A DNA stretch of 64,000 bases from Bacteriovorax sp. (lineage in GTDB: Bacteria; Bdellovibrionota; Bacteriovoracia; Bacteriovoracales; Bacteriovoracaceae), in NCBI GenBank assembly GCA_014377485.1, contig JACMPM010000132.1, forward strand, positions 62,001-126,000, read 5' to 3'. This document shows, piece by piece, positions 1 through 64,000 of this stretch; position 1 is the first letter of the stretch; every line of letters begins with the position of its first letter. A model generated the notes under the pieces. It was not told the DNA's origin and did no database searches. It saw only the letters and a program-made list of their open reading frames with translations. The position numbers and the translations under genes were made by a program.

Positions 1-1569
1 AATTTAGCAGAGCTTTCTAAAAGAAATAACTTAGTTCTCGTTCCCAATCATCAGTCTCATGCTGATTATGTGGCAATCAATTATGTTTATTATAAAAAAT
101 ACCAATCACCCTTATTTGTGGCCGGCGGAAATAACCTCAATATTTTTCCAATTGGACCATTATTCCGAAAGTCAGGTTGTTTTTTTATTAGACGTACTTT
201 TGCCAATGATATTCTATATAAGTTGACTCTTGAAGCTTATCTTCATTACATGCTGGTCAAAGGAAATCCTATTGAATTTTTCTTTGAAGGCGGACGCTCA
301 CGTACTGGAAAACTTCTTCCTCCGCGCTACGGTCTCTACCAGATGCTGATTGAAGCTCATGCTGCAATTCCGAAAGATAAAAGAAGACCACTGCAATTTG
401 TTCCGGTCAGTATAGTTCACGAGTATGTTCCTGAACAAAAATCTCTGGCCCGCGAACTAGACGGCGGGAAAAAAGTCAAAGAAAGTGCAGGTCAATTATT
501 AGGACTGGTTAAACTTCTCTCTTACCAATTTGGGAATGTTCATATCAATCTTGGGAATCCTGTTATCGCTCCGGATGCTCCCACTGATCCAGTTAAATTA
601 AAAATTCAAACTCAAAAATTAGCATTTGAATGCTTTTTAGAGGTTGGAAAAAATATGCGAGTGACTCCTACGTCGCTTTTGGCAATGATTCTTTTAGATG
701 AGTCGACGGGAGCTCTTAAATGGGAAGAGATTTTAACAAAAGCTCGCCATATAATTACTTATTGTGAAAAATTTCACGTGCCAATTACGGACTCTATTAA
801 ATTAGAAAATCTGGAAAAATCTCTAGAGCGCTCTATTGATATTTTAATTGGAAATAAAAAAGTTGAAGTGATCGGCAATACGTCTTCGCAACACGTTTTC
901 TATTCGATTAAAGATGATTCAAGAAAAGAAATTCTCTACTTTAAAAATACTATTCTACATCATTTCCTTGTTCCTTGGATCGTGCACATGGGCTGGGTTA
1001 ATCTATTCAGTGGTCATATTACCAACGTTGAAGACTTAAAAAAGTTTTTCATCAATCAAAGAAAACAATTAACTCACGAGTTTTATCTTCCAACAGTTAA
1101 AGAAATACTAAATCTTACTCTTGATATAGTTTCGGATGCTATCGGAAGAGAAGTCACAACTTTAGAAGAATGTGTTGATCTTACTCATAAAGAACTTTAT
1201 TTAATTCTCGCTAAAGTGGGGATTTTCTCCCGCGCCTGCAATTATCTTCTCGAAGCCTATTATATCTGCGGTCTGACGCTAAAAGATCTTTCAGCAAACG
1301 ATTACAAAGAAGGCTTTAAGATGGAAACATTCCTAAAGCGCTACAAAGATGTTTTTGAAAGCGAAAAAAAACTCCGTCGAATTATTAAGTATGCTGAGAG
1401 TTATTCTGTCCCACTTTCCAAATCGAGTTTAGAATATTTCATTCATGCCAAGATCGTCGAATCAAAGGCCGGCTTCTATACGGTTGGGGATCATGACAAA
1501 TTGGCCGAAGTTTTGGCAAAAGTTGAATCCGACCTGCAGGGGCAGCTCAGTATCAACCTGCTAAATTAA
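1..1569 (+). CDS. plsB: Glycerol-3-phosphate acyltransferase (PlsB-like), 5' partial
   Basis: Frame is open to the window edge: NLAELSKRNNLVLVPNHQSHADYVAINY (HX4D motif), then FFIRRTF, FFFEGGRSRTGKLLPPRYGLYQM and FVPVSIVHE, matching PlsB acyltransferase motifs I-IV. The track start at 70 truncates the HX4D motif. Confidence 0.85.
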   Translation, partial: NLAELSKRNNLVLVPNHQSHADYVAINYVYYKKYQSPLFVAGGNNLNIFPIGPLFRKSGCFFIRRTFANDILYKLTLEAYLHYMLVKGNPIEFFFEGGRSRTGKLLPPRYGLYQMLIEAHAAIPKDKRRPLQFVPVSIVHEYVPEQKSLARELDGGKKVKESAGQLLGLVKLLSYQFGNVHINLGNPVIAPDAPTDPVKLKIQTQKLAFECFLEVGKNMRVTPTSLLAMILLDESTGALKWEEILTKARHIITYCEKFHVPITDSIKLENLEKSLERSIDILIGNKKVEVIGNTSSQHVFYSIKDDSRKEILYFKNTILHHFLVPWIVHMGWVNLFSGHITNVEDLKKFFINQRKQLTHEFYLPTVKEILNLTLDIVSDAIGREVTTLEECVDLTHKELYLILAKVGIFSRACNYLLEAYYICGLTLKDLSANDYKEGFKMETFLKRYKDVFESEKKLRRIIKYAESYSVPLSKSSLEYFIHAKIVESKAGFYTVGDHDKLAEVLAKVESDLQGQLSINLLN

Positions 1570-1570
1570 G

Positions 1571-2047
1571 ATGAATATTCAATTAATCAAAATGAATCAA
1601 GGTCGGAAGCGTTTTTTAAAAACTCAACCGATTCTTGATATTAATAACTGGCAAGCCTACTTAGCTGAACTTAAAAGTTTCCTCTCTCTTGAATCCGGCT
1701 TTCAAATTGTCGGCGGAAAAGTCTATTTTGAAATGAGTGTTGAGAGCGAAGCCCCAAAAATGATGCTAGAGGTAATAGGTCTCCCAATTCCCCTTGAGCA
1801 AAATGCTTTGGTACTGGCGGATCTCGATTGCGGCGAAGTTTTGGTGCACAAGCTTACGGGTCTCGATCTCTTTTGCCTGGACTTTGATCAGCTCTTTAAG
1901 ACTTCTTGGGGGCTTAAATGGACTCTGGAAGCCTCTTTTAGGAAGCAAGCAGACGAGCTTTCGGCCATTTTTCACATTGTCTTTGACCATGACAAAATAG
2001 AGCTTCATTTTTTTAGGCAAAAAGATTATATTCAAAAACAGTTCTAG
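1571..2047 (+). CDS. Hypothetical protein (158 aa)
   Basis: ORF starting 1 nt after the plsB-like stop; no recognised domain. Confidence 0.6.
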   Translation: MNIQLIKMNQGRKRFLKTQPILDINNWQAYLAELKSFLSLESGFQIVGGKVYFEMSVESEAPKMMLEVIGLPIPLEQNALVLADLDCGEVLVHKLTGLDLFCLDFDQLFKTSWGLKWTLEASFRKQADELSAIFHIVFDHDKIELHFFRQKDYIQKQF

Positions 2048-2096
2048 AATTTAATAGAAATTGGGCCCACTTTTAAGGTCCATACATATGGGGTAA

Positions 2097-2768
2097 ATTA
2101 TCAAAGAAAACTCGAATCCACCTGGTCAGTTCAACAGATCTTCTCAGTTCAATTCATCAAACAAACAAAGCGGTCCTAGAGTTAACGAACAAATCAGAAT
2201 TCCTGAATGTCGTTTACTTGGCGATGACGGGCATGCTTACGGTGTTGTCTCAATGAACGAAGCAAGAAAAATTGCTGATGAAGCAGGTCTCGATCTTGTA
2301 GAAGTAAGCCCTACGGCCCAACCACCAGTTGTTAAATTAATCGACTTCGGTAAGTACAAGTATGAGCTTCAAAAGAAAGCTCAAGAAGCCAAGAAAAAAC
2401 AAATTGTCATTCAGTTGAAAGAAATTCAACTTCGTCCAAATATTGAAGCTAACGATCTTCAAACTAAACTCAATCATTGTGCCAAATTCCTAGATGAAGG
2501 CGATAAGATTAAAATTTCTATGCAGTTTCGCGGACGCGAGATGTCTTATAGAGACGCCGGAATGGTAAAGTTCAAGGAAGTTATTAAACAAATTGAAGCC
2601 ATGGGCGCAATCGTCGAATCAGATCCTAAAATGATGGGTAATAGAATTATCGCAATCTTAGCTTCGACTAAAAAGCCAGTAAAAGGACCTGCTAAGAAGG
2701 AAGATGATCATAAAGAAGATCACAAAGCTGAGCCTAAAGTAGAAGTAAAAGAAGCAAAAAAAGCTTAA
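2097..2768 (+). CDS. infC: Translation initiation factor IF-3, probable non-canonical AUU (2097) or AUC (2100) start
   Basis: Full IF-3 N-domain (VNEQIRIPECRLLGDDGHAYGVVSMNEARKIADEAGLDLVEVSP) is in frame upstream of the track start at 2253; no ATG/GTG/TTG occurs between the in-frame TAA at 2094 and 2253. Followed by rpmI-rplT. Confidence 0.93.
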   Translation: MIKENSNPPGQFNRSSQFNSSNKQSGPRVNEQIRIPECRLLGDDGHAYGVVSMNEARKIADEAGLDLVEVSPTAQPPVVKLIDFGKYKYELQKKAQEAKKKQIVIQLKEIQLRPNIEANDLQTKLNHCAKFLDEGDKIKISMQFRGREMSYRDAGMVKFKEVIKQIEAMGAIVESDPKMMGNRIIAILASTKKPVKGPAKKEDDHKEDHKAEPKVEVKEAKKA

Positions 2769-2940
2769 TCTTTTGACTAATCGTTAAATATCTCGACAAT
2801 ATTATGGAATTTCTTTTACAAAGCCCATGATTCTTGATAATTATACCAGCTCTAAAACAGAAAATTACGTTTTTTTAATAAAACAATATAGCTAGATAAA
2901 TAACTAGATAATTAAATTTAAAGATTACTGGAGACATCTC

Positions 2941-3141
2941 ATGCCTAAAATGAAAACAAGAAAATCAGCAGCTAAGAGATATAGCGTTACTGGTACAGGT
3001 AAAGTTAAAAGAAACAAATGTGGTTTGAGACACAAACTTGAACACAAAAGTACAAAAGTAAAAAACAGAGCAGGCGGACCAGCACTAGTTCACCAATCTG
3101 AGCACGAAAAAGTAAGAAGAATGTTACCATACGCTTTCTAG
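2941..3141 (+). CDS. rpmI: 50S ribosomal protein bL35
   Basis: MPKMKTRKSAAKRYSVTGTGKVKRNKCGLRHKLEHKS...; SD-like ggaga upstream; infC-rpmI-rplT order. Confidence 0.97.
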   Translation: MPKMKTRKSAAKRYSVTGTGKVKRNKCGLRHKLEHKSTKVKNRAGGPALVHQSEHEKVRRMLPYAF

Positions 3142-3236
3142 TTTTCTAGAAAGATGGTAGTTAGTTATAAAATCGACAGAGATTTGGGCACAAGTGCAAA
3201 TAGCCCCCAAGTGTTCGTTAAAATCAGGAGTATTTC

Positions 3237-3584
3237 ATGGCACGCGTAAGAAGAGGATTTAAAGCAAGAAGAAGAAGAAACAAAGTTTTGAAAATGGCTA
3301 AAGGTTTTAGCTTCGATAGACGTACAAAATATAAGCACACAGCTGAGACGGTTAAACGTGCTCTTCATTATGCTTACGTTGGAAGACGTTTACTTAAACG
3401 TGATATGAGAAAACTATGGGTAGTCAGAATTGCTGCTGCTGCTAGAGTTCTTGAAACTTCATATTCAAAATTCATGGGTGCTATGAAGAAGAACAATGTA
3501 ACTATTAATAGAAAGATGCTTGCAGAAATTGCAGCAACTGACTTTGCTGGATTTACAGCTATTAAGAACTCACTTAATAAATAA
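3237..3584 (+). CDS. rplT: 50S ribosomal protein bL20
   Basis: MARVRRGFKARRRRNKVLKMAKGFSFDRRTKYKHTAETVKRALHYAYVGRRLLKRDMRKLWVVRIAAAAR. Confidence 0.98.
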   Translation: MARVRRGFKARRRRNKVLKMAKGFSFDRRTKYKHTAETVKRALHYAYVGRRLLKRDMRKLWVVRIAAAARVLETSYSKFMGAMKKNNVTINRKMLAEIAATDFAGFTAIKNSLNK

Positions 3585-3615
3585 GTTCAAAGAAAATTAT
3601 AAAATTAAAAATAAT

Positions 3616-3643
3616 AAAGCCTCCGTTTCGGAGGCTTTTTTAT
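3616..3643 (+). terminator. Rho-independent terminator after rplT
   Basis: AAAGCCTCCG-TTT-CGGAGGCTTT followed by a T-run. Confidence 0.9.
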
Positions 3644-3661
3644 TTTTAAGGATCAAAACAG

Positions 3662-4510
3662 CTATTGCTGAATATGTTGGTAGACTAATTTTCCATTTAT
3701 ATAATGTTTGCAAATACCGTTGGCATTGAGTTCCACTACACCTTTCACTTCACTCCCCACAGGTGCTGAAAGAGCATTAGTGGGTGCAGTAAAAGCGCTC
3801 ACGCCATAATTTTGATTATCTATATAGAGTGCTTTTATTTTATTGGTATCAAAAGTTTTAAGCGTTCGTTGAGTTGAATAATAATAAGGGGCCATGATCG
3901 AGTTGTAATTACTTTCATGACAAAGACCAAGAAAATGTCCCATCTCATGCAGAAGAATAGTTGGCACATCATAATCAAGAAATGAAGTTCCAGTATAACT
4001 AAAATCAGAACCAAAATTATTATAATTTAAAATAATATCGGCATGAGTAAGATCAATATAAGTTCCGAGGCTTGCATCCGATCTCACAATTCCATAGAAC
4101 TGAGTAATGGCCAGAGCGCTTGAGCTCACATTGGTAAACCAAGTATGAGATTTATAAATTCCTAATTCATTGTCACGGAAACCACTTAAAGTAGCACTTC
4201 CAGATCCAGAGGCAGTTGTTAAAGGCAATTTGAAAAGAGTCGTACTTGGAGAAACGGCATCATTCCAAACTTTCGCCATTTGTTCGATTGGATTGGTTGA
4301 GCTTCCGACCACATCAGGGCCTGAGAAGTCCGCAGCAATCTCTGGAGAGACTTTTAAGTTGAGGGGAAGGTTACCAGAGCTCCACTTTCCAATATTGCAA
4401 GAGCCGGCCTGAAAATTAGGAGTTAGGCTAGTGCTTTGATTTCCTGAAACCTGTTGTTTACAAGAAGTAAGAAAGAGAGTGAATAAAGCGATGCTGTAGA
4501 GTACTTTCAT
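3662..4510 (-). CDS. Predicted lipoprotein zinc metalloprotease (metzincin/matrixin-like)
   Basis: Lipobox-like N-terminus MKVLYSIALFTLFLTSCKQQ; zinc site HEMGHFLGLCHESNYNSIM. Confidence 0.85.
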   Translation of the reverse strand: MKVLYSIALFTLFLTSCKQQVSGNQSTSLTPNFQAGSCNIGKWSSGNLPLNLKVSPEIAADFSGPDVVGSSTNPIEQMAKVWNDAVSPSTTLFKLPLTTASGSGSATLSGFRDNELGIYKSHTWFTNVSSSALAITQFYGIVRSDASLGTYIDLTHADIILNYNNFGSDFSYTGTSFLDYDVPTILLHEMGHFLGLCHESNYNSIMAPYYYSTQRTLKTFDTNKIKALYIDNQNYGVSAFTAPTNALSAPVGSEVKGVVELNANGICKHYINGKLVYQHIQQ

Positions 4511-4599
4511 AGCTCTATTATCGGATCGATTTATAGAAATCTTAGGGCGAATTGAGAAGAGTTTTGGGGGAAGCCAAAGGCCATCCCCAAATCTTTTAT

Positions 4600-5247
4600 T
4601 TACTTAGTGTTAGCTTTTTTATGGTCAGCAAGAAATGCTTCTAAACCTTTGTCGGTTAGAGGATGTTTATAAAGAGCTTTGACCACACTTAGTGGCATTG
4701 TTCCTACATCCGCCCCTAATAATGCTGCTTCTCTAACATGAGCTGGGTGGCGAATTGAAGCTGCTAAAATTTTAGTTTGGAATCCATAGATGTCATATAA
4801 AGAGCGAATTTCACCTAATAGCTCATTTCCACTTTGTCCGATATCATCCAGGCGACCAATAAAAGGAGAGACATAAGTAGCTCCGGCCTTAGCTGCCAAA
4901 AGAGCTTGGTTTACCGAAAAGCATAGAGTGACGTTAGTTTTAATTTTTTTGTCGCTGAAGTGTTTACAAGCAGCGATTCCAGCTTCGGTAAGTGGAAGTT
5001 TAATAACAACATTTTTGTGGATTTTGGAAAGCGCTTCTCCTTCTTTAATCATCCCTTCAAAATCTGTAGCGATAACTTCAGCAGAAATTGGTCCATCTAT
5101 GATTTCACATATTTCTCTGATGACGTCTTCTTGCTTGCGACCAGTTTTAGCGATGAGAGAAGGATTAGTCGTAACACCGTCAATAATACCCAACTGAACT
5201 GCTTCTTTAATTTCGGAAACAACCCCAGTGTCTAGAAAAAATTCCAT
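4600..5247 (-). CDS. tal: Transaldolase / fructose-6-phosphate aldolase family
   Basis: [37 protein letters not shown] ... [57 protein letters not shown]. Confidence 0.95.
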
Positions 5248-5372
5248 TTGGCACTCCTTTATCTATAAGTCGCATTTTATTTTAAAACACTATCAAGGTA
5301 CAAGTTCAGCTCTTTTTCATCAAGTTTTTCCTACTATTAAGTTTGACCTCTTTCTAAGTTATACTAATAAGT

Positions 5373-6197
5373 ATGAAATCTTTGAAATGGAGCTTTGCTC
5401 TAAAATTGACCTTCACGCTATGGCTATTACCTGCAATCTCTTTGCAGGCGGCAACCTCTTTAAAACTTCCCAAAGAAACTTTGAAAATAGGCGCCGATTC
5501 TTTCTACGACCCACAATTTGATTACTCTAAATTTTCAGGTCGAGTTACAGACCGTGATGCGACCGCTTCGATCGTAAAAATTTCCAGTGAAAATAAGAAT
5601 GTTAAATATTTTCGTGCAGGTGATTTGGTCGAATTTAAAATTCAAAATAGTAAAAATAGTGAATTTTGCCAGGGGTATGTCAGAAGTATCGAAGAAAATT
5701 ATTTTGTTATGTTCGTTAAAGATTTATTCCCATGCTTTCCTAAAGAAGAATATTTTAGAAGAGGAACGGCTCTTGTTATGCAGTCGGATAAACTCGGAAT
5801 GAGAGTGCGTGAAGCATCCGTTTACCGGGCAAGTTTACTAAATAAGAAAAAAGATTTTATGGGGCAACTCAACGGTATCAATCAAGACGTATGGAATTTT
5901 GAAGAACGAAAAATTCAAGTGGCCGCGGAATTTGATCAAAAAATTGCAGAGATTGAAAAACAAAAAACAAAGGCCCTCGATCAAATTCTTTCGCAGAAAA
6001 ATGATCAAATAAGATTGCAAAGAGAGCTCGCTTATCGATTAGATAATATTGATAAAGAACTACTATTTTATCGAGTGGAAAAAGAAGAATTGCTATTTGA
6101 TCGCTGGCATCTTGATCATGATTTGGGTTATCCCGTTTATGACCGGCCAGAAGAAATTCGTCCAAGAAGAGTAAGTGGTGAAACTACTGTTGATTAA
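5373..6197 (+). CDS. Hypothetical exported protein with coiled-coil C-terminal half
   Basis: Signal-peptide-like N-terminus (SLKWSFALKLTFTLWLLPAISLQAAT) and charged helical C-terminal half. Confidence 0.6.
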   Translation: MKSLKWSFALKLTFTLWLLPAISLQAATSLKLPKETLKIGADSFYDPQFDYSKFSGRVTDRDATASIVKISSENKNVKYFRAGDLVEFKIQNSKNSEFCQGYVRSIEENYFVMFVKDLFPCFPKEEYFRRGTALVMQSDKLGMRVREASVYRASLLNKKKDFMGQLNGINQDVWNFEERKIQVAAEFDQKIAEIEKQKTKALDQILSQKNDQIRLQRELAYRLDNIDKELLFYRVEKEELLFDRWHLDHDLGYPVYDRPEEIRPRRVSGETTVD

Positions 6198-6206
6198 TTG
6201 GCAAAA

Positions 6207-6231
6207 AAAATGCAGCCGAAGCTGCATTTTT
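6207..6231. terminator. Bidirectional Rho-independent terminator
   Basis: AAAATGCAGC-CGAA-GCTGCATTTT perfect hairpin flanked by A-run and T-run between convergent genes. Confidence 0.9.
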
Positions 6232-6269
6232 ACGTCTTATAAAGAGTTTTGCCGATGCATTCTTTCTTT

Positions 6270-7292
6270 CTAATGCTTTCTATAATTATTAAAAATTTCT
6301 TCTAAAATATCTTCGTTATAAAGAAAGTTTGGAGCGTGCTCGAGGTACAATTTCAAATCGTACGATGGTGCCAGACCAAGCCATTCTTTAATCAACGTAG
6401 TACTTTTTTGTTGTTGAATCCATTTAAAGATACACGCTTGACGAAGAGATTTTGGAGTCAAAGTTATGATTAGTTTATTGCGGTAATCTTCGAAAATAAT
6501 TTCAATTCCTCTTGCCGATAAACCTCCAGAAATAATTCTGTATGGGTTGGCGTAGAAAAGAAGATTATCAAAAGTGATTTGAGATTTATTTTTCATTTCT
6601 TCTAAAATAACTAAATAATTCGCGTAAACTTTTTCAAAAATCTTTGGAAGCTCTACAGTATAGGCATCTCTTTTTGGGTGGTGAATAAGAACGCGTGGTC
6701 CATCACCATTAGTAGAAATGGTTATATCATTGATTGAAAGTTCTGAAAGATCTGAAACTTTTAATCCTGCACCAAAAATTAGAAGGAATAAAATTTGGTT
6801 TCTTTTGCTTAGAAGTTCCTGGATTTTATCTTGAGAGTGAGACTCTTCAACTAAATAAGTCCATAGAGTTTTTACGTCGATAAAAGGAGTCGGACGTGGA
6901 ATATCTAAAAACTTAGGTGAAGTTGGAAGTTTTCTTACCGGGTTTCCAGTTACTAATCCCTTATTTAAAAGGAAATCAAAAAAGATTCTTAGAGCTTGAA
7001 CACGACGACGGCGAGAGTTGTCCGACGAATATTTTTTCTCTAGGTATTGACCGTAATTAGAAACAAGTGCCTGGTCGAAATTTTTCACTTCTGTAGATGC
7101 ATATTCACTATTTAAATAATAATTGAAGCAATCTAAATCTGTTTTGTAGTTCTTCAACGTGTTTTGGCTTTTTCCTTGGGCGCGGAGGTTTGAGTAAAAC
7201 TCTTGCTCAAGGGCAAACAATTCAGGGGTTGGAACTGAGTTTCGAATTTCTGCGATGACAGCTACTGGGGGGATTTGTGTGTTTGTGTCCAT
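6270..7292 (-). CDS. Tyrosine recombinase/XerC-D-fold protein, catalytic residues degenerate
   Basis: SAM-like N-domain (KSQNTLKNYKTDLDCFNYYL), RIFFDFLLNKGLVTGNPVRKLPTSPK, GLKVSDLSELSINDI, TPKSLRQACIFKWI, EWLGLAPSYDLKLYLEHAPN. Confidence 0.8.
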   Translation of the reverse strand: MDTNTQIPPVAVIAEIRNSVPTPELFALEQEFYSNLRAQGKSQNTLKNYKTDLDCFNYYLNSEYASTEVKNFDQALVSNYGQYLEKKYSSDNSRRRRVQALRIFFDFLLNKGLVTGNPVRKLPTSPKFLDIPRPTPFIDVKTLWTYLVEESHSQDKIQELLSKRNQILFLLIFGAGLKVSDLSELSINDITISTNGDGPRVLIHHPKRDAYTVELPKIFEKVYANYLVILEEMKNKSQITFDNLLFYANPYRIISGGLSARGIEIIFEDYRNKLIITLTPKSLRQACIFKWIQQQKSTTLIKEWLGLAPSYDLKLYLEHAPNFLYNEDILEEIFNNYRKH

Positions 7293-7498
7293 AGTTTCTT
7301 TTATTCCCTCTTTTTTAGGTAGGCCTTTATCCTTATAAGATAAGATCTTCCAATGTGTGTGTTGTGGAGAAGACTAATTTCAAAGCGTTAGGTGGGCGAT
7401 AGTATCTTACTTGGTAAAAATGTACAACCTAAAAAGTCTGTCTTGATTAGCTTTACGAGGAGTGCTAGAAACTGACCTGTTATAACATTTTAATATTA

Positions 7499-8368
7499 GT
7501 GAGCCGCCCAGTGCAAGAGACGACCTTTAATTCACCATATCAGGCAAATGGGGATGCTATTTTTAATAGTATTCACTTATGGCTTGGTGCACTTTACTCA
7601 GCGGCGTCACAAAAAAATCCACTCCAAAATTTTGATTTTAATAAACTTGCAACAATTGAATCTGTTAAAAAGCTTCAAATTCTCATTCAATATAATTTTA
7701 AAAATTCCGAAACTTTGATTAATGCTCTTACTCAGTCGACATTCTGTTACGAGCATAAGCATTTAAATAATTCTTCGATTAAATCCAATGAACGATTGGA
7801 ATTTTTGGGAGACTCATTAGTCAATTTTCTCGTGGCAAAAATTCTCTATAATCGTTATCCAGAATCAAACGAAGGTGAACTCTCAAAACTTCGTGGTGCA
7901 CTTGTAAACGAACTTTCACTTTCTAAACTGGCTATCGCTATTTCATTGGGAGAAAATCTTCTTCTAGGAAAAGGTGAACATAGGAATCATGGACAATTAA
8001 AAGCATCGATATTGGCCGATGGTTTAGAAGCTCTATTTGCAGCCATTTATATTGATAGCGGTGAGATCACAGAAGTTTTAGAAAAAACGTTGTTGGTTAT
8101 TATTAATACTTATGAAGCTGAAACAAGAAAACAGTTTTTTGCCATGGATAATTTAGAACTTTTTGATAGCAAAACTCAACTTCAAGAATTATCTGTATCG
8201 CTTTTTCAAACATTACCTACTTATAAATTTGCTGAAGATAAAAATGGTTTTACCGTTTCACTATGGATCGGAGACCGAATGCTGGCAGAGGCACATGGCC
8301 CATCGAAGAAAAAATTGGAAAAAGAATTAGCACGAGTCGTGCTAGATGAAAAAAGATATCAACTTTAG
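7499..8368 (+). CDS. rnc: Ribonuclease III
   Basis: NERLEFLGDSLVNFLVAKILYNRYPESNEGELSKLRGALVNE, ADGLEALFAAIYID, C-terminal dsRBD; followed by era. Confidence 0.93.
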   Translation: MSRPVQETTFNSPYQANGDAIFNSIHLWLGALYSAASQKNPLQNFDFNKLATIESVKKLQILIQYNFKNSETLINALTQSTFCYEHKHLNNSSIKSNERLEFLGDSLVNFLVAKILYNRYPESNEGELSKLRGALVNELSLSKLAIAISLGENLLLGKGEHRNHGQLKASILADGLEALFAAIYIDSGEITEVLEKTLLVIINTYEAETRKQFFAMDNLELFDSKTQLQELSVSLFQTLPTYKFAEDKNGFTVSLWIGDRMLAEAHGPSKKKLEKELARVVLDEKRYQL

Positions 8369-8394
8369 GTATTTTAAACAGCAAGGAGACGAGA

Positions 8395-9366
8395 ATGTTA
8401 CTAGAAGATCAGCATCCGCACAACAAGGCCATCATGGTAGCCGTTTTAGGGGCACCGAACGTTGGAAAAAGTTCACTCATCAATGTGCTTTTGGGCACAG
8501 ACTTAACAGTTGTTACAAACAAACCACAAACGACTAGAAATAAATTTCATTGCGTTCTAACAGTAGACCGTACAGAAGTTGTAATGGTGGACACTCCAGG
8601 GTTGCATAAATCAAATCAAGAATTCAATAAACGCTTAAACGAACAAGCTCGCCAGGGAACAGAAGGAGCTGACCTCAATTTATTATTGATTGATATCAGC
8701 CGCGAAATCCTGGAGCAATTTTCAGAGTTCAAAGAAAATATTGATCAGGAATTAGGACCTACTTGGGTAGTGTTTACTAAATCTGATAAAGTTGAAAACT
8801 CTGAAAATCTTCCGCTAAAAGAAGTGATGACACAAGCACAGGCACTTCTACCTTGTTTAGAAAAATTCTTTTTGATCTCGAACATTGAAGGGACAAATAT
8901 TCATGAATTGACTGGAGCCATTTGTGACCGTGCACAACCTGGTCCACATCTCTATCCAAATGGTGATGTGTCGAATAAAAACCAAAGATTTTTTGTTACT
9001 GAATACATTCGCGAACAAGCATTTGAATTACTAAAGGACGAGGTTCCTTACGAAGTTGCTGTTGTGATCGACGAATATAAAGAAGTAAAAGGTAAACTAG
9101 ATCCAGAAACTTTTGAATCACATATTTCAGCTTCGATCTTAGTTAATCGCCCAAGCCAACGCGCTATCGTTATTGGATCGAGCGGATCGATGATTAAAGA
9201 AATTGGTATTCGTTCACGTAAAAAAATTGAAGTCATGACAGGTGGTCCGGTTCATTTAAACCTTCACGTTAAGGTTTCACCTAAATGGTTTAAGAATAAT
9301 TTTGTTTTAGAGGAAATCGGCCTTCCTAGAGCAAAAGACTCAGCTCGCGTTTGGCGAAAAAAATAA
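8395..9366 (+). CDS. era: GTPase Era
   Basis: GAPNVGKSSLINVLLG, KPQTTRNKF, VDTPGLHK, TKSDK and C-terminal KH domain (VIGSSGSMIKEIGIRSRKKIE). Confidence 0.96.
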   Translation: MLLEDQHPHNKAIMVAVLGAPNVGKSSLINVLLGTDLTVVTNKPQTTRNKFHCVLTVDRTEVVMVDTPGLHKSNQEFNKRLNEQARQGTEGADLNLLLIDISREILEQFSEFKENIDQELGPTWVVFTKSDKVENSENLPLKEVMTQAQALLPCLEKFFLISNIEGTNIHELTGAICDRAQPGPHLYPNGDVSNKNQRFFVTEYIREQAFELLKDEVPYEVAVVIDEYKEVKGKLDPETFESHISASILVNRPSQRAIVIGSSGSMIKEIGIRSRKKIEVMTGGPVHLNLHVKVSPKWFKNNFVLEEIGLPRAKDSARVWRKK

Positions 9367-9385
9367 AAGGAAAGGATTAGAATTT

Positions 9386-11329
9386 ATGGAAAATAGTAAT
9401 TTAACACCACAAAACACTTATCGTCGTTCAATGGTCATATCCCTCATCGGAAGACCAAACGTCGGGAAAAGTACAATATTTAACCGCTTGATGAGAAAAG
9501 CTCATAAGGCCATTACTCACGATAAACCGGGTGTCACACGCGATCGCCACTACGGAATTGCTTCATTTGAAGAAGTTGCCCACCAGAAAAAAGGTGAAGC
9601 TATTTTTGTTGATACAGGTGGATTCTATCCAACTAAAATAGATGAAAATGTGCCAAAGCAACGCGATCAAATCATGAATAAGTTTTTTAACATTATGACT
9701 GATCAAGCGAAAACGGCTATTCGTGAAAGTGATCTTATATTATTTGTAGTAGATTCACGTGAAGGCGTGCTTCCTTACGACCAGATGATTGCAGACTATA
9801 TTAGAAAAGAAAAAAAACCATTCTGGGTTTTAGTCAACAAGTACGATACTGAAAAACAAGAAGGTGAAGAATTAGAATTCTACCAACTTGGGATAGGGGA
9901 AGAAGAACTGTATAAAATTTCAGCTGAGCATGGTCTGGGACTTCTCGATTTAAAAACGGATCTACATAAAGAAATTATAAAATTCGAAAATCAGCAAACT
10001 CAAGAGATGTCTGCACTTCAAAAAGGGGTTACTCCACGGGAAAAAGTTGTAGGTCGTCTCTCTTTAATTGGAGCGCCTAACGCTGGTAAGTCGACATTGC
10101 TTAATTTACTTCTTGGATCGCAGCGCGCACTAGTAAGTGATATCCCTGGGACAACTGTTGATCCAATTGAAGGATTTTTCGATTTGTTCTTTGGAAAAAA
10201 TGCCTACGCTTTGGATGAAGAAGTTATATTCGCTAAAAATGATACTCTTTTGTTCCAACAGTATGAAGAATTCAGAGCAAACAATCCTGAAGTTTATAAC
10301 TCACTTACTTATAGTTATAACCTTGAAGAAGAAGGAACTCGCGGAGTCCCTGTCTATGATGAGGAATCATATCCAAGTGATGAAACTCCTCTTTATGCCG
10401 ATGAAGTCGCCGCTGAAGAAGAAAAGGAAATTGATCTCGATAAAGTTCTCTCTGACGATGAACTTGAGAAATATGATAATGAAGTTTACGAAAATATATT
10501 TAGTGATGATCTTGCAGATGAAGTTGATTTTTTAAAAGATGATGATACTTCAGAAGATTTTTTAACAGAGCTTGAGAGCGCAAAATTAGTAGATATAAAG
10601 TCAGACGAAAACGATGGCTCACAATGGAGATCGCTGCATATTGTAGATACAGCGGGAATTCGCCGTCAAAAGTCTGTAGATGGCTTTATAGAGCAACAAT
10701 CTGTTTACCGCTCGCTTCGTTGTATTACTGAGAGTGACGTGGTTATTTTCATGATCGACGCTACTATTGGTATCAGCCATCAAGACCGCCGTCTTTTGGA
10801 TATCGCACTAGAGAAAGGTAAATCAGTTATTGTTTGTTTAAATAAAATTGATCTTTTAAAAGAATCCCTTCCTGATGAAAAAGCAAAAAAAGAATGGATT
10901 AAAGATTTAAGAGATACTGTTCCTTGGCTTTATTACTGCGACCTGATTCCAATTTCAGCGAAATACGCTAAACACATCGGGAACCTGAAAGAAGTTATCA
11001 AGAAAACAGTATTGATTCGAAATCGCAGCATTGGAACGGGAGTGCTCAATCGTTATGTTTATCAATTGATTGAAAGTCATCCAGTAGCAATCAAAAAAGC
11101 TGGTGGAAAACGTTTTAAAGTAAAATATGCTTCGATGTTAAAATCGAATCCTCCTACATTTTTACTATTTACCAACCTCTCAAAAGGTATTCCGGATAAC
11201 TACACAAGCTTTTTAAAGAATGGTCTTCGGAAAGAATTTGATTTGAGCAATACGCCGATTCACCTTATTTTTAGAACGGGTGAAGATTTATCGAAGCGTC
11301 TCGGTAAGCGCATGAAAGAAATTACATAA
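9386..11329 (+). CDS. der: Ribosome biogenesis GTPase Der (EngA), 647 aa, with large acidic insertion in G domain 2
   Basis: Two G domains: GRPNVGKST...DKPGVTRDR...VDTGGF...NKYD and GAPNAGKST...DIPGTTVD...VDTAGIRRQKSVDGFIEQQSVYRS...NKIDL; KH-like C-terminus. Confidence 0.96.
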   Translation: MENSNLTPQNTYRRSMVISLIGRPNVGKSTIFNRLMRKAHKAITHDKPGVTRDRHYGIASFEEVAHQKKGEAIFVDTGGFYPTKIDENVPKQRDQIMNKFFNIMTDQAKTAIRESDLILFVVDSREGVLPYDQMIADYIRKEKKPFWVLVNKYDTEKQEGEELEFYQLGIGEEELYKISAEHGLGLLDLKTDLHKEIIKFENQQTQEMSALQKGVTPREKVVGRLSLIGAPNAGKSTLLNLLLGSQRALVSDIPGTTVDPIEGFFDLFFGKNAYALDEEVIFAKNDTLLFQQYEEFRANNPEVYNSLTYSYNLEEEGTRGVPVYDEESYPSDETPLYADEVAAEEEKEIDLDKVLSDDELEKYDNEVYENIFSDDLADEVDFLKDDDTSEDFLTELESAKLVDIKSDENDGSQWRSLHIVDTAGIRRQKSVDGFIEQQSVYRSLRCITESDVVIFMIDATIGISHQDRRLLDIALEKGKSVIVCLNKIDLLKESLPDEKAKKEWIKDLRDTVPWLYYCDLIPISAKYAKHIGNLKEVIKKTVLIRNRSIGTGVLNRYVYQLIESHPVAIKKAGGKRFKVKYASMLKSNPPTFLLFTNLSKGIPDNYTSFLKNGLRKEFDLSNTPIHLIFRTGEDLSKRLGKRMKEIT

Positions 11330-11335
11330 AACGAC

Positions 11336-11380
11336 AAGGTTCAGGAGACTTCTATTTACATAAGTCTCTTGAACCTTTTC
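11336..11380. terminator. Terminator hairpin between convergent genes
   Basis: AAGGTTCAGGAGACTT (11336-11351) pairs with AAGTCTCTTGAACCTT (11362-11377), one G-U, followed by T-rich tract. Confidence 0.8.
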
Positions 11381-11387
11381 TTCTTAT

Positions 11388-12191
11388 TTACCAGTTAAAA
11401 ACGTAACTAACCATGGTGCTATAAGCATTCCCGCCCAAATTATCAAATCCATAACCGCCAGCTGTAACAGGTGCATATTTTTGGGTATTCTTATCTGGGA
11501 AATTGACTACATGGACTAAAAATTCCAAACCAATATAAGATTCTTTTATTTCAATTGGAAACTCCAGGCCAAATCCAGCTCCAAAACCTAAGCCACCGCC
11601 AGCGTCTTTAGGTAATTCAGATTGATCGACAAATTTATTGGTTTGGTACCAATACTCTATACGGCCGACCAAGTAAGGATTGGAGTAGGTGATGGCGGTT
11701 CCGAGATTAGCAGTCTCTATATAATAGCGATAACCCAGAAAAACTCTAAGCATGCTGATATCAACTAAACCAGGGGCGGTTGAATTGGGGAAAGCTTTAA
11801 CTGGATCTTTTAAAAACATAGAATGTTTAGAAAACTCAACTCCTAAGGCCAGAGCAGTTTGAAAATCTTTAAAAAAAGTAAAACTTAAACCAAATGATGG
11901 GGGAGAGTTTTCATAGGCAATCCCACGATTTCCATCAAAAGTAGTGAGGCCTAAAGAAGCATTAAAAGAAAAAAAGCGACCGTAACGATAGAAGCGTTCA
12001 TCTTCAACTAATTTTGCGTTTTCCACATCTTCACTAAAATCAGTAAAGATATCTCCACCCACATTCAAATCATCATCGTCAGCAGCAAAAATATCATTGC
12101 TCGCTTCTTGAGTGTAGGCAAGACTATGGTAACTAACACTGAGAGTGAAAGCAGCTAGGAATAATAGATTTCTAAATAACGTTTTTTTCAT
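11388..12191 (-). CDS. Predicted outer-membrane beta-barrel protein
   Basis: Signal peptide and alternating aromatic/Gly strands ending in YSTMVSYVFNW (C-terminal aromatic). Confidence 0.65.
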   Translation of the reverse strand: MKKTLFRNLLFLAAFTLSVSYHSLAYTQEASNDIFAADDDDLNVGGDIFTDFSEDVENAKLVEDERFYRYGRFFSFNASLGLTTFDGNRGIAYENSPPSFGLSFTFFKDFQTALALGVEFSKHSMFLKDPVKAFPNSTAPGLVDISMLRVFLGYRYYIETANLGTAITYSNPYLVGRIEYWYQTNKFVDQSELPKDAGGGLGFGAGFGLEFPIEIKESYIGLEFLVHVVNFPDKNTQKYAPVTAGGYGFDNLGGNAYSTMVSYVFNW

Positions 12192-12688
12192 AGGTAAAAA
12201 TGAACTGCCGAGACAATAAAATTATTGCCTAAAGTTTGAAAAACAAATTCTTTTTTCTTGTAAGCAGACACACCAAACTCAAAACTAAAGCCAATGGAAT
12301 TCAATCCGGTAAAATGAAATTCACTTCCCAGACTCAAATCAAATTGAAATCCTGAATAGCTCGAATTGTTTATTTTATTACTTAAAATAGCTCCCATTCC
12401 GGCCATATAGAAATTAAGCTGAGGCTCATCGAAGATATTGCGGTAAACTTTCATTCCCACGCCATAACCACCACTGTTAGGGTCAGTAGAGAGGCCAGCA
12501 AGGCCACCAAAGGCAAAAGATCTATTTTTTTGGATTTTGAATGAAAGGGCAGGGAAGTCATTATGGAGCTGATTGCTCATTCCCACTCCCAAGCGGTTCA
12601 TTTTATCGAATGCAAGAGATTCGGAAGCCCGAAACATCAAAAAGAGTAGGGAAAAAACTGAAATAAGAGTTTTAACATTTTTGAACAT
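12188..12688 (-). CDS. Predicted outer-membrane/exported protein
   Basis: Signal-like N-terminus, Gly/aromatic-rich strands, ends ...SAVHFYL; ATGA overlap with the following ORF. Confidence 0.6.
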   Translation of the reverse strand: MFKNVKTLISVFSLLFLMFRASESLAFDKMNRLGVGMSNQLHNDFPALSFKIQKNRSFAFGGLAGLSTDPNSGGYGVGMKVYRNIFDEPQLNFYMAGMGAILSNKINNSSYSGFQFDLSLGSEFHFTGLNSIGFSFEFGVSAYKKKEFVFQTLGNNFIVSAVHFYL

Positions 12689-12865
12689 TAAGATTCCTTC
12701 CTTAGAAAATTACGCCCTAAAACCATGCGTCTTGTTAATAAACCTTCAGTGGTTTTATAAAGCTTTTTTTTATTGTAACTAAGCTCTCTATTTTTGACAA
12801 CTTAACAAAGCCTTTTTAGAATAGGTTTTATTTTATTTTTTAAACCTTTTAACCAGAGTTTCACC

Positions 12866-13534
12866 ATGACTAACACAACAACTTCTCCAAACCGCAGTCT
12901 TGATCAAATTATTGACGATGGCGATGTGGGTACGGTTATTTCAAAAAACAAGAATGCACTGATTGCAATCCTTGTAGCGATCGTAGTGGCCGTCATTGGT
13001 TTCGGGCTTTATTCGAGCTTTGCGGATAAGTCTAAAGCAGAATTTAATTCTAAAATTTATAATTTCGAATTATCGACACTCAAAAATTTTACTGAAAAAT
13101 CAGATCCTCAAACATTGGTTCTAGGAATTAAAGAACTTCAAAAAGAAATCGGAAACTATTCAGGACTTGTTCCAGTAGTTCTTAAAGCAAGTGATTCACT
13201 CATGGGACAACAACATCTAAATGAAGCGTTGGAAGTCTTGAAGATTGGTCAACAAGTTTCTAAAAACGAATACGCTGATTATTTTATATTAAGTCGTTTG
13301 GCAGTTGTTTATGAAGATCTAGGCCAGGACGCAAAAGCAATTGAGACATTAGAAAAAATGAACACTCAATCTCTTAAGATTTTCGAAGGGAAAAATTATT
13401 TGGACTTAGGCCGTCTTTATTTAAAAAGCGGTGATAAAGTAAAAGCGAAAGCGAGCTTTACTTATGTGGTGGAAAAAGTAAAAGATGAAACAGAATTTGT
13501 AAAAATTGCAAAACTTTATTTATCTAAGCTTTAA
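12866..13534 (+). CDS. Single-TM TPR protein, YfgM-like
   Basis: One N-terminal TM helix then TPR-like periplasmic domain; located between der and a bamB-like gene as in proteobacterial yfgM-bamB-der clusters. Confidence 0.7.
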   Translation: MTNTTTSPNRSLDQIIDDGDVGTVISKNKNALIAILVAIVVAVIGFGLYSSFADKSKAEFNSKIYNFELSTLKNFTEKSDPQTLVLGIKELQKEIGNYSGLVPVVLKASDSLMGQQHLNEALEVLKIGQQVSKNEYADYFILSRLAVVYEDLGQDAKAIETLEKMNTQSLKIFEGKNYLDLGRLYLKSGDKVKAKASFTYVVEKVKDETEFVKIAKLYLSKL

Positions 13535-13598
13535 GTAAAACACTAGCTAGATCTAGGGTTTATAAATCTCTCGTTAGTTACTTTAATTTGGTAGAAAA

Positions 13599-14723
13599 AT
13601 GAATAAAATTTTGGGTCTTTTGCTTTTTGTCTTTTTAATTTCGGCTTGTTCACAATTAAAGCCTTATATGCCAAAGGCAGAAATTCCAAAGGTCACAAAA
13701 TTTTCTCCAGTGTGGATAAAAGACCTAGACCCATCATATGAATCGGGAAATCTTCCCATCGCTCTCCAGTCTCCACTGATTCACGAAGGTATTGTTTATA
13801 TTGGGCATAACTCAGGCTCAATGCAAGCGTTCGAATTGGAAAATGGAAAACCAGTTTGGAGCGAGTTTGATGGATCGACTTATCATGCAGCTCCCATCTC
13901 TTATAAAGATCAGGTAATTTATGGAACAGTTCAAGGTCGAGTGATATCTCGTCACTATACAACTGGAAAAATTAAATACAGTGTCGATCTTGGTGCTTCT
14001 GTTGAAACCAAAGGTGTCGTTCACGAAGGGAGAATATTTTTTCAGCTTAGAAACCACCAGGTGTTTTGCCTGGATGTTGAAACAGGAAAAATTCTTTGGG
14101 GATATAAGCGTTCAATTTCGTACCTGACAACTCTGCAAAGAGCCTCTGTACCAGTTGTCTATAAAGACCGCGTACTAGTAGGTCTGGCAGACGGAACACT
14201 GGTTGCTTTGTCAGTAGATGAAGGTGTTTTATTATTTGAATCAAAATTATCTACTGCTTCTAAATTTGTAGACGTTGATAATTCAGCTTTTATTTTAAAT
14301 GATAAAGTTTATATTGGTGCTGTTGGCGGCCCTTTAAATTTAATTGATCCTAATACTGGAAAAATATTAAGAAGATCAGATTTTACGGTCTCTCGGGCTC
14401 CGTATGTCAACCCAACTGAAAAAGGCGAACAACTCCTTTTTGGGACACCAAATGGTGAGTTAATTCTAACTGATAAAAACCTTAATATTCTCAATAAAGT
14501 TAAAATTTCTGAGGGTGTAATTACTTCTATAGTTCCCTTTAAACAAGGTCTCGCAGTTTCAACAACTACAGGTGAGATTTTGTATGTCGATGCCAGGACT
14601 TTAGTCGTTTCAGAGAAATTTCGTTTGGGTCATGCCTACTCAGCAATCTTTGGAGATATGGAAAGTAGAGAGAACTATTTATCGGTTCTCTCTTCTCGCA
14701 ACCGTTTATATACATTCCATTAA
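13599..14723 (+). CDS. bamB: PQQ-like beta-propeller lipoprotein, BamB-like
   Basis: Lipobox LLFVFLISACSQ; repeats such as VYIGHNSGSMQAFELENGKPVWSE, VYIGAVGGPLNLIDPNTGKILRR. Confidence 0.8.
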   Translation: MNKILGLLLFVFLISACSQLKPYMPKAEIPKVTKFSPVWIKDLDPSYESGNLPIALQSPLIHEGIVYIGHNSGSMQAFELENGKPVWSEFDGSTYHAAPISYKDQVIYGTVQGRVISRHYTTGKIKYSVDLGASVETKGVVHEGRIFFQLRNHQVFCLDVETGKILWGYKRSISYLTTLQRASVPVVYKDRVLVGLADGTLVALSVDEGVLLFESKLSTASKFVDVDNSAFILNDKVYIGAVGGPLNLIDPNTGKILRRSDFTVSRAPYVNPTEKGEQLLFGTPNGELILTDKNLNILNKVKISEGVITSIVPFKQGLAVSTTTGEILYVDARTLVVSEKFRLGHAYSAIFGDMESRENYLSVLSSRNRLYTFH

Positions 14724-14728
14724 AAAAA

Positions 14729-15676
14729 TCAGTGTGATGCTTTGATATATTCAAAATATTGATTCGCCCACGCGACATTTAATCTCGCCATGACTTCAGT
14801 CGCATAAGTTGGAGTCTTTTGATCTTTAGCTATTGAAGCAATTGATCTACCTGGAGCTGATACACTCTGCTTATCAATTGAATTCATCAGTGCAATATTT
14901 GAAAATATTGTAGTCTTTAGAAGCGTATTCATATTCTTATTATCTGCTTCAAACTTGTTATTTTTAATATGTGTTATTAGATTTTCATAAATATAATAAT
15001 TATCACTGACCCCGTATTCACAAAGTTCTCTGATTTCAGAATAAGTCTTTGCAAGGTGAATATCGAGTGCTTTATGAACCAGCTCATTAATGGCAAAATC
15101 GCTCATCGGTTCACTTGTACTTTTAATCACATCAATAACTTTTGGAGTGACTCCGTCCTTAGAAAGAGGAAGAAGTAGTTCAGGTCTGCCTGCTACATAC
15201 ATATCATCAGTATATTTTTTGGAATCGTAAGAGAATTTTTTACCGACTGGAGAACTCTTAGGACTATTCGCAAATTTATCATTGTGTCGTAGCAGGCTGG
15301 TGTGAAAGTTTGGACAAATAGAAACACTAGGGCCTGCGAACTCTTGAGAGTAATTTTTAAGTGATTCGTACTCGCTCAATAAAGTTAAAAAATAAAGTTT
15401 TTTATTAGTCGGATTGGTTTCTTTAGAGTCCTGGTCCCGATTCGGATTTTCGGGTGCTGATGCAGGGAAACGAGCTGTGTTTTTTGCATCAGATTTTTGA
15501 TTATTTATAAATTTAAAATCAGCAGTTATAATTTCTGGAACCTGGTTTTTGCTAATGGCCTTAGGTTCATATCTTGCCATCTTTTGTTGATAGCTCTCAG
15601 GTCCTGCACACGAAGATAGGAGAAGGGAGCAAGTTACACTGGCAAGTACGAGAGGGATATTTTTTTTCTGATTCAT
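14729..15676 (-). CDS. Hypothetical lipoprotein
   Basis: Start trimmed from the track (15823) to ATG at 15676, giving MNQKKNIPLVLASVTCSLLLSSCAGPESYQQ. Confidence 0.7.
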   Translation of the reverse strand: MNQKKNIPLVLASVTCSLLLSSCAGPESYQQKMARYEPKAISKNQVPEIITADFKFINNQKSDAKNTARFPASAPENPNRDQDSKETNPTNKKLYFLTLLSEYESLKNYSQEFAGPSVSICPNFHTSLLRHNDKFANSPKSSPVGKKFSYDSKKYTDDMYVAGRPELLLPLSKDGVTPKVIDVIKSTSEPMSDFAINELVHKALDIHLAKTYSEIRELCEYGVSDNYYIYENLITHIKNNKFEADNKNMNTLLKTTIFSNIALMNSIDKQSVSAPGRSIASIAKDQKTPTYATEVMARLNVAWANQYFEYIKASH

Positions 15677-15795
15677 TTTGACTCCATGAGAGCGCAAAAA
15701 AGTCTCTCTATAGAGATATCTATCGGAGAGAAAAATGAAATAATTAATAGATGTGGAGAGAGAGGAAAAATGAACGTGAGAGTGGTGAAATATTC

Positions 15796-15827
15796 CCTGA
15801 TGATAAAGTTTGAGTTTTATCATCAGG
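15796..15827 (-). terminator. 12-bp hairpin downstream of the DHS-like gene
   Basis: CCTGATGATAAA / TTTATCATCAGG perfect inverted repeat; weak U-tract, so terminator role is tentative. Confidence 0.5.
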
Positions 15828-15849
15828 AATTTAAGTACTGAAAATCTTT

Positions 15850-16824
15850 TTACCAGTTTAAAACATAAGCAAATACCAGAGGAGCAACGATAGTTGCATC
15901 TGATTCAATAATGAACTTCGGAGTATTTATGTCCAGTTTTCCCCAAGTGATTTTTTCATTGGGAACAGCTCCAGAGTATCCGCCATAGCTAGTTGTAGAG
16001 TCTGAGATTTGGCAGAAATAACCCCACAGAGGAGTGTTTCTTTCCAGGTCCTGCTCAAGCATAGGAACTACACAAATAGGGAAATCGCCAGCAATTCCAC
16101 CGCCAATTTGGAAGAATCCAATTGAAGAATTGGCCGAAGTTTCAGTGTACCAAGACGCCAGGCGAATCATGGTTTGGATACCTGAATTGATAGTGTGAAC
16201 ATTTTTAATTTTACCAACAATATTGGCCGCAGCGTACATATTTCCGAGAGTTGAATCTTCCCAACCAGGAGTATAGATTGGAAGATTTTTTTCCATGGCA
16301 GCGATCATCCATGAATCTAGTGGATTGATTTGATATTCTTTTTTAAACTCAGCATTTTTTAGAAGTTGCCAGAAATAAAAGTGCGGAGGATGACTCTCGC
16401 CATTTTTATCTGCTTTTTGCCATTCGAGAGTGATAAGGGATTCAATCTTTCTCATTGCCTCGTGTTCTGGAATACATGTATCAGTCACGCGATTCATTCC
16501 GCGTTCCTTAAGCTTCATTTCTTCTTCTGCAGTAAGGCCTCTCCAGTCAGGGATGCGCTGATAATCATTGTGAGCTACTAAATTGAAGATATCTTCTTCT
16601 AGGTTTGCTCCAGTACAACAAATTGCATGAATCTTATCCTGGCGAATCATCTCAGCAAGAGATTTACCAAGTTCAGCTGTAGACATTGCCCCAGCTAAAG
16701 TTACGAACATTTTACCGCCATTGGTTTGGTGAGCTACCCAACCGTTAGCAGCATCAATCACTGAAGCGGCATTGAAGTGTTTATAGTGCGTGAGCATGAA
16801 TTCTGATACGGGTCCGCGTTTCAT
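15850..16824 (-). CDS. Deoxyhypusine synthase-like protein
   Basis: FVTLAGAMSTAELGKSLAEMIRQDKIHAICCTGANLEEDIFNLVAHNDYQRIPDWRGL ... GGGIAGDFPICVVPML ... ITWGKL (WGK active-site motif). Start trimmed to 16824 (GACGAGGTAAAAATG). Confidence 0.9.
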   Translation of the reverse strand: MKRGPVSEFMLTHYKHFNAASVIDAANGWVAHQTNGGKMFVTLAGAMSTAELGKSLAEMIRQDKIHAICCTGANLEEDIFNLVAHNDYQRIPDWRGLTAEEEMKLKERGMNRVTDTCIPEHEAMRKIESLITLEWQKADKNGESHPPHFYFWQLLKNAEFKKEYQINPLDSWMIAAMEKNLPIYTPGWEDSTLGNMYAAANIVGKIKNVHTINSGIQTMIRLASWYTETSANSSIGFFQIGGGIAGDFPICVVPMLEQDLERNTPLWGYFCQISDSTTSYGGYSGAVPNEKITWGKLDINTPKFIIESDATIVAPLVFAYVLNW

Positions 16825-16844
16825 TTTTACCTCGTCTATTTCAA

Positions 16845-18770
16845 TTAATTTTTTAGGTATGTATATGACTTCAAACATTCTTCATAGAAATCTACTAATT
16901 TCACACCTTCGCGTGGGTTAATTTTTCCTGAAGCTATCTGGCGATCAATATTTTTCTTCATGGTATAGGCCATGGCCTCTGGGTTGTACTGCATTGCTGA
17001 TAATACGTTTTCGCATGAAGAACCTTTAATAACCTCTTCAATATAAAAATCAGTTGGATCCTCGTCGTCACAGAAAACGTGAACTTCATTTAAGCGGCCA
17101 AACATATTATGAAGATCTCCCATAACGTCTTGATAGGCACCTGTCATAAAAAGACCAATATAATAATCTTCATTAGGAGTCAGTTCGTGAAGTGGAAGAA
17201 GATTTTTAGTTTCATTGATATCAATAAACTTAGTAATCTTTCCATCAGAATCACATGTGATATCTACCAGTGTTCCATTATTATGAGGCTTGATATTTAG
17301 TTTTGTAATAGGAACGATTGGTAAAAGTTGTCCAATGGCCCATAGATCTGGAGCTGATTGAAAAATTGAAAAATTGCAAAGATACTGTGGCGCAATCCCT
17401 TGTTCAATATCATAAAGATTTTCAGGAATAAATTCCATCTCAGGCAAGAGAGAAGTAATCTTCTTGGTAATTTTCCAAAAAAGAGTTTCAAGGCTTGCGC
17501 GCTCTTCAAGTTTAAGAATTCCCAAGCGAAATGCATTTAAACATTCTTTTTTTGTATCCAGAGCATCGTTGTAAATTTCCTGAGCATTTTCAACATCTAA
17601 TGTGTCAAAAAGTTCTCGCATATTAGAGACGAGAGTGTGCTCACCCGGAATTTTATTGGTTTCATAATCAGTGAAAGATGTTTCGATTTTATCGATAACG
17701 TTTGTGATCACACAAGAATGTCTTGCGGTAATCGCCCGTCCTGATTCAGAAACAATATTCGGATGTGGTACTTTTTCAGCATCACAAATTTCTTTCAAAA
17801 TATAAACAATGTCTGAAGCGTAATCTTGAAGTTTGTAATTTACAGAAGAATCGTTGGTAGACTGAGAGCCATCGTAATCAACTCCTAAACCACCACCAAC
17901 ATCGAAATATTCGAGTGGAGCGCCAAGCTGGGAGAGTTTAGCAAAAATTCTTCCGCCTTCGCGCATAACTTCTTTAATTGTACGGATGTCAGTTACCTGT
18001 GAACCAATATGAAAATGGAAAAGTTTAAGTGAGTTAATCGAACCTTCATCTTTTAGTATTTGAACTGCCGTCAGCATTTCTGCAATGGTTAAACCGAACT
18101 TTGCTTTTTCTCCGCCTGAATCAGACCATTTTCCAGATCCTTTAACTGCCATTTTTGCGCGCAAACCAATCATTGGTTCAACATTCATTTCTCGAGAGAG
18201 CTTGAGGAGTTTATGAAGTTCTGAAAACTTTTCAATAACGACGATAACTTTTCTCCCCAGCTTATTTCCAAGAAGGGCCAGGCGAAGATAATCTTCATCT
18301 TTGTATCCGTTGAGTACTGTAAGAGCATTTAAATTATCGTTGAATGCGAGAACTGAAAGAAGTTCTGGTTTTGAACCGGCCTCTAGACCGTAATCATATG
18401 GAGCTCCAGCATCGACAATTTCTTCGACAACTTCACGCATCTGATTGACTTTAATTGGGTAAACGCCTTTATATTGACCGTTATAATTTGCTTCTTTAAT
18501 AACTTCTCTAAAAGTTTCATTAATAACTTTTACTTGAGAACGAAGAATATCGTGAAAGCGAACAACAATCGGAAATGGAATATTCTGGGCCTTCATTTCT
18601 TCTAGCACTTCAGCTATATCGATACGAGGTCCATTTTCATCTTGATTAGGAAGAACGCAAAGATGACCTTCATCATTGATATCGAAATATCCATCGCCCC
18701 AACGACTGATATGATAGACATCATCCGCCTCTTCTTTTGACCAGGGTATATTTACGATATTTTTGCTCAT
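16845..18770 (-). CDS. speA: Biosynthetic arginine decarboxylase
   Basis: GVYPIKVNQMREVVEEIV, LFHFHIGSQVTDI, YFDVGGGLGVDYDGSQS, NIVSESGRAITARHS; 641 aa. Confidence 0.96.
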   Translation of the reverse strand: MSKNIVNIPWSKEEADDVYHISRWGDGYFDINDEGHLCVLPNQDENGPRIDIAEVLEEMKAQNIPFPIVVRFHDILRSQVKVINETFREVIKEANYNGQYKGVYPIKVNQMREVVEEIVDAGAPYDYGLEAGSKPELLSVLAFNDNLNALTVLNGYKDEDYLRLALLGNKLGRKVIVVIEKFSELHKLLKLSREMNVEPMIGLRAKMAVKGSGKWSDSGGEKAKFGLTIAEMLTAVQILKDEGSINSLKLFHFHIGSQVTDIRTIKEVMREGGRIFAKLSQLGAPLEYFDVGGGLGVDYDGSQSTNDSSVNYKLQDYASDIVYILKEICDAEKVPHPNIVSESGRAITARHSCVITNVIDKIETSFTDYETNKIPGEHTLVSNMRELFDTLDVENAQEIYNDALDTKKECLNAFRLGILKLEERASLETLFWKITKKITSLLPEMEFIPENLYDIEQGIAPQYLCNFSIFQSAPDLWAIGQLLPIVPITKLNIKPHNNGTLVDITCDSDGKITKFIDINETKNLLPLHELTPNEDYYIGLFMTGAYQDVMGDLHNMFGRLNEVHVFCDDEDPTDFYIEEVIKGSSCENVLSAMQYNPEAMAYTMKKNIDRQIASGKINPREGVKLVDFYEECLKSYTYLKN

Positions 18771-18877
18771 TACATTTACCTCAATTCTTGAAGCTAATAG
18801 CTCAAAAAAACACTACTAAAATTCCAATTTTGTAAGCGCAAAATGTAACGTATTTCATATGACAGTACAAATGCTAA

Positions 18878-19810
18878 TTATAAAAAATCGAGGCTTGCGA
18901 CAATGGGATAATGGTCAGAGGGGAGGGCATAACGCTGATAGTTTTCTTTGGGGTACGACAAAGGGACGCCGTTGGTATCGCGGAAAAGATAAATACCTGA
19001 ATCTTCTTTTTTAACAAGCGGATGCAGCTCTCGAGGGAGCAGAATATAGTCGAGCTGATAGGCTTCCCGGTTGTTTTCTTTGCCAAAGTAAAAAAATGAT
19101 AACCGTCTCTCATGAGGCTCATCAATGACTTCGAGGACGTCTTCTAGGTCGGTAAATGTGTAGAGATCGTCAAATTCAGGTTCTTGTAATCCCTTTTGAG
19201 CAATGCCATTGAGATCTCCTGAAACGATTACTGGAACTTGAAAATTAAATTCAGCACGCAAACGATTATAGGTTTTCACCAAAGCTTTAAGTTCCGCTTT
19301 ACGTCTTTCTTTTCCATTAAAGTCTATTCCGTCGCGATCCCATTTTGACTTAAGGTGAACCAAAAGAAGTATCATCACAACTTTATCGTCTTTCAAAATT
19401 CGCAGCTCAGAAATATCACGCGAAAATTTATGCGTTGGGTATTGGGCTCCCGGGAGAAGTTTTTTATTTTCCATTATCTCAAAATGATAATTAAATTCGA
19501 TTGATTCATTTGCATGGCTGATATGCAAAGTATTTAATGCAAATTCTTTTTTGACTAAATAACCCATCTCAATTCCGCGGTCTGAATTACCCTTAAGCAG
19601 GAAAGGCGTGTATTCGGAATTTAAGTATTTTGTATTGAAGAGATCTAAACTTTCAATGCCGCCAACTTCGCACATCATAGTGATGTCTGCATTTATGTCT
19701 TTAATCGTTCGAGCTATCCATTCAATTTTATCAACAGGTTTTTTAAACCCATCGCCATTGGGTCCACCAAGTAGAAAAAAATTTTCGACATTAAAAAGAC
19801 ATAATTTCAA
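18878..19810 (-). CDS. Endonuclease/exonuclease/phosphatase (EEP) family protein
   Basis: MKLCLFNVENFF ... MMCEVGG ... VIVSGDLNGI ... LDYILLP ... PSDHYPIVASL; TTG start overlapping the upstream TGA. Confidence 0.85.
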   Translation of the reverse strand: MKLCLFNVENFFLLGGPNGDGFKKPVDKIEWIARTIKDINADITMMCEVGGIESLDLFNTKYLNSEYTPFLLKGNSDRGIEMGYLVKKEFALNTLHISHANESIEFNYHFEIMENKKLLPGAQYPTHKFSRDISELRILKDDKVVMILLLVHLKSKWDRDGIDFNGKERRKAELKALVKTYNRLRAEFNFQVPVIVSGDLNGIAQKGLQEPEFDDLYTFTDLEDVLEVIDEPHERRLSFFYFGKENNREAYQLDYILLPRELHPLVKKEDSGIYLFRDTNGVPLSYPKENYQRYALPSDHYPIVASLDFL

Positions 19811-20544
19811 TTACAACTCCAACCCAAAAGCATCGTTTTGTAACTTCGGGTCGTTTTATCCCAAATATCTTTGCAATAAGTTCCCTGATAGAAATTTGGC
19901 CCAGGAGACTCGCGATTAAAAAGCGCTATTTGATCTTTGGTGCAAACAGATTCTTTGGGAGGCTCAGTGCTTGTTTCATTCTTAGTGACTCTAAATCGGC
20001 CATCACGGTCAATTAGAAGCCCATAAAAAATACCTTCTTCTTCACGTAGATAATAAAGACTTCCATCTTTAACAAAAAGTGGGGCATCTCCTCTAGGCAC
20101 GATCATGGAGTATGGGAGGTTTTGATTATCGTTGAGAACAGCCCTAGAAAAAAAGATATTAGGCAGTTCTTTAAGTTCGTTTAGGCTAAAGTTTTTTCTA
20201 AAAATTTCTGCAATATAATATTTATTGGTCGATGTTCTGTGTTGTTTGCAGGGAGAGTCCCACATTAAAATATTGGGACGAAGGCTAGCTTCTTCCTGGC
20301 CCCAGCCGCTAACTGGCAAACCGAATTCTGATTGAACGAATGCGTTGAGTTTTTGCTCACTAATTTTTCCGGCTGAAAAATTTCTTAATTGCACAATCCA
20401 TTTTTTTCGGTTTACTCCGGTTTCTTTTTTACAAAAAGCATTTTCTGGACACCCTTCAAACTCGAATTTAGAATACTCAAGTGCGCTGAGGTTATGTGCC
20501 ATGCAAATGACAGAAAAAATAATGATAAAAAAGTAAAACTTCAT
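19807..20544 (-). CDS. Hypothetical exported protein
   Basis: Signal-like N-terminus MKFYFFIIIFSVICMAHNLSA, several Cys; 4-nt overlap with the EEP gene. Confidence 0.6.
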   Translation of the reverse strand: MKFYFFIIIFSVICMAHNLSALEYSKFEFEGCPENAFCKKETGVNRKKWIVQLRNFSAGKISEQKLNAFVQSEFGLPVSGWGQEEASLRPNILMWDSPCKQHRTSTNKYYIAEIFRKNFSLNELKELPNIFFSRAVLNDNQNLPYSMIVPRGDAPLFVKDGSLYYLREEEGIFYGLLIDRDGRFRVTKNETSTEPPKESVCTKDQIALFNRESPGPNFYQGTYCKDIWDKTTRSYKTMLLGWSCN

Positions 20545-20562
20545 AAGAGTAATTCCAAAAAA

Positions 20563-21906
20563 TTAATCTCTTAATTTAACCTCATTTTCGATAGAATTTC
20601 TAAATTTATTTTTGCCATTAAGCCAATCTATCTCTGATTTCCATGCTTTTAGTTTGATATAAAGCCCAAAAGTGGAGCGGTCTAAAAGAAAAAATTCACT
20701 TCGGGGTGACTTGCGACCAATAAACTCGATTTTTCCTATCATTTCTTTAAAAAGAAGAAAGGGACTTATTGGAACGACTGCAAATTTTCCAGGCTGAACA
20801 TATGGCAGATAAATTGTTTGGATAAGCAAAAAATGTTGCTGCATGAACTCAAGACTTTCGTCAGCTTTAAATATTTCTAGCTTTTTACAAAGTTCACTGT
20901 AGCTTTCAAGTTTATTTTCTTCTAACGCAATCATTAGGTCACAATAATCACAGATAAATTCATGGTCAAATGCTCGAGTTGATCCAAAGTCGAACATTAT
21001 GATTTGGTCTCGTTTGAAAAGATAATTGCCGTTTTGTGGATCGGTATGAAGTCGCTTCAGGTTCCATAAAGAATGCAAAAAAGAATCGTAGAGAATTTGA
21101 CCTAAAAAGTTTCTTTCTTTCTGAGTATAATTTGAAGTTTCTTCGAAAGTATCGCCCTCAACAAACTCCATGGTCAAAACCATAGATGTTGAGTATTCAG
21201 GAAACACTTTAGGTATATAAATGGCGGGAAATAGTTCTTCGTACTCTTTTTTAAAATATATCAATTCTTGCTGTTCATGCAGGTAATCGCACTCTTCTGC
21301 CAATGAGGTCTTTAATTCCTCTATCAGAGAATCAAGATTTGGTTTATTCGGAAAGAGGACATGCATTAGTCTGTCGATTTGATGGAGGTTTTGAAAATCA
21401 TGCTTGATGGCCTCAACAATACTCGGGTACTGAATTTTAACAGCTACAATTTCTCCGCTTTTTAAACGGGCCTTATGAACCTGGCCGATTGAAGCAGAGG
21501 CCAGTGGGATATCATCAAATTCTAAAAATAAATCTTTTGAATTTTTTTGAAAATTTTGTTGTAAAACTTTTTCTACATCTTTCATCGACATTGGAGGAGA
21601 ATTTTTTTGTAAATCTTTAAACAGATCACTAATTTCTTTTGGCAAAAACAAATCTTCTGAGATGGAGATCATTTGGCCTAGTTTCATCAGGGCCCCCTTT
21701 AATTCTCCCATCGTTTGAATAATTTCTTTTGAAGCTTTTATTTTTAGACTGAAATCTTTTAGATCCTTAAATTCTTTTTGATGATTACCTAAGTAGTTTT
21801 GCGCTTTGTTTTTGGCAGCGTCATAAGCGAGTGTCGCCGAAGCTTTAGTTAATCCTTTGCCAATAGAGATAAATCTTGAAAGTTTAGAGGTTTTAAATTC
21901 AGTCAT
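20563..21906 (-). CDS. ABC1/AarF/UbiB atypical kinase family protein
   Basis: LKGALMKLGQMISI, PLASASIGQVHKARLKSGEIVAVKIQYP, HTDPQNGNYLFKRDQIIMFDFGSTR. Confidence 0.92.
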   Translation of the reverse strand: MTEFKTSKLSRFISIGKGLTKASATLAYDAAKNKAQNYLGNHQKEFKDLKDFSLKIKASKEIIQTMGELKGALMKLGQMISISEDLFLPKEISDLFKDLQKNSPPMSMKDVEKVLQQNFQKNSKDLFLEFDDIPLASASIGQVHKARLKSGEIVAVKIQYPSIVEAIKHDFQNLHQIDRLMHVLFPNKPNLDSLIEELKTSLAEECDYLHEQQELIYFKKEYEELFPAIYIPKVFPEYSTSMVLTMEFVEGDTFEETSNYTQKERNFLGQILYDSFLHSLWNLKRLHTDPQNGNYLFKRDQIIMFDFGSTRAFDHEFICDYCDLMIALEENKLESYSELCKKLEIFKADESLEFMQQHFLLIQTIYLPYVQPGKFAVVPISPFLLFKEMIGKIEFIGRKSPRSEFFLLDRSTFGLYIKLKAWKSEIDWLNGKNKFRNSIENEVKLRD

Positions 21907-21909
21907 CTT

Positions 21910-22395
21910 TTAGATCTTTTTAGCGTTCTTCTTTTTCATCTCATCCATGCGGGCGTTACCTTCTGCAAATCTTCTAATTTCTTCATCAGTTTCTGGAATG
22001 ACTCCGCGAATTTGAATTGGTTTGCCAATATCATCTAAAGCAACGAAGGCGAGATAGGCTGTTGTGGTATGACGAGTGATTCCGGTAAAAGGATTTTCTG
22101 CAAAAACTTTTACTCCAACAAGCATGGAGGATTTACCTACAAAATTGAGGCTGGCTTTTATTAAGACATGATCTCCGATTTTAATTGGAGCTTTAAAACT
22201 AATATCATCAACGTGAACTGTGACTACTGGACGATTAGAATGTCTTTCAGCAACCATTGCGGCCGCCATGTCGATCCACGACATTACCACGCCTCCAAAG
22301 ATAGAATTCTGGGGATTAGTGTGATTGGGCATAACTAGGTATCGCATTTCAACTGCACTTTCGTGCGCAGTTTTTGGAGTGTTTTGATTATGCAT
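21910..22395 (-). CDS. Acyl-CoA thioesterase (hotdog fold)
   Basis: MPNHTNPQNSIFGGVVMSWIDMAAAMVAERHSNRPVVTVHVDDISFKAPI. Confidence 0.9.
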   Translation of the reverse strand: MHNQNTPKTAHESAVEMRYLVMPNHTNPQNSIFGGVVMSWIDMAAAMVAERHSNRPVVTVHVDDISFKAPIKIGDHVLIKASLNFVGKSSMLVGVKVFAENPFTGITRHTTTAYLAFVALDDIGKPIQIRGVIPETDEEIRRFAEGNARMDEMKKKNAKKI

Positions 22396-22407
22396 TTGGA
22401 CCTCGAT

Positions 22408-23256
22408 TTATTTTCTTATCCAAGTATAAATCGTTTTTAATAAAAGTGATAGCATTAGGGCCAAAAAGAGAACTACTGCGAGTGTAGCTCCGGAGGGGAG
22501 ACCATAAGTATTGGCGATCAGAATTCCCAGAATGGCGAAGAAAGTAGAGAAAAGGACACTTATAATAAATGTTTGTCTAACGTTTGATGCAAATTTTAAG
22601 GCAAAAAAACCTGGAACTAACAGAAGTGTTTCTATCAGAATAGTCCCGGCCAGTTTAATACTAGTGACTATTAAAAGTGAGAGCAAAATAAAAAAGAGAT
22701 AATGATAAAATTTAGCATTCACTCCGGAAGTGATAGCTCCTTCTTCGTCATAAGTTAGAAAAAGCCATTTCTTAAAAGGAATAATTATCAATGGAGCGGT
22801 GATAGCAAGAAGTCCTATGGATAATATGAGATCCTCTTTTGTTAAAAGTAGAATATTTCCAAATAAAAAACTCAAGAGGTCTGTTTTATTTTTGGCAAAG
22901 GCTGAGTGAATGAGAATTCCCATGGCCATTGTTGCAGTATAAAAAATACCTATTAGCGAATCTGTAGGAAGCTTTTGACGATAAGTTGAAAATGCTAAAA
23001 AAAGAGTACAGAATATAGTGATGACTAAAGTTGTTGCAAATATAGAGAGAGGACTATCACTTGAAAATATACTTACGGCAATCGCCAAACCTAAAAGTGT
23101 AGAGTGAGAAATTGCTGAACCCATAAAAGCATTTTTTCTGGCGATCAAAAGGGGAGAGATCAGGCCACAAGTGATAGAAAGAAACAATGTCCCCAATAGA
23201 GCATAAAGTAAAAAATCATAGTGTATAAAGTCCTGCAAAGAATGGATGAAATTCAT
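22408..23256 (-). CDS. znuB: Metal (Zn/Mn) ABC transporter permease
   Basis: ABC-3 family membrane protein: GLISPLLIARKNAFMGSAISHSTLLGLAIA; in an overlapping cassette with ATPase and SBP. Confidence 0.85.
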   Translation of the reverse strand: MNFIHSLQDFIHYDFLLYALLGTLFLSITCGLISPLLIARKNAFMGSAISHSTLLGLAIAVSIFSSDSPLSIFATTLVITIFCTLFLAFSTYRQKLPTDSLIGIFYTATMAMGILIHSAFAKNKTDLLSFLFGNILLLTKEDLILSIGLLAITAPLIIIPFKKWLFLTYDEEGAITSGVNAKFYHYLFFILLSLLIVTSIKLAGTILIETLLLVPGFFALKFASNVRQTFIISVLFSTFFAILGILIANTYGLPSGATLAVVLFLALMLSLLLKTIYTWIRK

Positions 23257-24101
23257 TTCTTTCTCCGCAGTAGCGAATGAGGATCGATTTCTTTTGAATG
23301 ATCATGATCGCAAAACAAATGGTGATCTGTACCGTTTTGTTCAGTATTGTTTTTTAAATCATTTTCATGAATCAAGAGATGTTCAAACTCGCAGTGGTAA
23401 ACATCTTCTAAAATATTTTTAGTGAGAAGGTCTCTATGATCATGCCAATGATAAGTGCGGTTAAGGCAAAGAATCTTATGACAGTTCCTAATGATTTGAT
23501 TGATATTATGATCGACTATCATTACAGCGGTTTTATCTCTCGTTTTAATTTTTTCGATGATCGCCAAAAGTTGATCTTGGCCATTGCTGTCCAAACCTTT
23601 TGTTGGTTCATCCAGTAAAAGTAGTTTAGGTCTGTTGATCAAGGCCCGAGCTAGAAGCACTCGTTGCTTTTCGCCACCGGAGAGTTTTGAAATAAGAGAA
23701 TTTTTTTTATGAAGAATTCCAACGAGATCAAGCAGTTCGTCAATATCAGTTGCTGAGTTATGTTCCTTGTATAGAGATCTCGCAAAATCCATATACTCAT
23801 TTACTTTTACCGGCAAAATAGTATTGAGTTCACTATTTTGTGGAACATAAGAAAATAATGCAAAGGGGTAAACTTTGTAATCACTGCTGAGTTTATTTTC
23901 AAAGAAAAGTTTTCCTGAATCAGCTTTTAGAAGACCAACTATGATCTTCATTAAAGTAGACTTCCCACCGCCATTGGGACCTAAAACACCAAGACTTTCT
24001 CCCGAAAAAAGTGAAAAGGAAATATCTTTGAGAGTAGGTTCTTCACTATTATAGCTGAAGCTTAATTTATCTGCTCTTAAGATTGGTGTTGGGTCTGTCA
24101 T
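23253..24101 (-). CDS. znuC: Metal ABC transporter ATP-binding protein
   Basis: GPNGGGKSTLMKIIVGLL, LSGGEKQRVLLARALINRPKLLLLDEPTKGLD; His/Asp-rich C-terminus HHLFCDHDHSKEIDPH. Confidence 0.9.
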   Translation of the reverse strand: MTDPTPILRADKLSFSYNSEEPTLKDISFSLFSGESLGVLGPNGGGKSTLMKIIVGLLKADSGKLFFENKLSSDYKVYPFALFSYVPQNSELNTILPVKVNEYMDFARSLYKEHNSATDIDELLDLVGILHKKNSLISKLSGGEKQRVLLARALINRPKLLLLDEPTKGLDSNGQDQLLAIIEKIKTRDKTAVMIVDHNINQIIRNCHKILCLNRTYHWHDHRDLLTKNILEDVYHCEFEHLLIHENDLKNNTEQNGTDHHLFCDHDHSKEIDPHSLLRRKK

Positions 24102-24940
24102 GGTCGGTTCTCTGCGAAGGGAGTTAGCTTTTGAGTCAATTCGCTAATCACAGAAAAGGGTTCATTCTCTTTTGAGTTGGCAGTATCTATTTTGATGACG
24201 ATATCATTTGCTCTGATTTTATTAATAATATTTTGAGGAATATTGATTCCCGTCTCTTGAATCCAGATGACTTGTGGAGCGTCCAGTGCATTATACATTT
24301 TTTTTATTGATTCTGGATTAGCTTCCTCGTGATGTCCTGACCCTTTAATGGCCACAATCGTGTGACTTTGGTTATTGGTCATATTTAAAAATAAAGGCAG
24401 GAGAGCATCATGAGTAAGGATGATAGGTTTTTTTATTTTAGTTAAAATAGAACGCAATTGCTCTTCAGGTTTGGATGAATCACAAGGCGAATTTTTCTTT
24501 AATGCATATCCTAATTTTTTTAAATCAACTTCCAGTTTATTTTTCAATAAACAATACACTTTTGGATAAAGCCAAAAATGGGAAAGGGCTTCGCCGTTAG
24601 ACCCAGGGTATAGATGATAGTCTTTTTGATCAAAAAGAATTGAAACTGTTTTTAGATTTGAAATTTTTGAACGTTGAAAATTTATTTTCTTTATCCAAGG
24701 ATTGAGCTCGCTTGGGCCGGTGATTAATACAGGGGCGCTGATTAATTTTTTGATTTCCATAGTACTGGGTTCGTATTCATGTGGATCTCCAGAAATTGAA
24801 ACTAAACTTTCAGTTTGACTATTGCTCAATTGATTTATCATCCGACACAATTCTGGATGAGAACAATAAAGAATAATTCCCGCAGAAGCTTGAAAGCTCA
24901 ATAAAAAAAGGAGGATTGTAAGGGAAAATTTGCTTTTCAT
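24098..24940 (-). CDS. znuA: Metal ABC transporter substrate-binding protein (ZnuA-like)
   Basis: Signal peptide, GDPHEYEPSTMEIKKLISAPVLITGPSELNPW, HFWLYPK, LTHDALLPL; 4-nt overlap with znuC. Confidence 0.85.
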   Translation of the reverse strand: MKSKFSLTILLFLLSFQASAGIILYCSHPELCRMINQLSNSQTESLVSISGDPHEYEPSTMEIKKLISAPVLITGPSELNPWIKKINFQRSKISNLKTVSILFDQKDYHLYPGSNGEALSHFWLYPKVYCLLKNKLEVDLKKLGYALKKNSPCDSSKPEEQLRSILTKIKKPIILTHDALLPLFLNMTNNQSHTIVAIKGSGHHEEANPESIKKMYNALDAPQVIWIQETGINIPQNIINKIRANDIVIKIDTANSKENEPFSVISELTQKLTPFAENRP

Positions 24941-24984
24941 GATAAGCGGTAACTTAACATAAAAAGATCCACTTAGAAAATCTA

Positions 24985-27900
24985 TTACTTACAGTAGTAG
25001 TGGTGATTCCATTTAAATCCGCTGTCAAAAGGTACTTTTCCGACATTTGGATCGGAAGTTTGGAAGTCGAGGACCGAATCAACGATGCTCATTGGGAAAG
25101 AATCCTCTAAATTTCCAGATGCACCAGAAACGACCGCATAAGATCCCGAAAAAGGCTCTGGAGGGAAAGCTCCAAAAGCTCCACCAGTGGCCACTTTCCC
25201 ACCGTCGCAATAGCTAGCACCAAGGGCAACTAATTTATCGTATGTTCCGCCGCGATATTTTGGTTCACCAGTGTAGGCATTAAAGTCTAATTCTGTATCT
25301 GTTCCTTTAATTGTTAATCCACCACCTGGTTGATCGTCTCCAACGCCTTCGCTAGAGACAAATTTATTAAAATAAACATTCAGGTCTGTGCCTCTTGGCA
25401 TTTTACAGATAGACGATTTTCCATCTGCTGAAGCTACAGCATATCCTGAACAACATTTTGTTCCAGCGGTAGTATTTTTTCCAAGAGGAGTGCAACAAGT
25501 AAAATCTTTGGCAGAAAATACTGCTGAGTGATCTAGCTTGTCTTGGTAAGTAAATTTTTTCTCAAAATTTCCATAACCATTCGATGATGATTCTGTGCTA
25601 TTTTCATCATATCGCTCCACCGGATCGACCAGACCAGAATATGTTACAGAGGCAGCTGTGAATTGCGCTCTTGTTTTAATATTAGATTTAAAAAGTCCAG
25701 GAACTAATTTATCTTGGTTATTATTACAATAAAGAGGTTCATAAGTTATTTGTGGAATACCTATTAATTCCATGCGGGCAAGTTTACTTAAATAATAAAG
25801 AGCATTACCCGGTTCAGCGACTTTAAGTCCTTTGCCAATCTCAATTGGTTTGAAGTCGATAATTATTCCGGCATATTTCCATTTATTTTCTCCCGGACCT
25901 GGTAATGAAGTATCTGCCTTTACATTAATGACTGGACGATTTTGAGTTTTGACATTGTTAACAATACACCATGTATTATCAGTAGTGATTCCCTTGATTG
26001 GAGCTGCCGGAGTTGCTGCTCCTGACCCGTTTATTACGTCGGCGCATTCAGCGGCCGGTGCAATATTTGCTGTAATATCGAAAACTTGAGGCGTAAGCGG
26101 AGCATCGTAAAAATATTTTATATAAACATTTCTGATAAAAGTTGTATTGCCTGAGGTCGATCCAGCTTGTGCAGGAAATCCTGCCGGATATCCATCCCAT
26201 CCAACATAAGCTGGAAGATACATCTCAACTCCGAAGTCTACCGCTTTATTAGTAAAAAAGTTATACGCTTTTCCCGTTTTAAAATCTGTATCAAAAGGAA
26301 TAGGAGAAAAATAATATGGCAATGGTGTGTAGGGTACATCACTATTCATTTCCTGAGTCCAAGGAGTTGTTCCATCAATAGGATCAACAGTAGGAGAAGT
26401 GTTAATTCGAGAGAAACCAACAGGAGGCTGACGTGAATAAGCTCCAGAAGGACCACCTAGCCAATTATCATCTGCTGAAACTTTAAATTTTGGCTCATAA
26501 GGAAGAGGAGAAAGAATGTTGAAGCCGGAAGAAGCTTGAAATGGTATTTGGAGACAACCGGCACCGCTTGGTGATTTACAAAAGTATTCGAACTCTCTTT
26601 GATAGCTAGCAGGGACTACTTTATCCGGTGTAAAATTAGTATAACTAGAATCAGCTAACGGAGATCGGAAGTTAAGACATGTAAAATTATTTGAATCAAG
26701 ACTCAATCTATTTTTTACTTTCCAGTCGTGAGTACCATCAGCAAATTTTCTTATCCAACCACCGCCACAACATGTGAGGGAGCCTGTTTCATGCACAACT
26801 TGCCACTGATTTGTAGTAGGCTCTGCTATGGCCGTTACTGCAGGAATTTTGGTAATATCATTTTTACCATTATTAGAAATTGTGTAACGAGAGTATCTGA
26901 ACTGAGCAGCAGGACCTTTTACGTCATTGGCTTGGCTATTATTAAGTGGGTCGTAAAAAGGAAATTTTGCAGTTTTTAAATTTTCATTTGTCCCCGTATT
27001 CTCTGGAACAATAGCTTTTGGTCCTTGTGTGTACATCGTAAAATCTTTTCCAATTTCACGACAACATCGATTATCACTTAATTTATAATCTAAATAACCT
27101 TTTACTCCGATTGCAGGAACTGGAGTTCCTTGGCCGCAGATAAGCGATTCTCGCCAGTAACTTTGCTCAGCATCTGTTTCACCAAAAAATTTAATATCAA
27201 TCGATCCAACAGTATCTTCATGCATTTTATTAGGACCACAATCTAAATCAGTATGGCAAACTGATCCTGCTCTTCGAAAACAAGCATCTTGGGCTAAAAT
27301 AGGTTGAGTAATATTCTGTAAATTAAGGAGCGAAAGACCTTCAATATTTTTGAAAGCAGAAACTAGAGTTGTAGTGTGTTTTGATTCTCCACCACAAGAA
27401 TTTTGAGTTTGCTGGCGAAAAACGGTATTGATATCTGTTGGATCAACATAATTAAGATCATCACCAAAGGCCGGGCAGGTAACAAAACGATTTGCATTTG
27501 TGGCAGTTGAATTACACGATCCAATCTGAGAAATATAATCAGTTCTTTTACTTGCGTCAGGATTCATATGAGCAACTAAATCATTGCTTGATAGATTTTT
27601 ACCCGGACGGCAGATCCCCATATCATCACTATCACTCACACTAAGCCCAATTGCGTTGGATGCATTGTACTTAATATTGCTGATAATTTCATTGGTCAGA
27701 GTTTTTCCGGCCGTAACATAATTAAGCGGACGACCTAAAATATTAGTATCCATTCCAAAAAGAATGTCATCAAGCTCATTTGGAGAACGGACTAGTTCAT
27801 CGTTAAATTTATTAGTCGATACAGAAGCACAATAAAAATTTGGTGCACAAGTTAAAGATTTTTTAGTAAATTCAGTTAAAGAAGAGTAGTCACGTTTACA

Positions 27901-30246
27901 TGGAGCACCTGCTCCTCTGTATACACAACGTTTACCGTTTGTTGTACTGATAGTCGTTTGTAAAATTTCAAAAAGAGAGCCTGTTTTTTCTTGATTGGCG
28001 ATTTCAGCTCCATCGCTGTCATAGAGAGGCCATTTAGTTTTAAATTGTGAAACATCGGCACATGTATATTCCCAACCCAGTTGTGAAACGCAATCTGCAT
28101 CAACAGTACATTGGTGAAATTTCTGGCAGGTCGCCGCAGTGTTTTGTCTAGGATCAGTAAGAGCAATATCTGGATCGTAATCGTAATCAGCAGCAGTGTT
28201 AGCAGAAAAATCGGGAATGATATTGACGATGGTATCAGTTTTATCGGCTAAATCTAAAAATGAAGCATTCAATGCTAAAAATAATTTTGTACTGGTGGCC
28301 GTTGCTCTTCGCCCAGTTCCTACTGCAAACCAAGTGACTCCATCAAATGATCCAATCAGGGCACCTTTATTAAATCCATACCAATCACGTTGGTAGCCGT
28401 TGACATAAAAAGCTGCCTGAGTTTTTAAACGATTCTGTCTTTGAGTTTGAAGACTTGAATTTCTTTGGTGTGACAGTGGAAGCATTGTTACTGGAACATA
28501 ACAAGCGCGACCAAAATTTGTATCTTCATAGTTACCAAAAGTTGTATTGGCCGAATAAGTATCGCGAGATGTGGTGTATCCAGAAGCTTGAAGACCAGTT
28601 CCGCGCTGAGAAGTTGGATAGGCAGTAAAAGTCTGAAACCAACTGTCTTTCACACATTGAGTGCAAGGAGTGAAATATCCGCTCGTGGCAGAGAGAATAT
28701 AAGTTTTTCCTAGTTCGACTGTTACTTCTTTAGCCGGCAATGCATGACTTAAATCAATGGTCATTTTTCCGATAACAGAGTTGATATTGAATGATCCATT
28801 AACCGGACCAACTTTATTGTATTCATCTAAATAATAAAAATCATCTCCCTCTTGAGTTGTAATTGGAGTTTTTGTTTGAAGACCCGCAATGTCGTCAAAG
28901 TTTACACCAGTACTTGAATAAAAGCGGTGAGGAGCACTTCTATTTGGAACACTTAAATTAAGATTGGTTATCGGTCCGATTGGATTGGGAGGGATAGGTG
29001 TATAGCAAGTGAAGTCAGTAATATTAGCATTAGTTTTCAAGGCACCTGATGGATAAACTGGAAGAATTCCCCAGTCAGGACATTTGATCGCCATTTGATT
29101 ATCAGCAGCGCTACATCCACAAGCGATGGCCAATTTTTTCTTTATAGCAGTATAGGCGGCTTCCGTTTTGTCGATTGCCGTTGCCACATTGCTTGCATTT
29201 AAATTTCTACAATTATTGTATCCAATTCCAGCTGCTATATCAGTTATACAAGTATAGTCTTTTAAGTATTTTGCCACTCGAGACTGTGCATCACTCACCG
29301 GAGTTGTAGTCGTCGGAGTAGTTGTAACAGGGGTGTGAGAAATATTAGAACAGATATAAAAAATATTAGGATAATTAATAAAGCTTAATGGATTGACTGC
29401 AAAATCATTTTTTGCCTGAGAATATTGTGCATCGGTAGAAGCATTAGTTTTTTCACTACCGTCTTTTATACACTGACCGGAAATACAACAATCAAAACCT
29501 TTGGCAGAACAAGAACTATTGGTACAACTGCTACTTGAATCTGTTGAATTGGAAGTTAGGTCAACTCTCATTTGTGTATTAGCTAAATTAAGAGAAGTTG
29601 AAATTATCTTTATAAGAAAAGGCGATCCAAATTGCACGGTATCATAAGCAAATAATGATAAAGACGAAGAAGTTACTGCTCCAATACAATTATTTCCAGG
29701 ACTCACAACACAGAGAGTTGGAAGAGAGTAAGCTAATGTTCCAACACCAGGATTGGTAATTAGTTGCGATATCGGATCATAAAATGAAAATGGACAGAGA
29801 GAAGCACTGTCGCTTTGTGAAGGAATATCAACTCTCAAAAGTCTCTCAGTTGCCCTGGTTGAAGTCGTTACATAAATTGGAACGGCCCTAACTCTGAAGA
29901 GTTTGTATGGAGCTCCAAAGGTTCCTTCCATACAATATTGTTTACGATAATATTCAACTCCATTTGCGTCTTTGGCACTTAAAAAATCGTGAACATTTTT
30001 TCCGCGAAGATAAATAATATCCTGAGAATTCTTGTTAATAGTTACAGTTCCAGTAATTTTGCTTGTATTAAACCAATACACACTTTCATCTGCAGCAAAC
30101 GTAGGATAATTTGCTGAGCCTGTAGTCGTTGTTCCACCGGTGGCCGCGGAAGACACAGTTGTCTTACGCGTATTGCTTGGGGCCTGGATACAGCCTTGAA
30201 GCAGTAGAATGGTGAATAGAAATAGTGATAAGAGAGTTTTCATCAA
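24985..30246 (-). CDS. Very large Cys-rich predicted lipoprotein (1753 aa)
   Basis: MMKTLLSLFLFTILLLQGCIQAPSN lipobox; repeated Cys clusters (CTNSSCSAKGFDCCISGQC, QFHQCTVDADC, CHTDLDCG, CCREIG, TCCGGG, CCTPLG...CCSGYA). Confidence 0.8.
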   Translation of the reverse strand: MMKTLLSLFLFTILLLQGCIQAPSNTRKTTVSSAATGGTTTTGSANYPTFAADESVYWFNTSKITGTVTINKNSQDIIYLRGKNVHDFLSAKDANGVEYYRKQYCMEGTFGAPYKLFRVRAVPIYVTTSTRATERLLRVDIPSQSDSASLCPFSFYDPISQLITNPGVGTLAYSLPTLCVVSPGNNCIGAVTSSSLSLFAYDTVQFGSPFLIKIISTSLNLANTQMRVDLTSNSTDSSSSCTNSSCSAKGFDCCISGQCIKDGSEKTNASTDAQYSQAKNDFAVNPLSFINYPNIFYICSNISHTPVTTTPTTTTPVSDAQSRVAKYLKDYTCITDIAAGIGYNNCRNLNASNVATAIDKTEAAYTAIKKKLAIACGCSAADNQMAIKCPDWGILPVYPSGALKTNANITDFTCYTPIPPNPIGPITNLNLSVPNRSAPHRFYSSTGVNFDDIAGLQTKTPITTQEGDDFYYLDEYNKVGPVNGSFNINSVIGKMTIDLSHALPAKEVTVELGKTYILSATSGYFTPCTQCVKDSWFQTFTAYPTSQRGTGLQASGYTTSRDTYSANTTFGNYEDTNFGRACYVPVTMLPLSHQRNSSLQTQRQNRLKTQAAFYVNGYQRDWYGFNKGALIGSFDGVTWFAVGTGRRATATSTKLFLALNASFLDLADKTDTIVNIIPDFSANTAADYDYDPDIALTDPRQNTAATCQKFHQCTVDADCVSQLGWEYTCADVSQFKTKWPLYDSDGAEIANQEKTGSLFEILQTTISTTNGKRCVYRGAGAPCKRDYSSLTEFTKKSLTCAPNFYCASVSTNKFNDELVRSPNELDDILFGMDTNILGRPLNYVTAGKTLTNEIISNIKYNASNAIGLSVSDSDDMGICRPGKNLSSNDLVAHMNPDASKRTDYISQIGSCNSTATNANRFVTCPAFGDDLNYVDPTDINTVFRQQTQNSCGGESKHTTTLVSAFKNIEGLSLLNLQNITQPILAQDACFRRAGSVCHTDLDCGPNKMHEDTVGSIDIKFFGETDAEQSYWRESLICGQGTPVPAIGVKGYLDYKLSDNRCCREIGKDFTMYTQGPKAIVPENTGTNENLKTAKFPFYDPLNNSQANDVKGPAAQFRYSRYTISNNGKNDITKIPAVTAIAEPTTNQWQVVHETGSLTCCGGGWIRKFADGTHDWKVKNRLSLDSNNFTCLNFRSPLADSSYTNFTPDKVVPASYQREFEYFCKSPSGAGCLQIPFQASSGFNILSPLPYEPKFKVSADDNWLGGPSGAYSRQPPVGFSRINTSPTVDPIDGTTPWTQEMNSDVPYTPLPYYFSPIPFDTDFKTGKAYNFFTNKAVDFGVEMYLPAYVGWDGYPAGFPAQAGSTSGNTTFIRNVYIKYFYDAPLTPQVFDITANIAPAAECADVINGSGAATPAAPIKGITTDNTWCIVNNVKTQNRPVINVKADTSLPGPGENKWKYAGIIIDFKPIEIGKGLKVAEPGNALYYLSKLARMELIGIPQITYEPLYCNNNQDKLVPGLFKSNIKTRAQFTAASVTYSGLVDPVERYDENSTESSSNGYGNFEKKFTYQDKLDHSAVFSAKDFTCCTPLGKNTTAGTKCCSGYAVASADGKSSICKMPRGTDLNVYFNKFVSSEGVGDDQPGGGLTIKGTDTELDFNAYTGEPKYRGGTYDKLVALGASYCDGGKVATGGAFGAFPPEPFSGSYAVVSGASGNLEDSFPMSIVDSVLDFQTSDPNVGKVPFDSGFKWNHHYYCK

Positions 30247-30413
30247 TTTACTTATCGCCTACGTTTTAAGACTACTGAAAAGAGATTGCCTATTGGGAGC
30301 CAATAGGAATATTTTACCGTTTAAACATTGATAAATTATGGCTAATTCTTAAGAACTTGAGTCGTGAAGTAATGTATGAGAATCATTAGTGGACTGGAAA
30401 CTTAGGAGATAAA

Positions 30414-30454
30414 CCTTTATTTTGTGAAAATTTCTGTTCGCCACAAAATAAAGG
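30414..30454 (-). terminator. 13-bp hairpin downstream of the 674-aa gene
   Basis: CCTTTATTTTGTG / CACAAAATAAAGG perfect inverted repeat. Confidence 0.5.
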
Positions 30455-30462
30455 CATCCGAA

Positions 30463-32487
30463 TTATTTTGAAAAGTTAAATCCATTTGTCGTAGGCATTG
30501 TTGTTGCTCCAAAACCAGTGAAAGCTCCAGCTGTTCCGAAATAGTTTCCTTGGAAGTAAGGATTATTAAGCATCCACGGGGAGGTCGGATTATTCATGTA
30601 GTTCATCTGCTTCATGTATAGGGCCTGATTAGTCATTGAATCAATCTGACTATTAAGTTGAAAGTTTCCAAACCAAATAGGATAAATTTTATTAATACTT
30701 TGACTTAATCCTTCTCCGAAAATTCGAGCATTACTTTTCTTTTCGTAAACGTCATATCCAACTTTATTAGTTTTACTGTTTTCAACCCAGTATTTTTGAT
30801 TAAATTCATCCCAGTCTTTTGTATCTCTTAGCCCTGAGAGTCTGTCGTGTTCAACTCTAATATCTTTACAAGTCTCAATGATAGTAGCATCCGGGTTGTT
30901 GTCTCTACAATAATCGTTATAAATAGCCATTTCGGGTTTTGAAAAAGCACCATTATCACCCTTTGTTTTAGTAATATTATTTCCGACCTGAATTCTTCCT
31001 AAAATTTTGGCAAATGAATTGCTTAAATCTTGCATATTTCCAATATCTAAACGGCCTTTATCGGCGTTATCACATTTAATGGTTAAAACGTTTGAGGTTA
31101 ATAAAGCAATGTCAGATTCACGAGCCTGGGGGCAGTCGCGCAAATATCTTTGAGCAATATATTGTTTTAATTTTTCAATTTTTTCTAATTTGGGATTGTT
31201 ATTTAAAAGCTGATTTAGTTTTGCTTTAAGTTTGTCGGTTTGTTCTGAAATTTTATTTTTTTCGTATTCAAGCTTTGCAACCAGAGTTTCGACGTGAGAC
31301 TTACAGGCCAATATAGCAGATTTTAGCTCCTTTCCTTTTAAAGCAGAATCGAGCAGGCATGTGCTTTTAAACTTATTGTATTCCTCATCACTAAAATTAA
31401 TAGCAGGAAAAGCATTTGGAGTAACGGATGCATCTGCATTCGGATGCTCTTTTTTAAAAAGATTTTCACTGTATGCTAAAACTTTATTCGTTTTATTATT
31501 TATAATAGTTCTATTGTTTTCTTCGTTTGCAGTTGCCGGATCGTCATAACTGCTAAGTATTTTTGCTAATTCTTCAGAATTTTTATTATTAATTTGGCCT
31601 TTCACTTGGGCATATTCTTTTGATATATTGCTTTGAAAAAGACTTCCTTCTTTTCCCAATATTGCGTTAAGATTTTCTCTATCAGCAGGATTTGAAATAA
31701 GATTTTCACAGCTGTTATTATTATTGTTTAAGCAATTAGACACATCGGTTTTAGATTTAGCGTTTAATACAAGTTCTGTAAGAGTTGGAGCTTTTACCGA
31801 CATTTCAAGAATAACTTGCGGATCAAGATTTTGTGGGATTGATTCATAAATCTTACCAATTTCCACACTCATGCTTTCATCTGCAGAAGCAAGTTTCATC
31901 GAAGTTGAAAAGTTTAGCAACGTTTTATCAATAGCATTAGTCTCTGTACTTCTACTCCAGGCAACAAACGGAAATAAGTTTTTTGGATTATATGTCTTAC
32001 AAAGAGCGAGCATTGAATTTGCCGAATTAGGAGCACAAAGCATTTCTAAAGGCGATATGATATTACTTTTTGAAAAGTTATTGTTTTTCACGAGAAGAGA
32101 GATGGCATTTAATGTCATTGCATTTCTCAATAAATTTTTAAATTTTGCTACACTTTCCATTTTAATATTTTTAGATACAGTATCTGAAGAAATTGATTCA
32201 ACTGTATTTAAGTAATCATTACGAATATTTTTTAGGTCTTCAATAATTTTTTTCTTGGCATCGAATTCTCTTATATTTTTTTTAAGTTCTTCAATTTCTG
32301 CTACATCACTTTTTGTTATTTCATTCAGATGTGAAAATCTCTCTTTTGCATCTTCAGCACAAAAATCTTTGCGACCAGAACTATAAGGCGTTTCTCCGGA
32401 CGAATAAGAGTGTGCGGTTTGCGCTCTTGCATAATTCATACTTAATGAACAAGCAGCAAGAAAGAAAACAAATTTTATGAATTTCAT
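30463..32487 (-). CDS. Hypothetical exported protein, largely helical (674 aa)
   Basis: Signal peptide MKFIKFVFFLAACSLSMNYARAQ; long helical segments, Met/Asn-rich C-terminus. Confidence 0.7.
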   Translation of the reverse strand: MKFIKFVFFLAACSLSMNYARAQTAHSYSSGETPYSSGRKDFCAEDAKERFSHLNEITKSDVAEIEELKKNIREFDAKKKIIEDLKNIRNDYLNTVESISSDTVSKNIKMESVAKFKNLLRNAMTLNAISLLVKNNNFSKSNIISPLEMLCAPNSANSMLALCKTYNPKNLFPFVAWSRSTETNAIDKTLLNFSTSMKLASADESMSVEIGKIYESIPQNLDPQVILEMSVKAPTLTELVLNAKSKTDVSNCLNNNNNSCENLISNPADRENLNAILGKEGSLFQSNISKEYAQVKGQINNKNSEELAKILSSYDDPATANEENNRTIINNKTNKVLAYSENLFKKEHPNADASVTPNAFPAINFSDEEYNKFKSTCLLDSALKGKELKSAILACKSHVETLVAKLEYEKNKISEQTDKLKAKLNQLLNNNPKLEKIEKLKQYIAQRYLRDCPQARESDIALLTSNVLTIKCDNADKGRLDIGNMQDLSNSFAKILGRIQVGNNITKTKGDNGAFSKPEMAIYNDYCRDNNPDATIIETCKDIRVEHDRLSGLRDTKDWDEFNQKYWVENSKTNKVGYDVYEKKSNARIFGEGLSQSINKIYPIWFGNFQLNSQIDSMTNQALYMKQMNYMNNPTSPWMLNNPYFQGNYFGTAGAFTGFGATTMPTTNGFNFSK

Positions 32488-32632
32488 AAACTTATCCTTA
32501 ATAAAGATCTCACTAATCTTATCGGAATCCTGAGCGTTTTACTAAAGAAGGGATTTTTGGAAGGTCATAGGCTGTTCTATCGGTATCTTGTATTCTAATG
32601 AGTAAGTGAATGGTGCCTCATTTTTTGGGCAA

Positions 32633-33724
32633 TTACCCATGTCCCGAAGTCATGAACGATTCGTGATCTTGAAGACGTTTACGCTTGTCTTTCAAGGTTG
32701 TAAAAAATTCTTCAGAAATTTTCATGGTCTCTGAGAGATCAGGAGTTTTAAAAATGAGATCGCGGAAATAACTGACGTTATTATATCCAGCGGCCATCCA
32801 GATTATATGTTTGCGAATTGAAATTAAAAGCGTGTGATCGCTGTGAGCATAATTCCTGGAGTAATCTAATAATTTTTGAATCACTTCTAGATGATCTTCA
32901 GGTGTAAAAAATAATTCTTCGCCTTCTTTTAAAAACGGTTCTAAAAATATAAATGGATTGCGAAGGGGCCCACGTCCCAGCATTAAAGCAGAGCATTTAG
33001 TAGTATTCATTTTTTCACGAACAAAATTTACGGTGTGAAGATCACCATTTCCAATGATGTCGAGTGGAGCTTTTTCTCCTAAGTGTTCCAGTAATTCCCA
33101 GTTGGCAAGGCCAGTGTATTGCTGCGATCTAGTGCGTCCGTGAATGGCTACAAATTCCACACCTTCTTCGCGTGCAATATGAATGACTTCCATGGCGTTG
33201 ATTGAATCTTGATCCCAGCCAATTCTAATTTTTATAGTTAGTGGTACTTGAATAGATTTTTTAATAGTTTCAAAAAAATGACCCAGAGTTGATGTGTCTT
33301 TTAAAAGAGAAGATCCCGCTCCGGTCCCGACTACTTTTTTTACAGGACAACCCATATTGATATCTATAAATTTTGGACCAAATTCTTCTGCCACTTTAGC
33401 GGCCATCGCCATGGCCTCAGGATTCTCTCCAAAAAGTTGCAGCCCAATATTTTTTTCTCTGGGATCAACTTTTAACATATCAGTGGTTCGAATATTTTTA
33501 TAGTTAATGCCATGACAAGAGATAAGTTCACTGACTGTCCCACCTGCGCCTAGATCTTCCATTAAAAGCCGAAAGGGCGCCGTTCCAATGCTTGACATGG
33601 GAGCAAGTAGAAGTGGAGATTCGAAATGAATCGAGCCCAATTGCACGGGTTTTCTTCTAGCTTTCAAAGTATCAATTTTGCTTTGAAGTTCTACTGAGAA
33701 TGGGGCATTATGTTTTGTCGTCAT
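32633..33724 (-). CDS. dusB: tRNA-dihydrouridine synthase (DusB-like)
   Basis: LLLAPMSSIGTAPFRLLMEDLGAG, DINMGCPVKKV, TIKIRIGWD, IHGRTRSQQYTG, IIGNGD. Start trimmed to ATG 33724 (MTTKHNAPFSVE). Confidence 0.92.
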   Translation of the reverse strand: MTTKHNAPFSVELQSKIDTLKARRKPVQLGSIHFESPLLLAPMSSIGTAPFRLLMEDLGAGGTVSELISCHGINYKNIRTTDMLKVDPREKNIGLQLFGENPEAMAMAAKVAEEFGPKFIDINMGCPVKKVVGTGAGSSLLKDTSTLGHFFETIKKSIQVPLTIKIRIGWDQDSINAMEVIHIAREEGVEFVAIHGRTRSQQYTGLANWELLEHLGEKAPLDIIGNGDLHTVNFVREKMNTTKCSALMLGRGPLRNPFIFLEPFLKEGEELFFTPEDHLEVIQKLLDYSRNYAHSDHTLLISIRKHIIWMAAGYNNVSYFRDLIFKTPDLSETMKISEEFFTTLKDKRKRLQDHESFMTSGHG

Positions 33725-33774
33725 TATCGACTCTGTGTAGCAGATTCTCAAACTTTCAGTCAACGAGTGAATGC

Positions 33775-34257
33775 ATGAATCAAATAAAAATAAAACCATC
33801 AGGTCATATCATTTTCGATCACGATGGTACTTTGGTGAATACAGACATATCTCCATATACTTTGTTTGTTGGGATGCGGGAGCTTTTAATTGATTTAAAA
33901 GCTCATGACTTTGAACTATATATCTGGACGTCTAGACCTCGCAGATCCGTAATCGAAACAATAGGTAGATTAGATATTGCTCATTTTTTTACCGATATTT
34001 TTTGCTTCGACGATGGTTTGCCCAAGCCAAATCCAATGGGGTTACAAAAACTTACAGAAGGTATTGATAAAAAAGAAATCCTCCATATCGGGGATAGTTA
34101 TACTGATATTGATGGGGCCCAGGCTTATGGTATTGAAGTGGTCGCGGCTTGCTGGAATAGCCCAGATCAGGTAGATAAATATGAAGATATAGCTGATTAT
34201 ACCGCACTTGATTTGAATCAGTGTCGCGAGATCATAAAAGGAAAATTTTATGTTTGA
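33775..34257 (+). CDS. HAD-superfamily hydrolase
   Basis: IIFDHDGTLVNT, WTSRPRR, KPNPMGLQKL, HIGDSYTDIDGAQAYGIEVV. Start trimmed to 33775. Confidence 0.88.
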   Translation: MNQIKIKPSGHIIFDHDGTLVNTDISPYTLFVGMRELLIDLKAHDFELYIWTSRPRRSVIETIGRLDIAHFFTDIFCFDDGLPKPNPMGLQKLTEGIDKKEILHIGDSYTDIDGAQAYGIEVVAACWNSPDQVDKYEDIADYTALDLNQCREIIKGKFYV

Positions 34258-35698
34258 TACTCTTAGTGAAAAATTCTCGAATGCCTTTAAATATGTTCAA
34301 GGAAAATCAAAAATTTCTGAAGAAAATATTGAAGAAACTCTAAAAGAAGTTCGCACAGCTTTACTTGAAGCCGATGTAAATTTTAAAGTTGTTAAAGAAT
34401 TTATTGCCTCCGTCAAAGAAAAAGCGATCGGTGAAAAAGTCATCAAGGGAGTAAATCCCGGAGAGCAATTTGTTAAAATCATGCACGATGAGCTCGCCAA
34501 AATCATGGGAGACGCCAATGAAGAACTCAATCTCGACCGACCGGGGATTGTTCCTATTTTAATTGTCGGATTAAACGGACAAGGGAAAACTACATTCTCT
34601 GGTAAACTTGCTCTTCATTTAAAAAGTAAAAAGAAAAAAGATGTTCTTTTGGTTCCTGCCGATACATTTCGCCCGGCTGCCAAGGCTCAATTGGAAACAT
34701 TGGCAAAACAAATCGATGTTGAGTGTTATGATTCTGATTTAAATCTTCATCCAAAAGATATCGTTTTAAAGGCCATTGAATATGCTCAAAAACACCATAA
34801 AAATGTGGTGATCATCGATACTGCAGGACGCTTGCATGTTGACGAAGAGCTAATGGGACAACTTAAAGAAGTCAAAATTGCCCTCGATTCTTTTAAGCCA
34901 GAAGTTTTGATGGTGGCAGACGCAATGACTGGTCAAGAAGCCGTGAATGTTTCAAAAACTTTTCACGAAGCCATTGGTGTAACAGGAATTGTTCTTTCTA
35001 AAATGGACTCTGATGCTAAAGGTGGAGCAGCTCTTTCTATTCGCCATGTAACTGGAGTTCCAATCCGTTATGTTTCTATGGGGGAGAAGATGAAAGACTT
35101 AGAACTCTTTCATCCTGACCGTCTGGCCAAAAGAATTCTCGATATGGGGGATGTGCTCTCTTTAGTTGAAAAGGCTCAGGAAAATATAAATGAAGACGAT
35201 GCTGAATCGATGATGAAGAATTTCCAAAAAGGGAAATTCACGGTTGACGATTTTTTAAAGCAAATGGAAATGATGAGCTCAATGGGCTCTATGACTTCAA
35301 TCTTGAAGATGATTCCAGGAATGGGAGGCATGCTTCGCCAGCTTGGAGACTTAAGTCCAGCTGAAAATGAAATGAAAAAAATGAAAGTTATCATTTCATC
35401 AATGACCAAAGAAGAACGCCAAAATTATAAAGTGATTAAAGAGTCTCGCTTAAAACGTATTGCTCGCGGTTCAGGTAGCACTGAGCAGGCCGTAACTGAC
35501 TTTATAGGCAAGTTTAAGCAGATGGAGCAAATGATGGGCGGTCTCTCTTCTATGATGAAAGGTGGCGGCATGCCAAGCTTTCCAGGAATGGGTCCCCAAA
35601 AAGGATTTCGCCAAGAAGCTGGTGCGATGCCCCAAATGCCTGGTGACAAGCAAAAGAAAAAAGGAACAAAAGGTCCCTGGGGAAAAGGCTATTTTTAG
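34250..35698 (+). CDS. ffh: Signal recognition particle protein Ffh
   Basis: GLNGQGKTTFSGKLALHL, DTAGRLHVDEELM, GIVLSKMDSDAKGGAALS, Met-rich M domain. Confidence 0.98.
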   Translation: MFDTLSEKFSNAFKYVQGKSKISEENIEETLKEVRTALLEADVNFKVVKEFIASVKEKAIGEKVIKGVNPGEQFVKIMHDELAKIMGDANEELNLDRPGIVPILIVGLNGQGKTTFSGKLALHLKSKKKKDVLLVPADTFRPAAKAQLETLAKQIDVECYDSDLNLHPKDIVLKAIEYAQKHHKNVVIIDTAGRLHVDEELMGQLKEVKIALDSFKPEVLMVADAMTGQEAVNVSKTFHEAIGVTGIVLSKMDSDAKGGAALSIRHVTGVPIRYVSMGEKMKDLELFHPDRLAKRILDMGDVLSLVEKAQENINEDDAESMMKNFQKGKFTVDDFLKQMEMMSSMGSMTSILKMIPGMGGMLRQLGDLSPAENEMKKMKVIISSMTKEERQNYKVIKESRLKRIARGSGSTEQAVTDFIGKFKQMEQMMGGLSSMMKGGGMPSFPGMGPQKGFRQEAGAMPQMPGDKQKKKGTKGPWGKGYF

Positions 35699-35827
35699 AT
35701 CGAGCAAGCGGGCAAATCAGCGTAACTTTTGCATTGACTAATTAAGCCGTTTGTTTTATTTACTTTAATCTGTTTTTTTATTTTAAGACTTAGTTAAATC
35801 ATAAGTGACACATTTTAGGAGATTTAG

Positions 35828-36073
35828 ATGTTAACTGTTAGACTCTCACGCGGTGGAAGAAGAAATGATCCTGTTTATACAATTGTAGTAACTGACTCAC
35901 GTAAATCTAGAGACGGTGGTTTCCTAGAAAAACTAGGTCAATACAATCCGAAAGAAGCAACTGCATTAAAAAATGTAAAAGTTGATCGCCTTAAAATCCT
36001 TATGTCAAAAGGCGCGACTATTTCTGATACTGTAAGAACTCTTTTAAAAAACCAAAAAATTGCTCTTAACTAA
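35828..36073 (+). CDS. rpsP: 30S ribosomal protein bS16
   Basis: MLTVRLSRGGRRNDPVYTIVVTDSRKSRDGGFLEKLGQYNP. Confidence 0.97.
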   Translation: MLTVRLSRGGRRNDPVYTIVVTDSRKSRDGGFLEKLGQYNPKEATALKNVKVDRLKILMSKGATISDTVRTLLKNQKIALN

Positions 36074-36103
36074 TTTTAGTTTTAAGTTTTTTGGAGGACT
36101 CTC

Positions 36104-36343
36104 ATGAGTGAATTAAAAGACCTTATTGCTTACGTCAGTAAAGCATTGGTTGATATGCCAGAAGCAGTTTCAGTCAATGAGATCGTAGGTGAGCAAACTA
36201 CAGTTATTGAGCTTAAGGTTGATAAAACAGACTTAGGTAAAATCATCGGAAAACAAGGGCGTACAGCTCGTTCACTTAGAACAATTCTGAACGCAGCTTC
36301 TACAAAGCTGAAAAAAAGGTCCGTTTTAGAGATCATTGAGTAA
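36104..36343 (+). CDS. khpA: KH-domain RNA-binding protein KhpA
   Basis: [28 protein letters not shown]; downstream of rpsP as usual. Confidence 0.9.
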
Positions 36344-36392
36344 TAATTTCAATATCTTAATTCATACCTAAGCCAAAATTTTGTGTCATGTT

Positions 36393-36420
36393 CAGGAGGG
36401 GTCACCCTCCTGTGTTTTTT
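36393..36420 (+). terminator. Rho-independent terminator after khpA
   Basis: CAGGAGGG-GTCA-CCCTCCTG then TGTTTTTT. Confidence 0.85.
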
Positions 36421-36515
36421 CTAACTATCTAATTTTTCATATAGATTCAAATTTAAAACTAGACTATCTTTGATCAGTCATATTATATAAGTATCAAAAA
36501 TTACAGGAGACTCTG

Positions 36516-36890
36516 TTGGCCGATGTAAAAATTCCAATTTTGATTGTCGATGACGAAAAAGAGCTTTTAGAAATGTACCGAGAGTTCTTTGAAATGGACG
36601 GCTTCGAAGTCACCACGGCCTCTTCGGCGCTTGAGGGGATCAAGGTCTACGGTAATAATTTGAATATTTGTTTAATAATCTCGGACTCCAATATGGGCGA
36701 AATGTCTGGTGTGGAGTTTTTAAAAGTGCTCAAATCCACTTATCAAACAATTCCTATTTTCTATCTCTCAACTGGCGAGCTTTCTCAATCAGAAGAATAT
36801 ATTAAATCACTAGGAGGACATGGCCTTCTCTTGAAACCATTTGATCTTGATGAAATACTTATAAAGATTAAAAAAGATTTAAAACTTTAA
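36516..36890 (+). CDS. Stand-alone response regulator receiver protein
   Basis: ILIVDDEKELLEMYREFFEMDGFEV, IISDSNMGEMSGVEFLK, LLKPFDLDEIL; TTG start. Confidence 0.85.
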   Translation: MADVKIPILIVDDEKELLEMYREFFEMDGFEVTTASSALEGIKVYGNNLNICLIISDSNMGEMSGVEFLKVLKSTYQTIPIFYLSTGELSQSEEYIKSLGGHGLLLKPFDLDEILIKIKKDLKL

Positions 36891-36920
36891 AGATTTTATC
36901 AGCGCTCATGGAAGGAGTAT

Positions 36921-38474
36921 ATGGATCAAGCACAACAGGCAAATGTAAAGGCCTTAGAATTTTTAGCAATATCTCGTCAATTCCGCTTAGGAAGTCTACC
37001 AACCGAGTCTCCCCATCCAAAAACTCTACTGCTTTCGGAAGATGCAAAACATAATTTAAACCGTGCGATTGAAACGATTCAAAACATAGACCTGGATGTA
37101 TTTATTCGTCTTCGCGATTCGTTAGATGAATTAAAAATTCTAAAAGATGAAATTAAAACTACCATCGAAGGTGGAGGTCGAGTTTTTCTTTGTGGTTGCG
37201 GGGCCACCGGAAGATTGTCGTTGGCATTGGAAACTATTTGGAGAGAGCAATATAAAGAGGACTTAAATCTTCGGGATAGAATTATTAGTTTTATGGCCGG
37301 AGGTGATGTCGCGCTAATTCACTCAGTAGAAAAATTTGAAGATTTTCCTGAGTTTGGTGAAAGACAACTTCTAGAATTAGGTTTTAAAGAAGGAGATATG
37401 CTAATTTCTTGCACTGAGGGTGGAGAAACTCCTTTTGTCATAGGAGCTACGGAAGCGGCCCTGGCCGTGAGTTCCCGTTCTCCTTTTTTTCTCTACTGCA
37501 ATCCTGATGATATTTTAATTCAAACAGCTGAGCGATCTAAACGCGTGATTGAAAATTTACAAATTAAAAAAATAAATTTAACTGTTGGACCAATGGCCTT
37601 AACTGGCAGTACTAGAATGCAGGCAACTACTATTTTGATGTATGCCACAGGATTGTGTTTGTGGTTTTACGATTTAGAATTTAGTGAAATTGAAAAAGAA
37701 TTATCTCTCATCACCACATATGTTCGCGAAATGGATCTTGGTTTTTTAAAAAGATTTATTGAATGCGAATCGGAACTCTACCGAAATGGTGAATATCTGT
37801 TTTACGAGACAGATGGAAAATTAGGGATAAGTATTTTAACTGATACAACCGAACGCTCTCCAACTTTCAGCCTGTATCCTTTTGAGAATCAAAATGATTT
37901 GGAAAAAAATCCATCGTTGTCATACTTACTTTTTCCAAACTCACCTGACAATAATTCTGCATGGCACGATCTGCTTGGCCGTTCACCTCGATGCTTTCAT
38001 TGGTCTGAAGTGACGGACCAGACTAGTGTTGAGCGCTTAATGGGGTTTGATTTTAGTAATCAGCTTACTTTGAGTCGACCTAAATATTTAAGTGCAGCTC
38101 ATTCTAATTTTACAATAATGTTTGATGATAAAAAAAATGCCATCAATTTTTCATTGAAAGAAAATACTCACCAATTGCTTCTTGGCAAATTGAATTTTTT
38201 ATCAACTCATCTCATTTTAAAAATTGTACTTAATAATTTATCAACTCTTGTAATGGGAAGAATGGATCGATATGAATCAAATTTGATGACCTGGGTTCGT
38301 GCCAGTAATAATAAATTGGTAGATCGAGCAGTTAGGTATGTTGATACACTATTAAGACAGAAAGGCGTCGTTGTCTCTTACGACGATTTAGTGAAGGCCT
38401 GTTTTAGGCTTAAGGATCAGATTCCAAGGGATCAGTCACTGGTCCTTACAATGGTTCGTGAGTTTAGTTCTTAA
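36921..38474 (+). CDS. SIS-domain protein, MurQ / glucokinase-regulatory-protein-like (517 aa)
   Basis: LPTESPHPKTLLL, GGGRVFLCGCGATGRLSLALE, GPMALTGSTRMQATTILMYA, then a second SIS-like half GISILTDTTERSPTFSLYPFE. Confidence 0.75.
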   Translation: MDQAQQANVKALEFLAISRQFRLGSLPTESPHPKTLLLSEDAKHNLNRAIETIQNIDLDVFIRLRDSLDELKILKDEIKTTIEGGGRVFLCGCGATGRLSLALETIWREQYKEDLNLRDRIISFMAGGDVALIHSVEKFEDFPEFGERQLLELGFKEGDMLISCTEGGETPFVIGATEAALAVSSRSPFFLYCNPDDILIQTAERSKRVIENLQIKKINLTVGPMALTGSTRMQATTILMYATGLCLWFYDLEFSEIEKELSLITTYVREMDLGFLKRFIECESELYRNGEYLFYETDGKLGISILTDTTERSPTFSLYPFENQNDLEKNPSLSYLLFPNSPDNNSAWHDLLGRSPRCFHWSEVTDQTSVERLMGFDFSNQLTLSRPKYLSAAHSNFTIMFDDKKNAINFSLKENTHQLLLGKLNFLSTHLILKIVLNNLSTLVMGRMDRYESNLMTWVRASNNKLVDRAVRYVDTLLRQKGVVVSYDDLVKACFRLKDQIPRDQSLVLTMVREFSS

Positions 38475-38650
38475 GATTTTTTGTTGTCGCGATTTTTATC
38501 TTCTTCTTGTTGTTGGTTAGATTTCTTACCTTCTTTAAATCCTCTAATGGATTCGCCGAGGGTCCTTCCTAACTGGGGAATTTTCTTTCCACCGAAACAA
38601 AAAATGACGATCGCCGCGATAAGTATTCCTTCGGTTAATCCAATTCCCAT
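38471..38650 (-). CDS. tatA: Sec-independent translocase subunit TatA (59 aa, missed by ORF track)
   Basis: Reverse-strand translation: MGIGLTEGILIAAIVIFCFGGKKIPQLGRTLGESIRGFKEGKKSNQQQEEDKNRDNKKS; canonical TM-FGxKK-LG--LG-SI--FK pattern. Confidence 0.92.
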   Translation of the reverse strand: MGIGLTEGILIAAIVIFCFGGKKIPQLGRTLGESIRGFKEGKKSNQQQEEDKNRDNKKS

Positions 38651-38667
38651 AAAATATTCCTATTTAA

Positions 38668-38847
38668 TTATTTTGGTTCAGCTTTATTTTTATCTTTATC
38701 GTTTGTTTTTACTTCTTCTTTCATTCCATCTTTAAAGTTGCGAATAGATGAACCAAGAGTTTTTCCTAACTCGGGAATTTTTTTTCCACCAAAACATAGG
38801 ACAACGATTCCAGTAATTAAAAGACCTTCGCCTAAATTGATTCCCAT
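38668..38847 (-). CDS. tatA: Second TatA paralog (59 aa, missed by ORF track)
   Basis: Reverse-strand translation: MGINLGEGLLITGIVVLCFGGKKIPELGKTLGSSIRNFKDGMKEEVKTNDKDKNKAEPK. Confidence 0.92.
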   Translation of the reverse strand: MGINLGEGLLITGIVVLCFGGKKIPELGKTLGSSIRNFKDGMKEEVKTNDKDKNKAEPK

Positions 38848-38869
38848 TACATTCTCCCCATTTTTTTTA

Positions 38870-39427
38870 TTAATAAAGTCTAGCTAGTTCCATAGAGTAT
38901 TTTCCAGGAGCATAATTCATAAATCGATTATCTTTTAGATCTTGGAATTTTTTATTACTTCCTGCATTGGAAGCGAAAGGGAAAATGGCAATCCCCCCTC
39001 GTGGAGTAAATTCACCGATGACTTCGATATAATGAGGTTGGATTAAATTGGAAAGATCATTGCACATTTTTTGAACACAATCTTCATGGAAGTCACCATG
39101 ATTTCTAAAACTAAAAAGATAAAGTTTAAGGGACTTTGATTCAACCATTTTTTTATCGGCGATATAATTGATGAAAATTTTAGCAAAATCAGGTTGTCCT
39201 GTTTTTGGGCAAAGAGAGGTAAACTCGGTGCAAACAAAAGTGGTCCATGCAGTATTTTGAGGATGCTTATTATCGAACGCTTCTAAAGTTTCAGGAGAAT
39301 ATGTGCTCGGGTATTCAGTGTGGGATTCGCCAAGTTTAAAATTTTTCAATTCTTTAACGGATCTTCCAAGATTTTTGGCAACCGGCATTGCTTGTCTAAT
39401 GTTTTTCTCAGGTGTTTTTTTGGCCAT
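38870..39427 (-). CDS. queF: NADPH-dependent 7-cyano-7-deazaguanine reductase
   Basis: FTSLCPKTGQPDFAKIFINYIADKKMVESKSLKLYLFSFRNHGDFHEDCV ... EFTPRGGIAIFPF. Confidence 0.95.
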   Translation of the reverse strand: MAKKTPEKNIRQAMPVAKNLGRSVKELKNFKLGESHTEYPSTYSPETLEAFDNKHPQNTAWTTFVCTEFTSLCPKTGQPDFAKIFINYIADKKMVESKSLKLYLFSFRNHGDFHEDCVQKMCNDLSNLIQPHYIEVIGEFTPRGGIAIFPFASNAGSNKKFQDLKDNRFMNYAPGKYSMELARLY

Positions 39428-39512
39428 AAGCTAACTTGCGCCCCTATAAAAGTAGTTAAATCGTGCCCTGTTTGATATTACTTATATCACTTTAAATTAG
39501 AGGAATAAAGCC

Positions 39513-41933
39513 GTGAGTGAAGGAAAAACTAAAGTAGTCTTTGTACAGCTAGGTTCTCCTAAAAGCCCGAAAGTATCTGACGTAAGGGCTTTTTTAAGAG
39601 AATTTCTGGGCGATCCCAGAGTAGTGGATATTAATCCTTTGCTTTGGAAGATTATTCTAAACCTTTTTGTATTGCCTTTCAGGCCAAAGCGCTCTGCTTT
39701 TTTATACTCTCGAATTTGGGACGGAAACAGTTTTCCGCTGATCACCATCACTAAAGCTTTTACCGATCGCGTTCGAGGTTTTTTAACTTCTGGAAAAGTT
39801 GAAGTGAACCATGCTTTTTTACTTTCAACTCCCAGAGTGAGTGATGTTTGGGATGATTGGGAAAGGGATCCCAATCCTGCGACTAAATTAAAGATTATTC
39901 CAATGTTTCCTCAATATGCCGAAGCTACTATTGCTTCAGGATTAGATGCTCTAGGTAGCGAAATTAAAAAAAGAGTAAAGATTCCAGAAATCAGCGTAGT
40001 TACTAACTTTCATACATCTAAAGCTTTTATCGACAATAGCGTTCGGCAGATTGAAAAATTTTTAGCTAGCTTTGACCAAAAAGGTACAAAGATCGATAAA
40101 CTTCTTTTAACTTTTCATGGTATCCAAAAAAGGCGCATTAACGATAAGGGAGATGTTTATTACCGACATTGTTATGAAACATTTTTTCTCATTCGATCAC
40201 GCGTGAAAAATATTGAATCGAATAATATTATTATGACTTTTCAGTCGCGCTTTGGAAGTGAGGAATGGCTTACTCCTTATACTGAAAATACGGTAGTAGA
40301 TTTGGTCAAACACGGACAAATTAACCTGGCGGTTTATTCACCAAGTTTTGTAGCAGACTGTTTAGAGACTCAAGATGAATTGGCCGTGGAGCTAAAAGAG
40401 ACGGCCAGGGAACATGGCGGGGATATTCACTTTATAGCATGTTTAAATGATGATGAATCATGGTGTCGTGATTTTGCAAAGTATGTAGAAAATCAATGTT
40501 TAGCTTCTGAGGAAATACGCTCGGAAGATTTTTATACCTTAGAAAAAGATAATTATCGGGAGTTCGAACTAATGTCAGCTAAAGAATTAAAACAAAAATC
40601 TACACCTCTAACTAAAGAAGCTAAGTCTTCAATATTAATTGTAGCTTTGACAATTTTTTTAGACTTAGTAGGTTTTTCAATTATTTTCCCGTTATTTCCA
40701 ACCCTGGCGAAATACTATTTAACCATCGATGCTAATAATGTTTTTCTCAAGGCTATTTTTGGATCGATCCAACACATTTCAAATTACACAGCTAGTTCAA
40801 CTTCTGTGTTTTCAAGCATAGTTCTCTTCGGAGGGATGCTGGGAGCGATTTATTCTTCTCTCCAATTTATTGCTGCACCTCTTTGGGGAGCATGGTCGGA
40901 TCGAATAGGGAGAAAGCCAGTTCTCGTTCGTTCAATGGCCGGAATGGCCATTGGTTACGCTATATGGGTATTTTCAGGATCGTTTACTCTTCTTATTATT
41001 TCTCGAATCATTGACGGTATAATGGGAGGAAATATTTCTACTGCAACTGCAGTTGTAGCAGATGTAACCACAAAAGAGAATCGATCTAAAGGTATGGCAA
41101 TTATCGGAGTGGCCTTTGCTTTAGGTTTTGTAGTGGGGCCAGCCTTTGGTGGATTGTTGTCATTAATTGATTTGACTAAAATGTATCCTAACTTGGTTCA
41201 ATACGGGATCAATCCTTTTTCTATGCCAGCGGCTTTTGCACTTTGTCTTTCACTCTTTAATACAGTTTGGATTATGACTAAGTTTAAAGAAAGTTTACCT
41301 CCTGAAAAACGTGGAGAGGTAACGACAGAGCGAAGTGCAAATATTTTCAAACTTTTTAAACCCCTACCTCATCCTGAGATAAATATTATTAACATGTCTT
41401 ATTTTCTATTTCTTGCTGCATTCTCTGGAATGGAATTTACTCTAACCTTTTTAGCGGCCGAAAGACTCAACTACACCTCAATGCAAAATGCCTATATCTT
41501 CATTTATATTGGATTCATTATTGCTTTTGTTCAGGGTGGAATTGTGCGAAGAAAAGCGTCGAGCGTTGGCGAAAAGAAAATGTCCATGATTGGAATGATA
41601 TCTCTTATTCCGGGTCTGCTTCTTATTTCTGCCGCCTATTCAAGCTTAATGCTTTATAGTGGATTATTTTTTCTAGCAGTCGGCTCATCTATGATTATGC
41701 CGTGCCTGACTTCTTTGGTGACCATGTATACGCCAAGCGCCGAGCAAGGGAGAAGTGTAGGAATATTTAGATCTATGGGAGCACTGGCACGAGTTGTCGG
41801 TCCGATACTATCCGCGATTGCTTATTATAAATACGGAGCTTGGGCACCTTATGTTTTTGGATCAGCATTTTTATTAATGCCAATTTTGATGTTGACCAAA
41901 CTTCCAAATAAGTCACCAGAGGCTTTGGCTTAA
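39513..41933 (+). CDS. hemH: Fused ferrochelatase - MFS transporter (806 aa)
   Basis: N-terminal ferrochelatase (KVVFVQLGSPKSP, LLLTFHGIQKRRINDKGDVYYRHC, YSPSFVADCLETQDE) then from about residue 354 an MFS domain (LVGFSIIFPLFPTLA, APLWGAWSDRIGRKPVL). One uninterrupted frame; SD-like agagga before GTG 39513. Confidence 0.9.
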   Translation: MSEGKTKVVFVQLGSPKSPKVSDVRAFLREFLGDPRVVDINPLLWKIILNLFVLPFRPKRSAFLYSRIWDGNSFPLITITKAFTDRVRGFLTSGKVEVNHAFLLSTPRVSDVWDDWERDPNPATKLKIIPMFPQYAEATIASGLDALGSEIKKRVKIPEISVVTNFHTSKAFIDNSVRQIEKFLASFDQKGTKIDKLLLTFHGIQKRRINDKGDVYYRHCYETFFLIRSRVKNIESNNIIMTFQSRFGSEEWLTPYTENTVVDLVKHGQINLAVYSPSFVADCLETQDELAVELKETAREHGGDIHFIACLNDDESWCRDFAKYVENQCLASEEIRSEDFYTLEKDNYREFELMSAKELKQKSTPLTKEAKSSILIVALTIFLDLVGFSIIFPLFPTLAKYYLTIDANNVFLKAIFGSIQHISNYTASSTSVFSSIVLFGGMLGAIYSSLQFIAAPLWGAWSDRIGRKPVLVRSMAGMAIGYAIWVFSGSFTLLIISRIIDGIMGGNISTATAVVADVTTKENRSKGMAIIGVAFALGFVVGPAFGGLLSLIDLTKMYPNLVQYGINPFSMPAAFALCLSLFNTVWIMTKFKESLPPEKRGEVTTERSANIFKLFKPLPHPEINIINMSYFLFLAAFSGMEFTLTFLAAERLNYTSMQNAYIFIYIGFIIAFVQGGIVRRKASSVGEKKMSMIGMISLIPGLLLISAAYSSLMLYSGLFFLAVGSSMIMPCLTSLVTMYTPSAEQGRSVGIFRSMGALARVVGPILSAIAYYKYGAWAPYVFGSAFLLMPILMLTKLPNKSPEALA

Positions 41934-42715
41934 CTTAGAAATGGATTGTGTTTCTTTTCTTGATAAATAACTGTCGCAGGTCCGTGACCTGCGATGACTT
42001 GAGTTTCATCCGGTAACACTAAAAGTCGATCTTTGATTGACTTGATGATGAGTCTCCCATCTCCCCCCGGTAAATCTGTTCTTCCAATTGATTGTTGAAA
42101 TAGAGTGTCGCCAGCAAATAGTTGTGGCGTATCAAAATACTCGCTATAAAAACAGCAAGAGCCTGGTGTGTGTCCTGGGGTGTGGAGAGTAGTTAGAAAT
42201 GTATCGATCTCAGGATCAGTGAAAGAAAATGTTTCGCCATCTTGAAGGTGAGCATCCAGCGGTTTTGGTGTTCCAACTTTTTGACCGAAAAAAAGTCCTT
42301 GTTGCGGAAGCATGTCGTAGAGGAATTGATCTCCCTTATGAAGATGCATTGTAGCTCCGGTCGCAACGCTAATTTCAGAAGATCTTCCGATATGATCAAA
42401 ATGGGCGTGAGTGTGTAATAGTTTTTTTACTTTGATATCGAGTTCTTTTATTTTTTTAAAAATAAGATCGTGATCATTTCCTGGATCGATAATAATCGCT
42501 TCTCGTGTGATATCAGAGTAGAGGATAGAGCAGTTACAGGCATAACTCCCAACTGGAAAACTGACTAAATTGAGAGAATTCTTTTTTAATTTAATATAAA
42601 AATCCTTTGTTTTTACTATTATGTTCGCAATTAATTGCCCTGAGAACGAAAAATTTTGACTGTCAGTATTTAACACAGGTCTGTAGTTTTTACATAGTCT
42701 ATCGCGCCGTGCCAT
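41930..42715 (-). CDS. MBL-fold hydrolase (glyoxalase II-like)
   Basis: LLHTHAHFDHIGRSSEIS, HTPGHTPGSCCFY, FAGDTLFQQSIGRTDLPGGD; true start probably downstream of 42715. Confidence 0.9.
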   Translation of the reverse strand: MARRDRLCKNYRPVLNTDSQNFSFSGQLIANIIVKTKDFYIKLKKNSLNLVSFPVGSYACNCSILYSDITREAIIIDPGNDHDLIFKKIKELDIKVKKLLHTHAHFDHIGRSSEISVATGATMHLHKGDQFLYDMLPQQGLFFGQKVGTPKPLDAHLQDGETFSFTDPEIDTFLTTLHTPGHTPGSCCFYSEYFDTPQLFAGDTLFQQSIGRTDLPGGDGRLIIKSIKDRLLVLPDETQVIAGHGPATVIYQEKKHNPFLS

Positions 42716-42761
42716 GAAAAACTTTAAAATAGGTAATTAACACCTGTTTTTAGAGGTTTAT

Positions 42762-44210
42762 ATGAAGTCATGGATCCTTTTACTTTCAATTTGTGCCCTT
42801 AACTCTCATGCAAGTCAACTCGATCCATTCAAAGTATCGATACAATCTGGTCATCAAATCATTCTTTTAAATCACGGGTTAGCTGCATTAGAAGAACGGC
42901 TTCAGATGATAGAGCGGGCCCAAAAAACAATAGATGTTGAGTATTTTATTTATAGCCTAGATAAGTCAGGGCGAATTTTCTCTCAGGCGCTAATCAAAAA
43001 AGCTCGCGAGGGTGTGAAGGTTCGTATGCTACTTGATTATGCAATGATTAAGTCTCAATTCTCTCCATTCTTTGCCTTCGAAATGGAAAAAAATGGAATC
43101 GAAGTAAAGTATTTTAACGCCACAGCAACACTTAATGTTTTTAGCGGCACATATCGAAATCATAGAAAAGTTTTGTTGATTGACGGAGAAGAAGCGATTA
43201 CCGGCGGACGAAATATTGCAGATGAATATTTTGATTTGCGTGAGGATTTTAATTTTCTTGACCGGGATTTAAAAGTTACCGGGCCAATTGTTTCTTCTAT
43301 CCAAAAAACTTTTGACCAAGTCTGGAATGTCGATCTTTCTGTAAAAGTTCAACGGGATAGAATGCCAGAAGCCAATGATGGAATTTATAGAACAGAAAAA
43401 GGTGGTCGAGATGACTTTAAATACCGTACAGATTTGAAGTATTACAATCAAAAAATTGCAAAAGCAGTTGAGTTTTTATCTGTTCCAAACGATCTCTTGC
43501 TGGAAGAAGTTAGATCAAAAGGAAAGACTGAGTTAGTGGCTGAGTACGTAGGTACTTGTGAAAATATGAGTTTTAATTCTGAGTATCCAGTTATTGGAAA
43601 AAAGAATCGCGCAGAAAGAATTATTAAGCATGATATAGCCAATAGAATAATAAATGCAAAAGAATCTGTATTATTTGATTCACCTTATTTTATAACAAAT
43701 GATGAATCAAAAGCAGCACTTCTCAGTGCACTTGATAATAAAGTAAAAGTAACTCTCTTAACAAATAGTTTAAATTCAACTGATGCCGTTTATGTCTATT
43801 CTGCATTTGACAGCACAATCAAAGATTGGATCACAAAAGGATTAGAGACATATATTTATAAAGGTACATTGCCAGACAGTTATGCGACAATGACTGATGA
43901 AATTTCTCATGCTCGTTTTGGTATTCACTCAAAGTCTTTTGTTTTTGACAAAAAAGATGTTGTAATTGGAACTTTTAACTTCGATCCACGTTCAGCTAAT
44001 TTAAATACTGAAATGACGATCTCTTGTGATAATAATCCAGAGCTTGCTAAACTTGTGACAGAAGATATTGAAGGAAGAATTAAAGGAAGTATTTTGCTTG
44101 ATTCAAGTAAAACAGTTGATGATGTTAAATTTTATAATACCGGCTTCTTAAAAAGATTAGAGTATTACGCTTTTAAAATTCCCTCGAACGTATTTGATTA
44201 CCTTTTATAA
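42762..44210 (+). CDS. Exported phospholipase D / cardiolipin synthase-like protein
   Basis: Signal peptide; two HKD-type motifs: YRNHRKVLLIDGEEAITGGRNIADEYFD and IHSKSFVFDKKDVVIGTFNFDPRSANLNTE. Confidence 0.9.
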   Translation: MKSWILLLSICALNSHASQLDPFKVSIQSGHQIILLNHGLAALEERLQMIERAQKTIDVEYFIYSLDKSGRIFSQALIKKAREGVKVRMLLDYAMIKSQFSPFFAFEMEKNGIEVKYFNATATLNVFSGTYRNHRKVLLIDGEEAITGGRNIADEYFDLREDFNFLDRDLKVTGPIVSSIQKTFDQVWNVDLSVKVQRDRMPEANDGIYRTEKGGRDDFKYRTDLKYYNQKIAKAVEFLSVPNDLLLEEVRSKGKTELVAEYVGTCENMSFNSEYPVIGKKNRAERIIKHDIANRIINAKESVLFDSPYFITNDESKAALLSALDNKVKVTLLTNSLNSTDAVYVYSAFDSTIKDWITKGLETYIYKGTLPDSYATMTDEISHARFGIHSKSFVFDKKDVVIGTFNFDPRSANLNTEMTISCDNNPELAKLVTEDIEGRIKGSILLDSSKTVDDVKFYNTGFLKRLEYYAFKIPSNVFDYLL

Positions 44211-45077
44211 TTTAGTAATGAGCTCTCGGGCAATATTTAACCCCGAGAGCTTTTCTAATTGTTCAAATCCTGGAACTGGATTAAATTCTAAAAAATAAAA
44301 TTCTTTCCCATCATCTATTATATCGATTCCACAATAATCCAATCCACTTAGAATGACTCCGCGATGGACTTCGTTTTGAATTTCAGAAGAGATTTTTTTA
44401 ATAATTTTACCAGTTGAGCGTTGGGAGTTTCCACGGAAATCTTCGACTCCAAGTTTTCGCTCAACGATTCCTATAATTTCATTTTTAATGATAAAAACTC
44501 GCCATTCTTTTTTTTGCTCAATGAAAGGTTGAATAATAAATTTTTGATCTTTCATAGCATTAAAAGTTTCGAGAAAACTCTTCAATGATTGAAGACCGTT
44601 TACCAGATTCACTCCGATTCCCTGATTGCCGCGAACCATCTTTATGATAAATTTTTGAGAGGGTGATAGGGAAGAGATGATTTCCCAATTTATATCATTC
44701 AGCTCTCCGCGGTAACTTACAGTCTCAATACTGGTGAGTTTGTTTTTTGCGAAAAACAAGCTTTGCTTATCTTTACTTCTAAAAGACTCTAAAGAATGAA
44801 GTGGGTTTGTGACTTTAAATCCAGAATCCTTATGATATTGTGAAACTAACAGATCAAAGTCGTCATATCGGATTCCCGTTGTTCTATGAAAATAGAGGTT
44901 AGGGGTCTCTTTTTTAGCCAAAGAAAGTAAATTGGTAGAGATTAAATAGTTATAGGGATTCAGCCAATAATTACTATATTTAAGTTTATTGGCTTCTAGA
45001 AGCAAGCGCTTAGTGGTGTAAAGCTCTGGAGATTCACTTGAGATAATAATACTTTTATTGCTTTTTTTGAGGCCCAT
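44205..45077 (-). CDS. RimK-type ATP-grasp ligase
   Basis: FIIKMVRGNQGIGVNLV, KFIIQPFIEQKKEWRVFIIKNEIIGIVERK, LDYCGIDIIDDGKEFYFLEFNPVPGFEQL. Confidence 0.88.
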   Translation of the reverse strand: MGLKKSNKSIIISSESPELYTTKRLLLEANKLKYSNYWLNPYNYLISTNLLSLAKKETPNLYFHRTTGIRYDDFDLLVSQYHKDSGFKVTNPLHSLESFRSKDKQSLFFAKNKLTSIETVSYRGELNDINWEIISSLSPSQKFIIKMVRGNQGIGVNLVNGLQSLKSFLETFNAMKDQKFIIQPFIEQKKEWRVFIIKNEIIGIVERKLGVEDFRGNSQRSTGKIIKKISSEIQNEVHRGVILSGLDYCGIDIIDDGKEFYFLEFNPVPGFEQLEKLSGLNIARELITKL

Positions 45078-45146
45078 AATTTATTACCGTGAGAAAGAAT
45101 TCTTATGCTTGAATTCTTAGTTTGTTAAAAGCTATAATATCATATT

Positions 45147-46250
45147 ATGAAATTCCGTCATTCCAATATTATCTTCTTATCTCTGGCATTGGTCCTTCTG
45201 TTTTCCTTTACTGTGAATTCTGCTGACATACCAAAATTAACTCCAGCTTTAAATAGTTTTTGTAAAAAACTTGACGTGCAATTTAAAAAATACGGTTGGG
45301 ACAAAAGTGAATGTGAAAGATTCGATTGGATTCATGTTCGTAATTCGGTGGAAGGAGATCCATTAACCTGGACAGTCTTTGGCGATACAAGTGATGAAGA
45401 GAAACCTTCTTTTAAACAAAAGGATGTTTCAATTATTATGTGTGGAGTTCATGGTGATGAAATTACTCCGATTAAATTTTGTTTTGATATTATGACTTAT
45501 CTTAAGACGGTCTATGAAGATCCTGATATTGCAAAAAAAGATTTTGCCAATAAAATTGTAATTGTCGCTCCCTTGGTTAATCCAGATTCTTTTTTTAAAG
45601 TGCATCCTTCGAGAGTTAATGCCCACGGTGTTGACGTAAATCGCAACTTTCCTACAAAAGATTGGGCCCGTGACGCCAGAAGATTATGGATTTCAAATTT
45701 AAGAAAAGATAAAAGACGCAACCCTGGTCTGAAAGCTAATAGTGAACCTGAAGTTGTTTTTCAAATGAATCTAATTAAGCGTTATGGTCCTGATAAAATT
45801 ATCTCGGTCCATTCACCATTGACAATGCTGGACTACGACGGACCCAATACTATAGTCACAGGCTTCGTAGACGGTGCCCGTGCTCACGAACTTTTAATAC
45901 AAATGAGCAAGGATGCATCTGATTATAAGATCGAAAACTATCCTTTTTTTCCAGGCTCTCTAGGTAATTGGGCCGGTAAAGAAAGAGATATTCCCACTTA
46001 TACATTGGAACTTCCAACTTCTGATCCTTCTAAATCAGCTCAATATTGGAAACTTTTTAAGTCGGCCATTCACAATGCCGTTGCTCACGATCTCAAAGAA
46101 AAAAGGAGCATAAAGAGCGCAGAGAAAGCACCTGAAAAAACAGAAGTGAAAACAGAAGTGAAAATAGAAGGGCCAGTCGACTCTACTGTAAAAGTTGAAG
46201 AGCAAAAATCGGCCGAAGTAAAACCCACCAAAATCGAAATGGTCGACTAG
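45147..46250 (+). CDS. Exported M14-family zinc carboxypeptidase
   Basis: Signal peptide; MCGVHGDEITPIKF (HxxE), VDVNRNFPTKDW, ISVHSP (His ligand), YTLELPTSDPSKS (catalytic Glu). Confidence 0.85.
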   Translation: MKFRHSNIIFLSLALVLLFSFTVNSADIPKLTPALNSFCKKLDVQFKKYGWDKSECERFDWIHVRNSVEGDPLTWTVFGDTSDEEKPSFKQKDVSIIMCGVHGDEITPIKFCFDIMTYLKTVYEDPDIAKKDFANKIVIVAPLVNPDSFFKVHPSRVNAHGVDVNRNFPTKDWARDARRLWISNLRKDKRRNPGLKANSEPEVVFQMNLIKRYGPDKIISVHSPLTMLDYDGPNTIVTGFVDGARAHELLIQMSKDASDYKIENYPFFPGSLGNWAGKERDIPTYTLELPTSDPSKSAQYWKLFKSAIHNAVAHDLKEKRSIKSAEKAPEKTEVKTEVKIEGPVDSTVKVEEQKSAEVKPTKIEMVD

Positions 46251-46371
46251 ACCCTAGATCCTTGAAAATACGTACTTGCAAATTATAGTTGGCATAATAG
46301 CTTAAGTTTTTAACTAATGTACTCGATAAGACATATGAGAATAGTTATCCCTACTCGTAAGGAGTCTTCAT

Positions 46372-48342
46372 ATGTTGGCAAGTTTTTCTGAGTTTAAATT
46401 CTATCAGTCATTCAGAATACCTGTAGAAGAGGCCGATGATCTAAGGTTTCTGGTTCAAATTGAAAGAGGTCGTGGAGCCAATGAATATATCGATGATGCC
46501 AAATTGATCGATATCAGTTTAACTGGTTTTGGTTTTGCTACGGCAGAGCGAATTTCGGTTGGGAAAGAACTTCTGATTTCACTTCAATTTAAAAAACATC
46601 ACCTTGATTTAACGGGGAGAGTTGTGCGTGCATTTTCGCAAACTCTTGATGATCAAAAAATCATTTATGGTATTGAGATAGATGAAGATAAAGCAATTTC
46701 AAAATTTCTTGAACACTATATTATGGGCTTCTCCTCAGAGCGTTTAAAAGATTGTTTGATCGATTCTGCGATCAAGGAAAGATACACCAAGGCAACTGAT
46801 GGTTTTGAAGTCTTCTCACTCCTATTATCTCTTTTTAAAGACATCACCCATTTTGGAGATAAAGAAGGATTTATCGAATCAATGCTGGAAGAAGTTATTC
46901 GAATTTTGAATGCTCAAAGGGCTTCACTCTTTTTAATTAATCCGGAAACAAATGAGCTTGAGGCCATTTGTGCGCTCGGAATTAGAAAAGAACAATTGAA
47001 GTTTGACTACCGTGTAGGAATCGCAGGTTCTGTTTTCACCACCGGAGTGGCCCTTAATATTGATACCGTTCATGATAGCACGCGTTTTAATGAAGCATTT
47101 GACAAGAAGTTGGGTTTTGAAACTCGTTCGATTATTTGTCATCCAATTCATAATCGCGAAGATAAAATAATTGGTGTAATTGAAGTTTTAAATAAGCGCA
47201 ATGAAGATCGTTTTACTATTGAAGATGAAAAGATAATGAAAGTTCTCTCTCTCATTTTCTCTTCTGTTTTTTATAATTTCACTCCAATGTCTGAAAAGTC
47301 TACTATCAGAAGATTTTCAGGACCGTTTGATAGAAAGAACGCCTTAATTGGTAGAGTTCCTCATGTTGCTTCTCTACGAAGCACAATTATGAAATTGAAA
47401 GATATTGAAGCACCAGTTTTAATTTACGGAGAAAAAGGTGTAGGTAAATCGCTTTATGCAAAAATTCTCCATGTTGAAGGTCAGCGTGGATTGAAACCTT
47501 TTGAAGTGGTTTATTGTGAAGATAGGGACCAAGAGCAAGTTGAAAAATTTCTATTTGGCCCTGATGAAACTGAATGTAAATTGATTGCTTGCCTTGGGGG
47601 AACAGTTCACTTGCATGAGATCTGGGCGCTTTCTATGAAGAACCAAAGAAAGTTTCTGACTATTTTAAGAGACCGCCATATTCCAGATACTAAATTTAGT
47701 ATGGATGTGAGAATAGTCGCAACGACAACCAGAGATCTTGGTGTATTAGTTGCCAACGGTGAATTCGATCGCGATCTTTATGAGTACATGGCAAAAGCTA
47801 CAGTTTTCATTGAGCCGCTTAGAAGACGAGGGGATGACTTTGAACTGCTCGTTGATTATTTTTTGAAAGTTGAATGTAAAAAACAAGGTCTACTTCTTAA
47901 ATCTTTTGCTCCAAAATTAATGGAGAAATTGAAGAAGTATGACTGGCCGGGAAATATTAAAGAGCTTAAGCAATCTGTTGAACGCGCAGTTCTTTATAAT
48001 CCGAAGTCACATGTGATCACTGATATCGATATTCAAGATTCAGCTTCGCCGCTTGTAGATATTTCTGAGAAGAAAAGAATGTTTGGTGACCTTCCATTTG
48101 TAAGTGATCACAACATAGCATTAAAGGATCGACTAGCTTTAGTTGAACGTGAAATGATCCACTCTGAGATCAGAAGAAGCAACGGGAATAAATCTAAAGC
48201 GGCCAAAGAAATGGGAATCAGCCGTGAGGCCCTTAGGAAAAAACTTTTGATGAGTACCGATATTTTAAAATCTCTTAATCTCTCTGAAGAAGAGCGCTTG
48301 AGATTTCAAAAAGAGGACGACGAGTTTGCAGCTGCTGCTTAG
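46372..48342 (+). CDS. PilZ-GAF-AAA(sigma54-activator-like)-Fis regulator with degenerate AAA motifs
   Basis: PilZ-like N-terminus, GAF domain, Walker A GEKGVGKS, GGTVHLHEIWAL in Walker B position, YDWPGNIKELKQSVERA, Fis-type HTH NGNKSKAAKEMGISREALRKKL. Confidence 0.85.
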   Translation: MLASFSEFKFYQSFRIPVEEADDLRFLVQIERGRGANEYIDDAKLIDISLTGFGFATAERISVGKELLISLQFKKHHLDLTGRVVRAFSQTLDDQKIIYGIEIDEDKAISKFLEHYIMGFSSERLKDCLIDSAIKERYTKATDGFEVFSLLLSLFKDITHFGDKEGFIESMLEEVIRILNAQRASLFLINPETNELEAICALGIRKEQLKFDYRVGIAGSVFTTGVALNIDTVHDSTRFNEAFDKKLGFETRSIICHPIHNREDKIIGVIEVLNKRNEDRFTIEDEKIMKVLSLIFSSVFYNFTPMSEKSTIRRFSGPFDRKNALIGRVPHVASLRSTIMKLKDIEAPVLIYGEKGVGKSLYAKILHVEGQRGLKPFEVVYCEDRDQEQVEKFLFGPDETECKLIACLGGTVHLHEIWALSMKNQRKFLTILRDRHIPDTKFSMDVRIVATTTRDLGVLVANGEFDRDLYEYMAKATVFIEPLRRRGDDFELLVDYFLKVECKKQGLLLKSFAPKLMEKLKKYDWPGNIKELKQSVERAVLYNPKSHVITDIDIQDSASPLVDISEKKRMFGDLPFVSDHNIALKDRLALVEREMIHSEIRRSNGNKSKAAKEMGISREALRKKLLMSTDILKSLNLSEEERLRFQKEDDEFAAAA

Positions 48343-48375
48343 TAGAGAATCTAATGAAGAATCGATTGGAGTCTC

Positions 48376-49194
48376 TTGGTGACCTTTTTAACGACCTTCT
48401 TATCACACCTTAACTTTAAGGATTTGATCGATATATTTATCGTGACGATCCTAATTTACCAATTATTATTAATTGTCCGCGGAACTAAAGCTGCTCAGAT
48501 GATCGTAGGACTCGGAGTGCTTTTTGGTCTTTTCTGGCTTGGTATTACCTTTAAGCTTTATTCACTCAACTGGGTTCTTGCCCATTTCTTTGATTCCTTT
48601 TTCATAATTGTTATTGTTCTTTTCCAGGATCAATTCAGAAGTGCACTTGCTTCTGTAGGGACTAGGCGAAATCTTATAACGGTCTTTGCTAAAGACGAAT
48701 ATGATTTTGAAATAGATGAAGTGGTGGAAGCTTCTGGAGCTCTTTCGAGAGAAAAAATTGGAGCTTTGATTGTTATTGAAAGAACCCATGGTCTTCTCAA
48801 TTTCGTTAATACCGGAACACGTTTGGATTCTCGTATTCACTCGGATATAATCTATTCTATTTTCGAATCCAGTTCATCTCTACACGATGGAGCGATCATA
48901 ATCCAAAACGGAAAAATATCTGCAGCAGGATGCTTCCTGCCGCTTTCAAAAAACTTTGATATTGAACGGCATTTGGGAACTCGCCATAGAGCAGCTTTAG
49001 GTCTATCAGAAGTGACGGATGCAATAGTTGTTACAGTTTCTGAGGAAACAGGTAAGATAAATCTATGTGTTGAAGGAATTTTTTATCTTTGTAAGACTGA
49101 AAAAGAGTTAGGCCAGTATTTGCGTCATATTTGGAGCAATGAAAGTTTAGACGGCACACTCAGAGCAATTAAAACGAAAGATATGGTCCGTTAA
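48376..49194 (+). CDS. cdaA: Diadenylate cyclase CdaA
   Basis: N-terminal TM helices; SLHDGAIIIQNGKISAAGCFLPLS and GTRHRAALGLSEVTDAIVVTVSEETGKI (DisA_N DGA and RHR motifs). Confidence 0.95.
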   Translation: MVTFLTTFLSHLNFKDLIDIFIVTILIYQLLLIVRGTKAAQMIVGLGVLFGLFWLGITFKLYSLNWVLAHFFDSFFIIVIVLFQDQFRSALASVGTRRNLITVFAKDEYDFEIDEVVEASGALSREKIGALIVIERTHGLLNFVNTGTRLDSRIHSDIIYSIFESSSSLHDGAIIIQNGKISAAGCFLPLSKNFDIERHLGTRHRAALGLSEVTDAIVVTVSEETGKINLCVEGIFYLCKTEKELGQYLRHIWSNESLDGTLRAIKTKDMVR

Positions 49195-49223
49195 AATAAT
49201 AATAGAATTTTAAAGTTAAATAA

Positions 49224-49907
49224 ATGAAACGTGAGACAGCACAACGACATTCACTGAAAATCATCGCCATCTTTTTTGCTGTGTCGTTATGGTTTTATGT
49301 TTTAAATAGTGAGCCTATTCAAATAGAGAGAAAGCTCCCGATTAATTACATAGTGCCCAAAGGCTTTACGATTGCCAGTCTTAGTGAAAAGGAAGTTACT
49401 CTAAAAATTAAAGGCTCCAAGGCCTTCATTCAAAATATTTTTTCAAATAAAGAAAAACTTAATGTGGATTTGAATCCTTATTTTGTGTCTTCTGGAAAAT
49501 CATTCAAAGTTAAATTCTATGCTAGTGATGTGACAGTTCCATTCGGCGTAGAAATTCTAGATATCTCGCCCAAAGAAACATCAATCGAACTAGACCGCAA
49601 TGTCATAATGGAAATGCCCATTAAAGTTCTTTATATTGGCGATGCTCCAAGAGATCGAAAAATAAAAGAAGTCTTAATAGAACCTCAAAATTTGATGATC
49701 TCCGGACCGATCGAGATATTAAAATCTGTGTCAAGACTTGAAACCGCCCCCGTAAATCTAGCCTTGTTTAATAAAGACGAAGGCAGTACAACAGTGTCCT
49801 TAAGTGACCTTGACCCACGATTAAAATTCGAAGAGGTCCCCAAAGTAAAACTTAAATACAAGACACAATTATTGAATTCAAAACACATCATAAAAAACAA
49901 TTTATAA
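49224..49907 (+). CDS. cdaR: YbbR-domain protein (CdaR-like)
   Basis: N-terminal TM plus YbbR repeats (VTLKIKGSKAFIQNIFSNKEKLNVDLNPY); lies between cdaA and glmM. Confidence 0.85.
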   Translation: MKRETAQRHSLKIIAIFFAVSLWFYVLNSEPIQIERKLPINYIVPKGFTIASLSEKEVTLKIKGSKAFIQNIFSNKEKLNVDLNPYFVSSGKSFKVKFYASDVTVPFGVEILDISPKETSIELDRNVIMEMPIKVLYIGDAPRDRKIKEVLIEPQNLMISGPIEILKSVSRLETAPVNLALFNKDEGSTTVSLSDLDPRLKFEEVPKVKLKYKTQLLNSKHIIKNNL

Positions 49908-49943
49908 TAGATAAAAATAAAAGAATGACCAAAGGATTTTAAA

Positions 49944-51308
49944 ATGTCGGAAAGAAAATTATTTGGAACAGACGGCATCAGGGGAAAGGCAAATGTCTAC
50001 CCTATGACAGCTGAGATCGCTACAGCACTTGGCAGAGCTGTGACTCATTACTTTCAATCAACCAATCCTACTAATACCAAACCACTCATTATTGTCGGAA
50101 AAGACACCAGGCTCAGTTGTTATATGCTAGAGATGGCTTTTGCTTCAGGGGTTTGTTCACAAGGTGGAGAGGTTATTTTAACCGGCCCACTTCCCACTCC
50201 GGGAATTGCCTTTGTTACGCATTCAATGCGTGCAGATGCAGGTGTAATGATCTCTGCTTCTCATAATCATTTTCAAGATAATGGAATTAAAATTTTCGAC
50301 GGAAAGGGATTTAAACTTCCTGACTCAGTTGAATTAGAGCTAGAACGTTTAGTTCTCAATCCAGAATCAATGCCGTTTAAAACGGGTTCGCAATTGGGAA
50401 ATGCTGAGAGATTAAAAGAAGTTTATGGACGATATATCGTTCATGTTAAATCAGCTCTTGCCTATGATTACGATTTAGATGGAATGAGAATTGTACTTGA
50501 TTGCGCCAATGGAGCTGGTTATAAAGTAACTCCTATGATGTTTCATGAATTAGGAGCAGAAGTATTTCCTCTAGGAATTAATCCCAATGGTGAAAATATT
50601 AATAAAAATTGTGGCTCCCTTCATCCCGAAGCAGCTAGAGCTGAAGTTTTAAAATATCGTGCTGATATTGGCGTTTGTATTGATGGTGACGGGGATAGAG
50701 TAACTGTCATTGATGAAGAAGGAACTATTGTCGACGGAGACAAACTAATAGGCCTTTTTGCCAAACTTCTTTTATCTCGCGGAGAACTAAAAAAAGGGGA
50801 TACTGTTGTTGGAACAGTCATGTCCAATTTAGGTCTTGAACTTTATATAAAGTCTTTAGGTTTAAACTTTGTGCGTACAAAAGTCGGAGACCGCTATATC
50901 ATCGAGTACATGAGATCTAATGGATGTATTCTGGGGGGCGAACCGTCGGGTCATATTATTTTTATAAAGCATTCGACGACAGGTGACGGCGCTCTGGGAG
51001 CATTAAAAGTTATAGAGTCGATGAAATACTTTAATCTCCCTCTAAAAGATTTAGTTGAAGAAATAGAACTTTTCCCTCAAATTATTAAAAATGTTATAGT
51101 GAAAAATAAACCACCACTTGAATCTGTCGCAAGCATTCAAGATGCGATTAAAAAAGCTGAAGAGAGGCTACTTGGAAAAGGGCGTGTACTTTTACGCTAT
51201 TCTGGAACCGAGCCGCTATTGCGTGTGATGGTTGAAGGCAATATTGCCGAGACCGTCGAAGAAGAGTGTCAGCGGTTAATTGATATTGTAACAAAAGAAA
51301 TTGGATAA
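49944..51308 (+). CDS. glmM: Phosphoglucosamine mutase
   Basis: KLFGTDGIRGKAN, MISASHNHFQDNGIKIF, DGDGDRV, LGGEPSGHIIF, LLRYSGTEPLLRVMVEG. Confidence 0.97.
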   Translation: MSERKLFGTDGIRGKANVYPMTAEIATALGRAVTHYFQSTNPTNTKPLIIVGKDTRLSCYMLEMAFASGVCSQGGEVILTGPLPTPGIAFVTHSMRADAGVMISASHNHFQDNGIKIFDGKGFKLPDSVELELERLVLNPESMPFKTGSQLGNAERLKEVYGRYIVHVKSALAYDYDLDGMRIVLDCANGAGYKVTPMMFHELGAEVFPLGINPNGENINKNCGSLHPEAARAEVLKYRADIGVCIDGDGDRVTVIDEEGTIVDGDKLIGLFAKLLLSRGELKKGDTVVGTVMSNLGLELYIKSLGLNFVRTKVGDRYIIEYMRSNGCILGGEPSGHIIFIKHSTTGDGALGALKVIESMKYFNLPLKDLVEEIELFPQIIKNVIVKNKPPLESVASIQDAIKKAEERLLGKGRVLLRYSGTEPLLRVMVEGNIAETVEEECQRLIDIVTKEIG

Positions 51309-51332
51309 TTATTTTTTGATCCAGGAGCATCT

Positions 51333-52097
51333 ATGAATACAGGAATTCCTCGTTTAGGAATAAATATTGATCATGTGGCAACTCTAAGACAAGCGCGTGG
51401 AGAAGAATATCCAAGTGTAGTCGATGCAGCTCAGGCTTCACTTTTAAATGGTGCTGATCAAATCACAATCCATTTAAGAGAAGACCGCAGACATATCCAA
51501 GACTATGACGTTGAAGCCGTTAGGCTTGTTACAAAAAGATTTGGAAAGCCCCTCAATTTAGAAATGGGAGTTAATCCTGAGATTGTAGAAATTGCCATTG
51601 CTTCCACCCCTGAGTGGATTTGCATCGTGCCTGAAAGTCGCGCCGAAAAAACGACTGAAGGTGGGCTGGATTTGTTAGACGATGATAATTTTATTCGCGT
51701 TGAAGAAGCCGTGAAAAAATTAAAATCTTCAATCAAAGATGTTAAGATTTCTCTTTTTCTAGAAGCTAAAACTGAAACGCTTATGCGAGCAGCTGAACTT
51801 CCCATTGATGCTGTGGAAATTCACACTGGAGAATTTGCGAAAGTTTTTTCTAACGGCGATGATATTTCTAAATTTATCGAGCAATATAAAAACGCTCGCG
51901 AATTTCTTCACTCTCATAAAATTGCCTGTCACGCAGGTCATGGTTTGACAGATGAAAGTGTCGTCCCTCTTTTAGAAAGTAAAATTTTTGAAGAGTATAA
52001 TATTGGTCACTGGATAATTTGCCACTCTCTTTTTAATGGTTTAGCAAATACCGTTAAAAGCTTGAAAGCGACGTTCGACGCTCACCCGCTAAAATAA
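51333..52097 (+). CDS. pdxJ: Pyridoxine 5'-phosphate synthase
   Basis: LGINIDHVATLRQARGEEYPSVVDAAQASLLNGADQITIHLREDRRHIQDYDV. Confidence 0.97.
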   Translation: MNTGIPRLGINIDHVATLRQARGEEYPSVVDAAQASLLNGADQITIHLREDRRHIQDYDVEAVRLVTKRFGKPLNLEMGVNPEIVEIAIASTPEWICIVPESRAEKTTEGGLDLLDDDNFIRVEEAVKKLKSSIKDVKISLFLEAKTETLMRAAELPIDAVEIHTGEFAKVFSNGDDISKFIEQYKNAREFLHSHKIACHAGHGLTDESVVPLLESKIFEEYNIGHWIICHSLFNGLANTVKSLKATFDAHPLK

Positions 52098-52112
52098 TAA
52101 AGAAGGCCCACT

Positions 52113-52538
52113 ATGAGTTCAATTCGCACTTGGAAAAAAGTTTTAGAATCTGATCTTGCCAATATAGCAACAGAGTTAAAAGAAGTGGTTCAACCACCTT
52201 GTGTTATCATTCTCGAAGGTCCTGTAGGCGCTGGCAAGACAACCTTTACCAGAGCATTTATTGAACGTGAGGGAGCTCCTAGTCCTACCTATTCTTTGAT
52301 TAACGAAATCGATAATATCGTTCATGCAGACCTTTATCGGATTGAAAAAAAAGAAGAGCTCATTCATTTAGAAATACCCATGTATTTAGAAGAGAAAGAT
52401 TATTTTTTAATCGAGTGGGGAATGCCCTACCTCTATGAACTCCAAAGAATTATTGGGGATGAGTTTAAGTTTTATCAATTGAAAATAGAAATTAATGAAC
52501 AGAAAAGCCGAAATTTTACTCTCAATAAAATATCCTAA
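52113..52538 (+). CDS. tsaE: tRNA threonylcarbamoyladenosine biosynthesis protein TsaE
   Basis: IILEGPVGAGKTTFTRAFIEREGAPSPTYSLINEID-NIVHADLYRIE. Confidence 0.92.
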   Translation: MSSIRTWKKVLESDLANIATELKEVVQPPCVIILEGPVGAGKTTFTRAFIEREGAPSPTYSLINEIDNIVHADLYRIEKKEELIHLEIPMYLEEKDYFLIEWGMPYLYELQRIIGDEFKFYQLKIEINEQKSRNFTLNKIS

Positions 52539-52720
52539 AATTCCATTTCTAGTGGGCAAAAAATACCGACAAAAACACTTTTGTATATTTATTTTTAGAT
52601 CCTTAAAGGCGATGAATCAAATGACCTAATTCCTCGGTTTTATTGAGGAAAGTCACGATTAGGACGCTTAAGATTACCTTAATTTCAACACCTTACATCG
52701 TAAAGATAGTATTTTGTTGA

Positions 52721-52752
52721 TTGACTTCGACTCCGTTTACTTGTCATACTAT
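52721..52752 (+). promoter_or_regulatory. Candidate sigma70-like promoter for the Rrf2/cysteine desulfurase unit
   Basis: TTGACT (52721) followed by CATACTAT (52745-52752); spacing 18-20 nt depending on the -10 register. Confidence 0.35.
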
Positions 52753-52900
52753 TTAGGTAGAAACGATTCTGAAGGAATTTGGAATTAGTTTAAAGAAGAG
52801 AAAGCAAGGATTGGCTTTCTCAAGTAGACGGCACACATTTTCTTAAGAATTTTATCTAGACCAGCTATCGAGCAATTGGATTTTTTATGGAGGAAGACCA

Positions 52901-53419
52901 ATGAGACTTACATCTAAAGGACGTTACGCAGTTAGAGCAATGTTAGACCTTACCAGCCATTCAAATGGTAATCCGGTAAGACTACAAGAAATCTCAACAA
53001 GACAAAACATCAGTTTGCACTACCTTGAGCAACTTTTCAGAAAGCTAAGAAATGGCCAAGCTGTAAAGTCGGTTCGTGGACCAGGCGGTGGTTATGTTCT
53101 TGCGAGAAACATGGATCAAATAACAATCAAAGACGTACTAGACTGTGTTGGTGAAAACATCAATCCAGCTAGAGACATCATTGGATCAGAAGCGGAAGCT
53201 GCGAATTCACTAGAATTCCATCTTTCGAAAAACTACTTCATGAACCTCGGTATTATTATGAAGGAATACTTAGCAACGACTTCTCTTGGCGATCTTGTTA
53301 GAAAGTCAAAAGAAACTGAAATTGAAGCTGGAATTGGTCAAAACAATTCTGAAGCTCATGCTCAGTCTGGGATTATGACTTCTTCGATTAGAAATCCAAT
53401 CGGAGAGATCAATCAGTAA
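52901..53419 (+). CDS. Rrf2-family transcriptional regulator (IscR-like, cluster Cys absent)
   Basis: MRLTSKGRYAVRAMLDLTSHSNGNPVRLQEISTRQNISLHYLEQLFRKLRNGQAVKSVRGPGGGYVLAR. Confidence 0.93.
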   Translation: MRLTSKGRYAVRAMLDLTSHSNGNPVRLQEISTRQNISLHYLEQLFRKLRNGQAVKSVRGPGGGYVLARNMDQITIKDVLDCVGENINPARDIIGSEAEAANSLEFHLSKNYFMNLGIIMKEYLATTSLGDLVRKSKETEIEAGIGQNNSEAHAQSGIMTSSIRNPIGEINQ

Positions 53420-54578
53420 TCGTTTCTATTTTGATTATAATGCAACATCCCCGCTCTCGAAGAAAGTCATAGAGTTTCTTCGAAGCGGGGATTTTTTATT
53501 TGGAAATCCTGCTTCACTTCATCAAACTGGAAAAAAATCTCGTAAACATATCAACGAGACCACTGATTATTTATTTCAGACATTTTCTCTAGACCCAAAA
53601 GAGTTTCATCTTTTTTATCACTCCGGAGCTACCGAGGGAATTAATACCTTTTTTAAAGGTGTGGCCCTAAAATATTTTAAGGAAAAAAAAGCTGTCAGTT
53701 TTTTCTTTTCAACTGTCGATCACGCTTGTGTCGTTCAATTAAAAGAAGACTTGGAAGCGTTTGGGCATAATGTTTTCTATTTTAATGTAAATCACGATGG
53801 AATATTCAACACAGAAGAATTAATTGGTAAAATTAATCATGAAGAACGCGCAGGCCACGAAACATTCGTAAACTTTACCTATATAAATAATGAAACCGGT
53901 ATTGTTTGGCCACTTTCACAGGCCTTGAGGATAAAAGAAGAAACCAATTCTTTTGTCCATGTGGATGCAGTTCAGTTGGTCGGAAAAATCGCTAACTGGA
54001 ACTATCTTTCTTCAAAATTAGACGGGTATACTTTTTCTGGTCATAAGTTTGGTGCACTTAAAGGAATCGGATTTTCGTTTTTTAAAAAAGACATGAAATT
54101 TTCTCCCTTGCTAGTTGGTGGCAATCAACAACTCGGACTTAGGGCCGGAACAGAAAATGCCATTGGTATTTATTCTTTAAAACTTGCTTTGGAAGATATT
54201 AATGAACAATTTTCTGCGACAGAACTCCTTGAAGCTAAAAATGAGATTGAATCAAAATTAATTAATCTGATTGGCGCAAAAGGTGAAGTCGTAGCACTTC
54301 ATTCGCCGCTGAGAAATCTCAACACTATTTTCTTGGTTTTACACGGTCAAAAAGCAGAAATCTTAAGTGCTAAATTTGATCTTCAAGGCGTAGATCTCTC
54401 AACAGGGTCAGCTTGCTCGTCTGGTATTATTAAAGAAAATCGTATTCTCATGAGTATGGGGTATAGCTTTGATGATTCTCGTTCGTCTCTTCGCTTTTCT
54501 TTTTCACCTTTGATGAAAAAATCAGAGGCGCAAAAATATTTTGAAAAAATAGAAAGTGTTTTAAAAGGTATTCTCTAA
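53412..54578 (+). CDS. Cysteine desulfurase (IscS/NifS family), non-canonical start likely
   Basis: Open frame upstream of the track start encodes RFYFDYNATSPLSKKVIEFLRSGDFLFGNPASLHQTGKKSRKHINE ... FYHSGATEGINTFF; PLP Lys in SGHKFGALKG; catalytic Cys in STGSACSSG. Start placed tentatively at ATC 53412. Confidence 0.88.
   Translation: MSNRFYFDYNATSPLSKKVIEFLRSGDFLFGNPASLHQTGKKSRKHINETTDYLFQTFSLDPKEFHLFYHSGATEGINTFFKGVALKYFKEKKAVSFFFSTVDHACVVQLKEDLEAFGHNVFYFNVNHDGIFNTEELIGKINHEERAGHETFVNFTYINNETGIVWPLSQALRIKEETNSFVHVDAVQLVGKIANWNYLSSKLDGYTFSGHKFGALKGIGFSFFKKDMKFSPLLVGGNQQLGLRAGTENAIGIYSLKLALEDINEQFSATELLEAKNEIESKLINLIGAKGEVVALHSPLRNLNTIFLVLHGQKAEILSAKFDLQGVDLSTGSACSSGIIKENRILMSMGYSFDDSRSSLRFSFSPLMKKSEAQKYFEKIESVLKGIL
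53447..53501 (+). terminator. Intrinsic-terminator-like hairpin inside the 5' end of the cysteine desulfurase ORF
   Basis: ATCCCCGCTCTCGAAGAAA (53447-53465) pairs with TTTCTTCGAAGCGGGGAT (53475-53492), one bulged C, 9-nt loop, followed by TTTTTATTT. Confidence 0.75.
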
Positions 54579-54594
54579 AAAATTCCATAAAAAA

Positions 54595-54612
54595 GGGGAT
54601 GTGTACATCCCC
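54595..54612 (-). terminator. Rho-independent terminator for the BI-1/YccA gene
   Basis: Minus strand GGGGATG-TACA-CATCCCC then TTTTTTATGG. Confidence 0.75.
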
Positions 54613-54639
54613 ACGATCAATACTATTAATTATTGTTTC

Positions 54640-55356
54640 TTATCTGCGACGATCGCCGCTTAAGCGTAAAATCATCATAAATAGGTTAATGAAATCTAAA
54701 TAAAGAGTAAGGGCCCCTAGAATAGTCGCTCTACCTTTATCTTCTTCATTAAAAGTCTGACGTCCTATCATTTTAATTTTTTGAGTATCATAAGCAGTGA
54801 GTCCTGCGAATACTAATAAACCGATCAAACTATAAGCTAATCCAGCAGCTCCACCCATCATTCCCGGGAAAAATATTGAGAGTATTGAAAATCCAATCAT
54901 CCCAAATAGTCCCATCATGCAAAATGATCCTACAGGGCCTAGGTCTTTCTTAGTGAAGTAACCAAAAGCAGTAAGACCGCCGAATCCAATCGCAGTTGTA
55001 AAAAAAGCGGATTGAATACTAGCTGTCGTATAGATTGCAAAAATTACCGAAAAAGTTACACCCGTTAGTGCAGAGTAAAGTAAAAATAATGCAGTAGCAG
55101 TAAGTACACTCATGCGATTAATCAAACCGCTGATCGAAAGCACTAAACCAAACTGAGCTATAATAACTACCCAGAAAAGAGCACGATTTTGCATTATTGT
55201 TTGAACTAAACTTTCGTTAGTTCCGATGTAAGATGCCACGAATCCTGTAATTAAAACACCTATCGACATCCATTGATAAACTTTAGTCATGAATGCAGCG
55301 TTTTCTTTTGCGACTACATCACCTTCTGTAAAAAACTGGCCATTTTGGTTTGCCAT
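54640..55356 (-). CDS. Bax inhibitor-1/YccA family membrane protein
   Basis: Multiple TMs; ILSIFFPGMMGGAAGLAYSLIGLLVFAGLTAYDTQKIK, GALTLYLDFINLFMMILRLSGDRR. Confidence 0.92.
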   Translation of the reverse strand: MANQNGQFFTEGDVVAKENAAFMTKVYQWMSIGVLITGFVASYIGTNESLVQTIMQNRALFWVVIIAQFGLVLSISGLINRMSVLTATALFLLYSALTGVTFSVIFAIYTTASIQSAFFTTAIGFGGLTAFGYFTKKDLGPVGSFCMMGLFGMIGFSILSIFFPGMMGGAAGLAYSLIGLLVFAGLTAYDTQKIKMIGRQTFNEEDKGRATILGALTLYLDFINLFMMILRLSGDRRR

Positions 55357-55453
55357 ATAAAAACACCCCTGGTTCAAATAAGTTTGAATAGGCTGATTGT
55401 ACTCCTAAAATTTTTGAAAATTAAGCTTTTTCAGCTCATCAATCAGGTGGTTT

Positions 55454-56098
55454 TTAAATAGCGCCCTTTAGTGCAGGAAGAATTTCTTTAATACCCGCAG
55501 CAATCATTTCAATAGACATTGATAAAAGGATTAAACCCATAATTCGAGTCATGACATTTAAACCTATTTGACCTAGACGCTCACCAATATTTTCAGCGTA
55601 ACTTAATATAATTTTGATCAGAACTCCAATCAAGACAACCATGACGATGGCAATTACCCAATGGGCCGATGTCGTAAAGTGTTTGGCATGTATGATAGAA
55701 GTGGAAATGGCACCTGGGCCTGAGAGCAGTGGAATGGCCAAGGGAATAATTCCAATCTCTCTTTCAAAATCAAAAGAGCGAATTTCTTCAGTATTAATTT
55801 TGGTTGTTGATTGATGCCCGGAAATCATACTAAAGGCCATTGTAAAAAGAAGAAAGCCGCCGCCAATAGTAAACGAGGCAACGGAAATTCCAAAAAAATT
55901 CAAAAGCATTTGCCCAAATATTAAACTAACAAGAATGGTAATCGTGCAAGCTGTCGCGCAAGTATTAGTTACACTTTTAATATTTAGATTTTTATGATTT
56001 TTAGTGAAACCTAAAAAGACAGGAATCGCTCCCAATGGGTTGATGATCGAAATTAAAGTTATAGAGAATTTTACAACGTCGCTAAATGCCTGATTCAT
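55454..56098 (-). CDS. MarC family integral membrane protein
   Basis: ISIINPLGAIPVFLGFTKNH, IPLAIPLLSGPGAISTSI, RIMGLILLSMSIEMIAAGIKE. Confidence 0.92.
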   Translation of the reverse strand: MNQAFSDVVKFSITLISIINPLGAIPVFLGFTKNHKNLNIKSVTNTCATACTITILVSLIFGQMLLNFFGISVASFTIGGGFLLFTMAFSMISGHQSTTKINTEEIRSFDFEREIGIIPLAIPLLSGPGAISTSIIHAKHFTTSAHWVIAIVMVVLIGVLIKIILSYAENIGERLGQIGLNVMTRIMGLILLSMSIEMIAAGIKEILPALKGAI

Positions 56099-56110
56099 TC
56101 TTTTATCCGT

Positions 56111-57721
56111 TTATTTTTTTAATCTTTTTATTTTTGCTAAAACTTTATCAATGGTTCTTTTTGATTCCTCAACTTTTAGAAAATATGAAGCTATAAAATA
56201 AGTTGCACCAAAAAAAGAAAAAATTAATACTGCTGAATAGACTGGTCGCATGTGAATGAAGTGTTTTACTCCCAAGCCAACGACTGACGCGATTATCGCA
56301 CATGTCCATAAAGAAATTTGATAAGATATTTTCAAACTTGTATCGCCGATCTGTTTGTTAAGTGCGCGTCTGAGTAAATAAAATTCGACCCATCCTGATA
56401 ACCCAGCTGAAGCTGTTAGCCCTGCTGTGCCAAAGCTAGCATCAAGACTTAAAAGGCGAGGAAGTGGAAAAGCAAATAAATAACCTAGTGCCGTGGTTAG
56501 AAAAACGCGAATAAATGCAAATTTTAATGGAGTCTTGGTGTCCTTAAGTGAGTAAAAGGTCGAAGAATATAATCTCCCCATAGTTGAAGCGAGAAGACCA
56601 ATCGTTGATCCAATTAAAACCATCCAAACGTAGTTTACATCATTGAGTTTAAATTTTCCCGATTGAAGAATGGCCGCAACCATAATATTGCCCAAAAAAA
56701 TAAAAGCACAAACAGAGGGAATAATAAAAAAAGCAATTTTTTTAAGCCCGGCCTCAAGTCTTACTCGAAGAAAACTATTAATCTCTTCTACAGTTCCTTT
56801 TATAGAAGACATTGCAGGTAACTCAGATGCCGAAATGCTCATACCAAAAAGTGAGATTGGTAAAAGATAAAGAGTCTGGGCATATGCAAGCGTAGATACT
56901 GCACCCATTGGAAGAAGACTTGCCAGCATGCTGTCAATATAGGCACTCAATTGAATAACACCTCTTGAGATAACGACTGGAAAAAAATTTCTAATGACGA
57001 TTCTGACATTGGCTATTTTTGTATTGAGAGAAGGTCTAAAATGACCAATGAGTTTTAGCGCTGAAGGAGCCTGAACTGCGAACTGTAAAAAACTTCCTAA
57101 AACTAAACCCCAGGCCAATGTTTCGGCCAGATTAAATTGAGTATTTCCTGAACCAAATAGAAACAAAGTTCCTATCATGGATGCATTCCATATAACTGGA
57201 GCGACGTAAGAGAGAAAAAATTTGCGATGGCTATTGAGAATTCCTAGACACCAAGCAGACATAACTAATAGACCAGTTCCTGGAAAAATAATTTGAACTA
57301 TTTTAATAGTCAGTAATCTTTTTTCACCCGAAAAGCCTGGAGCAACAATATCGATTAGGAAAGGAGTAAGTAATATTCCAATCATTACGAGTATTGAAAT
57401 AGTGATGAATAATAAGCTTCCAATTATAGAAGCTACACGACTGGCCTCAATATGATTTTCAATATCTTGCTTTTCGTTATGAGATGTTGCAATTAAGTTG
57501 GCATAGACAGGAATAAATGAAGCAGACAAAACGCCTTCTCCAAAAAGGTTTTGCAAAAAATTTGGTATTTTTAAGGCGGCATTGAAAGCGTCACCGGCAT
57601 CGGAATTTCCAAAGAAATGGGCAAAAACTCGGACTCGTACTAAACCGGAAATCCGGCTTAAAAATATTCCAAGACCTACAAGGAAGGCACCACTTTTTTC
57701 ATTTTCTTTTTTTTGATTCAT
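56111..57721 (-). CDS. murJ: Lipid II flippase MurJ (MviN)
   Basis: FLSRISGLVRVRVFAHFFGNSDAGDAFNAALKIPNFLQNLFGEGVLSASFIPVYA; polytopic. Confidence 0.95.
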   Translation of the reverse strand: MNQKKENEKSGAFLVGLGIFLSRISGLVRVRVFAHFFGNSDAGDAFNAALKIPNFLQNLFGEGVLSASFIPVYANLIATSHNEKQDIENHIEASRVASIIGSLLFITISILVMIGILLTPFLIDIVAPGFSGEKRLLTIKIVQIIFPGTGLLVMSAWCLGILNSHRKFFLSYVAPVIWNASMIGTLFLFGSGNTQFNLAETLAWGLVLGSFLQFAVQAPSALKLIGHFRPSLNTKIANVRIVIRNFFPVVISRGVIQLSAYIDSMLASLLPMGAVSTLAYAQTLYLLPISLFGMSISASELPAMSSIKGTVEEINSFLRVRLEAGLKKIAFFIIPSVCAFIFLGNIMVAAILQSGKFKLNDVNYVWMVLIGSTIGLLASTMGRLYSSTFYSLKDTKTPLKFAFIRVFLTTALGYLFAFPLPRLLSLDASFGTAGLTASAGLSGWVEFYLLRRALNKQIGDTSLKISYQISLWTCAIIASVVGLGVKHFIHMRPVYSAVLIFSFFGATYFIASYFLKVEESKRTIDKVLAKIKRLKK

Positions 57722-57805
57722 ACCTAATTAAAGTCAGATTCACTTGAAAATTCAACAACTTTCTGATTTCTTAAAGATTTGAAATGGGGGAAGGCAAGTC
57801 TTTTA

Positions 57806-58063
57806 CTATGAAGCTTTTTTTCCCGACACTTTGAAGTTGATGTAATTGACATAAGAAGGGATGCGGGCTTGAAGAAGATCCCAGACAATCTTTTCATCTA
57901 GACCATCTATTTTAGCACTCTGAAATAATTGTGCGACTTTTTGATCGAGTATTTCATAGTCAATGGTTAAACGATAAATATGTTCACTTTCAACTAAGGC
58001 TTCTTCGATTTCATCTTTGTATTGAGCGATTAAAGTTTCTAGAAATCCTTCTTTGGTCATGCT
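57806..58063 (-). CDS. Hypothetical small protein
   Basis: ORF trimmed to MSMTKEGFLETLIAQYKDEIEEALVESEHIYRLTIDYEILDQK. Confidence 0.6.
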   Translation of the reverse strand, partial: SMTKEGFLETLIAQYKDEIEEALVESEHIYRLTIDYEILDQKVAQLFQSAKIDGLDEKIVWDLLQARIPSYVNYINFKVSGKKAS

Positions 58064-58134
58064 CATAAACTTCCTTTGCGGTGAGTGTTTGAGCATTCTT
58101 GTCGGACTAGGCGAGGGAAAACTTTAGACAGGAA

Positions 58135-58899
58135 TTAAAGATTTTTATGACGGAGAATAAATTCAACCCTTCGATTGACGTTTATGCCCTTGGATTCCTC
58201 ATCAGAAGAGCTCACGGTGTTTGATTCAGCAGAGGGCACCAGTTGATCAGGGCGCACTCTAAAGTCTTTAATGAGGGAATTCCTGATAGACATGGCCCTC
58301 TTAAAAGCTAGCTCCCAATTGGCCTGATCTGTTTCACCTTCACCTTTTTCAGTATGGCCAATAATGGATACGGATCCTTCATAATTCTTAAATACGTCAG
58401 CAAGCTTCGCTAAATATTTTTTACCTTCGTAAGAAATTTCTGTCGATCCAAACTGAAAAATAATATTTCCGGGGATTGCAAATTTTAAATACTCTGCTGT
58501 GAAATCTTCACTAAAAGCGTTGCCATCAAAAAGTTCCGTAACTAGTTTGCTTAAAACTTTATGTTCTTGAAGAAAGACTGGTTTAGGACGAGCAGGTTCA
58601 GCGATCTCTTTTTCATCGAACTGGCCTTCACCCCCGCTTAAGACTGAGTTGTTTGAATTTGGAGTATTTCCACTTTTCCCAAGAGAGTCACTCCCACCTT
58701 TAAAAATAGTGACGGTTGTGAAGTAGTTGGCAATTGCTTTTTTAGTTTCTTCGTCAGCACCCATTAGCCACATAACGAGGAAAAAGCACATCATGGCAGT
58801 CATGAAGTCGGCAAAGGCAACTTTCCAGGCACCACCGTGAGCACCGTGGCCGCCTTTATTAATTCTCTTGATTATTATGGGCGCTTTTTCATCGGCCAT
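58135..58899 (-). CDS. motB: Flagellar motor protein MotB
   Basis: KVAFADFMTAMMCFFLVMWLMG TM with conserved Asp, C-terminal OmpA-like domain; downstream of motA. Confidence 0.94.
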   Translation of the reverse strand: MADEKAPIIIKRINKGGHGAHGGAWKVAFADFMTAMMCFFLVMWLMGADEETKKAIANYFTTVTIFKGGSDSLGKSGNTPNSNNSVLSGGEGQFDEKEIAEPARPKPVFLQEHKVLSKLVTELFDGNAFSEDFTAEYLKFAIPGNIIFQFGSTEISYEGKKYLAKLADVFKNYEGSVSIIGHTEKGEGETDQANWELAFKRAMSIRNSLIKDFRVRPDQLVPSAESNTVSSSDEESKGINVNRRVEFILRHKNL

Positions 58900-58928
58900 T
58901 ATGAACAATCCTCATTACTAAGATTTAA

Positions 58929-59786
58929 TTATTTTTTACCCGCGCTTGCCGTAGCTTCATCGACTTCTTTAAAAGTTGGTCTGAATTCAAGAGGTATTGA
59001 ACGGCGACCAAATTCAGCACAAACTTTTGCGTTTACACCTTTAGCATAAGCGAGAAGACAGATTTTTGCCGTATTAACAAATTTTGCCTCTTCACCCATG
59101 ATCGTTTCAATTTTAGCAACCAGAGGTTGAATATATCCATACGCAATTAAAATACCTAATAATGTACCAACGAGGGCCGCACCAACCGAGTGACCAATTA
59201 CTTCCTTACCTTGATCCAGTTTTCCCATGGTAATAACAACCCCGAGAACCGCAGCAACGATACCCAGACCAGGAAAAGCATCCCCAGTACGGTTAAGAGT
59301 TGCAACAAGGTGATGGTCTGCTTCGTGAACAGAATCTAAATCGGAATTCATTAAATCTTCTAAATCGTATGGAGAAAGGGAAGAAGCTATCTGAACTTTT
59401 AGTGTATCGCAGATAAATTCTATGGCGTGATGATTGTGTAAAACTGCCGGATAACGTTTGAAAATTTCCGAGGTTTCTGGATTTTCAACATGGGGTTCAA
59501 TCGAAATGGGGTTGGCCGATGCCATCTTGATTAACTCGAACATACACTGAAGCATTTCAATATAAGATTGTTTGCTGACTCCTGATCCTTTTAATATTTG
59601 CAACATTCGCTGAACGATTTCTTTGAACATATGAGGGCTACCACACATAATTAGCGTACCGAGTGCAGCTCCTCCAATGATAAGTAATTCAAGAGGCTGA
59701 ATTAAGGCTGCGATATTACCGCCTTCCAACAGGTATCCCATAACTACGCATATAAGAATAAAGACACCGCCAACAATTGACATCAT
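58929..59786 (-). CDS. motA: Flagellar motor protein MotA
   Basis: LIIGGAALGTLIMCGSP, GIVAAVLGVVITMGKLDQGKEVIGHSVGAALVGTLLGILIAYG. Confidence 0.95.
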   Translation of the reverse strand: MMSIVGGVFILICVVMGYLLEGGNIAALIQPLELLIIGGAALGTLIMCGSPHMFKEIVQRMLQILKGSGVSKQSYIEMLQCMFELIKMASANPISIEPHVENPETSEIFKRYPAVLHNHHAIEFICDTLKVQIASSLSPYDLEDLMNSDLDSVHEADHHLVATLNRTGDAFPGLGIVAAVLGVVITMGKLDQGKEVIGHSVGAALVGTLLGILIAYGYIQPLVAKIETIMGEEAKFVNTAKICLLAYAKGVNAKVCAEFGRRSIPLEFRPTFKEVDEATASAGKK

Positions 59787-59954
59787 AAAATAATCCTCCA
59801 GAGAATTACCTACTTATCGTCGTTGAAAGATAAAGCTTTAAAATAAGAACAAGGGTTTACAAATTTCAGAATTTATCACGAGTAGCAAACTCGGTTATAG
59901 GATAGAAAAAGCTATTAGTAGACTTTTAGCTGAATCAAAACAAAAATATTTCTT

Positions 59955-60725
59955 ATGAAATCAACATTATCTTTTTCAAGAGGCCTTCAGAAATTTCCTT
60001 TAATAGGTGCACTTTTCGCTCAGATAATAAGTTTGATTTTTATAAAAATATTTATTCAGGCCTTTCATTATAATTTGCCAATCATAGAGTTTGCTTTTAT
60101 CCAGGCGGCAGGATCAGCGGTAATTACTCAAACAATATTTAAATTACCAAAATGGTTTCTCTATATTTCAATTCTTTTTCCTATCTTTTTGATTATGGGA
60201 TTTCATTATTTTCATATTTCAAGCTGGATTTATGGTTTTATATTTTTGTTTCTGGCCTTAACTTTCTCACACACATTAAAAGAGCGCGTTCCCCTCTATT
60301 TAACAAATAAAAAAACTCACGATGCACTTAAAAAAATTTTAGCAGAAAATAAGGCAAAAACATTTGTTGATTTAGGTTCCGGCCTAGGCGGCGTAGTTAG
60401 AGCAATGTCTGAGACAAAAGTAACTTCTGTAGGAGTTGAAACGGCGCCTCTGCTTTGGAGTATTTCGTCGCTTGCCTCATTTATAACTTTTAAAGGAAAT
60501 ATTTTACGACAAAATATCTGGAACACAAAGCTAGATGAATATGATGTTGTTTATGCTTTTTTATCTCCGGCGATTATGAATAAATTATATCTCAAAGTGA
60601 AATCTGAAATGAAAACTGGCAATTTATTTGTCTCAAATAGTTTCGAAGTCGAAGGCGTAGAACCCTCTGAAATATGGCAATTAGATGACGATCGGCAAAC
60701 GATGCTTTATTTTTATAGAATCTAG
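59955..60725 (+). CDS. Membrane-anchored class I SAM-dependent methyltransferase
   Basis: N-terminal TM segments then TFVDLGSGLGGVVRAM and VVYAFLSPAIMNKL. Confidence 0.75.
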   Translation: MKSTLSFSRGLQKFPLIGALFAQIISLIFIKIFIQAFHYNLPIIEFAFIQAAGSAVITQTIFKLPKWFLYISILFPIFLIMGFHYFHISSWIYGFIFLFLALTFSHTLKERVPLYLTNKKTHDALKKILAENKAKTFVDLGSGLGGVVRAMSETKVTSVGVETAPLLWSISSLASFITFKGNILRQNIWNTKLDEYDVVYAFLSPAIMNKLYLKVKSEMKTGNLFVSNSFEVEGVEPSEIWQLDDDRQTMLYFYRI

Positions 60726-61342
60726 TCCTCAATCCATTCCACATCGTCGTGGATAGTTACTCCTGAGACAGTGCGTTCTTTTTCTTTTTTAATGAATGGA
60801 AAGCTGACTTGAGTCGTACCTTCAAAAGTCTCTTCAAAGGCGACGGTTATTGTGCGCGGAGCACTCTCCATCAGAGTTTTTAAGTATTGCCCATTTTTTA
60901 TTGTGTCTGGAAATGAAGTTTCATCAACTTCTTCCATTTCAATTTCCATCATAGGACGTGATGAAGTATTTTTAACAACTAAAGCTGCCTGAATTTTATC
61001 TCTTGGGATTTCGCTAGTCATATTCCATGAACCCATGTGGAAATAGTCTAAATAGAAAACTGATTTTTCATACTTTAATTTTCTGGGGATCAAAAGGGAC
61101 TGCATAAATTTTCTGGTAGAGGGATCTTTGGCTTTTTTAGCCAGCTTTTCTGCCAAGTGACCGTCTTCTACCCTAATTATATAGGCACCAGGGTTTCTAG
61201 TGGACTGAAATAAGAGGTATTGAAACCCTATGCTAAAGAGTGTGAAGAGTTTTTGCTGAGGAAGATGGACGTGAACTGCATCGGTCTCGATAAGAGTTTT
61301 GACACCTTCGTAAAGATCCTGTTTGGTCAGATCGTTGCTCAT
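60722..61342 (-). CDS. Hypothetical protein
   Basis: ORF trimmed to MSNDLTKQDLYEGVKTLIETDAVHVHLPQQ; no recognised family. Confidence 0.6.
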   Translation of the reverse strand: MSNDLTKQDLYEGVKTLIETDAVHVHLPQQKLFTLFSIGFQYLLFQSTRNPGAYIIRVEDGHLAEKLAKKAKDPSTRKFMQSLLIPRKLKYEKSVFYLDYFHMGSWNMTSEIPRDKIQAALVVKNTSSRPMMEIEMEEVDETSFPDTIKNGQYLKTLMESAPRTITVAFEETFEGTTQVSFPFIKKEKERTVSGVTIHDDVEWIED

Positions 61343-61619
61343 AGAAAGTATTACCTTTTTAGAAAAATTATTAATACCGGACTTTTTATCCAAAACTTAC
61401 ACGAGAAAAAATTTTTAGTGAGTTTTGATGGTCTTGTCAATTTGTTTGTAATGCTTTGAGTTCATAATTAGGTCGAAACTTTTCTTTATTTTTCTGGGGT
61501 AGGTAATGTGTTCTTCATTGACTCATCTCTCTAAATTTCCTATTATCCGAGCTTAAAAACAATTTTTTAAAATACCTTTTAAATAAACCATTTTTGGTTA
61601 AATTTTTGGAGAATGAATT

Positions 61620-63779
61620 ATGAAACTAATGGGAAGAACCAGAAACATTGGGATCTCAGCTCACATCGACTCAGGAAAAACGACTCTTACAGAGCGTATT
61701 CTTTTTTACTGTGACAAGATTCACAAGATCGAAGAAGTTCGCGGCGGTGGTGCCGGAGCTACTATGGACCACATGGAACTTGAAAAAGAAAAAGGGATCA
61801 CAATCACTTCAGCAGCTACAACTGTTTACTGGAAAGGGATTGATGAAAAAGGAATTACATTTGCTGAAGACATCGACAAAGAATGTCGTATTAATATTAT
61901 CGATACTCCTGGTCACGTTGACTTTACTGTTGAAGTTGAACGCTCACTTCGCGTTCTCGACGGAGCTATCTTAGTTCTTTGTTCAGTTTCAGGAGTTCAG
62001 TCTCAGTCAATCACGGTTGACCGTCAGATGAAGAGATATTCGGTTCCACGTCTAGCTTTCTTAAACAAGATGGACCGTATGGGTGCTAACCCTCATAAAG
62101 GGGTAGCTGCTCTTAAAGAAAAACTTTATCACAATGCCGTTCTTATGCAGCTTCCAATTGGTGCAGAAGAAAACTTCATTGGAGTTGTCGATTTAATTAC
62201 AAAAAAAGCTTACTACTTCGACGGAGAAAACGGAGAAAACGTAAGAGAAGCAGAAGTTCCAGCTGATATGGTTCAAGACGTTGAAGACTTCAGAGAAAAA
62301 CTTCTCGATAAAGCTTCTGAATTTGACGATATTTTAGTTGAAAAAATTCTTGATGGATTAGACGTATCTGAAGCAGAAATTCATGAAGCAGTTAAAAAAG
62401 GTGTTCGCTCACTAAAATTGACTCCAGTATTTATGGGTTCAGCTTTTAAAAATAAAGGTGTTCAACTTCTTCTTAACGCTGTTGCAAGATACCTTCCTTC
62501 TCCACTTACTTGTAAGAGACCAATCGCTATTGATAACGATACAAAAGAAAAAATTGAACTCATTCCAGATGCTACTAAGCCACTTGTTTGTATGGCGTTT
62601 AAGATTACTGACGAGCAATTCGGCCAGTTAACTTACACTCGTATTTACCAAGGGACTTTAAATAAAGGTGACACGATCATCAACACACGTACTAAGAAAA
62701 GAGTGCGCGTTGGTCGACTTGTTCGTATGAACGCTAACGCTCGTGAAAACATTGAAACAGTTGGTCCAGGAGACATCATCGCTATCATCGGTATCGACTG
62801 TGCTTCAGGGGATACTTTTGTTGGTGACGATAAATTAGACCATATTTCATGCGAAGGGATGCATATAGCTGCAGCTGTAATCGAACTTTCGATTTCAGTT
62901 AAAGATAAAGATCAACAAACTCGTCTTTCAAAAGGTCTTCAAAGATTTATGAAAGAGGATCCAACTTTCCATGTTTTTACAGATGAAGAATCTGCTGAAA
63001 CAAGAATCGCTGGTATGGGAGAGCTTCACTTAGAAATTTACGTAGAAAGATTGAAACGTGAATATAACTGTGACGTTCAAGTTGGTGCACCTCAAGTTAA
63101 CTATAGAGAAACAATTCGCCAAGAAGCTAAGTTTGACTACCTTCACAAGAAGCAAACTGGTGGATCTGGTCAATTCGGACAAGTTGTTGGAGTGATCAAG
63201 CCATTATTAGAAGAAAACAAAGAAGACGAAAAACAAGTTTTCAAATTTTACAACGAAATCAAAGGGGGATCGATCCCTAACGAATTTATTGGTTCATGTG
63301 AAAAAGGATTCAACGACGTTATGGATAAAGGTCCACTCGGAGCTTTCCCTTTAATCAACGTTGAAGTCTACCTTCAAGACGGTCGCTACCATGACGTCGA
63401 TTCATCTGACCTTGCCTTCAGAATTGCTGCGAGAATGGCAATGAGACAAGCGGTTAAAGCTGCGTCTCCAGTTATTCTTGAACCAATCATGAAAGTAGAA
63501 GTTGAAACTCCAGATGAATATCAAGGGGGCGTAATTGGTGACCTTTCTTCTAGAAGAGGGATCATTCAAGCATCAGAATCAAACGATACCGGAGAAGTTA
63601 CAATCAATGCTCTGATCCCGTTATCAGAAATGTTTGGTTATTCTACAGTTCTTCGTTCGATGTCGGCCGGTAAAGCGTCGTACACTATGGAATTCGCAAA
63701 ATATGCTGAATGTCCAAACAACGTAGCTGAAAAAGTTATTGCAGAAAGAAAAGATAAGCTAGCTGCTCAAGCAGAATAG
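61620..63779 (+). CDS. fusA: Elongation factor G, spd/mitochondrial-EFG1-like type
   Basis: [44 protein letters not shown], and [23 protein letters not shown]. Confidence 0.95.
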
Positions 63780-63785
63780 TTCTTT

Positions 63786-63816
63786 AAAGGCCTCCCATAC
63801 GGGAGGCTTTTTTTTG
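63786..63816 (+). terminator. Rho-independent terminator after fusA
   Basis: GCCTCCC-ATAC-GGGAGGC followed by TTTTTTTT. Confidence 0.9.
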
Positions 63817-63870
63817 TTTATTTTTGAGCGATCATGATAGTATAACCTAATACATCTAGTAGAGGGGCTT

Positions 63871-64000
63871 ATGATAGAAACGTCTCAACTTCAAACTTTA
63901 GTGGCCGTGACCCGTGCAAAAAGTTTTTCTAAAGCTGCCGAGAATCTTGGCGTTACTCAGTCTGCCATTAGCCAAAGTATCAAAAATCTTGAAAGTAAAC
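63871..64000 (+). CDS. LysR-family transcriptional regulator, 3' partial
   Basis: MIETSQLQTLVAVTRAKSFSKAAENLGVTQSAISQSIKNLESK; SD-like agagggg upstream; runs off the window. Confidence 0.9.
   Translation, partial: MIETSQLQTLVAVTRAKSFSKAAENLGVTQSAISQSIKNLESK

Follow-up and report, generated by a model that had tools for sequence, protein, structure and literature searches.

Why does a hairpin with the features of an intrinsic terminator occupy the first codons of a cysteine desulfurase gene? The question arises at a locus of a 3.95-Mb draft genome from the Bacteriovorax group of predatory bacteria (Bdellovibrionota, Bacteriovoracales), where the desulfurase gene lies directly 3′ of a gene for an Rrf2-type regulator. 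The window, i.e. the whole stretch of DNA that was analysed, comprises 64,000 nt, and the parts of the locus are:

52901-53419, + strand: rrf2, encoding an IscR/CymR-like Rrf2 regulator of 172 aa without IscR's three cluster-ligand cysteines; stop codon at 53417-53419
53402-53407, + strand: Shine-Dalgarno-like GGAGAG within the 3′ end of rrf2, read from the sequence
53412-53414, + strand: putative AUC start of the desulfurase, suggested by nine genomes; overlaps the end of rrf2 in the +1 frame
53412-54578, + strand: cysteine desulfurase (NifS/IscS-like class V aminotransferase; Pfam Aminotran_5), 388 aa if the ATC is the start
53420-53446, + strand: 27-nt spacer that separates the hairpin from the rrf2 stop; equally long in 47 of the hairpin-bearing genomes, among which it is never below 24 nt
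53447-53465, + strand: 5′ arm of the hairpin, with a bulged C at 53456; also encodes part of ATSPLSKK
53466-53474, + strand: apical loop of 9 nt, to which the minimum free energy (MFE) fold adds two pairs
53475-53492, + strand: 3′ arm of the hairpin, supported by sequence, fold and covariation
53493-53501, + strand: U-tract; encodes part of DFLF, with wobble positions U-enriched in orthologues

The regulator scored 138 bits against the IscR model TIGR02010, below the cut-off of 207.55, and none of 94 Rrf2 proteins has three cysteines in the region of IscR's cluster ligands. Their C-terminal tail, IRxxxGE[IVM]NQ-stop, is nearly invariant in most of the 94. At its far end, the desulfurase gene converges with a BI-1-like gene, and an ordinary terminator-like hairpin (54595-54612) separates the two.

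The hairpin is selected as RNA

Direct reading of the sequence gave a 5′ arm of ATCCCCGCT-C-TCGAAGAAA (53447-53465), a loop of GTCATAGAG (53466-53474) and a 3′ arm of TTTCTTCGAAGCGGGGAT (53475-53492), followed by TTTTTATTT at 53493-53501. This is precisely the 18-bp stem with a single bulged C, 9-nt loop and U-tract of the original prediction, which had also placed the hairpin correctly within the N-terminal codons of the desulfurase (frame FDYNATSPLSKKVIEFLRSGDFLFGNPASLHQTG); its estimate of about 30 nt from the Rrf2 stop codon (53417-53419) to the stem compares with the 27 nt found. A stable, G+C-rich hairpin with a U-tract directly after the stem has the hallmarks of an intrinsic terminator. 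Folding of 53437-53511 yielded an MFE of -31.0 kcal/mol, whereas dinucleotide shuffles averaged -14.0 (sd 2.8), which corresponds to z -6.1 (0/200). When both strands of the 64 kb were scanned for hairpins followed by a T-rich stretch, this one was the most stable at -28.9, the runner-up reaching -19.9.

The hairpin lies in a conserved coding stretch and might on that ground be a chance result of codon constraint. Orthologues were gathered from whole genomes and GTDB contigs, leaving 98 after deduplication at 92% identity, and synonymous codons were reshuffled in each gene with that gene's own codon usage. With the peptide thus held constant, the MFE in the window was -31.0 vs. -10.9 (z -7.0), and the median z over the 98 orthologues was -4.4, with 90% below -2 and the hairpin at the same place across the family. 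The hairpin is therefore not a by-product of the peptide. Together with the covariation and the parsimony count described below, these shuffles refute a chance origin, to which we give practically no credence.

A 69-nt region could be aligned free of gaps in 91 genomes, and a structure of 16 pairs was scored on it. Paired cells amounted to 87.7% vs. 69.9% in shuffled alignments, and both sides of a pair had changed in 276 cells vs. 108. The covariation score was 0.495, compared with 0.182 for shuffles (0/500) and 0.086-0.185 when the structure was slid along the alignment; the shuffle control keeps the relatedness of the genomes, and part of it is removed by the slide control and by a parsimony count on a tree inferred from the remaining protein sequence, which gave ∼99 changes from one Watson-Crick pair to another over the main stem. 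The pair of columns 15 and 48 alone occurs in all four Watson-Crick types (GC 32, UA 28, AU 18, CG 8). Wobble bases can change together because the register of the stem matches the third codon positions of one arm with those of the other. A short apical helix is present in 59-88 of the 91 orthologues, depending on the pair; the loop sequence is not conserved among orthologues, and the stem sequence varies freely while pairing is kept. Compensatory changes in orthologous stems, the evidence by which the original prediction proposed to be judged, are thus abundant, and the stem is conserved well beyond what codon conservation explains. Within the stem, G-U pairs outnumber A-C mismatches (60 vs. 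18), so that the RNA of the + strand is the selected one. A terminator for the opposite strand was rejected on the same count, and there is no T-run on that side.

Selection extends to the U-tract, in a more diffuse form. Pooled over the 91 genomes, U occurred 195 times at the wobble position of one of the three tract codons vs. 156.5 expected (z 5.6), a signal significant only in this pooled test, as the U-score of individual genes did not exceed the synonymous expectation (mean p 0.41). Phenylalanine in the tract is encoded by TTT in 122 of 132 cases vs. 78% elsewhere in these genes (p 7e-6). The tracts are often interrupted (e.g. GAUUUGCUUUUUG), which counts against reading the element as a terminator. 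Two genomes, L021 (2536-2604, - strand) and L155 (1039-1107, - strand), have a very stable stem with almost no U-tract; they stand as exceptions to the terminator reading. The hairpin itself is real, conserved and selected as RNA.

Position, distribution and replacement of the hairpin

A covariance model of the element found a single copy in the window's own genome, at the rrf2-desulfurase locus, and matches in 74 of 291 genomes of the phylum, one copy each, all in the window's family. No Rfam family scored above its gathering threshold; the best chance match over the hairpin had an E-value of 2.2 (18.7 bits vs. 97). A literature search for Bacteriovorax and Rrf2 together, covering chiefly papers that need no subscription, returned no paper. 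The element is previously uncatalogued, and its kind is familiar.

The genomes in which the two genes have moved apart are informative about its role. In L049, L059, L107 and L066 the rrf2-desulfurase gap measures 199, 142, 114 and 83 nt respectively; in all four, a canonical intrinsic terminator lies in the intergenic DNA (e.g. AAAAACCCCTTCGTAAGAAGGGGTTTTTTTT; GCCCCTCGATGAGGGGCTTTTTTTTT in L059) and the embedded stem has decayed. In L049, a long and almost perfect inverted repeat (GGTACGTGGTACTTTTTCAG...CTGAAAAAGTACCACGTACC) lies between the two genes in addition to the terminator. An automatic tally, in which L059 (its fold is non-homologous), L096 (borderline z despite an intact stem) and probably L030 (a weak match) are mis-scored, assigned the embedded hairpin only to 88 genomes, none of which has an intergenic terminator, both elements to one (L059), an intergenic terminator only to four, and neither to five, L096 included. 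Such a complementary pattern is what would be expected if the embedded hairpin is the terminator of rrf2, an argument that rests on four clear genomes. Where gaps of 77-91 nt were found to contain no intergenic terminator (L025, L077, L085), the embedded hairpin is kept; it is absent from L063 and L081, which have no rrf2 within 500 nt upstream. In L092 and L176, a codon deletion in the desulfurase N-terminus breaks the old register, and a new hairpin has arisen, followed by 7-8 T.

We consider it likely, on the strength of these sequence comparisons, that the hairpin and U-tract are the intrinsic (Rho-independent) terminator of rrf2, displaced into the next open reading frame, where it would act as an operon attenuator. 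The desulfurase frame runs through the stem, which begins 27 nt beyond the rrf2 stop codon. In E. coli, a ribosome at the stop codon represses terminators placed nearer, termination being maximal beyond about 27-30 nt, and terminators are functional when placed within the first 100 bp of a coding sequence (PMC4824070). The 27-nt spacer agrees with the spacing for maximal termination in that study; the link between spacing and ribosome clearance is drawn by analogy with this E. coli measurement. By the same analogy, at distances below about 25-27 nt from the stop codon the terminating ribosome would block a terminator. As the rrf2 and desulfurase genes abut or overlap, the earliest ribosome-free site for a terminator would therefore fall within the desulfurase frame, i.e. 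in its first 15-30 codons, and the DNA at the hairpin is under a double constraint, as protein and as RNA. Some polymerases would read through to yield a bicistronic mRNA, and this partial readthrough would keep the desulfurase level below that of Rrf2; we infer termination, its efficiency and its effect on the protein ratio from the patterns described. A point against this reading is the cost, still to be accounted for, of terminated transcripts that would include the start of the desulfurase but lack a stop codon for it.

If rrf2 is indeed terminated here, the family would provide a clear-cut example from nature of an intrinsic terminator maintained in the codons of the next gene, family-wide, through compensatory and largely synonymous changes. 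Its position would be explained by the need to lie beyond the reach of a ribosome on the preceding stop codon, a rule that can be tested in compact genomes. Predicted terminators within the starts of open reading frames should, on this evidence, not be dismissed as false, and the natural variants across the family offer material for measuring the trade-off between coding constraint and termination strength.

Translation of the desulfurase and alternative roles of the hairpin

The start of the desulfurase bears on whether ribosomes could influence the hairpin. In the window, the stretch of the desulfurase frame from the nearest in-frame stop codon on the 5′ side to the conserved N-terminus is devoid of ATG, GTG and TTG. 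Nine genomes, eight of them closely related to that of the window, lack these codons near the start, and all nine carry ATC at a distance of 21 nt ahead of the codon for the conserved Asp. The AUC at 53412-53414, behind GGAGAG, is thus the likely start in the window, as judged from these genomes. Most genomes have a TTG or GTG start overlapping the end of rrf2. The two frames are most often offset by +1, with an identical 13-nt gap in 47 hairpin-bearing genomes. Programmed frameshifting (+1) that would join rrf2 to the desulfurase was rejected, given the TTG/GTG starts in most genomes and, in nine of the ten without them, the in-frame ATC at the same position. A short open reading frame from the ATG at 53440 was also discarded; inspected by eye in several orthologues, it is not conserved.

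The original prediction had further proposed that attenuation is coupled to translation, with ribosomes on the first desulfurase codons preventing hairpin formation and thereby setting the Rrf2-to-desulfurase ratio. The evidence of selection upholds its first element, a terminator-like attenuator that would set this ratio; relief by ribosomes found no such backing, its E. coli analogue showing an effect of ∼10%. In the coupled form, ribosomes starting the desulfurase would occupy the 5′ arm and thereby permit readthrough by polymerase; initiation would then control the gene's own transcription. This would be a layer added to a terminator and does not wholly exclude the terminator reading; we regard it as possible, at odds clearly short of even. 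The weak AUC, GUG or UUG start, located 35 nt 5′ of the stem and overlapping rrf2 in most genomes, suits such a role. So does the rarity of ATG starts, which occur in 3 of 87 hairpin-bearing genomes (all with gaps of at least 77 nt) vs. 7 of 11 hairpin-less ones (p 2.5e-6), an association confounded by gene spacing and relatedness; it may equally reflect the cost of initiating on transcripts without a stop codon. Evidence against coupling comes from E. coli: in a construct whose terminator lay 30 bp past the second start and 48 bp past the first stop, translation of the second open reading frame reduced termination by only ∼10%, a small loss attributed to the ribosome not yet having caught up with RNA polymerase (PMC4824070). 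Coupling could still occur, because pausing of RNA polymerase could synchronise ribosome and polymerase, as in pyrBI. Visual inspection brought up neither a conserved leader peptide nor a conserved antiterminator; a single candidate antiterminator pairing, with the end of rrf2, was spotted in this way in the window, and close relatives lack it. An extended version, in which the weak non-AUG start senses a cellular state (initiation capacity, or Fe-S-dependent tRNA modification for the FYFDYN codons), gates polymerase and so replaces the Fe-S sensing lost by the cysteine-less Rrf2, strikes us as improbable.

Two further roles come into consideration. As an mRNA-decay barrier, the hairpin would keep 3′-5′ exonucleases out of the rrf2 portion once a bicistronic mRNA has been processed. 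The same pair of gene families shows differential mRNA stability in E. coli (PMC8300815), and L021 and L155 retain a stem without a U-tract, as this role would allow. However, hairpins that protect from decay inside operons are stable hairpins without a U-tract (PMC5927463), and here the tract is present and selected; moreover, the intergenic replacements are textbook terminators. We therefore hold a decay barrier to be unlikely. Binding of a regulatory protein or small RNA, with control over translation of the desulfurase, could account for the conservation of the element across the whole family, but the loop is not conserved, the stem sequence is free to change as long as it pairs, and there is one copy per genome with no Rfam match, which makes such a binding site very improbable. 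Collectively, spacing and evolutionary replacement favour the terminator of rrf2 itself over a dedicated ribosome sensor, as far as sequence comparison can tell.

Comparison with known systems

Attenuators that combine a terminator with translation are familiar from the pyrBI and pyrE (rph) operons of E. coli, where terminator action depends on the distance of the translating ribosome; the terminator overlaps or follows the upstream open reading frame and responds to UTP. At the frd terminator/ampC attenuator, a single hairpin terminates the preceding unit and attenuates the gene that follows. The Bacteriovorax element would likewise serve two genes; unlike it, the frd/ampC hairpin lies outside the ampC coding sequence. 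The likeness of the Bacteriovorax element to pyrBI and pyrE would lie in the terminator and the ribosome distance, the UTP response being a feature of pyrBI and pyrE (pyrBI is also discussed in PMC4824070).

In the E. coli iscRSUA operon, RyhB triggers decay of the iscSUA mRNA and the iscR part is spared (Desnoyers 2009, as cited in PMC8300815). The outcome resembles the one proposed here in that mRNA of the IscR-family gene outlives that of the downstream desulfurase; in the account given in PMC8300815, however, the E. coli case is driven by an sRNA and RNase E and involves no terminator. Gene ratios within operons can be set by partial intrinsic terminators, e.g. those in ABC transporter operons of cellulolytic Clostridia, in which a stem and U-tract lie between co-directional genes and the downstream gene is expected to be lower (PMC9045158); here, in contrast, the element lies within the downstream coding sequence and co-evolves with its codons. 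The nearest parallel in layout is construct W48 with lambda tR2, whose distances (48 bp/30 bp) are nearly the same and which terminates efficiently (PMC4824070). W48 was engineered, whereas the element of the Bacteriovorax group is natural and family-wide.
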